Part shown: positions 1 through 33,869 of the stretch, one piece after another
Layout: each line of letters starts with the position of its first letter
How positions within the stretch are numbered: the stretch's first letter is position 1
Origin: Elusimicrobiota bacterium
GTDB taxonomy: Bacteria; Elusimicrobiota; Elusimicrobia; F11
Direction of reading: 5' to 3'
Assembly (NCBI GenBank): GCA_003140895.1
Contig: PLLH01000053.1
Location: 1 to 33,869, forward strand
Length of the DNA stretch: 33,869 bases
Notes under the pieces: model-generated
What the model saw: the letters and a program-made list of their open reading frames with translations, nothing else
Databases searched by the model: none
What the model was told of the DNA's origin: nothing
Made by a program: the position numbers and the translations under genes

Positions 1-1365
1 GTGCTGGACACGTGGTTCTCCTCCGCCCTTTGGCCGTTCTCCGTGTTCGGATGGCCGGATCAAACCGACGATCTTAAGAAATTTTTCCCCACGGCCACCA
101 TGGTCACGGGGCATGAGATTCTGTACCTGTGGGTGGCCCGCATGATTATGTTTTCGCTGGATTTTTTAGGGAAGGTGCCGTTCACAACGGTGTTGATTCA
201 CGGCATTGTCCGGGATAAAAAAGGCCGGAAGATGTCCAAATCATTGGGGAACGTGATCGATCCGCTGGAGCTCATCAATGAATTCGGGGCGGACGCCGTC
301 CGGCTTTCGCTCGCCCAATCCGCCACGCCCGGGCGCGATATGCAGATTTCAAAAGAAAATTTCGTGAAGACCCGGAATTTTTCAAACAAAGTGTGGAACG
401 CCGCGCGGTTTTCTCTCATGTACATGGGCGAGTGCAAGATCATTTCCGCTCCCGGGGAATGGACGGCTCATCTGGAACTCTCCGATCGGTGGATTCTCCA
501 TCGGTACAACGAAGTTGTTAGAAACGCCACACAAGCCATCGACCGGTTTGACATGGACTCCGCCGCGCGGGACCTGTATGACTTTTTCTGGTCGGAGTTT
601 TGCGATTGGTACGTTGAAATGGCAAAACCCCGCTTGGCGTCCCTTCGTCAGGGAGATCCGAATGGGAACCACTCCGGCCTGCCCGTTTTTTCCAAGGAAT
701 CCAGCGAAGCGGCTCGATGCGTGCTGGCCACGGTTCTGGAAGGGTCGCTCCGGCTTCTTCATCCTTTTATGCCCTTCATCACGGAAGAAATCTGGCAAAA
801 GATTCCAAAGCCGGTTGGAACCACCGCCGCGCATCTCATGGGGGCGTCATGGCCGGTTCCGATCAAAGAATTCGGGGATTTGAAAGCCGCGCGAGAGATG
901 GAAACCATAAAGGAAGTGGTGACCAAGCTTCGCGCGATCCGGAGCGAAATGGGCATCCCGCCCACGCAGGCCATTGATGTGCTCATGAAACCCAGCAAGC
1001 CATTGACGGAGAAATTGGTACAGGGCCAAGCCTATGTGCTCAAGAGTCTCAATAGTCGAGTGGGACGGTTAACCATCGATTCGAAAGCGGCGCGTCCGAA
1101 CGCGTCGGCGGCGGCCGTCATCCCCGGAGCGGATTTCTATGTTCCCTTGGAAGGGTTGATTGATTTTGAAAAAGAAAAAGCCCGCCTTGAAAAAGAGCTG
1201 GCTCAGCTCAAAGAGGACGTGGAGCGCCTCTCCAAAAAGCTCGCCAACCAGGATTTTATTTCCCATGCCCCAGAGGAAGAAGTATTGAAAACAAAGGAAC
1301 GGTTAAGAGAAAGCCAGGAGCGCTCGCTCCGTCTCCAAGATAATATTTCTACATTGAGTCATTAG
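1..1365 (+). CDS. valS: Valyl-tRNA synthetase, C-terminal part (5' end outside window)
   Basis: Class I aminoacyl-tRNA synthetase that charges tRNA-Val with valine in the cytoplasm. The reading frame is open at base 1, so this is the last 454 residues of a protein that is usually about 850-950 long. The segment opens with LDTWFSSALWPF, the block that precedes the second half of the catalytic domain in ValRS. KMSKS is intact at residues 77-81 of the fragment. The anticodon-binding helical domain follows (about 150-330). The end, about 385-450, is a charged heptad-like coiled coil (FEKEKARLEKELAQL...), which is the tRNA-binding arm typical of ValRS and absent from IleRS and LeuRS. The N-terminal HIGH motif and editing domain lie outside the window. 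The stop is followed 20 bases later by the next gene, so the two are probably co-transcribed. Confidence 0.97.
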   Translation: MLDTWFSSALWPFSVFGWPDQTDDLKKFFPTATMVTGHEILYLWVARMIMFSLDFLGKVPFTTVLIHGIVRDKKGRKMSKSLGNVIDPLELINEFGADAVRLSLAQSATPGRDMQISKENFVKTRNFSNKVWNAARFSLMYMGECKIISAPGEWTAHLELSDRWILHRYNEVVRNATQAIDRFDMDSAARDLYDFFWSEFCDWYVEMAKPRLASLRQGDPNGNHSGLPVFSKESSEAARCVLATVLEGSLRLLHPFMPFITEEIWQKIPKPVGTTAAHLMGASWPVPIKEFGDLKAAREMETIKEVVTKLRAIRSEMGIPPTQAIDVLMKPSKPLTEKLVQGQAYVLKSLNSRVGRLTIDSKAARPNASAAAVIPGADFYVPLEGLIDFEKEKARLEKELAQLKEDVERLSKKLANQDFISHAPEEEVLKTKERLRESQERSLRLQDNISTLSH

Positions 1366-1371
1366 GTGATG

Positions 1372-1378
1372 AAGGAGG
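1372..1378 (+). promoter_or_regulatory. Strong Shine-Dalgarno of the small membrane protein gene
   Basis: AAGGAGG lies 7 bases before the ATG at 1386, a near-perfect ribosome-binding site that fixes the start. An out-of-frame ATG at 1381 is followed at once by TAA and is too close to the site to be used efficiently. Confidence 0.8.
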
Positions 1379-1385
1379 ATATGTA

Positions 1386-1913
1386 ATGGTGGATAAATTG
1401 CGTGGCGCGGAAGGAAGAAAAACGATCATTACCGTGACGTTGTTCGTCACGATTGCCGTTTTGGTGGCTGTTTTCTATTTCGGGTGGTGTCTTCAATTCT
1501 TTACTTCTTTTCAAAATGAACCGCTGTTCGCGGTCCCAAAGAGCGGCGTGTCCACCGTGGGGTATCGAACAAACCAATTTCTCATTGATTATTTTCGGGA
1601 ATTGGCGACGTTCGGTTTCTTCTTTTTGACGCTCTGCGCGGCCATCGCGTATGGACTTGTGCGCCGGATGAAATGGGCTTCTTGGGCCATGGGCGGTCTT
1701 TTGGTTTCGATGGTCCTCGTTCATTTTCTCCTGTTGAAGGTGAATATCGAACCTTCTTTGTGGATCCTCAAGCACGCCAGCCCGGTGACCCAGAGATATC
1801 TCTTTCTTTTCTTCTTTACGTTGGCCTTGGAAATTCTTCTGCCCGCTTTTGTCATCTCCGCTGTGGTGGATTGGATGGGAAACAAAGGGTTTCAGAAAAG
1901 AAAGCAAGGGTGA
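1386..1913 (+). CDS. Hypothetical four-helix membrane protein, 175 aa
   Basis: I do not recognise the family. The protein has a short basic N-terminus followed by four hydrophobic segments at roughly residues 13-36, 72-92, 95-115 and 137-163. A loop of about 35 residues between helices 1 and 2 contains YRTNQFLIDYFREL, and the tail is basic (GNKGFQKRKQG). Start and end in the cytoplasm would agree with the positive charges at both ends. There is no signal peptide and no catalytic motif that I can see. It follows valS by 20 bases behind a very strong ribosome-binding site, so it is a real gene, probably expressed from valS read-through. A function cannot be assigned from sequence; a small sensor, transporter accessory or DoxX-like protein are unverified possibilities. 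Confidence 0.75.
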   Translation: MVDKLRGAEGRKTIITVTLFVTIAVLVAVFYFGWCLQFFTSFQNEPLFAVPKSGVSTVGYRTNQFLIDYFRELATFGFFFLTLCAAIAYGLVRRMKWASWAMGGLLVSMVLVHFLLLKVNIEPSLWILKHASPVTQRYLFLFFFTLALEILLPAFVISAVVDWMGNKGFQKRKQG

Positions 1914-1977
1914 CAGAAAGGGCTTGATTACGTCTCACGAAGTGCATAAACTCAAATCAGCAGCATAATTTAAGGCT

Positions 1978-1983
1978 TATGGT
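1978..1983 (+). promoter_or_regulatory. Possible -10 element placed for a leaderless transcript
   Basis: TATGGT (TANNNT form) ends exactly 6 bases before the ATG at 1990, the same spacing seen before other first genes in this window. No good -35 hexamer is visible 16-18 bases upstream. The GGTGGG overlapping it could instead be a weak Shine-Dalgarno, so this is tentative. Confidence 0.3.
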
Positions 1984-1989
1984 GGGTTA

Positions 1990-2640
1990 ATGACGAAGAA
2001 AGCGCGGCAAGATCTTCTAAAAATCAGCGAAATGGCGGAGAAAGCCGATGTCCTTGTCTCCACCATTCGCTATTACACCGATATCGGCTTGTTGAAAGCC
2101 GCCATGACCACTGAAGGGGGGCACCGCCTCTACGAAGAAGCTCCCACCATGGACCGGTTGGTCAAGATTAAACGGATGGTCGCCAAAGGGATGACCCTTC
2201 CCGAAATCCAGGGTCACATCGAACAGGAAATGACCACGAAAAAAATTCTGGTCGTGGACGATGAGCCGGAAATCGTGGATTTCATCAGAGATCTGTTGGT
2301 CGACAAATTTCCTCACCAAATCGAGTCCGCTCATGACGGGTTTACCGCCGGACGGCTCATTCATTCCATGGGGCCGGATTTGGTGATTTTGGATTTACTT
2401 CTACCTGGCATTGATGGTTTTCAGGTTTGTCACATGATTCGTGAAGATGAGGAAACAAAAAACGCTAAAATATTAGCCGTCACCGGCTATGATTCGGCGG
2501 ATATACGAAAGAAGATTCTTGAATCAGGCGCGGACGATTACTGTGGGAAGCCACTCGATTATCAACAGACCCTCGATAAAATTACAAAGCTGTTGGGGGT
2601 GACTGTTAAAGGACCAGTGAAGAAGCCCATTGTCGATTAA
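1990..2640 (+). CDS. Response regulator: MerR-type HTH fused to receiver domain
   Basis: Transcription regulator of 216 residues with the DNA-binding domain first. Residues about 10-80 are a MerR-like winged helix (LLKISEMAEKADVLVSTIRYYTDIGLL, then GHRLYEE and a MTLPEI recognition region). Residues 84-203 are a CheY-type receiver with the full phosphorylation set: acidic pair D90/D91, phospho-acceptor D135 in VILDLLLPG, T165 and K187 in the GKP motif. Receiver domains usually precede the effector domain, so the order is reversed here. MerR proteins normally carry a ligand-binding tail and a dimerisation coiled coil in this place; a phosphorylatable receiver presumably replaces that input. The last 11 bases overlap the start of the kinase-like gene, so the two proteins are very probably partners. 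Target promoters are unknown. Confidence 0.88.
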   Translation: MTKKARQDLLKISEMAEKADVLVSTIRYYTDIGLLKAAMTTEGGHRLYEEAPTMDRLVKIKRMVAKGMTLPEIQGHIEQEMTTKKILVVDDEPEIVDFIRDLLVDKFPHQIESAHDGFTAGRLIHSMGPDLVILDLLLPGIDGFQVCHMIREDEETKNAKILAVTGYDSADIRKKILESGADDYCGKPLDYQQTLDKITKLLGVTVKGPVKKPIVD

Positions 2641-4150
2641 ATATTCTCAACTCATCCAAGAAGACAACCGCTTCCGTTTCTGGGTGTCCCTTTTTGTTTT
2701 CCTCAGTTGTCTCCTTTTCCTGATCCCAGGACCGGCGCAGAGTATTCTGCAGGTTGTCCTGATCCTCCTCGTTTACTCTCTCTGTTATAGCCTCGGTCAG
2801 GTTCTGGCCAAAAAGAACTTCGCCAATCGATTCCTTGTCTTTTCGTTGTACGCCCTCGATTGCCTTGCCGTGACCTCCGCTATTTATTTGACCGGCGGAC
2901 TTCAAAGCGATCTTTATTTTCTCTATCTGGTTATTCTAGGAGTGTCGCTGTACCGGCAGAATTGGGTTGCCTTCACGTATGAAGCGGTTCTTTCGGTGTC
3001 GTTGTATGTGGGACTCCTGGTGTGGATGGGGCGAACGAATGGCGGGGTCAATTATTGGTTTATCGCTGCGCAGACCCTTTTGCTGGGATCGCTGATCGGG
3101 GTTCTGACGGCGTTGTTATTGGTATTGAAAAAGGATCAAGCGGAGAAAAACAAATTGATTTCCCGGGCTCGGACATTAGCTCATATTGCCGATGTGGTGA
3201 GCGGTTCTCTCAGTAATTCCCGCGATTGGATTAAGACGATCACCGGTCTTATCGAAGACGAAATTCACGCGGATGGTTTGACGTGCCGGATTTTCATTCA
3301 TCGGGGTGAACAGCAATTTCTGCCTCCCAGCGGGGGGAAAACGGGGCTTCACCTTCCGATTATGGTGGGGGAAATTATTTTCGGATCTTTGATTGTCCAT
3401 TGGACGCGCCTCAAACCGCTCAGCATGCAGGACAATCAATTCTTTTCCTCCATCGCGCATTCCCTGGGGCTCTCTCTCCACCGCGCTAAATTGTGGGAGG
3501 ATTTTCAGTCCCAGATGGAACGGATCGAAGCGGGGCTGCGGCTCACCTCCTCCGTGCCCTCCACGCTTTCCAACGAGGCTCAGAAAACCTATCAACAGCG
3601 GGTGGTCAACGATATGTTGGAGATGGTTCGCCTGGAACGGGGAAAATGGGAGATCAAAAAGGATATTTGCTTCATCACCGATCTGTTAAAAAACGAGATC
3701 GATGTGGTTATGGGGGCCTCGTCCTCAAAAAACCTGACCTTTTCGACGGATTGGCGGGATGCGGATCTGTCGCCCTTTTGGGCCGATAACAATAAAATCA
3801 AACACGTGATCGCCAACCTTCTCTATAACGCCGTTGAGGCGAGCCCCTTCGGCGGGAAAATAACGCTTCGCGCTCGTCAAGACGAACGCCAGATTTTGGT
3901 GTCCATCCATAATCAAGGGCAGGGCATTCCTGACGCGGAGCTGAATGATGTTTTTGAAAAGTATTACCGGTTGGGGCCTATCCATGAACCGTCCAAACCG
4001 TCTCACTTTGGTTTGGGACTCGCCATTTGCCAAAAGATCGTTCAAGCCCACAAAGGGCATATTTGGGCTGAATCCAAGGGAGAGGGGCAGGGGAGCACGC
4101 TCTGGGTCAGTCTGCCGGTGGAACCGGTTTCCGTTAAGTCGGTTTCTTAA
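2630..4150 (+). CDS. Membrane sensor kinase-like protein (GAF + HATPase), His box apparently missing
   Basis: Predicted partner of the preceding MerR-receiver protein, 506 residues, starting at a TTG that overlaps the regulator's stop by 11 bases. Residues about 15-166 hold around six transmembrane helices. A GAF-like domain spans roughly 180-287 and ends in the usual helix (HSLGLSLHRAKLWEDF). The C-terminal ATPase domain is well preserved: N box NLLYNAVEAS at 396-405, G1 box NQGQGIP at 428-434 (Asn where Asp is usual), G2 FGLGLA at 460-465. The dimerisation/phosphotransfer region between them (about 290-340) is very short. It ends in the familiar MVRLERGKWEI, but I find no SHELRTPL-like His box and no histidine at all between 285 and 391. 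It may be a pseudokinase, or may signal without autophosphorylation. The gene meets the minus-strand glycoside hydrolase tail-to-tail with overlapping stops. Confidence 0.85.
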   Translation: MSIKYSQLIQEDNRFRFWVSLFVFLSCLLFLIPGPAQSILQVVLILLVYSLCYSLGQVLAKKNFANRFLVFSLYALDCLAVTSAIYLTGGLQSDLYFLYLVILGVSLYRQNWVAFTYEAVLSVSLYVGLLVWMGRTNGGVNYWFIAAQTLLLGSLIGVLTALLLVLKKDQAEKNKLISRARTLAHIADVVSGSLSNSRDWIKTITGLIEDEIHADGLTCRIFIHRGEQQFLPPSGGKTGLHLPIMVGEIIFGSLIVHWTRLKPLSMQDNQFFSSIAHSLGLSLHRAKLWEDFQSQMERIEAGLRLTSSVPSTLSNEAQKTYQQRVVNDMLEMVRLERGKWEIKKDICFITDLLKNEIDVVMGASSSKNLTFSTDWRDADLSPFWADNNKIKHVIANLLYNAVEASPFGGKITLRARQDERQILVSIHNQGQGIPDAELNDVFEKYYRLGPIHEPSKPSHFGLGLAICQKIVQAHKGHIWAESKGEGQGSTLWVSLPVEPVSVKSVS

Positions 4151-5133
4151 GACGGGAATGTTTTGATGAGACGTTGTAGGCGAACAAAAGACGCTTTGGG
4201 AGAAAGATCCTTCCGGACAAGTCCCATATAGTCGGTGGCATCGCTGAAATTGTCATCGGTGTCGCAGTAGAACGCCCAAAAAAGTTTTTCAATTCGAGGA
4301 TGTTTCTTGATGATGTCGTAAAGCTTCTCCAGCCACTCCGCTTGTTGATCTTCGTTGACGCACTCGCCGGCAAACCATTTTTGATGTTTTTCAAAATCGG
4401 GAACGCCGGGGCAGCCCATCTCCGTGATCCATATTTTCTTTTTTGAATCCCCGTGCTGGTCCATCATTTTTTCCGCTTGCCTCAATTTGGTTTCGAATCG
4501 TTCTTCCCGGTCCTTTGCCAAAGGATCAACAAAGGTGTGGATCGATAAAATATCCGCCAGGTCTTTGCCTCCATTCACGTAGAAATTATTCAGGTCTTCC
4601 TCGAGGGGGTCCGTTAATCCGCCGTTCAAGACAACGCAGGAGGGGTCCGCTTGTTTTGCGGCCGTCCTCGCGTGCCGGAGAAGGTCGACGTATTTTTTAA
4701 GCCCGTCCCGCGGCTCGGCCCAATATTCCGGATGATTGGGTTCGTTCCAGATTTCCCAATGTTTGACCCAGTTTTTATAGCGGTTGACCGTCGCATCCAC
4801 ATAACCGGCAAATTCGTCGAACGACGTCGGGGGCCGGCTCCAGGCGCGCGGGTCGGAGGTGTCTTCCATTTTGTTGTATTGAAGAAGTCCCAGGAGATGG
4901 ATTCCTTTTTTTTCGAGGAGCGCGATGATTTTATCGTATCGTGAGAAGTCAAATTTCCCGACGCCACGGTGGACGTCCGCCCAGAGAATGTCCATTCGAA
5001 CAATCGGCATTCCCAGCTCGTCCAGTTGATCCACCGCTTTTTTGAGAACGTCTTCGGAAAACTGGAATTTATTCCAGTCGTGATACCAATGAAGGAAGGC
5101 CAGGAGGCCGAATGGATTGTCGAGGCGTTTCAT
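4147..5133 (-). CDS. Clan-A glycoside hydrolase, cellulase/GH39-like TIM barrel
   Basis: Predicted (beta/alpha)8 retaining glycosidase, 328 residues from the ATG at 5133. The acid/base glutamate is E131 in the WEIWNEPNHPEYW motif at the end of strand 4. The likely nucleophile is E238 in IWITEMGCPG at the end of strand 7. The N-terminus (NPFGLLAFLHWYHDWN) and the late WAFYCDTDDNF segment complete the barrel. No signal peptide is visible, so it appears cytoplasmic, which is odd for an enzyme attacking polymers; short oligosaccharides or a cell-made glycan are possible substrates. An in-frame TTG at 5214 would add 27 residues, but a consensus promoter lies inside that extension, so I prefer 5133. 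No other sugar gene is adjacent. The exact GH family and substrate are not determinable here. Confidence 0.85.
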   Translation of the reverse strand: MKRLDNPFGLLAFLHWYHDWNKFQFSEDVLKKAVDQLDELGMPIVRMDILWADVHRGVGKFDFSRYDKIIALLEKKGIHLLGLLQYNKMEDTSDPRAWSRPPTSFDEFAGYVDATVNRYKNWVKHWEIWNEPNHPEYWAEPRDGLKKYVDLLRHARTAAKQADPSCVVLNGGLTDPLEEDLNNFYVNGGKDLADILSIHTFVDPLAKDREERFETKLRQAEKMMDQHGDSKKKIWITEMGCPGVPDFEKHQKWFAGECVNEDQQAEWLEKLYDIIKKHPRIEKLFWAFYCDTDDNFSDATDYMGLVRKDLSPKASFVRLQRLIKTFPS

Positions 5134-5139
5134 GTTGTC

Positions 5140-5168
5140 ATTATAAGATGGAAGTCGGCTGTTCTCAA
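5140..5168 (-). promoter_or_regulatory. Sigma-70-type promoter of the glycoside hydrolase gene, leaderless spacing
   Basis: On the minus strand, TTGAGA (5168-5163) is followed by a 17-base spacer and a perfect TATAAT (5145-5140). Only GACAAC separates the -10 from the ATG at 5133, so the predicted transcription start is at or next to the A of the start codon, and no Shine-Dalgarno is present. This supports independent transcription from thiO and the shorter start. Confidence 0.7.
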
Positions 5169-5210
5169 TCGGATTCGTACGGCTTTTTCGCCCGGCTCGT
5201 GTTTTAGAAA

Positions 5211-6335
5211 TCAACGGGCCGGAGCTGTTTTTAGAAACCGAAGAGGGGAGAAGGAAGAAATATCCATCGACAAAGGACGGCTCAGTATGGAGTCTGCCAT
5301 GAGTTTTGCCGTGATCGGGGCCAGAAGGATCCCGTTCCGATAGTGCCCGGCGGCGATAAACACATTGTCAAATCCCGGAAGGCGTCCCAACGCCGGCAAT
5401 AAATCAGGAGAGCCCGGGCGAAGCCCCGACGTCATGCCTCGCGCCGGCGTCCGGGACAGTTGCGGGAGGAGCCTGCGCCCTTTTTGCATCAGTTCCTCTT
5501 TGGCTTCCGGTGTTGTCGTGTTCAAAAATCCCGCTTTTTCGACGGTGGTTCCGACAAACGTATACCCGTCTTTCGGAGTGACATACCCATTGGATTTCGT
5601 GTAGAGCGGAAGCGGCAGAATTCGTTTGGGCGTGTCCATGACCAGGAGCTGGCCTCGTAACGGTTCGAGTCCGAGTTTGAGGCCGAGCGGTTCAAGGATT
5701 TGGTCGCTCCAGGCGCCGGCGGCCACCAAGAAGCGGTCCGCGTTAAACGTGGCCGCATTCGTTTCAATCCCCTCGATTCTGTTCGGGGTCCTCTTAAATT
5801 TCCAGTCTCCCGTATTTTCAATCACGCTTGTCCCTTGCCGTTTCGCTCCTTCGATGAAAGCGGACAAAAACCGTTCTCCGTTCATCTGCCCGTCTTTTTC
5901 GAAGAGGACGCCGCCGCAATGGATGGGATTCAACTGGGGGAAATTGTTCTGCAACGTTTCCATGGGGATCCATCGGGCTGGAAGACCGATGTGCGTTTGG
6001 TAGGCGGCTTCGGTTTGAAGAAGAGACGCCTCTTCTTCCGTCAACGCCAGTTGGATGATGCCGTCTTGTTCGAATCCCACATCGATCTGGGTGAGCTCTT
6101 TAAGCTCGGCGGCGAGCGCGGGGAATCGCTCAAGGCTGGCGCGGGCGAGCGAGAGGAACGGTTCTCGGCGGTGGGCGTCGATTTGGCATTCCAGCATGGC
6201 CGCGGAGCTTCCGGTGGCGCCGGCTCCCACGTGTTTTTTTTCGATGAGGAGAACCTTCGCGCCGGCCTTGGATAACTCATAAGCTGAAGCCGCTCCAATA
6301 ATGCCGCCGCCGATGATGATCACGTCATAAGGCAT
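5211..6335 (-). CDS. thiO: ThiO-like glycine oxidase / FAD-dependent amino-acid oxidase
   Basis: FAD-dependent amine oxidoreductase of the DAO family, 374 residues. The N-terminal Rossmann dinucleotide motif is GGGIIG at 9-14, followed by E32 (LLIEKK), which usually binds the FAD ribose. The C-terminal block SGLRPGSPDLLPALG and then GHYRNGILLAP is characteristic of ThiO, where the Arg binds substrate carboxylate. ThiO oxidises glycine to iminoglycine for the thiazole ring of thiamine in aerobes. No other thiamine gene is visible, so a role as a general D-amino-acid or sarcosine-type oxidase remains possible. It overlaps the mnmA stop by 11 bases, has AGAGGAAC upstream as ribosome-binding site, and is the last gene of the long sulfur operon. 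Confidence 0.85.
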   Translation of the reverse strand: MPYDVIIIGGGIIGAASAYELSKAGAKVLLIEKKHVGAGATGSSAAMLECQIDAHRREPFLSLARASLERFPALAAELKELTQIDVGFEQDGIIQLALTEEEASLLQTEAAYQTHIGLPARWIPMETLQNNFPQLNPIHCGGVLFEKDGQMNGERFLSAFIEGAKRQGTSVIENTGDWKFKRTPNRIEGIETNAATFNADRFLVAAGAWSDQILEPLGLKLGLEPLRGQLLVMDTPKRILPLPLYTKSNGYVTPKDGYTFVGTTVEKAGFLNTTTPEAKEELMQKGRRLLPQLSRTPARGMTSGLRPGSPDLLPALGRLPGFDNVFIAAGHYRNGILLAPITAKLMADSILSRPLSMDISSFSPLRFLKTAPAR

Positions 6336-7470
6336 GGGGTGTTCCTCTGATCGCCTTAATAATGGTTCCGCCGCCCAGCACGGCGCGGGCCTTTACGAAT
6401 TCATCCCATCGGTAGAAGACGGCGGCCTGGCCGGGCGTGACGGCCTTTTCCGGCGTTTTAAAATGAACCACGGCTTTCTCATTCTCAATCCGGAGCGAGG
6501 CTTCGACCGGCTCGTGTTTGTACCGGATTTTGACGAGGAGATTCTCCCCCGGTTGCGGCGCAGCGCCGGCAATCCAATGGAGCGCTTCGGCTAGAAGTCC
6601 GGCGGCCTGCCCCTCGTCGTTCCGTCCCACCACAAGCGTGTTGGTGTCCGGCTCAAGCCGAGTGACGTAATGAGGGTGTTGTGTTTTAAGAACAAGGCCT
6701 TTCCGTTGTCCGACGGTGTAATACGCGATGCCTTTGTGCTCGCCGACCACGTCTCCCCGTTCGTTCTTAATGGGTCCCGGTTGGAGCGTGCGGGGGAGGG
6801 GGACCCCTGATTCCGTAAACCGGCTCATGAGGAAACGTCCATAGTCGTTGTCCGGAATGAAGCAAATCTCCTGGCTGTCTTTTTTGTCGGCGTTGGGAAG
6901 GCCAAATTCTTTGGCGAGTTCCCTGACTTTCGTTTTCGGATTTTCTCCGAGAGGGAACATCATGGAGCTTAGCTCGCTCTGGCCGAGCGTGTAGAGAACA
7001 TACGACTGGTCTTTTGTGGAATCAACGGCTTCGAAGAGCTGGAAGAATGGTTTATCTCCGCCGGTCGTTTCAATGATGCGGGCGTAATGGCCGGTGGCCA
7101 GATGCGTGGCTCCAAGAGAGTGGGCAAAGGCTTTCAATTTTTCAAATTTGATGAATTGATTGCAGGCCAAACACGGGTTCGGTGTTTCACCTTTTAAATA
7201 GGAGTCGATAAAGGGGCGAATGACGTGCTGGTCAAAGTCCACGGAGTAATCCAACACGTAGTGCGGGATGCCGGCTTTCTCCGCGCATCGTTTGGCGACA
7301 AGCACGTCTTCCGGCGCCCCGCAACAGCCGGCGCTTTCCTGGCATGGGGGGAGGAGGCGCATGGTGACCCCGATCACCTCATGTCCTTCGCGAGCGAGAA
7401 GCGCCGCCGAGACGGAGGAGTCAACTCCGCCGGACATGGCCACGACGATTTTTTTCTTTTGGAATTTCAT
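6325..7470 (-). CDS. mnmA: tRNA 2-thiouridylase MnmA
   Basis: ATP-dependent enzyme that thiolates U34 of tRNA-Lys, -Glu and -Gln using persulfide sulfur from a desulfurase. The 381 residues match the usual length. The PP-loop SGGVDSS is at 13-19, catalytic C103 is in the ACNQFIKFE block and the second reactive C203 in SQEICFIPD. The GHYAR and THLATGHYA segments are also typical. I place the start at the ATG at 7470, whose TGA overlap with the upstream desulfurase forms an ATGA junction; a TTG at 7497 is the only other in-frame option. Pairing with a dedicated NifS-like desulfurase is the arrangement known for Bacillus YrvO-MnmA. The tRNA-Lys(TTT) and tRNA-Glu(TTC) genes at 23852-24021 belong to its substrate classes. 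Confidence 0.96.
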   Translation of the reverse strand: MKFQKKKIVVAMSGGVDSSVSAALLAREGHEVIGVTMRLLPPCQESAGCCGAPEDVLVAKRCAEKAGIPHYVLDYSVDFDQHVIRPFIDSYLKGETPNPCLACNQFIKFEKLKAFAHSLGATHLATGHYARIIETTGGDKPFFQLFEAVDSTKDQSYVLYTLGQSELSSMMFPLGENPKTKVRELAKEFGLPNADKKDSQEICFIPDNDYGRFLMSRFTESGVPLPRTLQPGPIKNERGDVVGEHKGIAYYTVGQRKGLVLKTQHPHYVTRLEPDTNTLVVGRNDEGQAAGLLAEALHWIAGAAPQPGENLLVKIRYKHEPVEASLRIENEKAVVHFKTPEKAVTPGQAAVFYRWDEFVKARAVLGGGTIIKAIRGTPHAL

Positions 7471-8651
7471 TTGAGGTGACGCTGTCTTTCCTCCCAAAGA
7501 GGGTTCGTTTCGCGTTGTTTTTGGACGGTTTCGATGAGAATCCGGCAGGCTTTTTTTATGTCGTCTTGGGTCGTTGTATGGCCCAAAGAAAACCGAAGCG
7601 AGGCGTGAGCCAACTCTTGGGGAAGTCCCATGGCCAGGAGGACGTGAGACGGTTCCGGGCTCCCGGCGGTGCAGGCGCTTCCATTGGAGCAGGCCACGCC
7701 CTGAAGATCCAAAGCCGCCACCATCGCCGAACTATCGGTGAATTCAAAGCACATGTTGCTGGTGTTGGGGATTCGTTTTTTCAAATCTCCGTTCCGCCGC
7801 GATTGGGGAATCTTCGAGAGAATTTCGTTTTCAAAAGTGTCTCGAAGGTTTTTTAGTTTTGCGATGTCCCGCTCAAGGTTTTGTTGCGCGATCTCTGCGG
7901 CTTTGGCCATGCCGACAATGCCGGCCACGTTTTCCGTTCCGCCGCGCCAGTTTTTTTCCTGCCGCCCGCCTTGAATGAGGCTCACCATGCGGGTCCCTTT
8001 CCGAATATAAAGGATCCCGGCTCCTTTGGGGCCGCCGAATTTGTGGGCCGAGAGGGAGAAGAGGTCGACGCCCATGTCGTTCACCCGAATCGGCATCTTC
8101 CCCGCCGCCTGGACCCCGTCGGAGAAAAAGGGGATCTGTTTCTGGCGGCAGAGGCGTGCAATGTCCGAGAGAGGTTGTACGGTGCCTACTTCATTGTTGG
8201 CGGCCATCACGGAGACGAGGATGGTGTCGTCCGTGAGCAAAGGCTGAATGTCGTTGGCGTTTAAGACGCCGGAAGAGGATACAGGGGCTAAAACCAAGTC
8301 AATCAAATGCTCGCCCGCCATCTGCCGGAGGACTTGGCGAACCGCCGCGTGTTCCATCGGCGAGGAGATGACGCGTTTGCCTTTATTCTGAGATACCGCC
8401 CAGATTCCTTTGAGAGCCATGTTGTCGGCTTCGGTTCCCCCCGAAGTGAAAATAATTTCACTGGGGTCGTCCGCTCCAATGAAGGACGCCATCCGCGCTC
8501 GGGCGTCTTCAATCGCTTTCCGGGCTCGTTGGCCGGCTTGGTGCAAGCTCGAGGCGTTCCCGATTTCCATCGTGAGATAAGGCCTCATCGCCTCAAAGGC
8601 TTCGTTGTAAAGGGGGGTAGACGCGTTGTGATCCAGATAAATGGATTGCAT
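7467..8651 (-). CDS. Cysteine desulfurase, group I (NifS/IscS type), probable sulfur donor to MnmA
   Basis: PLP-dependent enzyme converting cysteine to alanine and forming a protein persulfide; 394 residues. PLP lysine K204 lies in SAHKFGGPKG, the cofactor-stacking histidine is H101 (PMEHAA), and catalytic C327 lies in the mobile loop SNGSACTAGSPEPSHVL. That extended Cys loop marks group I, distinct from the group II SufS encoded further upstream in the same operon. It overlaps mnmA (ATGA) and follows sufT by 4 bases. The adjacency to mnmA suggests a YrvO/IscS-like role in tRNA thiolation rather than general cluster assembly. Two desulfurases in one transcription unit imply division of labour. 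Assignment as iscS, nifS or yrvO is uncertain, so no symbol is given. Confidence 0.95.
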   Translation of the reverse strand: MQSIYLDHNASTPLYNEAFEAMRPYLTMEIGNASSLHQAGQRARKAIEDARARMASFIGADDPSEIIFTSGGTEADNMALKGIWAVSQNKGKRVISSPMEHAAVRQVLRQMAGEHLIDLVLAPVSSSGVLNANDIQPLLTDDTILVSVMAANNEVGTVQPLSDIARLCRQKQIPFFSDGVQAAGKMPIRVNDMGVDLFSLSAHKFGGPKGAGILYIRKGTRMVSLIQGGRQEKNWRGGTENVAGIVGMAKAAEIAQQNLERDIAKLKNLRDTFENEILSKIPQSRRNGDLKKRIPNTSNMCFEFTDSSAMVAALDLQGVACSNGSACTAGSPEPSHVLLAMGLPQELAHASLRFSLGHTTTQDDIKKACRILIETVQKQRETNPLWEERQRHLK

Positions 8652-8655
8652 CGGA

Positions 8656-9045
8656 CTAGAGGAGGCCCAACATCATTTTTCCTACGTCGGAGGCATGTTG
8701 ATGAGGGTCCCATTTGGGCGTCCACACGGGGTTCACTTTGACTTCTTTGACGTTTGGAAGGCGGCTGACCACGGAGTGGGTAAAACTCAAGAGTTGAGGG
8801 CCGTACGGGCAGGCCGGAGTTGTGAGCGTCATATCGATCGTCACTTTCCCCAACTCCGGTTCCCGATTGATTTTGTACACAAGTCCCAAATCAATGATGC
8901 TGATATGCATTTCCGGGTCTTCGACGGCCATCAGGACCGATGTGATCTCTTCCTCCGTTGGAAATGTTCCCGGGGCGGATGAAAGGGGCAGCCCGTCCAC
9001 GGGTTTGTCGATGGGAGATGGGGGGAGTTCAATGGGTTCCGCCAT
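8656..9045 (-). CDS. sufT: SufT / MIP18 (DUF59) family Fe-S assembly protein
   Basis: Small Fe-S cluster maturation factor of 129 residues. After a proline-rich N-terminus (1-28) comes the DUF59 core: DPEMHISIIDLGLVY at 43-57 and TLTTPACPYGP at 73-83, with the invariant Cys at 79. In staphylococci and mycobacteria SufT helps deliver clusters to target proteins and is often the last gene of the suf operon, as here. It lies 8 bases after sufU and 4 bases before the NifS-like gene. PaaD, from the same superfamily, is unlikely because no phenylacetate genes are present. Confidence 0.92.
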   Translation of the reverse strand: MAEPIELPPSPIDKPVDGLPLSSAPGTFPTEEEITSVLMAVEDPEMHISIIDLGLVYKINREPELGKVTIDMTLTTPACPYGPQLLSFTHSVVSRLPNVKEVKVNPVWTPKWDPHQHASDVGKMMLGLL

Positions 9046-9053
9046 AGGGCCTC

Positions 9054-9536
9054 TTACGATTTAAGACGTTGTTCCAGATTTTGAAGGAGCGTGTTCCAGG
9101 CGAGAAGAGCGCATTTGATTCGAACCGGATATTTTTTGACGCCTTCCAGCGCGGCCAGATCGCCTAACTCGTCCATGTCGACCGACCCGTTTGTGTGCGG
9201 CGTGCCGCCCTCAACGCCCAGGATGTGTTTAAAACGTTGAGTGAGCTCGATCGCCTCGGAGATGGTTTTCCCTTTCACCGCGGCCGTCATCATGGAGGCC
9301 GATGATTGGGAGATCGCGCATCCGTGGCCTTCAAATTTGACGTCTTTAATGAGTGTGTCGTCCAGGAGCGAAGTGATTTTGATCTGGTCTCCGCAAAGAG
9401 GGTTCACTCCATCGGCCTCGCTGTCGGGCCGGTCGATCCGGCCTTTGTTCCGGGGCGCTTTAAAATGATCCAGGATCACTTCGCGATAGAGCTCTTCCAC
9501 GCCTCCCATCGCCCCGCCTTGATTTCGTTCTTCCAT
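9054..9536 (-). CDS. sufU: SufU zinc-dependent sulfurtransferase / scaffold-like protein
   Basis: Accepts persulfide sulfur from SufS and passes it to SufBCD. The protein is 160 residues from the ATG at 9536; a GTG two codons earlier (9542) is possible. The three zinc/sulfur cysteines are C48 (NPLCGD, with D50), C73 (GHGCAIS) and C142 (RIKCALLAWNTL), matching the SufU arrangement. The insert between the second and third cysteines is characteristic of SufU rather than IscU, and the IscU LPPVK chaperone motif is absent. A GGGAGAG-like ribosome-binding site precedes it. It sits between sufS and sufT in the usual order. Confidence 0.95.
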   Translation of the reverse strand: MEERNQGGAMGGVEELYREVILDHFKAPRNKGRIDRPDSEADGVNPLCGDQIKITSLLDDTLIKDVKFEGHGCAISQSSASMMTAAVKGKTISEAIELTQRFKHILGVEGGTPHTNGSVDMDELGDLAALEGVKKYPVRIKCALLAWNTLLQNLEQRLKS

Positions 9537-9555
9537 CGTCACGCTTCTCTCCCTG

Positions 9556-10809
9556 TCAGATCGCCGATTTTGCCAGACCGAAGACCTGATCCACTTTGCT
9601 TAATCCGTTGATGAAGGCGTCCACGTCGTCGGTCGTATTATAAACATAGAAGCTGAGGCGCGCCGTGGCCGGCACATGGAGTGCCTCCATCAAAGGTTGC
9701 GCGCAGTGGTGCCCCACGCGGATGGCGATTCCTTCTTCTCCCAGGATGGTTCCGACATCGTGCGCGTGAACAATCTTATGATTAAAAGAGATGGCGGAGC
9801 CTTGCTCATCCAGGATCTTGGGGCCGTAGACGGTGATGTCCGGCCGCTCCAGAAGGCGTTTCAGCGCGTAGGCGGCCAGGGTCTTTTCATGTTGGCGAAC
9901 CGTTTCCATTCCAATGTGCGTCAGATAATCCAGCGCCACGGAGAAAGCGGCCACATCGGCGTAATTCGGCGTTCCCGCTTCGAATTTAAGGGGGGCGTCC
10001 GCCCAGGTGATGGTGTCGAGCTTCACTGTGCTGATCATCTCGCCGCCGCCCATAAACGGATCCATGGTGTCCAAAATCTCCGGCCTCACCCAGAGAACGC
10101 CCACACCGGTGGGGCCCAGCATTTTGTGGGCGGAAAAAGCCAGGAAATCGCAATCCATGTGAGCCACGTCCGTCGGTTCATGCGGAACGGATTGAGCCCC
10201 GTCCACCAGAACCAGTGATTTGTTCTGATGGGCCATTAGGATTATTTTTTGGAGAGGAGGCCTCACCCCCAGCACATTGGAGAGGGCCGTGACAGCGACG
10301 AGCTTCACGCGCGGCGTCAGGAGCCGGTCGAAGGCGGCCATGTCCAATTGTCCGTCGTTGGTAATCGGAACGGATTTGAGTTTCACGCCTTTTTCTTTCG
10401 ACAGTTGATACCACGGAACAATATTGGCGTGGTGCTCAAAATCCGTGATCAGGATTTCGTCGCCTTCTTTTAAGAATTTACGGCCCCACGAATGAGCGAC
10501 GAGGTTGATGGACTCCGTCGTGTTTCGAGTGAAAATAACATTTTGGCTGGAGGGCGACTTGATGAACTCCGCCACTTTCGTGCGCGTGTTTTCATAGAGG
10601 GCGGTGGCGGCCTCGGCCAAGGGGTAAACGCCCCGGTGGATATTGGCGTTGCTCTCCCGGTAAAAGTTGGATAGCGCCTCAATCACCGCGTTCGGTTTTT
10701 GGGTCGTGGCCGCGCTGTCCAAATACACGAGCGGGCGTCCGTTCATGGTGCGAGACAGGAGGGGGAAATCCGCTCTGATTTTTAATGGGTCGAATGATTT
10801 TGTCGGCAT
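9556..10809 (-). CDS. sufS: Cysteine desulfurase SufS (group II)
   Basis: PLP enzyme of 417 residues that releases sulfur from cysteine for the SUF machinery. The PLP lysine is K229 in SAHKMLGPTG, and the catalytic cysteine is C369 in the short, ordered RVGHHCAQPLM loop typical of group II. Other family blocks are YLDSAATTQKP (29-39), EHHANIVPW (125-133) and FEAGTPNYAD (276-285). SufS needs SufU, encoded next, to accept the persulfide. GAGGAG lies upstream of the ATG as a ribosome-binding site, and the gene is 8 bases from the Rieske gene. Confidence 0.97.
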   Translation of the reverse strand: MPTKSFDPLKIRADFPLLSRTMNGRPLVYLDSAATTQKPNAVIEALSNFYRESNANIHRGVYPLAEAATALYENTRTKVAEFIKSPSSQNVIFTRNTTESINLVAHSWGRKFLKEGDEILITDFEHHANIVPWYQLSKEKGVKLKSVPITNDGQLDMAAFDRLLTPRVKLVAVTALSNVLGVRPPLQKIILMAHQNKSLVLVDGAQSVPHEPTDVAHMDCDFLAFSAHKMLGPTGVGVLWVRPEILDTMDPFMGGGEMISTVKLDTITWADAPLKFEAGTPNYADVAAFSVALDYLTHIGMETVRQHEKTLAAYALKRLLERPDITVYGPKILDEQGSAISFNHKIVHAHDVGTILGEEGIAIRVGHHCAQPLMEALHVPATARLSFYVYNTTDDVDAFINGLSKVDQVFGLAKSAI

Positions 10810-10817
10810 GGCTTGTT

Positions 10818-11150
10818 TTACTCCTCAATGAGACGTTGTTCGTTCAGTTTGACGAAAAGGGTCTCTCCTTCCACTTTGATCTCATGCGTGCGAATGGGTT
10901 TGACGGCCGGCAGTGTCAGCGCCTGCCCGCTCTTGACGGAAAATTTGGCTCCGTGAAGCGGGCAGTCGATTTCTTCGCCGTCGATCTCCACGTTTTCCAA
11001 AGCCGCTTCGGCGTGGGTGCATTGATCGTCGAAGGCAAAGAACTCATCTTTAATCCGCGCGATGCAAATCCGCTGCCCTTGAACGTTGACCCCCGTTGTC
11101 CACTGGGCGCGAAACCCCTTTTTGTCTCCGACGGACACAAACTCGCTCAT
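10818..11150 (-). CDS. Rieske [2Fe-2S] ferredoxin in the suf operon
   Basis: Small electron carrier of 110 residues with a complete Rieske ligand set: C44-T-H46 and C63-P-L-H66, binding a 2Fe-2S cluster through two Cys and two His. The rest resembles the ferredoxin subunit of non-haem ring-oxygenase and NirD-like proteins. The start is the ATG at 11150, overlapping the sufD stop as ATGA; the frame upstream is sufD read out of frame. A Rieske protein inside a suf operon is known from some actinobacterial clusters. It may supply electrons for cluster assembly, but that is inference. No oxygenase gene is nearby. Confidence 0.93.
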   Translation of the reverse strand: MSEFVSVGDKKGFRAQWTTGVNVQGQRICIARIKDEFFAFDDQCTHAEAALENVEIDGEEIDCPLHGAKFSVKSGQALTLPAVKPIRTHEIKVEGETLFVKLNEQRLIEE

Positions 11151-12406
11151 GAAACCTTTTCTTCGATGAGCGTCCGGAGCTGGTCCTGAACGGATTCCGA
11201 GGGGACTTCCGCAATCACAGGTTCCAGAAAACCCTGAACGATCATTTTTTCCGCGTCGGCGGGGGAAATGCCCCGCGTTTCCAAATAATATTTTTGATCC
11301 TCGTCCACAGGCCCCACCGCCGCCCCGTGGGAGCATTTGACGTCGTCGGCCAAAATCTCCAGGTTGGGGATGGCGTCAGCCCGGGCGTCTTTCGAGAGAA
11401 GAAGATGTTTGGCTCCCTGATAAGCGTCGGATTGTTGGGCGCTTTTCACGATCGAGACGAGTCCTGAGAAAAAGGATTTGGAGGCCCCCTTCAAGGCGCC
11501 TCGAAACTGAATGTCGCTCGTGGTTTGAGGGGCCTCGTGCTTTTGCGTGATCCAATTTTCAAAGGATTGCGTTCCGTCTCCCAGGAGAACCCCCAGTATT
11601 TTATTTATGGCGCCTCTTCCCCGGAGGTCCAGATGGGTTTCATTGCGAAAGAGGTGGGCGCCCACTTGAACGTCGACGGAATTAAAAACGCTCGACTCGT
11701 CTTGAATGACGTTTTCGAAGTTGAAATGGATGAGGTTGGACGATCCCCGCTCAAGGTGAATGAAATTGACGCGCGCGTCTTTTTTCAGATGGATCAACGT
11801 CGAGCTCGCGACAAAACCGGGGTCGGAAGAGGAAGCGGCGGCTCCCGTTCCATTTTCTTCCCAGATCTGCGCTTCGGCGCCCTCGTCGAGAAGAATAAAT
11901 TGAAGGGGAAACCGGGCCCGAAGAGGCGTTTCCGCCGGGGACAGGAGATGAACCGGGGTTTTGATTTTCATTCCTTTCTTTATCATCAGAAGCGTGCCGG
12001 ACTGTCCGACGGCCAAGGCCAGAGTATGGAATTTGTTGTTCGTCGCTTTTCGCAGGGCGTCTTCCCATAAGGAGTGAAGGGAATCCGGTTCTTTCAGGAA
12101 CGCCTCCCGAAGGGAATACCGGAGAAGACCCTCGTCTTGTTTGGCCGGTGACTCGGAGGATCCATTTGGATGGGCCATGGTTTCGGGGGCGAGAGAGAGA
12201 CGAAGGCTCGAAAGCGGCATGGACTCCAGGTTCGTCCGTTTCCAGGTCTCTGATTTTTTATCTGGCCACGGGAGCGCAAGGAAATGGGTCAGCGCTTTTA
12301 ACCGCAGGTCCAGCGCCCAGCCGGGTTCGCCCTGGTCTTTTGAAAAATCAGCCAGCCAGGCAGGGGTGATGTCCATGAGGAGAGGCTCATTCAGTTGCGT
12401 CATCAT
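11147..12406 (-). CDS. sufD: Fe-S cluster assembly protein SufD
   Basis: Scaffold-complex subunit that pairs with SufB in SufBC2D, 419 residues. The C-terminal half is the SufBD beta-helix domain, with the diagnostic KCSHGAAVG segment (the His is a proposed cluster-site residue) and the final GISPADAEKMIVQGFLEPV block that binds SufC. The N-terminal half is divergent, as is usual for SufD. Start choice is between tandem ATGs at 12406 and 12403; a TTG at 12442 inside sufB is unlikely. It begins 10 bases after sufB and overlaps the Rieske gene by 4. Confidence 0.94.
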   Translation of the reverse strand: MMTQLNEPLLMDITPAWLADFSKDQGEPGWALDLRLKALTHFLALPWPDKKSETWKRTNLESMPLSSLRLSLAPETMAHPNGSSESPAKQDEGLLRYSLREAFLKEPDSLHSLWEDALRKATNNKFHTLALAVGQSGTLLMIKKGMKIKTPVHLLSPAETPLRARFPLQFILLDEGAEAQIWEENGTGAAASSSDPGFVASSTLIHLKKDARVNFIHLERGSSNLIHFNFENVIQDESSVFNSVDVQVGAHLFRNETHLDLRGRGAINKILGVLLGDGTQSFENWITQKHEAPQTTSDIQFRGALKGASKSFFSGLVSIVKSAQQSDAYQGAKHLLLSKDARADAIPNLEILADDVKCSHGAAVGPVDEDQKYYLETRGISPADAEKMIVQGFLEPVIAEVPSESVQDQLRTLIEEKVS

Positions 12407-12416
12407 GGGGAGCCCT

Positions 12417-13823
12417 TTACCCGATGGAGCCGTCCATCTCAAGTTGAATGAGACGGTTGAGCTCCACCGCGTATTCCATGGGAAGTTGTTTGGTGAAAGG
12501 TTCTATAAAGCCGTTCACGATCAGGGATTGGGCTTCTTGTTCTTTGAGGCCGCGGCTCATGAGATAGAACATCTGTTCCTCGCCCACTTTGGACACGGTG
12601 GCTTCGTGCCCCACGCTCGCGGTCTGCTCGTCGATTTCCATCGTGGGATACGTGTCGGAGCGGGAATTCTCATCCAGAAGAAGCGCGTCGCAGCGAACGT
12701 TGGATTTGCAGTTCAACGCTCCTTTGTACACTTTGAGGAGGCCGCGGTACGAGGTCCGGCCGCCGTCTCGGGAAATGGATTTGGAGAGAATGGTGGAGGT
12801 CGTGTTCGGCGCCACGTGAACCATTTTGGCGCCGGCGTCTTGATGCTGGCCTTTCCCCGCGTAAGCGATGGAAAGGACTTCGCCGCGCGCCCGTTCTCCC
12901 AGCAAATACACGGCGGGGTATTTCATCGTGAGTTTCGATCCCAAATTCCCGTCGATCCACTCCACCGCCGCGTCTTCATAGGCGGCGGCGCGTTTGGTGA
13001 CCAAATTGTAGACGTTGTTGGACCAGTTCTGGATGGTGGTGTATCGGATCTTGGAGCCTTTCAGCGCGATGAGCTCCACCACCGCCGAATGCAGCGAATC
13101 GCTGGAATACGTCGGCGCCGTGCAGCCTTCAATGTAATGAACATTGCTTCCTTCGTCCGTGATGATGAGCGTTCGCTCAAATTGACCCATGTTCTCCGAA
13201 TTGATGCGAAAGTAAGCCTGGAGGGGAATTTCCACGTGCGTGTTTTTGGGAACGTAAATGAAGCTTCCGCCGGACCATACCGCAGAATTCAAGGCGGAAA
13301 ACTTGTTGTCGCCGGGGGGGATGATCGTCCCCATATATTTTTTCACGATGTCCGGGCATTGCTGAACGGCTTGATCCATGCCCAGAAAAATCACGCCTTT
13401 TTTTTCTAAGTCGGCCTGGATGGAATGATACACCACCTCGGATTCGTATTGGGCGGTGACGCCAGCCAGGAACCGTCGCTCGGCTTCCGGGATTCCCAGC
13501 TTCTCAAAGGTGTTTTTCAGCTTTTCCGGGACGTCGTCCCAGTTTTTTTCTGTTTTTTCAGACGGGCGGACGTAATAGCGAATGTTATCGAAGTCCAGGA
13601 GCTTCAGGAGTTTGGTGTTCCCCCAGGACGGCATCGGTTTTTTTTCATAGATATCGAGGGCTTTGAGCCGGAATTTGAGCATCCACTCCGGCTCTTTTTT
13701 CATGGCTGAGATTTGCTCAACCAGGTTCCGGGTGAGTCCCCGGCCGGAGGTGAACACGCTTTCCACGTCGTCATGGAAACCGTATTTGTAGTCTTTGGGT
13801 TGGACGGTCGCTTTTTGAGTCAT
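12417..13823 (-). CDS. sufB: Fe-S cluster assembly protein SufB
   Basis: Main scaffold subunit of the SufBC2D complex, where new clusters are built; 468 residues. Highly conserved blocks include [15 protein letters not shown] (about 180-194), YIEGCTAP with C234, [16 protein letters not shown] with C378, and the closing [18 protein letters not shown] that contacts SufC. The start is the ATG at 13823, preceded by AGGAGAAGG about 4 bases away, which rules out the longer in-frame extension into sufC. It lies between sufC and sufD. Confidence 0.98.
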
Positions 13824-13842
13824 ATCCTTCTCCTGAAAAATC

Positions 13843-14628
13843 CTAGGCGGAAACCGCCTGTTGCGTGACGGGGAGGCCCGCTTCTTTGAGCACCCAGTCG
13901 TATCCTTTTTTCTCGAGTTCAAGCGCCAGCTCTTTCGTGCCTGATTTGATGATGCGCCCATCGGCCAGCACGTGGATGAAATCGGGTTGCACGTAATTCA
14001 AGATTCGTTGATAGTGCGTGATGATAAGGATGCTCCGTTCCGGGCTACGCGTGTGCTCGATGCCGCTCGCCACGACTTTGAGGGCGTCGATGTCCAGGCC
14101 GGAATCCGTTTCATCCAAAATGGAGAGCGTGGGCTCCAGCAAGGCCATTTGGAGGATCTCATGACGCTTTTTTTCTCCGCCGGAAAACCCCTCGTTGATG
14201 TAGCGACCGATGAACGTATCGCTGATGCCCAATAGTTTCATCTTCGCTTTCAGCGTTTTGAGAAATTCCGTGACGGGAACGTCTTTTCCTTTGACCGATT
14301 GAAGACTGAGCCGCAAAAATTTGGCCACCGGAACGCCGGGAATCGCCAGCGGATATTGAAACGCCAAAAACAAGCCTTTCCTCGCCCGGACATCCACGGG
14401 AATTCCGAACAAATCTTCTCCCAAAAACCGGATGCGTCCCTCGGTGACTTTGTATTTCGGATGCCCCATGAGAATGTTCGACAAGGTGGATTTCCCGGAG
14501 CCGTTCGGGCCCATGATGGCGTGAACCTCTCCTTTATTAATGGTCAGGTTAATTCCTTTGAGGATGGATTTGCCCTCAATGGCGGCGTGAACATTGTCGA
14601 TTTCGAGTAGAACTGTTTTTTCTGTCAC
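13843..14628 (-). CDS. sufC: Fe-S cluster assembly ATPase SufC
   Basis: ABC-type ATPase that powers cluster assembly on SufBD; cytoplasmic, with no permease partner. It is 261 residues from the preferred GTG start. Walker [10 protein letters not shown] is at 40-48, the Q-loop at about 91, the signature FSGGEKKR at 148-155, Walker B LSILDE at 168-173 followed by the SufC-specific DSGLDIDAL, and the switch His in ITHYQR. I choose the GTG at 14628 because AAGGAG sits 6 bases upstream. An ATG five codons earlier (14643) overlaps the rrf2 stop as ATGA but has no ribosome-binding site. It is the first suf gene after the regulator. Confidence 0.96.
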
Positions 14629-14634
14629 AAAAGT

Positions 14635-14640
14635 CTCCTT
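14635..14640 (-). promoter_or_regulatory. Shine-Dalgarno deciding the sufC start
   Basis: Minus-strand AAGGAG ends 6 bases before the GTG at 14628. It lies downstream of the alternative ATG at 14643, so it favours the GTG as the main initiation codon. Confidence 0.65.
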
Positions 14641-15095
14641 CATGAAAGTTGGATGGGGCCATTCAACGCTGCAAATTTTTGAGCGTCTCCGCTCAGTTTC
14701 GCCAACGTATTTTTCGCCAGGACTTTGAGGAGCTGACCGTCCAGTTCGTTGCAGAGGACTCGGCTCAAGCATCCTTCAACCTTGTGGCACGTGGCGGATA
14801 AATTCTCGGGATGGCTGCAAAGGACGGGTTCCAGGGGTCCTTCCAAAATGGTCACGATGTCCGCCAAGGAGACCTCTTTCGGGCTTTTTTCCGTTGTATA
14901 TCCCCCTTGAGGGCCTCTTATAGCTGTAACAATTCCCGCCTTCTTTAGTTTCAGGAATATCTGTTCCAGAAAGGGCAACGGAATCCCTTGCCGGCGGGCG
15001 ATGTCCGCTAAGCGGACGGGCTTGCCTTCCGAATGCTGGATGAGGTCAATCAGGGCCCTCACGGCGTAGGTGGATTTGGTCGACATGCGCATCAT
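14640..15095 (-). CDS. Rrf2-family Fe-S-sensing regulator heading the suf operon
   Basis: Winged-helix transcription regulator of 151 residues, the IscR/SufR/CymR superfamily. The HTH is in the N-terminal half ([30 protein letters not shown] at about 27-56), followed by the wing RGPQGGY (60-66). Four cysteines, C93, C103, C109 and C115, lie in the region that binds a cluster in IscR; the last three are spaced Cx5Cx5C as in IscR. This suggests it senses Fe-S status and represses suf when clusters are sufficient, but that is inference. Two interlocking inverted repeats lie just upstream over its predicted -35 element, consistent with autoregulation. Alternative ATGs are at 15092 and 15086. Confidence 0.93.
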
Positions 15096-15104
15096 AACGA
15101 CGTC

Positions 15105-15134
15105 ACTTTATCATTAGTTGACCTATTGAGTCAA
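15105..15134 (-). promoter_or_regulatory. Predicted promoter of rrf2-suf
   Basis: Minus-strand TTGACT (15134-15129) and TAAAGT (15110-15105) are 18 bases apart; GATAAA at 16 bases is an alternative -10. The predicted start is within a few bases of the ATG at 15095 and no Shine-Dalgarno is seen. The -35 lies inside the dyad described separately. Confidence 0.5.
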
Positions 15135-15141
15135 CAATAGG
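15117..15141. promoter_or_regulatory. Interlocking inverted repeats, probable Rrf2 operator
   Basis: Two perfect dyads overlap here. GTTGAC (15117-15122) pairs with GTCAAC (15130-15135) across 7 bases. CCTATTG (15122-15128) pairs with CAATAGG (15135-15141) across 6 bases. They cover the predicted -35 of the rrf2-suf promoter, where a repressor would block polymerase. Binding by the adjacent Rrf2 protein is inferred. Confidence 0.55.
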
Positions 15142-15203
15142 GGGCTTACCCTGGAATTCGTTACTTCGTCGTGATGGGAGGGATTAATCGAGCGTTGAGA
15201 GAG

Positions 15204-15767
15204 TTAAAGCTGGGGTTCTTGGTGGGACTTGGCGTCGTCATCTTCGGTGATGGCGGCTTTTTTCCCGATGATTCCAACGACCGTGGCGTTGGGTTTCACG
15301 TCTTGAAGAATCAGCGCGCCGGCGCCGATTTTGGCTCCGTCTCCAATATGAATGGGCCCAAGCAGGATGGCGCTGGCTCCCACCACAACGTTTTTCCCAA
15401 GAGTCGGGTGGCGTTTTCCGCGTGAGAGAGACGTTCCGCCGAGCACGCACCCTTGATAGAGCAAGCACCCCTCCCCAATTTCCGCTGTTTCGCCGATCAC
15501 AATGCCCATGCCGTGATCGATGGCGACCGCCCGGCCGATTTTGGCGCCGGGGTGGATTTCAATGCCGGTCAAAAACCGGCTGAGGTGCGACACGAGGCGG
15601 GCCAATAAATAAAGCCGCCAGGCGTAGAGCCGGTGCGCCGCGCGGTGAAACCAGATGGCGTGAAGCCCCGGGTAGCAGAGCAGGACTTCCAGCCAGGATC
15701 GGGCGGCGGGGTCTTTGACCAGAAGCGCTTTGATGTCTTCTCGCATGGTTCTCAGGATTCGGATCAT
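15204..15767 (-). CDS. cysE: Serine O-acetyltransferase CysE
   Basis: Makes O-acetylserine from serine and acetyl-CoA, the committed step to cysteine. The 187 residues from the ATG at 15767 give a short CysE/EpsC-like form with a reduced N-terminal helical domain. The left-handed beta-helix of hexapeptide repeats runs from about 70 to 165 ([16 protein letters not shown], then [14 protein letters not shown]). Catalytic D84-H85 lies in [15 protein letters not shown], and the QGCVLGGTS and RHPTLG blocks are typical. A TTG 20 codons upstream is an unlikely start. Its -10 element lies 6 bases before the ATG. It precedes the rrf2-suf promoter by 108 bases, supplying the cysteine consumed by the downstream desulfurases. 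Confidence 0.93.
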
Positions 15768-15773
15768 TCCCGG

Positions 15774-15801
15774 ATCATAGTTTTTTTTGAGCGAATTTCG
15801 A
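15774..15801 (-). promoter_or_regulatory. Predicted cysE promoter, leaderless spacing
   Basis: Minus-strand TATGAT (15779-15774) ends 6 bases before the cysE ATG. A TCGAAA-type -35 (15801-15796) is 16 bases upstream across an A-rich stretch. No convincing Shine-Dalgarno is present. The -35 is weak, the -10 position good. Confidence 0.45.
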
Positions 15802-15818
15802 TGCGATTCAATTTGAAA

Positions 15819-15847
15819 TAGACGCAAAAGGCAACTTTTACTAGTGT
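15819..15847 (+). promoter_or_regulatory. Predicted murC-murB promoter, leaderless spacing
   Basis: TAGACG (15819-15824), a 17-base spacer and TAGTGT (15842-15847) end 6 bases before the ATG at 15854. The intervening TCCTCT is pyrimidine-rich, so no Shine-Dalgarno exists. Both hexamers are imperfect. It is back-to-back with the cysE promoter. Confidence 0.4.
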
Positions 15848-15853
15848 TCCTCT

Positions 15854-18124
15854 ATGTTCAAGAAAATAAAGCACATTCACTTCGTTGGGATTGGCGGAAG
15901 CGGCATGAGCGGCATCGCCGAAGTGCTGCTTAAATTGGGCTATGGCGTGACGGGCAGCGATTTGGTGAAAAACGCCGAGGTGTCGCGTCTGTCCGATATG
16001 GGCGCTGTCGTTTCCATCGGCCACGCCGGAAAAAATATCGGGAAGGCGGATGTGGTTGTGACCTCCACCGCCGTTTCAAAAGACAATCCGGAAGTGAAAG
16101 AAGCGCAAAAGCGCGGCGTCCCGGTTATTCGCCGCGTTGAAATGTTGGCGGAAATCGCGCGCCTGAAATACACCATCGCCATCGCCGGAACCCACGGGAA
16201 AACGACCACCTCTTCCATGGTGGGGCAGGTGTTTAAATTCGGCGGTTTGGATCCCACCGTCATTGTCGGCGGGCGGCTTAAAGCGGTCGGAACCGGCGGG
16301 GTTCTTGGCGCCGGAGATTACCTGGTCGCCGAGGCGGACGAATCCGACGGATCGTTTCTGAAACTCTCTCCCACCATTAACATCATCACCAACATCGACA
16401 ACGATCATTTGGATTACTACAAAACAAAAGAGAACCTTAAATCCGCGTTTGTCGAATTCGCCAATCATATTCCCTTTTACGGTATGAACATTGTGTGCTG
16501 GGAAGATCCCATCGTTCGAAAAATTCTGCCGCTCATCAACCGCCGCTATCAAACCTATGGGTTCGATAAAAAGTGCGACCTGCGGGCCACGGATCTCGTG
16601 ACCGATCCGCGCGGGTCCACGTTCACGGTGACCCGGAACGGCCAGGTTCTTGGGCCCGTGACGGTTCCTCTTTATGGGAAGCACAATGTGCTGAACGCGT
16701 TGGCCGCGTTGGGAGCCGGGCTCCAAGTGGATTTGCCGTTTCGTTTGGCGGCGGAGGCGCTCTCTCAGTTCGCCGGCGTGGGGCGCCGGATCGAGGTGAG
16801 GGGAGAATCGCGCGGAGTGACAGTCGTGGACGATTACGGCCATCATCCGACGGAAATGAAAGCCACGATCGCGGCTCTCCGGCAGCGCTGGCCCGAACGG
16901 CGACTGGTGGTGCTCTTTCAACCGCACCGTTTCACGCGCACGCAAGCGCTCTACAAAGATTTCGCCGCCGCTCTTAATAGTGTGGACCGGTTGGTTCTTA
17001 TGCCGATTTATCCGGCGGGGGAAAAACCCATTAAAGGCGTCACCAGTCAGCTCATCGCCAAAAATCTGAAAAAGAAGAACTGGGAATGGTGGACGGGAGA
17101 TGAAACGCTGGGAAAATTACTCGTGGATCTGAAATCCGGCGACGTGCTCTTGACGCTTGGGGCCGGTGACGTCTGGAAAATCGGTGAAAAATATTTAACC
17201 GCCGCGTCCCTCCTCGCTCATCAAATCAAGGCGGCGGTGCCCAGTTTGGATGGACGAATCAAATCAGAAGAACCGCTTTCTCGCCACTCAACGTGGGGGA
17301 TCGGCGGCCCCGCCGAGGTGTTCGTGGAAGTTCATAACGTGGGCGAATTGAATGGAGTGACCCGCTTTTGCCGCGAGCGAAAAATCTCCACGCTTATTTT
17401 GGGGTGGGGCTCGAACGTGCTTCTGCCGGATGAAGGGATTCGCGGGTGCGTGCTTCGCCTTCGGGGGGATTTTGAAGCCGTTCATTTCGATGGAAATCAG
17501 GTGCGGCTGGGAGCCGGCGTTCATTTGCCGAAACTCTCCAAACGGTGCGCGGAAAAAGGCCTCGCCGGAACGGAAGCGCTCGCGGGAATTCCCGGGACCA
17601 TCGGGGGGGCGCTGGTCATGAACGCGGGAACGCCTCGCGGCGTGATCGGAGACGTGCTCGTGTCGGCCGACATATTAAATGAAGACGGATCTGTCTCGAC
17701 GTTGGCGAAAGACAAGATCCGTTTCGGTTACCGGGAGAGCAGTTTGGCGGGGAGCTGTATTGTCGGGGCAGTGCTCAACCTCAAATTTTCCACGGATCAG
17801 CAGGTTCAGGAGCGTATTGCAACAGAGCTCACGCATCGGGAGAAAACGCAGCCGCTCGGGACCAAAAACGCCGGGTCTGTTTTTCGAAACCCGCCGCAGG
17901 ATTACGCGGCTCGCTTGATCGAGGCGGCGGGCCTCAAAGGCCAGTCCATCGGCGGCATGAGGGTATCGCCCAAACACGCCAATTTTTTTGAAAACACCGG
18001 CGGCGGAACGGCCAAAGACGCCCTGGCTCTCGTCGAATTCGTGCGATCCACCGTTAAAGAGAAATTTAATATTGAACTTCAGCTGGAAGTCAAAATCGTC
18101 CGTCAGCCGCCTTTGCCGTCATGA
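15854..18124 (+). CDS. murC/murB: MurC-MurB fusion: UDP-MurNAc L-alanine ligase / UDP-GlcNAc-enolpyruvate reductase
   Basis: Bifunctional cytoplasmic enzyme of 756 residues that performs two consecutive steps of peptidoglycan precursor synthesis. Residues 1 to about 455 are MurC: N-terminal Rossmann GIGGSGMSGIAEVL (12-25), ATP loop GTHGKTTT at 112-119, DNDHLDYY (182-189) and DDYGHHPTE (326-334). Residues about 463-750 are MurB: FAD-binding LGWGSNVLLPDEG and LAGIPGTIGGALVMNAG (577-592), Y626-R627, proton-donating S675 in NAGSVFRNP and E745 in QLEVKIV. The NAGSVFRNP and GMRVSPKHANFF blocks indicate the B. subtilis-like type II MurB. No linker of note separates them. It overlaps ddl (ATGA). The order MurC then MurB is the reverse of the reaction order. 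No frameshift is seen, so the fusion looks genuine. Confidence 0.96.
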   Translation: MFKKIKHIHFVGIGGSGMSGIAEVLLKLGYGVTGSDLVKNAEVSRLSDMGAVVSIGHAGKNIGKADVVVTSTAVSKDNPEVKEAQKRGVPVIRRVEMLAEIARLKYTIAIAGTHGKTTTSSMVGQVFKFGGLDPTVIVGGRLKAVGTGGVLGAGDYLVAEADESDGSFLKLSPTINIITNIDNDHLDYYKTKENLKSAFVEFANHIPFYGMNIVCWEDPIVRKILPLINRRYQTYGFDKKCDLRATDLVTDPRGSTFTVTRNGQVLGPVTVPLYGKHNVLNALAALGAGLQVDLPFRLAAEALSQFAGVGRRIEVRGESRGVTVVDDYGHHPTEMKATIAALRQRWPERRLVVLFQPHRFTRTQALYKDFAAALNSVDRLVLMPIYPAGEKPIKGVTSQLIAKNLKKKNWEWWTGDETLGKLLVDLKSGDVLLTLGAGDVWKIGEKYLTAASLLAHQIKAAVPSLDGRIKSEEPLSRHSTWGIGGPAEVFVEVHNVGELNGVTRFCRERKISTLILGWGSNVLLPDEGIRGCVLRLRGDFEAVHFDGNQVRLGAGVHLPKLSKRCAEKGLAGTEALAGIPGTIGGALVMNAGTPRGVIGDVLVSADILNEDGSVSTLAKDKIRFGYRESSLAGSCIVGAVLNLKFSTDQQVQERIATELTHREKTQPLGTKNAGSVFRNPPQDYAARLIEAAGLKGQSIGGMRVSPKHANFFENTGGGTAKDALALVEFVRSTVKEKFNIELQLEVKIVRQPPLPS

Positions 18125-19086
18125 ATTACATGCTCCTCATTCGTTGGCTTCAGGCGCGTCGGATCGCCGTTTTGAAAGGCGGGAGTTCGTCGGAGCGGGA
18201 GATTTCGCTTAAAACGGGAGCCGCCGTCCTTCAGGCGTTTAAGCGCCTGGGCATTCGAGCCGTCGGCATCGATGTCCAGTCGAATTTGCCGGAGGTGCTT
18301 CGGAAGAAGCGGATTCAGTTTTGTTTCAACGCCCTTCACGGAACCAATGGTGAAGACGGGCGCGTTCAAGGATGTCTGGACGTGATGGGGCTTCCCTACA
18401 CGGGCGAGGGCGTCTTTGCCAGTGCCGTAGCGATGGACAAGCATTTGTCGAAGACTCTCTTTAAGAAAAATGGCGTGCCGACCGCTCCGTGGATGCTGGT
18501 TCACCGTTTGGATTATCTGCGTTCCAAAAAAGAGGTGTTGGCGGCGGTTCGCCGGTTTATGACGCGAGGGCCGTTGTTTATTAAACCCAACGATCAGGGC
18601 TCGGCGATCGGCGTTTCCAAAGTGGAACGCCCGCGCGAGATCGACAAGGCGCTCAAGGCTTGTTTCGCTCTTTCATCGGGAGCGATGGTGGAGCGGTTCG
18701 TGACGGGGCGTGAGCTCACCGTCGGGATCTTGGGGGAATGCGTTCTCCCGGTTATTGAAATTATTCCCCAACATTCTTTTTATGATTTTCATTCCAAGTA
18801 CGCGAAGGGAGGCTCGAAGCACATTGTGCCGGCTCCTCTTTCACGAATGATGTCGATGCGCGCTCAAGTGTTGGCCTTAAAGGCGTTTCAAGCGATTCCC
18901 TGTTCGGTTTACGGACGGGTCGATTTGCTTTTGCAGCCCAACGGCCAAATGAAGGTGCTCGAAGTGAACACGATTCCCGGAATGACCACGACGTCGCTTC
19001 TTCCGGATGCGGCCAAGGCCGCGGGCATGGATTTTGATAAGCTGGTGTTGGAGATTATCCGGCTTTCTCTGAAGAAGAAAAAATAA
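18121..19086 (+). CDS. ddl: D-alanine--D-alanine ligase
   Basis: ATP-grasp enzyme that makes the D-Ala-D-Ala dipeptide for MurF; 321 residues, the normal length. Landmarks are LKGGSSSEREISLKTG (18-33, Ser/Glu substrate site), ALHGTNGEDGRVQG (71-84), the ATP-grasp Lys in LFIKPNDQGSAIGV, and the closing VLEVNTIPGMTTTSLLPDAAKAAG with its Mg-binding Glu and Asn. The ATG overlaps the MurC-MurB stop as ATGA, so translation is coupled. Position between murB and ftsQ is the standard division-cluster order. Confidence 0.97.
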   Translation: MNYMLLIRWLQARRIAVLKGGSSSEREISLKTGAAVLQAFKRLGIRAVGIDVQSNLPEVLRKKRIQFCFNALHGTNGEDGRVQGCLDVMGLPYTGEGVFASAVAMDKHLSKTLFKKNGVPTAPWMLVHRLDYLRSKKEVLAAVRRFMTRGPLFIKPNDQGSAIGVSKVERPREIDKALKACFALSSGAMVERFVTGRELTVGILGECVLPVIEIIPQHSFYDFHSKYAKGGSKHIVPAPLSRMMSMRAQVLALKAFQAIPCSVYGRVDLLLQPNGQMKVLEVNTIPGMTTTSLLPDAAKAAGMDFDKLVLEIIRLSLKKKK

Positions 19087-19100
19087 ATTTCACCATTTTT

Positions 19101-19107
19101 AAGGGAG
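19101..19107 (+). promoter_or_regulatory. Shine-Dalgarno that points to a CTG start for ftsQ
   Basis: AAGGGAG is followed by 6 bases and a CTG at 19114. No ATG, GTG or TTG occurs in that frame between the upstream stop (19084) and the GTG at 19297, which would delete the cytoplasmic tail and half of the membrane helix. Confidence 0.6.
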
Positions 19108-19113
19108 ATTCCT

Positions 19114-19986
19114 CTGCGAAGAAAATACAAGTCGCTTCTGGGGTCGAAGCGAACCAGCTATTTTGTTGAACCCAAAGCCTCTCGCCGTTCGGGGGGGGAG
19201 AAAAAACGCTCCCAAAAGGTCCGTTTTCGATCGAAATACGCCTCCTCCGTTCTTCATCAAACCGGCCGCCGCTTATGGACGCTGACCAAAACGGTCGTGG
19301 TGATAGGGGCGGTGGGGTGGGCGAGCTACAAGGGAAACCAATTTTGGAACAGGAGCCCCGCCATTCGGGTGGCGCGCATTCATTTCTCAGGAAACATTCC
19401 ACCCACGTTAAAAGAGCATCTGCCGTTTTCCATCGGGCAGAATCTTTTTCTTCTTCATCCCAAGCAGATGTCCCGGGATTTGTTGGCTCGTTTTCCGGAG
19501 CTGAAAACCCTCACCATCTCCCGGCATCTTGACCGCACGGTTATCGTGGAGGGACGTTTCCGCGTTCCGTTCGCTCTCATGAAGCAAAACGAGAAGGAAA
19601 TGGGGGTGGATCATGACGGCGTGTCATTCCCGATTCAAGATTACAACCGGCCTCTCATGGCGCTCCCGATGATTCATGGGCGCGCCGACGCCGCGGTTCT
19701 CAAAGAGATGGCGGCTTCTCTCCTGCTTTTGGAAAAACAGGTGCCTGCTTTTTATTCCCAGATAAAATTCCTGGAAACTGATAATATGAGGCCGTTGGTC
19801 GTCGGACTCTCCGACGACGTCCTGATTCAATGGGGCGAGATGACGACGGAGAGTGTTGTCGACCGAGCGGAAAATATCCTAAGGTTGAGGGATCATTTTA
19901 GTCCGAAGAAGAAGCTGGCCCTGTTGCGATTCGTAACGACGAGCCGGGTTGTCATGGACGCCGATTGGATGCCGGTGGGAAAGTAA
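19114..19986 (+). CDS. ftsQ: Cell-division protein FtsQ (POTRA domain), probable CTG start
   Basis: Bitopic inner-membrane division protein that bridges early and late divisome components; 290 residues if begun at the CTG at 19114. The first 50 residues are strongly basic (RRKYKS, KASRRS, KKRSQK, RFRSKY), fitting a cytoplasmic tail. A single membrane helix follows at about 54-71 (LTKTVVVIGAVGWASY). A POTRA-like domain starts at about 85 (IRVARIHFSGNIPP...) and continues through the FtsQ beta domain. Starting at the first conventional codon, GTG 19297, would cut into the helix and lose the tail, and that codon has no good ribosome-binding site. Sequence similarity to FtsQ is weak, but the topology and the place between ddl and ftsA make the call secure. 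The start remains uncertain. Confidence 0.85.
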   Translation: MRRKYKSLLGSKRTSYFVEPKASRRSGGEKKRSQKVRFRSKYASSVLHQTGRRLWTLTKTVVVIGAVGWASYKGNQFWNRSPAIRVARIHFSGNIPPTLKEHLPFSIGQNLFLLHPKQMSRDLLARFPELKTLTISRHLDRTVIVEGRFRVPFALMKQNEKEMGVDHDGVSFPIQDYNRPLMALPMIHGRADAAVLKEMAASLLLLEKQVPAFYSQIKFLETDNMRPLVVGLSDDVLIQWGEMTTESVVDRAENILRLRDHFSPKKKLALLRFVTTSRVVMDADWMPVGK

Positions 19987-20007
19987 TTTTTTTGAGGGGG
20001 ACGACGC

Positions 20008-21288
20008 GTGTCAAAGCCTGAAATCATTGCGGGGTTGGATGTGGGAAGCGGTCAGATCGCCTGCGTGATTGGCCGGAGAAATCCGGATCAAGATCAAGTG
20101 GAGATCGTCGCTGCCGCCCGCCAGCCGTGCCGGGGCCTTAAAGGCGGCGTGGTCATCAACATCGAAGAAACGGCGCTCGCCATCACCCGCGTGGTTGAAA
20201 TGGCGGAAGAGATGTCCAAGGAAACCGTCCGGGACTTGATCGTCGGTATCCGCGGGTCTCACACGCAAACGTTTAACCATCATGGGGCCATCAACATCGC
20301 CCGCACCGATAAAGAAATCACCACCGACGACGTATCCCAAGTCATTGAATCCACGAAAGCCGTTCCCATCTCGACCGACCGGGAAATCATTCACGTTATC
20401 CCTCAGGATTTCGTGTTGGACCGCCAGCAAGGCGTTCCCAATCCGGTCGGCATGGAGGGGTCTCTTTTGGAAGTCGAAGTTCATATCGTCACGGCCGGGT
20501 CCAGCCATCTCAATAACATTTGGAGATCCATTAATCACGCCGGGTTCGGAATTCGGGAGCCCGTGTACGGTCTTCTGGCTGTCGGCGACGTCGTTGTGAC
20601 GCAAGAGGAAAAAGACTTGGGATGCCTGCTGATCGATTTGGGCGGGGCCACCACGGGTCTCGCCATTTACAGCGATGGCGGAGTTCGGTTTACGAAGGAA
20701 ATCCCGTTGGGGGCGGATTCGATCACCACGGATTTGGCCCACGGCCTTAGGACCTCGATTTCACAAGCCAAAATGGTGAAAGAACGGTATGGCACCGCGA
20801 TTCGTCCGAGCCGTAAGCACGCGCTGGTTTCCGTCGCCGGTCGAGATGAAGAAATCGACATCGTGGATGATGAGATCACCTACACCAGCGTCGATGGCCG
20901 GACCACGCGGGAGATTCAGAGAACAACTCTTTTTGAATTCATCGCTCCGCGCGTCGAAGAAATTTTTACGCTCGTCAAACAGGAAATGGATAATTCCGGG
21001 ATGGCGGAACAAATCGTGGCGGGCGGCGTGATTTTGACGGGAGGCGGATCGATGATGCCGGGGTTGGTGGAGGCGGCGGAGAAAATTTTGGAGCTTCCGG
21101 CCCGCCAGGGGCTTCCCCAAAATATTTTGGGGCTTTCCGAAGCGGTGTCGCATCCCAGCTACGCCACGTCCATTGGTCTCATCAATTTTCATTCGTTCGG
21201 CGATTGGCCGCGAAATCACAAATCGGGCCGGCGCGCGGGCGGTTCCATGTTTGGCCAGATCAAATCCATGTTCCTGGACCTTTTTTGA
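20008..21288 (+). CDS. ftsA: Cell-division actin homologue FtsA
   Basis: Actin-fold ATPase that tethers the FtsZ ring to the membrane and recruits later divisome proteins; 426 residues from a GTG start with GAGGGGG upstream. The phosphate-1 loop is AGLDVGSGQIACVIG (8-22), phosphate-2 is LLIDLGGATTGLA, and the adenosine motif is GGVILTGGGSMMPG. The SHS2-like 1C domain is the region around 85-165. The last residues, GGSMFGQIKSMFLDLF, form the amphipathic membrane-targeting helix. It lies 21 bases after ftsQ and 47 before ftsZ. Confidence 0.97.
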   Translation: MSKPEIIAGLDVGSGQIACVIGRRNPDQDQVEIVAAARQPCRGLKGGVVINIEETALAITRVVEMAEEMSKETVRDLIVGIRGSHTQTFNHHGAINIARTDKEITTDDVSQVIESTKAVPISTDREIIHVIPQDFVLDRQQGVPNPVGMEGSLLEVEVHIVTAGSSHLNNIWRSINHAGFGIREPVYGLLAVGDVVVTQEEKDLGCLLIDLGGATTGLAIYSDGGVRFTKEIPLGADSITTDLAHGLRTSISQAKMVKERYGTAIRPSRKHALVSVAGRDEEIDIVDDEITYTSVDGRTTREIQRTTLFEFIAPRVEEIFTLVKQEMDNSGMAEQIVAGGVILTGGGSMMPGLVEAAEKILELPARQGLPQNILGLSEAVSHPSYATSIGLINFHSFGDWPRNHKSGRRAGGSMFGQIKSMFLDLF

Positions 21289-21335
21289 TTCCACATCTCA
21301 CATATCTGTTTTTTCGCTGAGGAGAACCGCACCGC

Positions 21336-22454
21336 ATGACACGCATTAAATTTACTGATGATTTTAAAGATCAACCGGCCGTCATTCGCGTGATCGGGAT
21401 GGGAGGCGCTGGTGGAAACGCCGTCAACCGGATGGTGGAAGCCGACGTGTCCCAAGTTGAATTTATCACGGCCAACACCGACGCCCAGGCGCTTCGAAGG
21501 AGCCTGTCTCCCGTTCGCATTCAGCTGGGAGAGAAATTGACCAAAGGTCTTGGGGTGGGGGGAAATCCCGCTCTGGGGCGCCAGGCGGCGGAAGAATCCG
21601 CGGACCGGTTGAAGGAAGTGGTGAGCGGCGCCGACATGCTTTTCATTACGGCCGGGATGGGCGGCGGAACAGGAACCGGGTCGGCTCCTTTTGTGGCGAA
21701 GCTCGCGAAATCGCTCACTCCGGCGCCCTTGGTTGTGGCGGTGGTCACGCGTCCCTTTCAATTTGAAGGATTGGTGCGGGCCAACCAGGCGTCGGCCGGC
21801 ATTGAGGAATTGCGGCCGTATGTCGACACCTTGCTTGTCATCCCGAATGATCGTCTTTTTGAAATTATCGATGAGAAAACGCCCACGTTGGAGGCCTACC
21901 GCGTGGCCGATGACGTCCTCCGGCAAGCGATGCAGGCCATCACCGACGTCATCACCACCCACGGCTTGGTGAACGTGGATTTTGCCGACGTGAAAAGCAT
22001 TATGGCCGGAGCCGGCGAAGCGCTCATGGGCATCGGCAATTCCTCCGGCCCGGACCGGGCGCTCAGCGCCGCTCGCCAGGCCGTTCAATCCCCGCTTTTG
22101 GAAAATGTGTCGATTGATGGAGCCAAAGGCGTCTTGATCAACATCACCGGCAATAAAAACGTGACCATGTTCGAGGTTCGTGAAGTGATGGACTTTATCG
22201 GCTCGGCCACCTCCGCTCATTCTCACGTGTTTTATGGGCAAGTTTTTGACGAGTCTCTGGAAGATAAACTGAAGGTGACGGTGATCGCCACGGGGTTCCC
22301 CACGCGCGTTAAATCCCAAGCCCTTGACCGAACCGCCGCCAGAAAACAGGCGGCCCTTCAAAATTCCCAGGCGGCTCCGCTCCCTGCCCTCACGTCCGAT
22401 GACGACCTCCGCCGCCCGGCTTACCTGCGTTTACGCAATCGAAAACTGAAATAA
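21336..22454 (+). CDS. ftsZ: Cell-division tubulin homologue FtsZ
   Basis: GTPase that polymerises into the Z-ring; 372 residues. N-terminal GMGGAGGNAVNRM (21-33), the tubulin signature GGGTGTGSAP at 109-118, and the T7 synergy loop NVDFADVKSIM, which completes the GTPase site of the neighbouring subunit. After the C-terminal domain comes a short linker of about 35 residues. The conserved tail DDDLRRPAYLRLR then binds FtsA and other partners; it is followed by a basic NRKLK extension. The short linker is at the low end for the family. GAGGAG upstream serves as ribosome-binding site, about 10 bases before the ATG. Confidence 0.98.
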   Translation: MTRIKFTDDFKDQPAVIRVIGMGGAGGNAVNRMVEADVSQVEFITANTDAQALRRSLSPVRIQLGEKLTKGLGVGGNPALGRQAAEESADRLKEVVSGADMLFITAGMGGGTGTGSAPFVAKLAKSLTPAPLVVAVVTRPFQFEGLVRANQASAGIEELRPYVDTLLVIPNDRLFEIIDEKTPTLEAYRVADDVLRQAMQAITDVITTHGLVNVDFADVKSIMAGAGEALMGIGNSSGPDRALSAARQAVQSPLLENVSIDGAKGVLINITGNKNVTMFEVREVMDFIGSATSAHSHVFYGQVFDESLEDKLKVTVIATGFPTRVKSQALDRTAARKQAALQNSQAAPLPALTSDDDLRRPAYLRLRNRKLK

Positions 22455-22464
22455 CGTTTGTTTC

Positions 22465-22491
22465 GGATTTTTAAATTCAATTTGAAAAACC
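22465..22491. repeat. AT-rich imperfect palindrome after ftsZ
   Basis: A 27-base stretch centred on base 22478 is self-complementary at 11 of 13 arm positions. It could be a hairpin at the ftsZ mRNA end or a protein-binding site near the pilT promoter. It lacks a G+C-rich stem, so it is not a convincing terminator. Confidence 0.35.
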
Positions 22492-22492
22492 A

Positions 22493-22521
22493 TTGCATTT
22501 AAAGGCGACCCTCCTTAAACT
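22493..22521 (+). promoter_or_regulatory. Possible pilT promoter
   Basis: TTGCAT (22493-22498), a 17-base spacer and TAAACT (22516-22521) end 9 bases before the pilT ATG, predicting a leader of only a few bases. Both hexamers are imperfect. Confidence 0.35.
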
Positions 22522-22530
22522 GGAAATATC

Positions 22531-23697
22531 ATGGACGTTGTTAATTCAGGCAAAACCGCTTCCGATCAGCCGGATTCCCCTATCGGGGGAAATGGCACTG
22601 AAAAAATCGCCGGGCTCATCAATACACTGCTTCGTGGGATGGTCGACAGTCGAGCTTCTGATTTGCATTTAAGGTCAGGAACCCCGGCCATCTATCGAAT
22701 TGATGGGGATCTGTCGCCGGTGGATAAAACCATCATCAGCCCCGAGGTGGCTCGGGATGCGCTCAATTTGATGCTCTCGCCGCGCCATCGCAAAATTTTT
22801 GAATCCCGAAGTGAGGTGGATTTTTCGTTTGCGGTCCCGAATTTGGGGCGTTTTCGTGGGAATGCGTTTCGCCAGCGGGGATCCGTGGCGGTTGTGCTTC
22901 GTCAAATCCCGACAAACATTCCGACGTTTTCCGATCTTAATCTTCCTCCGGTCATGCAGAAATTTGCCCAGCTGTCGCGCGGGTTGGTTTTGGTGTGCGG
23001 ACCGACCGGGAGCGGAAAGTCGACAACGCTCGCGTCTCTGATCGAATTTATTAATAACGACCGAGCGGAACACGTCGTGACCATTGAGGACCCCATTGAG
23101 TTCCTGTACAAAGATAAGAAGTCCATTATCAGTCAACGTGAATTGGGGACGGACACGGTGAGTTTCGGTGAGGCGTTGAAACACGTGCTCCGGCAGGACC
23201 CGGATGTCATTTTGCTGGGAGAAATGAGAGATTTGGAGACGACATCCACCGCCATCACGGCCGCTCAAACGGGCCACTTGGTTTTCTCGACGTTGCATAC
23301 GACCGACGCGGTTCAAACCATCAATCGTATCCTGGATTTGTTCCCGCCCCACCAGCAGGCTCAGGTTCGTCTCCAGTTGGCGGATGTCTTAAAAGGCGTT
23401 GTGTGCCAGCGGCTGATTCGAAACGGCCAGGGCGTGGGCCGGGTTCCGGCCTGCGAGGTCTTGGTTGTCACGGCGCTGGTGCGAAAAGCGATCGCCGACA
23501 ATCAAATGCAAGACGTGTTGGAGGCCATCCGCCAAGGCCAGTATTACGGCATGCAGACGTTCCATCAGGCTCTTCTTAAGCTTTATAAAGACGGTCAGAT
23601 TAAATTGGAAGAAGCGCTTGAGGCGGCCAGCAATCCGGAAGAACTTATGATGGCCATCCGCGGGATCACCACCGGTAGTGAAGGCGTCGCCGAATAA
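22531..23697 (+). CDS. pilT: Type IV pilus retraction ATPase PilT
   Basis: Hexameric secretion-superfamily ATPase that depolymerises pilin and drives twitching or DNA uptake; 388 residues. An N-terminal PAS-like domain carries SDLHLRSGTPAIYRIDG (43-59). Walker A GPTGSGKSTT is at 157-166, the Asp box around TIEDPIEF (184-191), Walker B DVILLGEMRD at 225-234 and the His box TGHLVFSTLHT at 247-257. The C-terminal EAIRQGQYYGMQTF segment resembles the AIRNLIREGK retraction motif, which favours PilT over PilB. The first 24 residues are extra and polar. No other pilus gene is in the window; placement right after ftsZ is unusual. Confidence 0.94.
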   Translation: MDVVNSGKTASDQPDSPIGGNGTEKIAGLINTLLRGMVDSRASDLHLRSGTPAIYRIDGDLSPVDKTIISPEVARDALNLMLSPRHRKIFESRSEVDFSFAVPNLGRFRGNAFRQRGSVAVVLRQIPTNIPTFSDLNLPPVMQKFAQLSRGLVLVCGPTGSGKSTTLASLIEFINNDRAEHVVTIEDPIEFLYKDKKSIISQRELGTDTVSFGEALKHVLRQDPDVILLGEMRDLETTSTAITAAQTGHLVFSTLHTTDAVQTINRILDLFPPHQQAQVRLQLADVLKGVVCQRLIRNGQGVGRVPACEVLVVTALVRKAIADNQMQDVLEAIRQGQYYGMQTFHQALLKLYKDGQIKLEEALEAASNPEELMMAIRGITTGSEGVAE

Positions 23698-23738
23698 TCC
23701 TTAGAATTCCTTCGCGTTCTCCCCCACGCTAATTTTGC

Positions 23739-23744
23739 TATACT
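23739..23744 (+). promoter_or_regulatory. Possible -10 element in the pilT to tRNA-Lys gap
   Basis: TATACT matches the -10 consensus at 5 of 6 positions, but no good -35 is seen 16-18 bases upstream. Transcription from here would run into the hairpin at 23801-23850 before reaching tRNA-Lys. Nothing else is evident in the gap 23698-23800. Confidence 0.3.
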
Positions 23745-23800
23745 CCCGCCCTGTCGCTGGTGAGTTGTCAATCGGCTTCTCATCGGCGATTTGTTATTTT

Positions 23801-23850
23801 ACGGAGCCAGACTGAATTCTTCCATGCCCCATGCTTCAGGCTCCGTTTTT
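23801..23850 (+). terminator. Terminator-like hairpin directly in front of tRNA-Lys
   Basis: ACGGAGCC (23801-23808) pairs perfectly with GGCTCCGT (23839-23846), and the U-run TTTTT completes the intrinsic-terminator pattern. The loop is long (30 bases); TGAA/TTCA can pair inside it. It most simply ends the pilT transcript, but the T-run stops one base before the tRNA. Confidence 0.65.
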
Positions 23851-23851
23851 C

Positions 23852-23924
23852 GCGCTCGTAGCTCAGTTGGTAGAGCATACGACTTTTAATCGTAGGGTCG
23901 AGAGTTCGAATCTCTCCGGGCGCA
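23852..23924 (+). tRNA. tRNA-Lys (anticodon TTT)
   Basis: A 73-base cloverleaf. The acceptor stem GCGCTCG/CGGGCGC has one G-T pair. The D arm is AGCTCAGTTGGTAGAGC, the anticodon loop CTTTTAA with TTT at 23885-23887, and the T arm GAGAGTTCGAATCTCTC. The discriminator is A, and no CCA is encoded. It decodes AAA/AAG, and U34 is a predicted MnmA target. Confidence 0.96.
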
Positions 23925-23949
23925 AAATTTTTCCATCGGCCAAATTTCC

Positions 23950-24021
23950 GCTCCCATAGACTAGCGGTTAGGTCGCGGCCCTTTCAAGGCCGAAGCACGA
24001 GTTCGATTCTCGTTGGGAGCA
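23950..24021 (+). tRNA. tRNA-Glu (anticodon TTC)
   Basis: A 72-base cloverleaf. The acceptor stem GCTCCCA/TGGGAGC is fully paired. The anticodon stem GGCC/GGCC closes loop CTTTCAA with TTC at 23983-23985, and the T arm is ACGAGTTCGATTCTCGT. The discriminator is A, with no encoded CCA. It lies 25 bases after tRNA-Lys, probably co-transcribed. Confidence 0.96.
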
Positions 24022-24067
24022 ATCGCCTTTCATAAGAGCCGGATCCAGCGCGGGAGGGTTCTTCACC

Positions 24068-24499
24068 ATGGTTGAGAAAAAGAAGACATCAAAGACCCAT
24101 AAAAATTCCAAGGCATCAGCGAAGACCATCCTTGTCATTGATGATGATTCAACGGTGTGCGAGGTCATGAACGCCATGTTGGGGTTGAAAGGATTCGCTG
24201 TCCTGATGGCGTTTAACGGCGTTGACGGCTTGAAGATGTGCGCGGATCATCCGGTTGATTTGATCATTCTGGACCTGAATATGCCGAGAATGGATGGATA
24301 CATGTTCCTGGAACATCTTCGCAATCGCTGGGCCAATGAGAACATTCAACGGCCTTTTCCGGCCATCATCGTTTTGTCCGGTGTCGATCGCCAGGAGGAT
24401 CTTGGGTTGTCGACCAGTTTGGGAGCCGCCAGCTTCATTCAAAAACCGTTTGATCCGGACGATTTATACAAGACAGTCAATAACGCCCTCGGTATTTAA
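24068..24499 (+). CDS. Stand-alone CheY-like receiver protein
   Basis: Single-domain response regulator, 143 residues. A basic, lysine-rich N-terminal tail (KKKTSKTHKNSKASAK, 4-19) precedes a complete receiver: acidic residues D25-D26-D27, phospho-acceptor D69 in IILDLNMPRMDG, S104, and K126 in the QKPF motif. There is no output domain, so it probably acts by binding another protein or as a phosphorelay intermediate. No kinase is adjacent; the nearest kinase-like gene is at 2630. GGGAGGG lies 9 bases before the ATG. It is followed by the methyltransferase gene after 36 bases. Confidence 0.92.
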   Translation: MVEKKKTSKTHKNSKASAKTILVIDDDSTVCEVMNAMLGLKGFAVLMAFNGVDGLKMCADHPVDLIILDLNMPRMDGYMFLEHLRNRWANENIQRPFPAIIVLSGVDRQEDLGLSTSLGAASFIQKPFDPDDLYKTVNNALGI

Positions 24500-24535
24500 T
24501 TTCTTTTCTAAGTCCTTTTTCCCCCAGGTGAAAAC

Positions 24536-25735
24536 ATGATTACGATTCCCATATCCCATCGAAGCGCCGCGACTCTGGCCCAGGGCCATCTCTGGATCTT
24601 CTCGAACGAAGTCAAATTAACAAAGCCCTTCCCGGCCCAAGGGACGTGGTGTTGGTTTGAAAACAACGGAACGATTGTTGGGACCGGTTATGTGAACCCG
24701 CACTCGCTGATTTTGGGGCGCGTGGTCGCCATGGGGCGACGAGACCATCCAGAAGAAATTCTGCGGGAGCGGCTTCTGCAGTCGTTTGAGCGCCGTCACG
24801 CCCTTTTGGAACATGGCGCGGCCCGCCTCCTTTTTTCAGAAGCGGATTTCCTTCCGGGCCTTGTAGTGGATTGGTATTCCGGGGTTGTTCTCATCCAAAG
24901 TAACACCGCCGGCATCGACGCGGTGTTGCCGGACCTTGAACGGATCGTTCCTGAGATTTTTGAGAAGGTTTTTCAACGGAAATGCGAAGGGCTGGTGGTC
25001 CGCGCTGATTCTTCCATCCGGCGCCTGGAAGGGCTCGATTCTTTTACCCGGGTTGTGATCGGCGACGCGTCGGCCTTAACTCAAGGCGCCTTTAACCAGG
25101 ACGGTGTTCTTTACGCCGCTGATTTTATCAACGGCCAGAAGACGGGGTTCTTCCTGGATCAGCGTCTCAATCGCGCCTCGTTGGCTGAGGCGATCATGAA
25201 GGATCAAAAAAAGAAGGTGTTGGACCTGTGTTGCTATTCCGGCGGGTGGGGTCTCAGGGCTCTTAAAGAAGGGGCCGGTCACGTGACATTCGTGGATGAG
25301 AGCGCGGAAGCGTTGGCGCTCGTTGAGAAAGGGATGACCCTCAACGGTTTTTCCGGTGATCGGGCGCGCGTGGTTAAGTCGGATGTGTTCGATTTTCTCG
25401 AGTCGAACAAGGAAACGTATGATGTTGTCGTTGTCGATCCGCCGGCGTTCGTGAAATCCAATAAGATTAAGGCAAAAGCCTTAAAGGCCTATGAAAAATT
25501 GAATCGTCTTTCCTGGCGGCGGGTCAAGGAGGGGGGGAGGCTTATCACGTGCAGTTGCAGTTATCATGTGACGGACGCCGAGTTCATGGACGTCCTGAAC
25601 AACGCCGTTTCCAAAGAAAAAGCATGCGCCCATGTGGTCTACCGGGGTTCCCAAGCCAACGACCACCCTGTTTTGCTCTCCATGCCGGAAACACATTATT
25701 TGAAGTGCGTCGGCCTCAAAAAACTCACTTTTTAG
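24536..25735 (+). CDS. RlmI-type 23S rRNA cytosine methyltransferase (PUA + Rossmann)
   Basis: SAM-dependent RNA methyltransferase of the RlmI/COG1092 family, 399 residues. The N-terminal PUA domain (about 1-70) binds RNA: ITIPISHRSAATLAQGHLWIFSNEV. An EEHEI-like middle region follows and contains LPGLVVDWY and TGFFLDQR (203-210). The catalytic Rossmann domain has motif I VLDLCCYSGGWGL (228-240), DPPAF at 301-305 and a cysteine motif TCSCSYHV (338-345) that fits m5C chemistry. E. coli RlmI modifies C1962 of 23S rRNA; the exact site here is not known. An AGGTG ribosome-binding site lies 5 bases before the ATG. Confidence 0.93.
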   Translation: MITIPISHRSAATLAQGHLWIFSNEVKLTKPFPAQGTWCWFENNGTIVGTGYVNPHSLILGRVVAMGRRDHPEEILRERLLQSFERRHALLEHGAARLLFSEADFLPGLVVDWYSGVVLIQSNTAGIDAVLPDLERIVPEIFEKVFQRKCEGLVVRADSSIRRLEGLDSFTRVVIGDASALTQGAFNQDGVLYAADFINGQKTGFFLDQRLNRASLAEAIMKDQKKKVLDLCCYSGGWGLRALKEGAGHVTFVDESAEALALVEKGMTLNGFSGDRARVVKSDVFDFLESNKETYDVVVVDPPAFVKSNKIKAKALKAYEKLNRLSWRRVKEGGRLITCSCSYHVTDAEFMDVLNNAVSKEKACAHVVYRGSQANDHPVLLSMPETHYLKCVGLKKLTF

Positions 25736-25831
25736 CCTGCCCCTAAGTTAAAAACACGCTTAAAACAGAGAGCGAATCCTCATCTTCTCACCTGCCTTCT
25801 TCATTCTTTACCATTTCTTAACCTCGACTTA

Positions 25832-25860
25832 ATGACATATTAAGGGGTGGCGGCTATAGT
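25832..25860 (+). promoter_or_regulatory. Promoter of the giant gene, leaderless spacing
   Basis: ATGACA (25832-25837, 5/6 of the -35 consensus), a 17-base spacer and TATAGT (25855-25860, 5/6 of the -10 consensus) end 7 bases before the ATG at 25868. The transcript is predicted to begin at the start codon. This also argues against the in-frame GTG at 25847, which lies inside the promoter. Confidence 0.65.
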
Positions 25861-25867
25861 TAAAGGG

Positions 25868-28800
25868 ATGATACGGAAGATTGTCGCCCTAACCTGTGGC
25901 CTTTTATTTTTTACCTCCAACGTGGCGTGTCTCTATGCCGTTGAAACCAATGTGTGGGCGGAACGGCGGCGCCATTCGGAGGCCGCGCGTCAGAACGAGA
26001 CGTCACCTCAGTTGGCTTCGATCAAAGGGCTCCCGACCAGCGAAATTTCTTTTAATCGGCTTCTTCACAATATTATGGGGGTTGGGGAATCGTTGGGAGC
26101 GCTGTCGAAACACTCCTCCATCACTTCCACTTCCCACGCCTCGCTCCAGAAACATCCTGTTCCGTTTATTGAGAACATTCCCCTGAATGCCGGTTCCATT
26201 CGGGACGTTTATGTTTCCCCAACCTCGCCAGGGGAATCCTCGCGGCCGTTTATCTTCCTGATTCAAGACATCCATCAGAATTACGAAGCGCAGAAAAATA
26301 TCGTCGCCATCCTTCAGTCATTGGCGGAAGCGGACCCGGGAAAAAACAGAACCCGAGGTTTGTTGGTTGGAGTGGAAGGAGCCTTTGGCCCGCTCGATTT
26401 CAATTTATACCGCCTTTTCCCTGATAAGAAATTAATTCGGAAAGTCGCCGACTATTTTCTTGAGAAAGGGAAAATCGCCGCGCCGAGTTATGTGGGGCTG
26501 ACATTGGAGGGGACGGGTTCGTCTTTTGTCGGTGTCGACGATCCTCTTCATTACCAAAAGAATGTGAAAGCCTATTTGACGGCGGCGGCGTCGAAAGAGG
26601 TGTTGAATAAAAAATTGGCGATCTCGCGGAGCCATCTCGCTACGTTAAAAAGATCGGGGTTAAACGCCGACCTCGCTTTTCTGGATGACCGGCGCGCGGC
26701 CTTTGAGACAGGGAAGTTGGGGTTAGGGGAGTATGTGAAGGTCCTGTTTGAGCGATCTCAGCAGCCTCGTGAGTTGGTTCTTGAGAAATTTCAAAACGCG
26801 TATGAAATGGAGAAAACGCTCGATTTCTCCCGGGTTGAAAGTGAGCGAATGCGCGTCATAGAGAAACTCGCTTCGCAATTAAATCCGTCCGATTTGAAGT
26901 CTCTTTTTTTGAGCGGTTTGGCCTACCGGACTGGGAAAATCAGTTACGCCGATTATTATCAAACTATTAAATCTCTCTTGGACCGGGCTTCTATTTCTTT
27001 GGCCCAAGCGCCTCACTTTGACCGTTACATTCGTTATGTGATTTTGGCTGACGGCATCAACGCGGAGTCGCTTTTGGCCGCCGTCAAACGGCTTGAAACA
27101 GACGTGGTGGCCTCGTTGATTCAAACGAAGGAAGAACGGGCTTTGGTTGATCGGTCTCGTTACCTCTCTCTGGTGGCCAAGTTGTTGGAATTTGGGCTTG
27201 TTCCTGAGGAATGGACGGAATACAAGAGCTGTCATCGGACGACTCTCGTGGGAAGTGAGGATTTTTCCGCTGAGTTGACGCCATTTGAACAGTTTTACGA
27301 AGAGGCTGATGTTCGAAGTCAAAAAATAGTGGAGAGGATGATGGAGGGGGCACACCCTACCCTGGTGGCTCTTCTCGTGGGAGGGTTCCACACGCCTCAG
27401 ATGACGCAACTTCTGAGGAAGAAGGGTCTTTCGTACGCTGTGGTTCAGCCCCGGATTTCGAAAGTGGAAGACGCGTCGGGGACGTCGTATCTGTCGATTT
27501 TTTCAAAGGAAAAAACACCCATCGATCAGCTCTTCGCCGGCCAAAAACTTTTCTTGGCTCCGCATTCAACCGCCTTGGGAACCTCCGTGTTGATGTCAGC
27601 GCTAAGAACGGGGGCGTCGTTTTTAGGAGTGATGTCTCTTCTATCTCGCCGCGCGGGAGAAGAAATCCCGGCAGGGGTGCCGGTCGTTATGGCAAGTGGT
27701 GACACGCGCGTGGACGTGCAGATGCCCGGCCTGGACGAAACGGTTGAGGCTTCTATAGGGCGGGATTCCTCTGGGGAGATCGTTGCGATTCCTGGCGAGC
27801 CTGTTATCACGGTTCGTTCGACAAAGAAGCTGTTTTCTTTCTTGCGGATGTGGACGGCGTCTCTTCGGGACTCGTGGTCTGAGAGGGAGAAAATTTTTTC
27901 CAACGAGTTTGTCGACATTCACAATCCTCAATCTAATGTCCAGCGATTTGTGCGGCGATCCGTGATTGGGGTGGTTCGGTTGTCCTCCACCGTGGGGTAT
28001 GGGGTTGGCCTTCTTGGAAGTCCTGCGCTCATGGTGGCGGGTTTGATGTCGCTTCTTGTTCAGGTTTCTGTCCAGTTATCGTTTGTTTCCGTTCTTCTCC
28101 TTGGGATCCCCTCACTTTTTATCGGTGATTTATTGGCGATCGCCTCCGCGCGCCGGTTCTCCGTCGGTTTTAATGTGGGGACTCATTTCCTTTACAATTT
28201 TCTGGTGGCGCCTCTTTTGACTCTCGTGATTGGGTGGACGCCGCTGTCGGCTTCTTTACCCGATGATAATCCGGACGCCTCTCCTTTTCCCGACGGGACG
28301 GGGGCGGCATCCATTGCGGCGGCGGGACACACGGAGCGAAACGAAGACGCTTATTTCGTTATGGAACTCCCCGGCGGGATTCACGTGGCGGGCGTGTTTG
28401 ACGGAGTGGGGGGTGACGAGAGCGGCGAGATCGCCAGCCGGATCGCCCGGGATTCGATCATGGAGGAATTAAAGGGAATTTCAGGGACGGAGACAAAAGA
28501 TGAAATGATCGGGATATTGAGCCGAGCCATGGTCAACGCCCGGGACGCCATCAACAGTCGATTGGAGGGAAAGAAGAGCGGAACGGCGGCCACTGTGATG
28601 GTGTCGTTCCCGCCGGGAGATGTCTTCATTGCGAGTGCGGCTGACACGCGAGCTTATCTTTTGGATGAACAAGGGCGTTTCCGCCCGCTCACGGTTGATA
28701 ATTCAAGAGGAAATGCCGACGGTTCTCCGTTTGTGATGGATGAGTCGTCCCTTCAGGCCAATCTCCAGGAAAGTGAACAAGAGTCGCTGGACGAAATTTC

Positions 28801-31300
28801 CAGCTTGCAGGATTTATCCGCGTTAAGAGACCCAACCAAATTTATAGTTAGAAATGTAATCGCCAATTCGCTGAGGACAGGGTCGGCGGCGAACGCCTAT
28901 CGTCCAGTTCTGACGGTTATAAAAGTGAAGCCGGGAGAACGTATTTTTCTGACGAGTGACGGAGTCCATGACCCTCTAACGCGTCAGCAATTGCTTGAAT
29001 TAACAAACAAACCATCAATGCCCCCGTTGGCGTTGGCTCAAGGAATCGCTAATGAAGCGGCTCGTGAGGTGGCGAATCCTGAAAATTATAGATGGAAAGG
29101 AGGGGGTGGGGATGACGTGACGGTTGTCGTGGTTGAAATCGGGCATGGATCTCATCCGATGACACCCATGGTGAGGACAGACGGAATCCAATTGAAGCAA
29201 CCGCCGATCCAGCCTAAAAATGAGCCGCCCGCTTTAAAGAAAACAGGAGTGTTTCGTCCTCGGGGTCCCGTAAAAATCGAAGGGCTCCGTTCCAAGACGG
29301 AAGCGAAGGACCATGCGATAAAAGCGGCGAAAGAGTCGGAGGAGGGCCGGATATTGGTGTTTGCGTCTCCTATCTTATCTACCGATGACGCGAATAGGCT
29401 GCACCGTATGAGTTTGGACGAAGTTTTTGCCGGGATTGAGAGCGGATGGATAGGACTCATTGACTATCGGGATGTGGGTGGAAAGAATAGGCCCGGCCCT
29501 CATTTGGCCGAGATTGATGAGTCAAAAAAACCGGCGGCAGAAAACACAGCAACACCCAAACAGCCGGAAGGAGTTCTTCCTCCAAACGAAGCGCCCAAAC
29601 GGGAAGATAAAAAATTGCCGCTGCGCCTTGAGAGTCTTAATAGAGCGCGATCTGCAGCGTGGGCCATCTCTAAAGAAGGAACGGAGGCGCTAACGGTGTT
29701 TGATCGCCGGTTGGATCTGCTGGCCGCCAGGGTTTCGTCCCCGGTTGATTTAGAGGAGGTTCTGCGAGGATTGGATACGCATGACATCGCGTTTTTCACA
29801 ACGGGGGCGATTTCCTATTTTGCCCGGACCCATATCGACCCGGTCCTTATTCGTTCAAATGTTGACGCAATACGGCAGGGCGAAGCCGATGCCGAAGCGC
29901 GCGCGAAGTCACTTTATAGCGGATTTCCTCTTAGCTTATCAGGCGTTGTGGATCATCAAGGAACGGTTCGTTTCTTTGGAGAGATGAGTGAGCTTCCGTC
30001 TGATCTGGATGACGCATTGAGTCGAGGTGAGCTGAGGCAATTTGACATTACGTATAGGGGAGCTGCTGAGGGAAGGGCTCGAACCATCGTTTTGGACGTT
30101 GCGATTCCACTCAGCGCGGAAATCGCACTCCGGAAGACGATGCAAGACTTTAACGCGAGTAACGAGAGCGGCTCGGCTCTGACGACCCCCGCCTCGATCC
30201 TTCGGGCTCTTCGGTTTCTGTCCTTTGTTGGCTTTAATGCGACATCGCTTTCTGTTGGATTTCTGGTTCTCTTGATTGAATTTCCCCAATTTTTCAATCC
30301 AGCTCGATTCTTAAACGCGCATGTGAACCGGACCCCCTCCGATAAAGTGGTGAGGGGGATTGGAATCGCTCTCATTTGGGCTGCGATGATCGGTTTTTCC
30401 TTTTGGATGGCCCAGCCGTTCTCACATGAGTTCAGTACCGGTCTTGTGGTTCGCTTTATGACCAGTCTCTTCATCACCAATATTCTCGCCCACGGATTCT
30501 GGATGGCGGTGTTCGGCCGGGCCGCGTTGAATCAAACCCAGCTTTCAATGATGGAGTTGGCGTTAAAGAGCAAACAGGGGAAAATCAGCCGCGCCGAGTT
30601 GGTGGCGTCCTTGTTGCGGTTCTTGCCGAAAGCGGACGCCGTGGGAATGGACATGAACGCCCGCGGGCGCGCCATGCGTTCCCTTGTGACAGATGTGGAC
30701 GTCAATGATGGGACGGCGTTGGCGGAAGGCGTGGCTCTTCTGGGATTATTGGAAAACTCCCGCTCTAGCGATGTTCAGCAAATGCGATCCACTCTTATCG
30801 ATATTCAGCGGGATCCGAAATCGCCCAACATCCTTGTTCGCTTGATGAATCCCACTGGAGATGCGGGTGCCCTTGGGAAAGAAATAGGCGCTCTTCAAAG
30901 CGGTAAACGACCGATGGACCGGGTTCTCATGCTGGTTACAGAGAATAATATCCAGGGGTCCGATCTTACGAAACTGAACGAGCGGTGGAACCCGTCGGGT
31001 ATTTTCCTTCGATTTAATAATGGAACAACAGAGTTAACGCTTCAAGGGATTCGGTCGTCCGTGAACGCGGAAGAACAGAAACAGGCGCGGGTCAAAATCT
31101 TTATTGATCAACGAGCCGAACGGGCCCTGTCGCCTTCCGTGATGTCCGCCTTACGGGATTTGGAAAAGAACAAAGACTTGGTTGACCTTTATCTGACCGT
31201 GGGCGACATTCTCACTATGGCCATCGCCATTCGCATCTCCATTTCTCAACTCACCCACCTCAACATGATGCGGGAAACCTTGATCGCCATCCAAGCGTAA
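25868..31300 (+). CDS. Giant membrane protein: signal peptide, possible TIKI/ChaN-like domain, PP2C phosphatase domain, unknown C-terminus
   Basis: A single uninterrupted 1810-residue protein. Residues 1 to about 24 form a signal peptide (MIRKIVALTCGLLFFTSNVACLYA). About 125-560 is a domain with QDIH at 133-136, GVEGA at 168-172, GVDDPLHY at 222-229 and VGGFHT at 504-509; spacing and the GX2H-type motif recall the TIKI/TraB/EreA/ChaN superfamily, an inference. About 697-790 holds three or four membrane helices. About 811-1092 is a complete PP2C Ser/Thr phosphatase: RNED 824-827, FDGVGG 844-849, SGTAATV 904-910, DTR 926-928, SDG 1030-1032 and DD 1082-1083. A proline/lysine-rich linker (about 1210-1250) follows, then an unrecognised region, three membrane helices (about 1447-1471, 1495-1515, 1525-1549) and an unrecognised C-terminal domain. 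It has its own promoter. Similar oversized hypothetical proteins occur in Omnitrophota, as far as I recall. Confidence 0.85.
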   Translation: MIRKIVALTCGLLFFTSNVACLYAVETNVWAERRRHSEAARQNETSPQLASIKGLPTSEISFNRLLHNIMGVGESLGALSKHSSITSTSHASLQKHPVPFIENIPLNAGSIRDVYVSPTSPGESSRPFIFLIQDIHQNYEAQKNIVAILQSLAEADPGKNRTRGLLVGVEGAFGPLDFNLYRLFPDKKLIRKVADYFLEKGKIAAPSYVGLTLEGTGSSFVGVDDPLHYQKNVKAYLTAAASKEVLNKKLAISRSHLATLKRSGLNADLAFLDDRRAAFETGKLGLGEYVKVLFERSQQPRELVLEKFQNAYEMEKTLDFSRVESERMRVIEKLASQLNPSDLKSLFLSGLAYRTGKISYADYYQTIKSLLDRASISLAQAPHFDRYIRYVILADGINAESLLAAVKRLETDVVASLIQTKEERALVDRSRYLSLVAKLLEFGLVPEEWTEYKSCHRTTLVGSEDFSAELTPFEQFYEEADVRSQKIVERMMEGAHPTLVALLVGGFHTPQMTQLLRKKGLSYAVVQPRISKVEDASGTSYLSIFSKEKTPIDQLFAGQKLFLAPHSTALGTSVLMSALRTGASFLGVMSLLSRRAGEEIPAGVPVVMASGDTRVDVQMPGLDETVEASIGRDSSGEIVAIPGEPVITVRSTKKLFSFLRMWTASLRDSWSEREKIFSNEFVDIHNPQSNVQRFVRRSVIGVVRLSSTVGYGVGLLGSPALMVAGLMSLLVQVSVQLSFVSVLLLGIPSLFIGDLLAIASARRFSVGFNVGTHFLYNFLVAPLLTLVIGWTPLSASLPDDNPDASPFPDGTGAASIAAAGHTERNEDAYFVMELPGGIHVAGVFDGVGGDESGEIASRIARDSIMEELKGISGTETKDEMIGILSRAMVNARDAINSRLEGKKSGTAATVMVSFPPGDVFIASAADTRAYLLDEQGRFRPLTVDNSRGNADGSPFVMDESSLQANLQESEQESLDEISSLQDLSALRDPTKFIVRNVIANSLRTGSAANAYRPVLTVIKVKPGERIFLTSDGVHDPLTRQQLLELTNKPSMPPLALAQGIANEAAREVANPENYRWKGGGGDDVTVVVVEIGHGSHPMTPMVRTDGIQLKQPPIQPKNEPPALKKTGVFRPRGPVKIEGLRSKTEAKDHAIKAAKESEEGRILVFASPILSTDDANRLHRMSLDEVFAGIESGWIGLIDYRDVGGKNRPGPHLAEIDESKKPAAENTATPKQPEGVLPPNEAPKREDKKLPLRLESLNRARSAAWAISKEGTEALTVFDRRLDLLAARVSSPVDLEEVLRGLDTHDIAFFTTGAISYFARTHIDPVLIRSNVDAIRQGEADAEARAKSLYSGFPLSLSGVVDHQGTVRFFGEMSELPSDLDDALSRGELRQFDITYRGAAEGRARTIVLDVAIPLSAEIALRKTMQDFNASNESGSALTTPASILRALRFLSFVGFNATSLSVGFLVLLIEFPQFFNPARFLNAHVNRTPSDKVVRGIGIALIWAAMIGFSFWMAQPFSHEFSTGLVVRFMTSLFITNILAHGFWMAVFGRAALNQTQLSMMELALKSKQGKISRAELVASLLRFLPKADAVGMDMNARGRAMRSLVTDVDVNDGTALAEGVALLGLLENSRSSDVQQMRSTLIDIQRDPKSPNILVRLMNPTGDAGALGKEIGALQSGKRPMDRVLMLVTENNIQGSDLTKLNERWNPSGIFLRFNNGTTELTLQGIRSSVNAEEQKQARVKIFIDQRAERALSPSVMSALRDLEKNKDLVDLYLTVGDILTMAIAIRISISQLTHLNMMRETLIAIQA

Positions 31301-31320
31301 CCACCTTTTTAATTGGATGG
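31287..31320. repeat. Perfect 8-bp inverted repeat across the end of the giant gene
   Basis: CCATCCAA (31287-31294) and TTGGATGG (31313-31320) are exact reverse complements around an 18-base loop containing the TAA stop. No T-run follows the right arm, so it is not a standard terminator. The right arm contains the predicted -35 of tRNA-Val. Confidence 0.5.
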
Positions 31321-31341
31321 ACCCTTCGGATCATCTAAAAT
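31313..31341 (+). promoter_or_regulatory. Predicted tRNA-Val promoter
   Basis: TTGGAT (31313-31318), exactly 17 bases, then TAAAAT (31336-31341). The tRNA begins 8 bases after the -10, so the primary transcript would need little or no 5' trimming. Confidence 0.55.
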
Positions 31342-31349
31342 CGACCTCA

Positions 31350-31421
31350 GGGCAGTTAGCTCAGCGGGAGAGCGTTCGCTTTACAAGCGAAGGGTCACAG
31401 GTTCGATCCCTGTACTGCCCA
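31350..31421 (+). tRNA. tRNA-Val (anticodon TAC)
   Basis: A 72-base cloverleaf. The acceptor GGGCAGT/ACTGCCC is fully paired. The D arm is AGCTCAGCGGGAGAGC, the anticodon stem TTCGC/GCGAA closes loop TTTACAA with TAC at 31382-31384, and the T arm is CACAGGTTCGATCCCTGT. The discriminator is A, with no encoded CCA. Confidence 0.96.
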
Positions 31422-31459
31422 GTATCCGTAAAATTTGAGCACATCCTTTGTGGAGTGAA

Positions 31460-33013
31460 ATGACAGAAAAATTGACATTGAATCAACGCGCCAGCGGCGT
31501 GTTGCTTCATCCAACGTCCCTTCCCGGCCCTCACGGGATCGGAGATTTAGGCGCGGAAGCCTTTCGCTTCGCCGACCTTCTTCAAGCCGCCGGCCAAACG
31601 TGGTGGCAGATGTTTCCTTTGGGCCCTTTGGGCATCAGCCACTCGCCTTATCAAACCTTGTCCGCTTTCGCCGGGAATCCTCTGCTCATCAGTTTGGATC
31701 GTTTTTGCGAGGCGGGGCTTCTCCGCCGGGAAGATTTGAACCCCGTTCCCCGGTTTAACTCGTCTTGCGTCGATTACGCGGCGGTTTTTAACTATAAAGA
31801 ACCTCTGTTGAGGAAAGCGTTTGAAACGTTCAAGAAAAAGAAAATGGGGTCTCGCCGGAGCGGTTACGACGCTTTTTGCAACCATCACGCGAGTTGGTTG
31901 AGCGATTACGCTCTCTTTTGCGCTTTGAAGGAGCAGTACGGCGGCCTTCCCTGGACCAAGTGGCCGCCGGAAGTGCGGTTGGGGAAATCCTCCACGCTGG
32001 CCCATGTCCAGGAAGAACTCAAAGACCATGTTCATTACTACCAGTTTCTCCAATTTGAATTTTTTCAACAATGGGCGGAGCTCAAACGATATTGCAACGA
32101 AAGAAAAATCGGTTTGATCGGAGACATCCCGATCTTTGTTTCGCCGGACAGCGCCGATGTCTGGGCGCATCCGGAACTGTTTTGGCTTGGGGCCGACGGC
32201 CGCCCCACCGTGGTGGCCGGCGTGCCGCCGGACTACTTCAGCCGAAAAGGCCAGCTGTGGGGGAATCCCCTCTACCGGTGGGCGGTTCTTCGCGAGCGCG
32301 GATACGATTGGTGGATCGACCGGTTTCGGGTCACGTTTGAACGCTTTGACGCGGTTCGTTTGGATCATTTCATTGGATTTGAGCGGTATTGGGAGATTCC
32401 CGCTTCAAGTAAGACGGCTCAAAACGGACGTTGGGAAAAAGGGCCCAGCGCCGATTTTTTCAATAAGGTTCTCCATGAGCTGGGACCTCTGGAGCTGATC
32501 GCCGAAGATTTGGGGGTGGTGACGCCGGAAGTGATCGCGCTTCGCGATAAATTTAATTTCCCCGGGATGCGGGTGCTGCAGTTCGCGTTTAAGGGCGGTT
32601 CCGATTCCAATTCGTACTTGCCTCATAATTTTATCAATCGGTGCGTCGTGTACACGGGAACTCACGATAACGACACCACGGTCGGGTGGTTTAAAGACCG
32701 GGGGTCCGCTTCCAGCACGCGAAGCGGAAAAGAGATCAAACGCGAGCGGAAACGGGCCTTGGATTATTTGAATTCCGCCGGGAAGAAAATTCACTGGGAT
32801 ATGATTCGATTGGCCCTGCAATCCATCGCCGATACGGCGATCGTTCCGGTTCAGGATATTATCGGACTTGGTTCCGCTGCTCGGATGAACTTGCCGGGGA
32901 CGCCGTTCGGGAACTGGAAGTGGCGGATGAAAAAAAATGCTATTAACAAGTCTGCCGTTAAACGGCTCCGGCGGCTCACCGAAATCTACCATCGAATTCC
33001 TAAAAAACCTTAA
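31460..33013 (+). CDS. malQ: 4-alpha-glucanotransferase (amylomaltase, GH77)
   Basis: Cytoplasmic enzyme that transfers alpha-1,4-glucan segments between maltooligosaccharides; 517 residues from the ATG at 31460, behind GGAG. The GH77 opening ASGVLLHPTSLPGPHGIGDLG and PLGPLGISHSPYQTLSAFAGNP are very clear. Catalytic residues are nucleophile D302 in AVRLDHFIGF, acid/base E349 in LIAEDLGVVTPEV and transition-state D403 in GTHDNDTTVGW; the VAGVPPDYFS 250s loop is present. A TTG at 31448 is the only alternative start. It lies 11 bases before glgE, so the two are co-transcribed. MalQ would lengthen or shorten the linear glucans that GlgE acts on. Confidence 0.97.
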   Translation: MTEKLTLNQRASGVLLHPTSLPGPHGIGDLGAEAFRFADLLQAAGQTWWQMFPLGPLGISHSPYQTLSAFAGNPLLISLDRFCEAGLLRREDLNPVPRFNSSCVDYAAVFNYKEPLLRKAFETFKKKKMGSRRSGYDAFCNHHASWLSDYALFCALKEQYGGLPWTKWPPEVRLGKSSTLAHVQEELKDHVHYYQFLQFEFFQQWAELKRYCNERKIGLIGDIPIFVSPDSADVWAHPELFWLGADGRPTVVAGVPPDYFSRKGQLWGNPLYRWAVLRERGYDWWIDRFRVTFERFDAVRLDHFIGFERYWEIPASSKTAQNGRWEKGPSADFFNKVLHELGPLELIAEDLGVVTPEVIALRDKFNFPGMRVLQFAFKGGSDSNSYLPHNFINRCVVYTGTHDNDTTVGWFKDRGSASSTRSGKEIKRERKRALDYLNSAGKKIHWDMIRLALQSIADTAIVPVQDIIGLGSAARMNLPGTPFGNWKWRMKKNAINKSAVKRLRRLTEIYHRIPKKP

Positions 33014-33024
33014 AGATTAATTTT

Positions 33025-33869
33025 ATGAGTAAGAGAATATTCATCGAAGCCATCACGCCGTCCGTTGACGGCGGGCGCTTTCCCATGAAGTGGGTGGTGG
33101 GGCGTCCGCTTTTGATCGAAGCGGATATCTTTGAGGGGAACGGCGGCACTCTTCGGGCGGTCATCAAATGGCGCCGGAAATGGGATGAGTCGTTTGAGGA
33201 AACGCCGATGGCTCACGTTGAGAATGACCGGTGGCGCGGAGAGATGCTGATCCAGGATAATAATCGATTTATGTTCACGATCGAAGCGTGGACGGACCGC
33301 TTCGCCACCTGGCGCGAGGATTTGATCAAGCGATTGAACCTTCATCTGGATCTTGAGAGTGAATTAAAAGAAGGCTTCAAACTGGTCCAATCTGTTCTTT
33401 CCCGCGCCAAAGGCAATGACAAAAAAGTTGTGGCCGACGTCGTGAAAAGGCTCGAGGAAAAAAAAGGAGCCGCTGACAAGGCGGCCGAGATCTATCAAGA
33501 GAAAGAACTGTTGGATCTCATGCGGCGCCTGCAGTTGAGGGAGGATGCCGTCACCTACGCTCCCGAATTCGAATTGATCGTCGACCGGCCGGCCGCCGTC
33601 ACCGGAGCGTGGTATGAGATGTTTGTCCATTCCCAGGGAACCGATCCCAAAAAACCGGGGACATTTAAAGACGCCAAAAAGCGCCTTCCCGCCTTGCGCG
33701 ATATGGGTTTCACTATTCTCTATTTGGCACCGATTCATCCGATCGGCGTGACGGCTCGGAAAGGCCCCAATAATTCACTGAACGCCGGTCCGGGTGATTT
33801 CGGTTGTCCGTGGGCGGTTGGCAGCAAAAAAGGGGGGCACACGGCGATTCACCCGGATTTGGGGACCTT
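33025..33869 (+). CDS. glgE: GlgE-type alpha-1,4-glucan:maltose-1-phosphate maltosyltransferase, N-terminal part
   Basis: The frame stays open to the window edge, giving the first 281 residues of a protein usually about 650-700 long. Residues 1 to about 105 form the GlgE N-terminal beta-sandwich (DUF3416 type: IFIEAITPSVDGGRFPMKWVVG). A helical insert follows at about 105-170. The GH13 barrel then begins with the diagnostic TGAWYEMF, ILYLAPIHPIGVTARKGPNN and GHTAIHPDLGT. The segment before the last is GPGDFGCPWAVGS, close to the family GDPGSPWAIG. GlgE extends glycogen-like glucan from maltose-1-phosphate. Catalytic residues lie beyond the window. No Shine-Dalgarno is seen; translation is probably coupled to malQ. 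Confidence 0.93.
   Translation, partial: MSKRIFIEAITPSVDGGRFPMKWVVGRPLLIEADIFEGNGGTLRAVIKWRRKWDESFEETPMAHVENDRWRGEMLIQDNNRFMFTIEAWTDRFATWREDLIKRLNLHLDLESELKEGFKLVQSVLSRAKGNDKKVVADVVKRLEEKKGAADKAAEIYQEKELLDLMRRLQLREDAVTYAPEFELIVDRPAAVTGAWYEMFVHSQGTDPKKPGTFKDAKKRLPALRDMGFTILYLAPIHPIGVTARKGPNNSLNAGPGDFGCPWAVGSKKGGHTAIHPDLGT

Follow-up and report, generated by a model that had tools for sequence, protein, structure and literature searches.

An 1810-residue Elusimicrobiota protein belongs to a phylum-wide family of giant fusions with a constant head and interchangeable tails

Membrane-anchored PP2C phosphatases are known in bacteria, PstP and SpoIIE being examples. The TIKI superfamily includes Tiki/TraB, erythromycin esterases, ChaN (PF04187), and the endopeptidase RRSP, in which the catalytic residues are an E-x-H pair, a Glu that follows after 28 residues, and an Arg placed 29 residues ahead of a second His (PMC6254334). 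Polymorphic toxin systems, which are defined by immunity genes, have a constant N-terminal part, exchangeable downstream modules, and several copies per genome (PMC3482391). The accessible parts of three further reports describe giant multi-domain proteins in Omnitrophota (PMC10066038, PMC12419801), and Elusimicrobiota and neighbouring phyla as rich in huge proteins without assigned function (PMC11573180).

Here we analysed a stretch of 33,869 nucleotides (the window) from an Elusimicrobiota genome and found that an 1810-residue protein encoded in it belongs to a family of giant fusions spread across the phylum, in which a constant head is joined to interchangeable tails. Like the giants described in the accessible parts of those reports, the family shows very long chains, many membrane helices, few but diverse domains, and restriction to a lineage. 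The same parts (PMC10066038, PMC11573180, PMC12419801) name no common N-terminal head, and, unlike the giants described there, the head-defined family extends down to members of about 900 aa. The window protein itself (1810 aa) is shorter than the huge proteins of Elusimicrobiota (>5000 aa), whereas relatives with the same head extend to 6085 aa in its own genome and to 12,656 aa in genome G190. The head-plus-any-tail family is apparently undescribed; no earlier report was found within an incomplete coverage of the literature, and a prior mention is possible. One head marks many of the giant proteins of Elusimicrobiota and offers a testable putative active site, and anonymous giant genes, which make up roughly 6-11% of the two genomes examined, become a single protein family.

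The 1810-residue gene and its surroundings

The source genome (2.53 Mb in 118 contigs, 99.8% complete) belongs to the same family as Ca. Obscuribacterium magneticum (Elusimicrobiota), as does genome G002, and an assignment to Omnitrophota was rejected. The gene, the parts of its product behind the head, and the following gene were located at these positions:

25868..31300, + strand: whole open frame P0001, 1810 aa, from ATG 25868 to stop 31300
27986..28252, + strand: three-helix first membrane block, residues about 707-795, hydrophobic at about 713-790 (hydropathy, topology HMM)
28319..29146, + strand: PP2C domain, residues 818-1093 (Pfam, PstP alignment)
29147..29347, + strand: Pro/Lys-rich linker (sequence)
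30062..31297, + strand: C-terminal region common to L095/L115, including the second membrane block (30215-30517, residues about 1450-1550)
31350-31421, + strand: tRNA-Val, the next plus-strand gene after the 1810-aa frame

The frame is uninterrupted, with an in-frame GTG (25847) ahead of its ATG, and codon-position GC is even along its whole length. Its product begins with a signal peptide and a W-x-E-R-R motif, continues through a flexible stretch into a domain of ~430 residues, and then has, in this order, three hydrophobic helices, PP2C, the Pro/Lys-rich linker, the second membrane block, and the C-terminal region. The initial annotation had read a single frame with a signal peptide, the ~430-residue domain, two membrane blocks, and the linker, and all of these were found. 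It had also called the architecture undescribed, and no catalogued full-length family matched it. An assembly artefact was ruled out, since codon-position GC is steady, the architecture recurs in part in other genomes (head and C-terminus lie in one frame in L095/L115, 2218 aa), and dN/dS of giant relatives is <0.45.

Within the window, a MurC/MurB fusion, Ddl, FtsA, FtsZ, a type II/IV secretion ATPase, and an RNA methyltransferase are encoded upstream, and a 4-alpha-glucanotransferase downstream; nothing in this neighbourhood pointed to an operon with the 1810-aa gene. A cell-wall and division cluster (MurC-MurB fusion, Ddl, FtsA, FtsZ) at 15854-22454 adjoins the giant gene. Across the family no small downstream gene was common or consistent, the neighbours being unrelated housekeeping-type genes or another head gene, which supports the earlier view that a co-transcribed partner is lacking; tRNA-Val follows on the plus strand as had been noted. 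The strong promoter predicted for the gene did not hold up: the site at 25832-25860 has 10/12 consensus matches, but 2 sites were found vs 3.9 expected by chance.

A constant head with invariant hydrolase-type residues

By sequence comparison, the first ~570 residues of the protein are a head common to a large paralogous family. The following features were assigned to it:

25868..25942, + strand: signal peptide, residues 1 to about 25, MIRKIVALTCGLLFFTSNVACLYAV (sequence and hydropathy)
25943..25969, + strand: ETNVWAERR, linear motif (W-x-[ED]-[RK]) directly after the signal peptide
26165..27457, + strand: putative catalytic domain, residues 100-530, predicted alpha/beta core, TIKI/Ere/ChaN-like (AlphaFold2, PF04187 in relatives)
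26264..26275, + strand: QDIH, with D134 and H136, at a core-strand end (invariant in 79/79 and 17/17 heads)
26372..26383, + strand: VEGA, with E170, at the end of the next strand (invariant)
26543..27346, + strand: helical insertion, residues about 226-493, ~270 residues (AlphaFold2 DSSP)
27314..27316, + strand: R483, conserved basic residue before the second His (79/79 and 16/16 heads)
27380..27391, + strand: GGFH, with H508, the second His, in a G-rich turn (79/79 and 16/16 heads)
27509..27556, + strand: EKTPIDQLFAGQKLFL, conserved head end (conservation; the model is partly low-confidence there)

With residues 1-593 as the query, 20 heads were found in the 2.5 Mb genome of the window, nearly all opening long frames of about 900 aa or more, and the listed frames sum to ~48,800 codons, or about 6% of that genome. 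The head was present in 62 of 295 Elusimicrobiota genomes. About 45 head frames were found in genome G028 and about 18 in G190, where they add up to about 122,000 codons, close to 11% of 3.4 Mb. Heads from other classes scored about 150-200 bits vs 400-650, and large tails were found there too. The best 80 of 357 confirmed head matches in the GTDB collection were all from Elusimicrobiota. The domain that the initial annotation had left without clear identity is the common head of a family, and PP2C is one of many tails.

Nearly all paralogues have a signal-peptide-like start, judged by sequence and hydropathy. The W-x-[ED]-[RK] motif occurs in 84 of 102 heads, vs a chance rate of 2% within 130 aa of tail, and most of the remainder have W-x-x-R; it was not found in heads from other Elusimicrobiota classes. 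The structure prediction proposed earlier as a check succeeded for the head, which was modelled with 79 relatives as an alpha/beta core (AlphaFold2; pLDDT 87.8, pTM 0.85), and returned no confident fold for residues 1095-1810 (pLDDT 38). In the head model the invariant residues sit at strand ends of the core. D134, H136, Q142, E170, R483, H508, and P528 were invariant in all 79 relatives checked and at every aligned position of 17 heads from other classes, only aligned positions being counted.

In their order and spacing, acid-x-His, Glu, Arg, and His match the 2His/2Glu+Arg site of the TIKI superfamily. The two spacings are 28 (H to E, family median) and 28 (R to H, family mode) in the heads, 34 and 25 in the window head, and 28 and 29 in RRSP. 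The alpha/beta core with site residues at strand ends, as modelled, may be a further likeness. A weak match to the PF04187 profile (ChaN/Tiki superfamily) was obtained for 44 of 79 members (best 5e-7, most under the curated cut-off); the Pfam search of the window head itself gave no PF04187 match. Compared by hhalign with a profile of ten ordinary ChaN proteins, the head aligned GGFH on GxGH with an E value of 9e-4 and a probability of only 23. Unlike the TIKI superfamily, the head has Asp as its first acid in every case instead of the usual Glu, the His being invariant, contains the ~270-residue helical insertion, and always starts large fusion proteins. A Foldseek search of the head model against the PDB gave no significant match (best E 0.46), solved TIKI members included, and membership of the TIKI fold is therefore only probable. 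Taking sequence and model together, the head is probably, though not provenly, a TIKI-type hydrolase. A Pfam match of the helical insertion to PAH_ZNF598, which fell under the cut-off in the window protein, was dismissed as meaningless. The stretch EKTPxxxLFxGxKLFL is among the best conserved of the head and may represent a boundary or a processing site.

Some head loci showed irregularities. In the window's own genome, the head L059 (G000:C80:5500-7146) contains an internal TAA (pseudogene, sequencing error or recent loss), and at the end of the shortest complete head frame, L066 (G000:C86, 896 aa), a different frame is open over an overlapping stretch of 356 residues, so that a frameshift is possible. 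Contig C82 of G002 (99 kb) has identical head genes, L123 and L124, inverted at its two ends, which is probably a repeat-linked assembly artefact.

Exchange of tails and the position of PP2C

The 43 tails scanned in other genomes contained 17 Pfam families, none of which occurred in more than one tail; among them were starch synthase, inositol monophosphatase, subtilase, sigma-70 region 4, radical SAM, metallophosphatase, ankyrin, LMW phosphatase, NUDIX, and cellulase. Tails in the window's own genome include protein kinase with HATPase domains, a glycogen debranching enzyme, a superfamily-1-type helicase, MoxR-type AAA domains with a WD40 propeller, PPDK_N with GNAT, and a PEP-utilising enzyme with a GlpX-type FBPase. 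No toxin family was found among the Pfam matches of the tails. The kinase domain of L057 (G000:C16, residues about 3130-3330) keeps the glycine-rich loop and HGDLKPGN, has DVM in place of DFG, and may be odd or inactive.

When pairs of heads 42-65% identical were compared, their tails were mostly unrelated. Two heads in one genome (L150 and L160) show 86% protein and 84% DNA identity, the latter ending directly behind the head; their tails are unrelated. Between sister species, internal blocks of giant proteins have been replaced. In the conserved blocks of four giant pairs dN/dS was 0.05-0.40, from which it follows that heads and tails are maintained; the tails of relatives are under purifying selection.

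PP2C was the only Pfam family above cut-off in the 1810-aa protein (PP2C_2, PF13672, residues 823-1091, 1.2e-9). D845, D926, D1031, and D1082 align with the metal ligands of M. tuberculosis PstP (1txo/2cm1), as does the N-E-D motif at 825-827, so the domain is complete, as originally read. Like PstP and SpoIIE, it combines conserved metal ligands with adjoining membrane helices; these phosphatases lack a TIKI-like head and the ~700-residue C-terminal part of the window protein. Unlike theirs, the window PP2C belongs to a subfamily seen in other head-bearing giants (L096/L097, L098, and L099). In the tree the nearest head to that of the window is L115/L095, about 45% identical, and in this relative PP2C is absent, while its C-terminal 400 residues are 24-28% identical to those of the window protein (E 4e-17). 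The heads of L096/L097 and L098, for which the head is known, fall into other clades, with PP2C at different positions in the chain; PP2C has thus moved between heads, or has been gained and lost. Head and PP2C were joined in one frame in further genomes as well. The search for the same domain order in Elusimicrobiota, suggested with the initial annotation, thus recovered head with C-terminus and head with PP2C, the nearest relative lacking PP2C.

Proposed working and alternative readings

We propose, with belief and doubt about equally balanced, that these proteins form an exported, membrane-anchored modular family, in which a hydrolase head of TIKI/erythromycin-esterase type works outside and a variable tail gives each paralogue its activity. 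The signal peptide would place the constant N-terminal head outside the cytoplasmic membrane, an export that is supported, not proven. The head, always first folded and outside, would perform the same task in every paralogue, presumably the cutting of a peptide or ester bond, whether the substrate is a ligand, a partner in the envelope, or its own chain close to EKTPxxxLF. This cut may anchor, free or switch the tail, which would supply the paralogue-specific activity at the envelope; in the window protein this would be dephosphorylation by PP2C. The heads are shared, their hydrolase-type residues are invariant, tails have been exchanged, and in relatives purifying selection acts on both head and tail. 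Several tails are central-metabolism enzymes, which fit uneasily with sensing or envelope work and count against the proposal. A bolder form of it, which we regard as possible and put forward tentatively, is a combinatorial export platform, in which a TIKI-type peptidase head in up to about 45 copies per genome joins nearly any enzyme, moves it into or across the envelope, and by a self-cut frees itself from the chain. If true, the head would define a system of its own, separate from polymorphic toxins and from known surface proteins, and this would account for much of the unexplained giant-gene content of Elusimicrobiota.

The initial annotation took the layout to suggest a one-protein transmembrane signalling device, and in such a device the outside head would sense and set a cytoplasmic PP2C against a Ser/Thr kinase, perhaps the family member L057. 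The architecture on which this was based was correct. In favour of such a device, PP2C is complete, three helices could lead from an outside head to PP2C inside, membrane-bound PP2Cs such as PstP are known, and regulatory tails exist elsewhere in the family (kinase with HATPase domains in a paralogue, sigma-70 region 4 in another genome). However, the home-made topology HMM scored the head outside with PP2C inside about equally to a start inside with PP2C outside, leaving the placement a tie, and PP2C is missing from the protein whose head is closest to that of the window. The same head also fronts starch synthase, glycogen debranching enzyme, PEP-synthase, FBPase domains, subtilase, and cellulase, and is therefore not specific to signalling. 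A signalling role is possible but somewhat doubtful, and membership of the head-plus-any-tail family is the better description.

Less likely still is a polymorphic effector system, in which head and signal peptide would serve trafficking and processing and the tails would be payloads for prey, host or competitor cells. As in polymorphic toxin systems, the N-terminus is constant and the rest variable, with recent tail exchange. Many tails have the look of effectors (kinase, PP2C, LMW phosphatase, ankyrin, subtilase, GNAT, cellulase), secreted effectors contain TIKI-fold peptidase domains (PMC6254334), and predation is proposed for giant proteins of Omnitrophota in the accessible parts of two reports (PMC10066038, PMC12419801). 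In contrast to those systems, no immunity gene was found among downstream neighbours and no nuclease or other classical toxin domain was detected, and the classical polymorphic-toxin reading was rejected on these grounds. Many tails have multiple integral membrane helices, metabolic enzymes occur among them, and enzymatic modules lie mid-chain, not at the C-terminus only, which also argues against an effector system.

That the head is a structural or haem/metal-binding, ChaN-like envelope domain without hydrolase activity, with tails acquired by neutral gene fusion, is very improbable: ChaN, a name derived from haem binding, is the closest Pfam family and tail turnover is fast, but the hydrolase-type residues are invariant across classes despite low overall identity, and the tails of relatives are under purifying selection.

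Smaller-genome Elusimicrobia of family f10, which are without giant heads, encode rows of 370-500 aa frames (L230 in G080:C19, L231 in G070:C11) that match ChaN (PF04187) weakly and do not match the head profile. Elsewhere, head genes were also seen in pairs within one locus, divergent in L159 and tandem in L192, and downstream of L068 and of L070 the next gene was again a head gene.

Follow-up and report, generated by a model that had tools for sequence, protein, structure and literature searches.

The window examined here, the whole stretch of 33,869 nucleotides from contig PLLH01000053.1 of an Elusimicrobiota bacterium, carries on its plus strand the ORF P0001 (25847..31300), which encodes a protein of 1,817 residues. 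It opens with GTG, and an ATG at 25868 provides an alternative start; residues are numbered with GTG 25847 as residue 1, the ATG lying seven residues later. All features of P0001 given below lie on the same strand. A hydrophobic, signal-peptide-like segment (residues 12-30; 25880..25936) with a mean hydropathy of 1.84 over 19 residues is followed by ETNVWAERR, a W-x-E-R motif (residues 33-41; 25943..25969). Next comes a module, here called the head (residues 129-570; 26231..27556), whose conservation and predicted fold point to the TIKI/EreA/ChaN superfamily. It displays motif I, QDIH (D141 and H143; residues 140-143; 26264..26275), motif II, VEGA (E177; residues 176-179; 26372..26383), motif III, GVDD (residues 229-232; 26531..26542), the invariant arginine R490 (27314..27316) and, with its histidine 25 residues further on, motif IV, GGFH (G512-H515; 27380..27391). 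According to DSSP of the model, residues 233-474 (26543..27268), which separate motif III from the last core strand, form a helical insertion. The module closes with SYLSIFSKEKTPIDQLFAGQKLFL (residues 547-570; 27485..27556), which holds its top conserved 20-residue block in the class and is modelled with low confidence.

An initial annotation, made from the letters of this DNA alone, had pointed to QDIH, the glutamate of GVEGA, GVDD and GGFH as marks of an N-terminal domain, and all of them were found in this ORF. Its H136, E170 and H508, counted from the ATG at 25868, are H143, E177 and H515 of P0001. Its domain end at 27460 had to be corrected, as the conserved block extends to about 27556.

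Behind the head, P0001 has a hydrophobic stretch with at most three membrane segments (residues 720-795; 28004..28231) and a PP2C phosphatase domain (residues ~830-1098; 28334..29140), which reached 38.5 bits with PF13672 against a cut-off of 24 and in which the customary Asp/Gly motifs were located. The membrane topology of this tail is ambiguous, the hydrophobic segments at residues 581, 720, 747 and 777 permitting either side. A single fixed topology with a cytosolic PP2C domain was considered and remains unsettled, since these segments are compatible with both.

Upstream in the window (15854-22454) lies a cell division cluster, in which a 756-residue Mur ligase-MurB ORF is followed by FtsQ, FtsA and FtsZ. 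Behind the giant gene, 31448-33867 encodes a 4-alpha-glucanotransferase and GlgE.

Conservation of the Head Motifs

The module was present in 105 ORFs, 95 of which spanned the profile from below position 5 to beyond position 425; 94 of these were distinct and were used for counting. D141, H143, E177, R490, G512 and H515 were each present in 94/94 homologues, as was G229 of motif III (100% of 94), while G513 was found in 93/94 and Q140 in 90/94. Position 514 is F in 79 copies and Y in 15, so that motif IV reads GG[FY]H. Spacing is likewise regular, with 28 residues from the first histidine to the glutamate in 70/94 heads and a modal 28 from the arginine to the last histidine (57/94). A second, distant set was hand-chosen from the match rows and comprised 19 places in 16 genomes, 18 belonging to other classes and one (G007) to the same class. 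There, the D, H, E, R, G, G and H positions were kept in 19/19 copies, Q in 18/19 and GGFH in 19/19, and motif III was mostly G-[VLI]-E. Given their invariance across the 94 distinct homologues, the motifs are not a matter of chance.

The TIKI/TraB/EreA/ChaN superfamily is defined by paired GX2H motifs together with an acidic residue. The second of the paired motifs is present as GG[FY]H, with its first Gly and its His in 94/94 copies, and E177, following strand 2, supplies the acidic residue. R490 is the conserved basic residue expected of the superfamily, its proximity to the pocket being inferred. The first motif departs from the textbook GX2H: its histidine is invariant and is preceded by acid-x as in GExH, and the Gly position is occupied by Gln, so that the invariant part is D-x-H without Gly. 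Thus, the heads keep the complete catalytic set; in motif I, Asp replaces Glu and Gln replaces Gly. The initial annotation had taken the late GGFH as an exact GX2H and the early QDIH as a near-match; the former holds, and the latter needs the small correction that its invariant residues are Asp and His.

Conservation of the head stops at about residue 570 (~27556). The highest-scoring 20-residue block of the module lies directly ahead of this edge, at residues 547-566 (2.91 bits per column, consensus EKTPLEKLF), and past residue 587 conservation drops to 0.15-0.7 bits per block. The EKTPLEKLF segment was not found in any of the 19 distant copies.

Predicted Fold of the Head

A first AlphaFold2 model of the head, built with 76 sequences, had a mean pLDDT of 87.4 and a pTM of 0.83. 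Strands 7-12, 44-48, 98-102 and 378-383 (model numbering) lie directly ahead of motifs I, II, III and IV, respectively, the fourth being the last core strand. This means that the motifs are located at strand ends. Clustering of H143, E177 and H515, which had been proposed as a check, is inferred from the position of each residue directly after a predicted beta strand, not from distances. The model falls below a pLDDT of 50 at model residues 416-427, the EKTPLEKLF block, which was low again in the second model.

Comparison of the first model with 964 chains via VIA-align placed C. jejuni ChaN (2g5g) at the top, with Z 10.2 and 181 aligned residues at 5.6 A. Rank 2 was an unrelated methyltransferase (Z 7.0), followed by 2qgm (rank 3, Z 7.0), EreC 6xcs (rank 4, 6.8) and 2rad (rank 5, 6.4), 2qgm and 2rad being BcR135/136-type (EreA-like) entries. 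Z values of 6-7, as reached by the EreA-like entries, are near the range that the tool labels as common. A second, longer model that included the N-terminal region (pLDDT 81, pTM 0.78) was compared with 958 chains and returned ChaN (9.2), EreC (7.2), 2qgm (6.6) and 2rad (6.5) as ranks 1-4. We give more weight to this agreement between two models than to the individual Z values. With ChaN and EreA-like entries ranked at the top in both, the alpha/beta core with a central sheet that characterises the superfamily is met. Foldseek by itself gave zero matches at E <=0.001 for the head model.

Sequence Profile Comparisons

The Pfam family Cofac_haem_bdg (ChaN, PF04187) was matched by 17/32 members with a best E of 3.8e-7. 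The window copy itself gave no PF04187 match at E 10 and did not meet the curated cut-off, and among the heads in PF04187 genome searches, only G006:C43 exceeded it (31.2 bits). The helical Pfam model PAH_ZNF598 was matched by 19/32 members (best 1.9e-6), that is, by more than ChaN; in P0001, this likeness covers residues 335-382, inside the helical insertion, and stays below the cut-off of that model. In our judgement it is a chance likeness between helices, and an identity with PAH_ZNF598 was set aside.

No match to TraB/GumN (PF01963) was seen in the window copy, where PAH_ZNF598 was the only match at E 10, or in genome G000, and erythromycin esterase (PF05139) matched neither the window copy nor any of 149 genomes including G000. 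Within the phylum, TraB matches in 3/149 and EreA matches in 0/149 genomes are too few for these to serve as comparison families. The head profile run against sequences of solved structures returned chance matches alone (a splicing factor at E 0.019, then calmodulins), and no NCBIfam model matched the head in the four proteins scanned.

Profile-profile comparison via hhalign gave P values of 0.0046 and 0.019 with three ChaN sequences, and of 0.0018 (core only) and 0.0033 (full) with 33. The result is weak overall, with a probability of at most 15%; GGFH is nonetheless in register with the GxGH motif of ChaN. In global mode against ChaN, nothing useful was aligned.

Evidence against a superfamily assignment comes from the weak hhalign and Foldseek scores, the near-common VIA Z values of the EreA-like entries, the PAH_ZNF598 matches and the missing Gly of motif I. 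One rival reading is an unrelated Rossmann-like fold that resembles the superfamily by chance, with the weak hhalign and Foldseek scores speaking for it. We regard this as very unlikely, as with each of two models all four superfamily entries rank fifth or better among about 960 aligned chains, and motif order and spacing agree with the superfamily. The initial annotation had suggested a branch of the TIKI/TraB/EreA/ChaN superfamily, to be refuted by an unrelated predicted fold or by poor conservation of the named residues. Both were examined and neither was found, so that the assignment is supported by predicted fold and residue invariance; in the profile-profile comparison that it had called for, motif IV falls into the correct register with ChaN, though the scores are weak (P 0.0018-0.019).

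Family Size and Distribution

Searching the genome of the window gave 23 match rows, which correspond to 20 separate head copies after split rows were merged, one overlap of fetched stretches was removed and a copy broken by a TAA was counted once. In the locus L148 (342-3782), an own-genome head copy is interrupted by a single in-domain stop, beyond which the frame continues. A domain search found head matches in 20/60 genomes, the window's own included, and a profile search in 53/198 genomes drawn from the phylum Elusimicrobiota. Named relatives are Elusimicrobia MAGs and Ca. Obscuribacterium magneticum, which taxonomically belongs to the Elusimicrobiota. A wider search of contigs relied on two peptide patterns and retained the 80 best of 286 relatives. 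Omnitrophota and neighbouring phyla were reached by a single pattern scan only, and absence outside Elusimicrobiota is not shown. Viral contigs contained 21 pattern stretches, none of which was a relative of the head, and plasmids gave no head match; nothing was thus seen that would suggest spread via phages or plasmids.

The head is an N-terminal module. Across the 98 copies whose upstream stop is visible, the domain begins 84 to 270 residues (median 138) past it, and in 50 copies with the ORF end also visible, the tail has a length of 227 to 5,445 residues (median 1,630). All own-genome copies lie close to the N-terminus, most of them behind a signal-like segment, and such a segment precedes the domain in 65/88 copies with a visible upstream stop at the threshold used. 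A [WY]x[EDQHKN]R motif ahead of the domain was found in 83/94 copies, at least four of the other eleven being truncated by a contig end. The longest ORFs that carry the head measure 6,085 residues in the window's own genome and 12,118 in a relative.

Two further arrangements were tried and rejected. Several heads per ORF were not supported, the apparent repeats being traced to insignificant second matches. A head in every giant ORF was also excluded, only 2/6 ORFs of at least 1,500 residues having one in a sample of the genome G006 (17 unmasked 20-kb stretches of one contig; one of the four headless ORFs has its N-terminus outside the stretch). On the minus strand of L231 (G006:C18:561001-581000), a signal-led ORF of more than 3,000 residues carries no head, so that these genomes encode at least one further class of exported giant protein.

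Diversity of the Tails

Eighteen of the 20 own-genome copies were scanned for tail domains, the broken copy and one truncated by a contig end being excluded, and nine of the 18 had a domain above the Pfam cut-off. These tails carry PP2C; GDE_C; PEP-utilisers C with GlpX FBPase; protein kinase with HATPase; AAA_11/12; AAA; PPDK_N with GNAT; AAA_5 with a WD40-type propeller; and LpxC, and a glycosidase is among the own-genome tails. In relatives, six of 14 chosen tails had a domain above the cut-off, namely ABC1 kinase with M48 and NAGPA, TPR, adenosine deaminase, aldo/keto reductase, subtilase and radical SAM. A homologous tail at another locus was found for 42/88 tails, the biggest group comprising nine loci, the window among them. 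A single type of head is therefore paired with many different tails, roughly half of those scanned being without annotation. Near the C-terminus of the 4,771-residue ORF of L151 (417-14729, minus strand), the sequence VVRGGAH stands behind a RAQALMNQI helix and possibly resembles a second, different TIKI/EreA-type last motif in the same protein.

The proposed fusion to a phosphatase held, as PP2C, yet it is one among some twenty different fusions in this genome. Together, these data show that Elusimicrobiota possess a large paralogous family of mosaic proteins, long to giant in size, with the head as their shared N-terminus, and a paralogous family with such diverse tails is beyond what a view of a single sequence could reveal. 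Other heads have tails with GDE_C, PPDK_N or a weak phosphorylase match; with the 4-alpha-glucanotransferase and GlgE genes next to P0001, these tails make a link to glycogen metabolism conceivable.

Comparison with Known Systems and Putative Function

ChaN (PF04187; 2g5g) shares with the head its sheet fold (Z 10.2 and 9.2), an H-to-E spacing of 28-29 in 31/33 ChaN proteins of the phylum, 28 being modal in the heads, and a helix with Met followed by a strand and GxGH in the register of GGFH. Unlike ChaN, which has GExH in 33/33 proteins of the phylum, the heads display Q-D-x-H, contain a helical insertion of about 240 residues and form the N-terminal part of long multi-domain proteins. EreA/EreC and BcR135/136-type proteins (PF05139) have a similar fold (Z 6.4-7.2), whereas the head stands in a fusion context and PF05139 is unmatched in the 149 genomes of the phylum. 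The sequence of acid-x-H, Glu and late His is found in Bcr135 and RRSP as well (PMC6254334).

RRSP, an endopeptidase of the TIKI superfamily, has a 2His/2Glu and Arg set formed by E3900-x-H3902, E3930, R4001 and H4030, and mutation of any of these residues abolished its cleavage in vitro (PMC6254334). The heads follow the same residue order, with modal H-to-E and R-to-H spacings of 28 and 28 compared to 28 and 29 in RRSP. They differ in having Asp where RRSP has Glu in the first motif, and, while RRSP is one effector domain inside a toxin, the head is constant, N-terminal and placed behind a signal-like segment.

The analysis shows the motifs, their invariance, the predicted fold, the N-terminal position, the family size and the tail diversity, and the activity of the head and its export are inferences. 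We consider it likely, with a probability of roughly 0.7, that this domain represents a divergent TIKI/EreA/ChaN-superfamily branch acting as a probably catalytic, exported head. The signal segment would carry the head across the inner membrane; the export that had been proposed at the outset is inferred from the presence of this segment. D141-x-H143, E177 and H515 together with R490 would form a pocket of the superfamily type at the C-terminal strand ends, which may activate water and cut a peptide or ester bond in a substrate that is still unidentified. The head would thus be the constant hydrolase part, to which each tail adds a further function of its own, in P0001 a putative PP2C phosphatase activity.

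Whether the module is metalloprotease-like or haem-binding-like, the two options originally offered, is undecided, and the intact 2His/2acid/Arg set favours a hydrolase. A ligand-binding head, serving as a sensor or carrier of haem or a small molecule as in ChaN instead of an enzyme, could draw on ChaN being the top structural and Pfam match and on hydrophobic segments soon past the head, as in a membrane sensor: they occur within the first 250 residues after the head in 60/87 copies, compared to 191/502 later tail windows. It is improbable, as the full set is invariant in 113 copies, which exceeds the needs of binding. Even less probable is a structural or sorting head that lost its enzyme function and retained the invariant residues for folding. 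Sorting modules are laid out in this way, with an unchanging head and variable tails, and PMT, a member of the superfamily, keeps the fold without the catalytic set (PMC6254334); here, it is exactly the catalytic positions of the superfamily that are invariant over the phylum.

As a special case of the preferred hydrolase reading, a TIKI-type head may cut its own chain in or near EKTPLEKLF and free the tail. The most conserved block (547-566) sits on the C-terminal edge of the module and is poorly modelled, which makes the own linker a cleavage candidate in this class of Elusimicrobiota, and the superfamily relative RRSP is an endopeptidase (PMC6254334). Against this, the segment is missing from the 19 distant copies, and high conservation with low confidence is also compatible with a site at which a partner docks, or with a packing element missed by AlphaFold. 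Without cleavage data, we hold self-processing to be doubtful. The bolder version, in which tens of giant mosaic proteins per genome carry constant exported TIKI-type peptidase heads that cut themselves at the conserved linker, is likewise doubtful; if true, tails would be released or activated, and the proteins would make up a previously undescribed autoprocessing system of giant proteins.

Huge proteins abound in Elusimicrobiota and Omnitrophota; among the six bacterial phyla richest in them, COG assignments were given for Planctomycetota only (PMC11573180). Few domains are annotated in the giant ORFs of Omnitrophota (PMC10066038), and giant genes are common in Omnitrophota and Elusimicrobia (PMC12057145). 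The proteins described here resemble them as very long, poorly annotated ORFs of the same or neighbouring phyla. A shared N-terminal TIKI-type module is not named in the relevant sections of these three papers, and no entry in the open-access literature searched (titles and starts of abstracts) joins giant proteins with the TIKI superfamily; an earlier description elsewhere is not excluded.

Giant proteins are thus frequent in Elusimicrobiota and related phyla and nearly without annotation. With a shared head whose set of catalytic residues is intact, many of them gain a family name and a sequence marker by which they can be counted; the head also extends the TIKI/EreA/ChaN superfamily by a large branch found in a new setting. 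As a soluble piece of about 440 residues, the head is amenable to expression and assay, and it offers a first clue to the function of these giant proteins.
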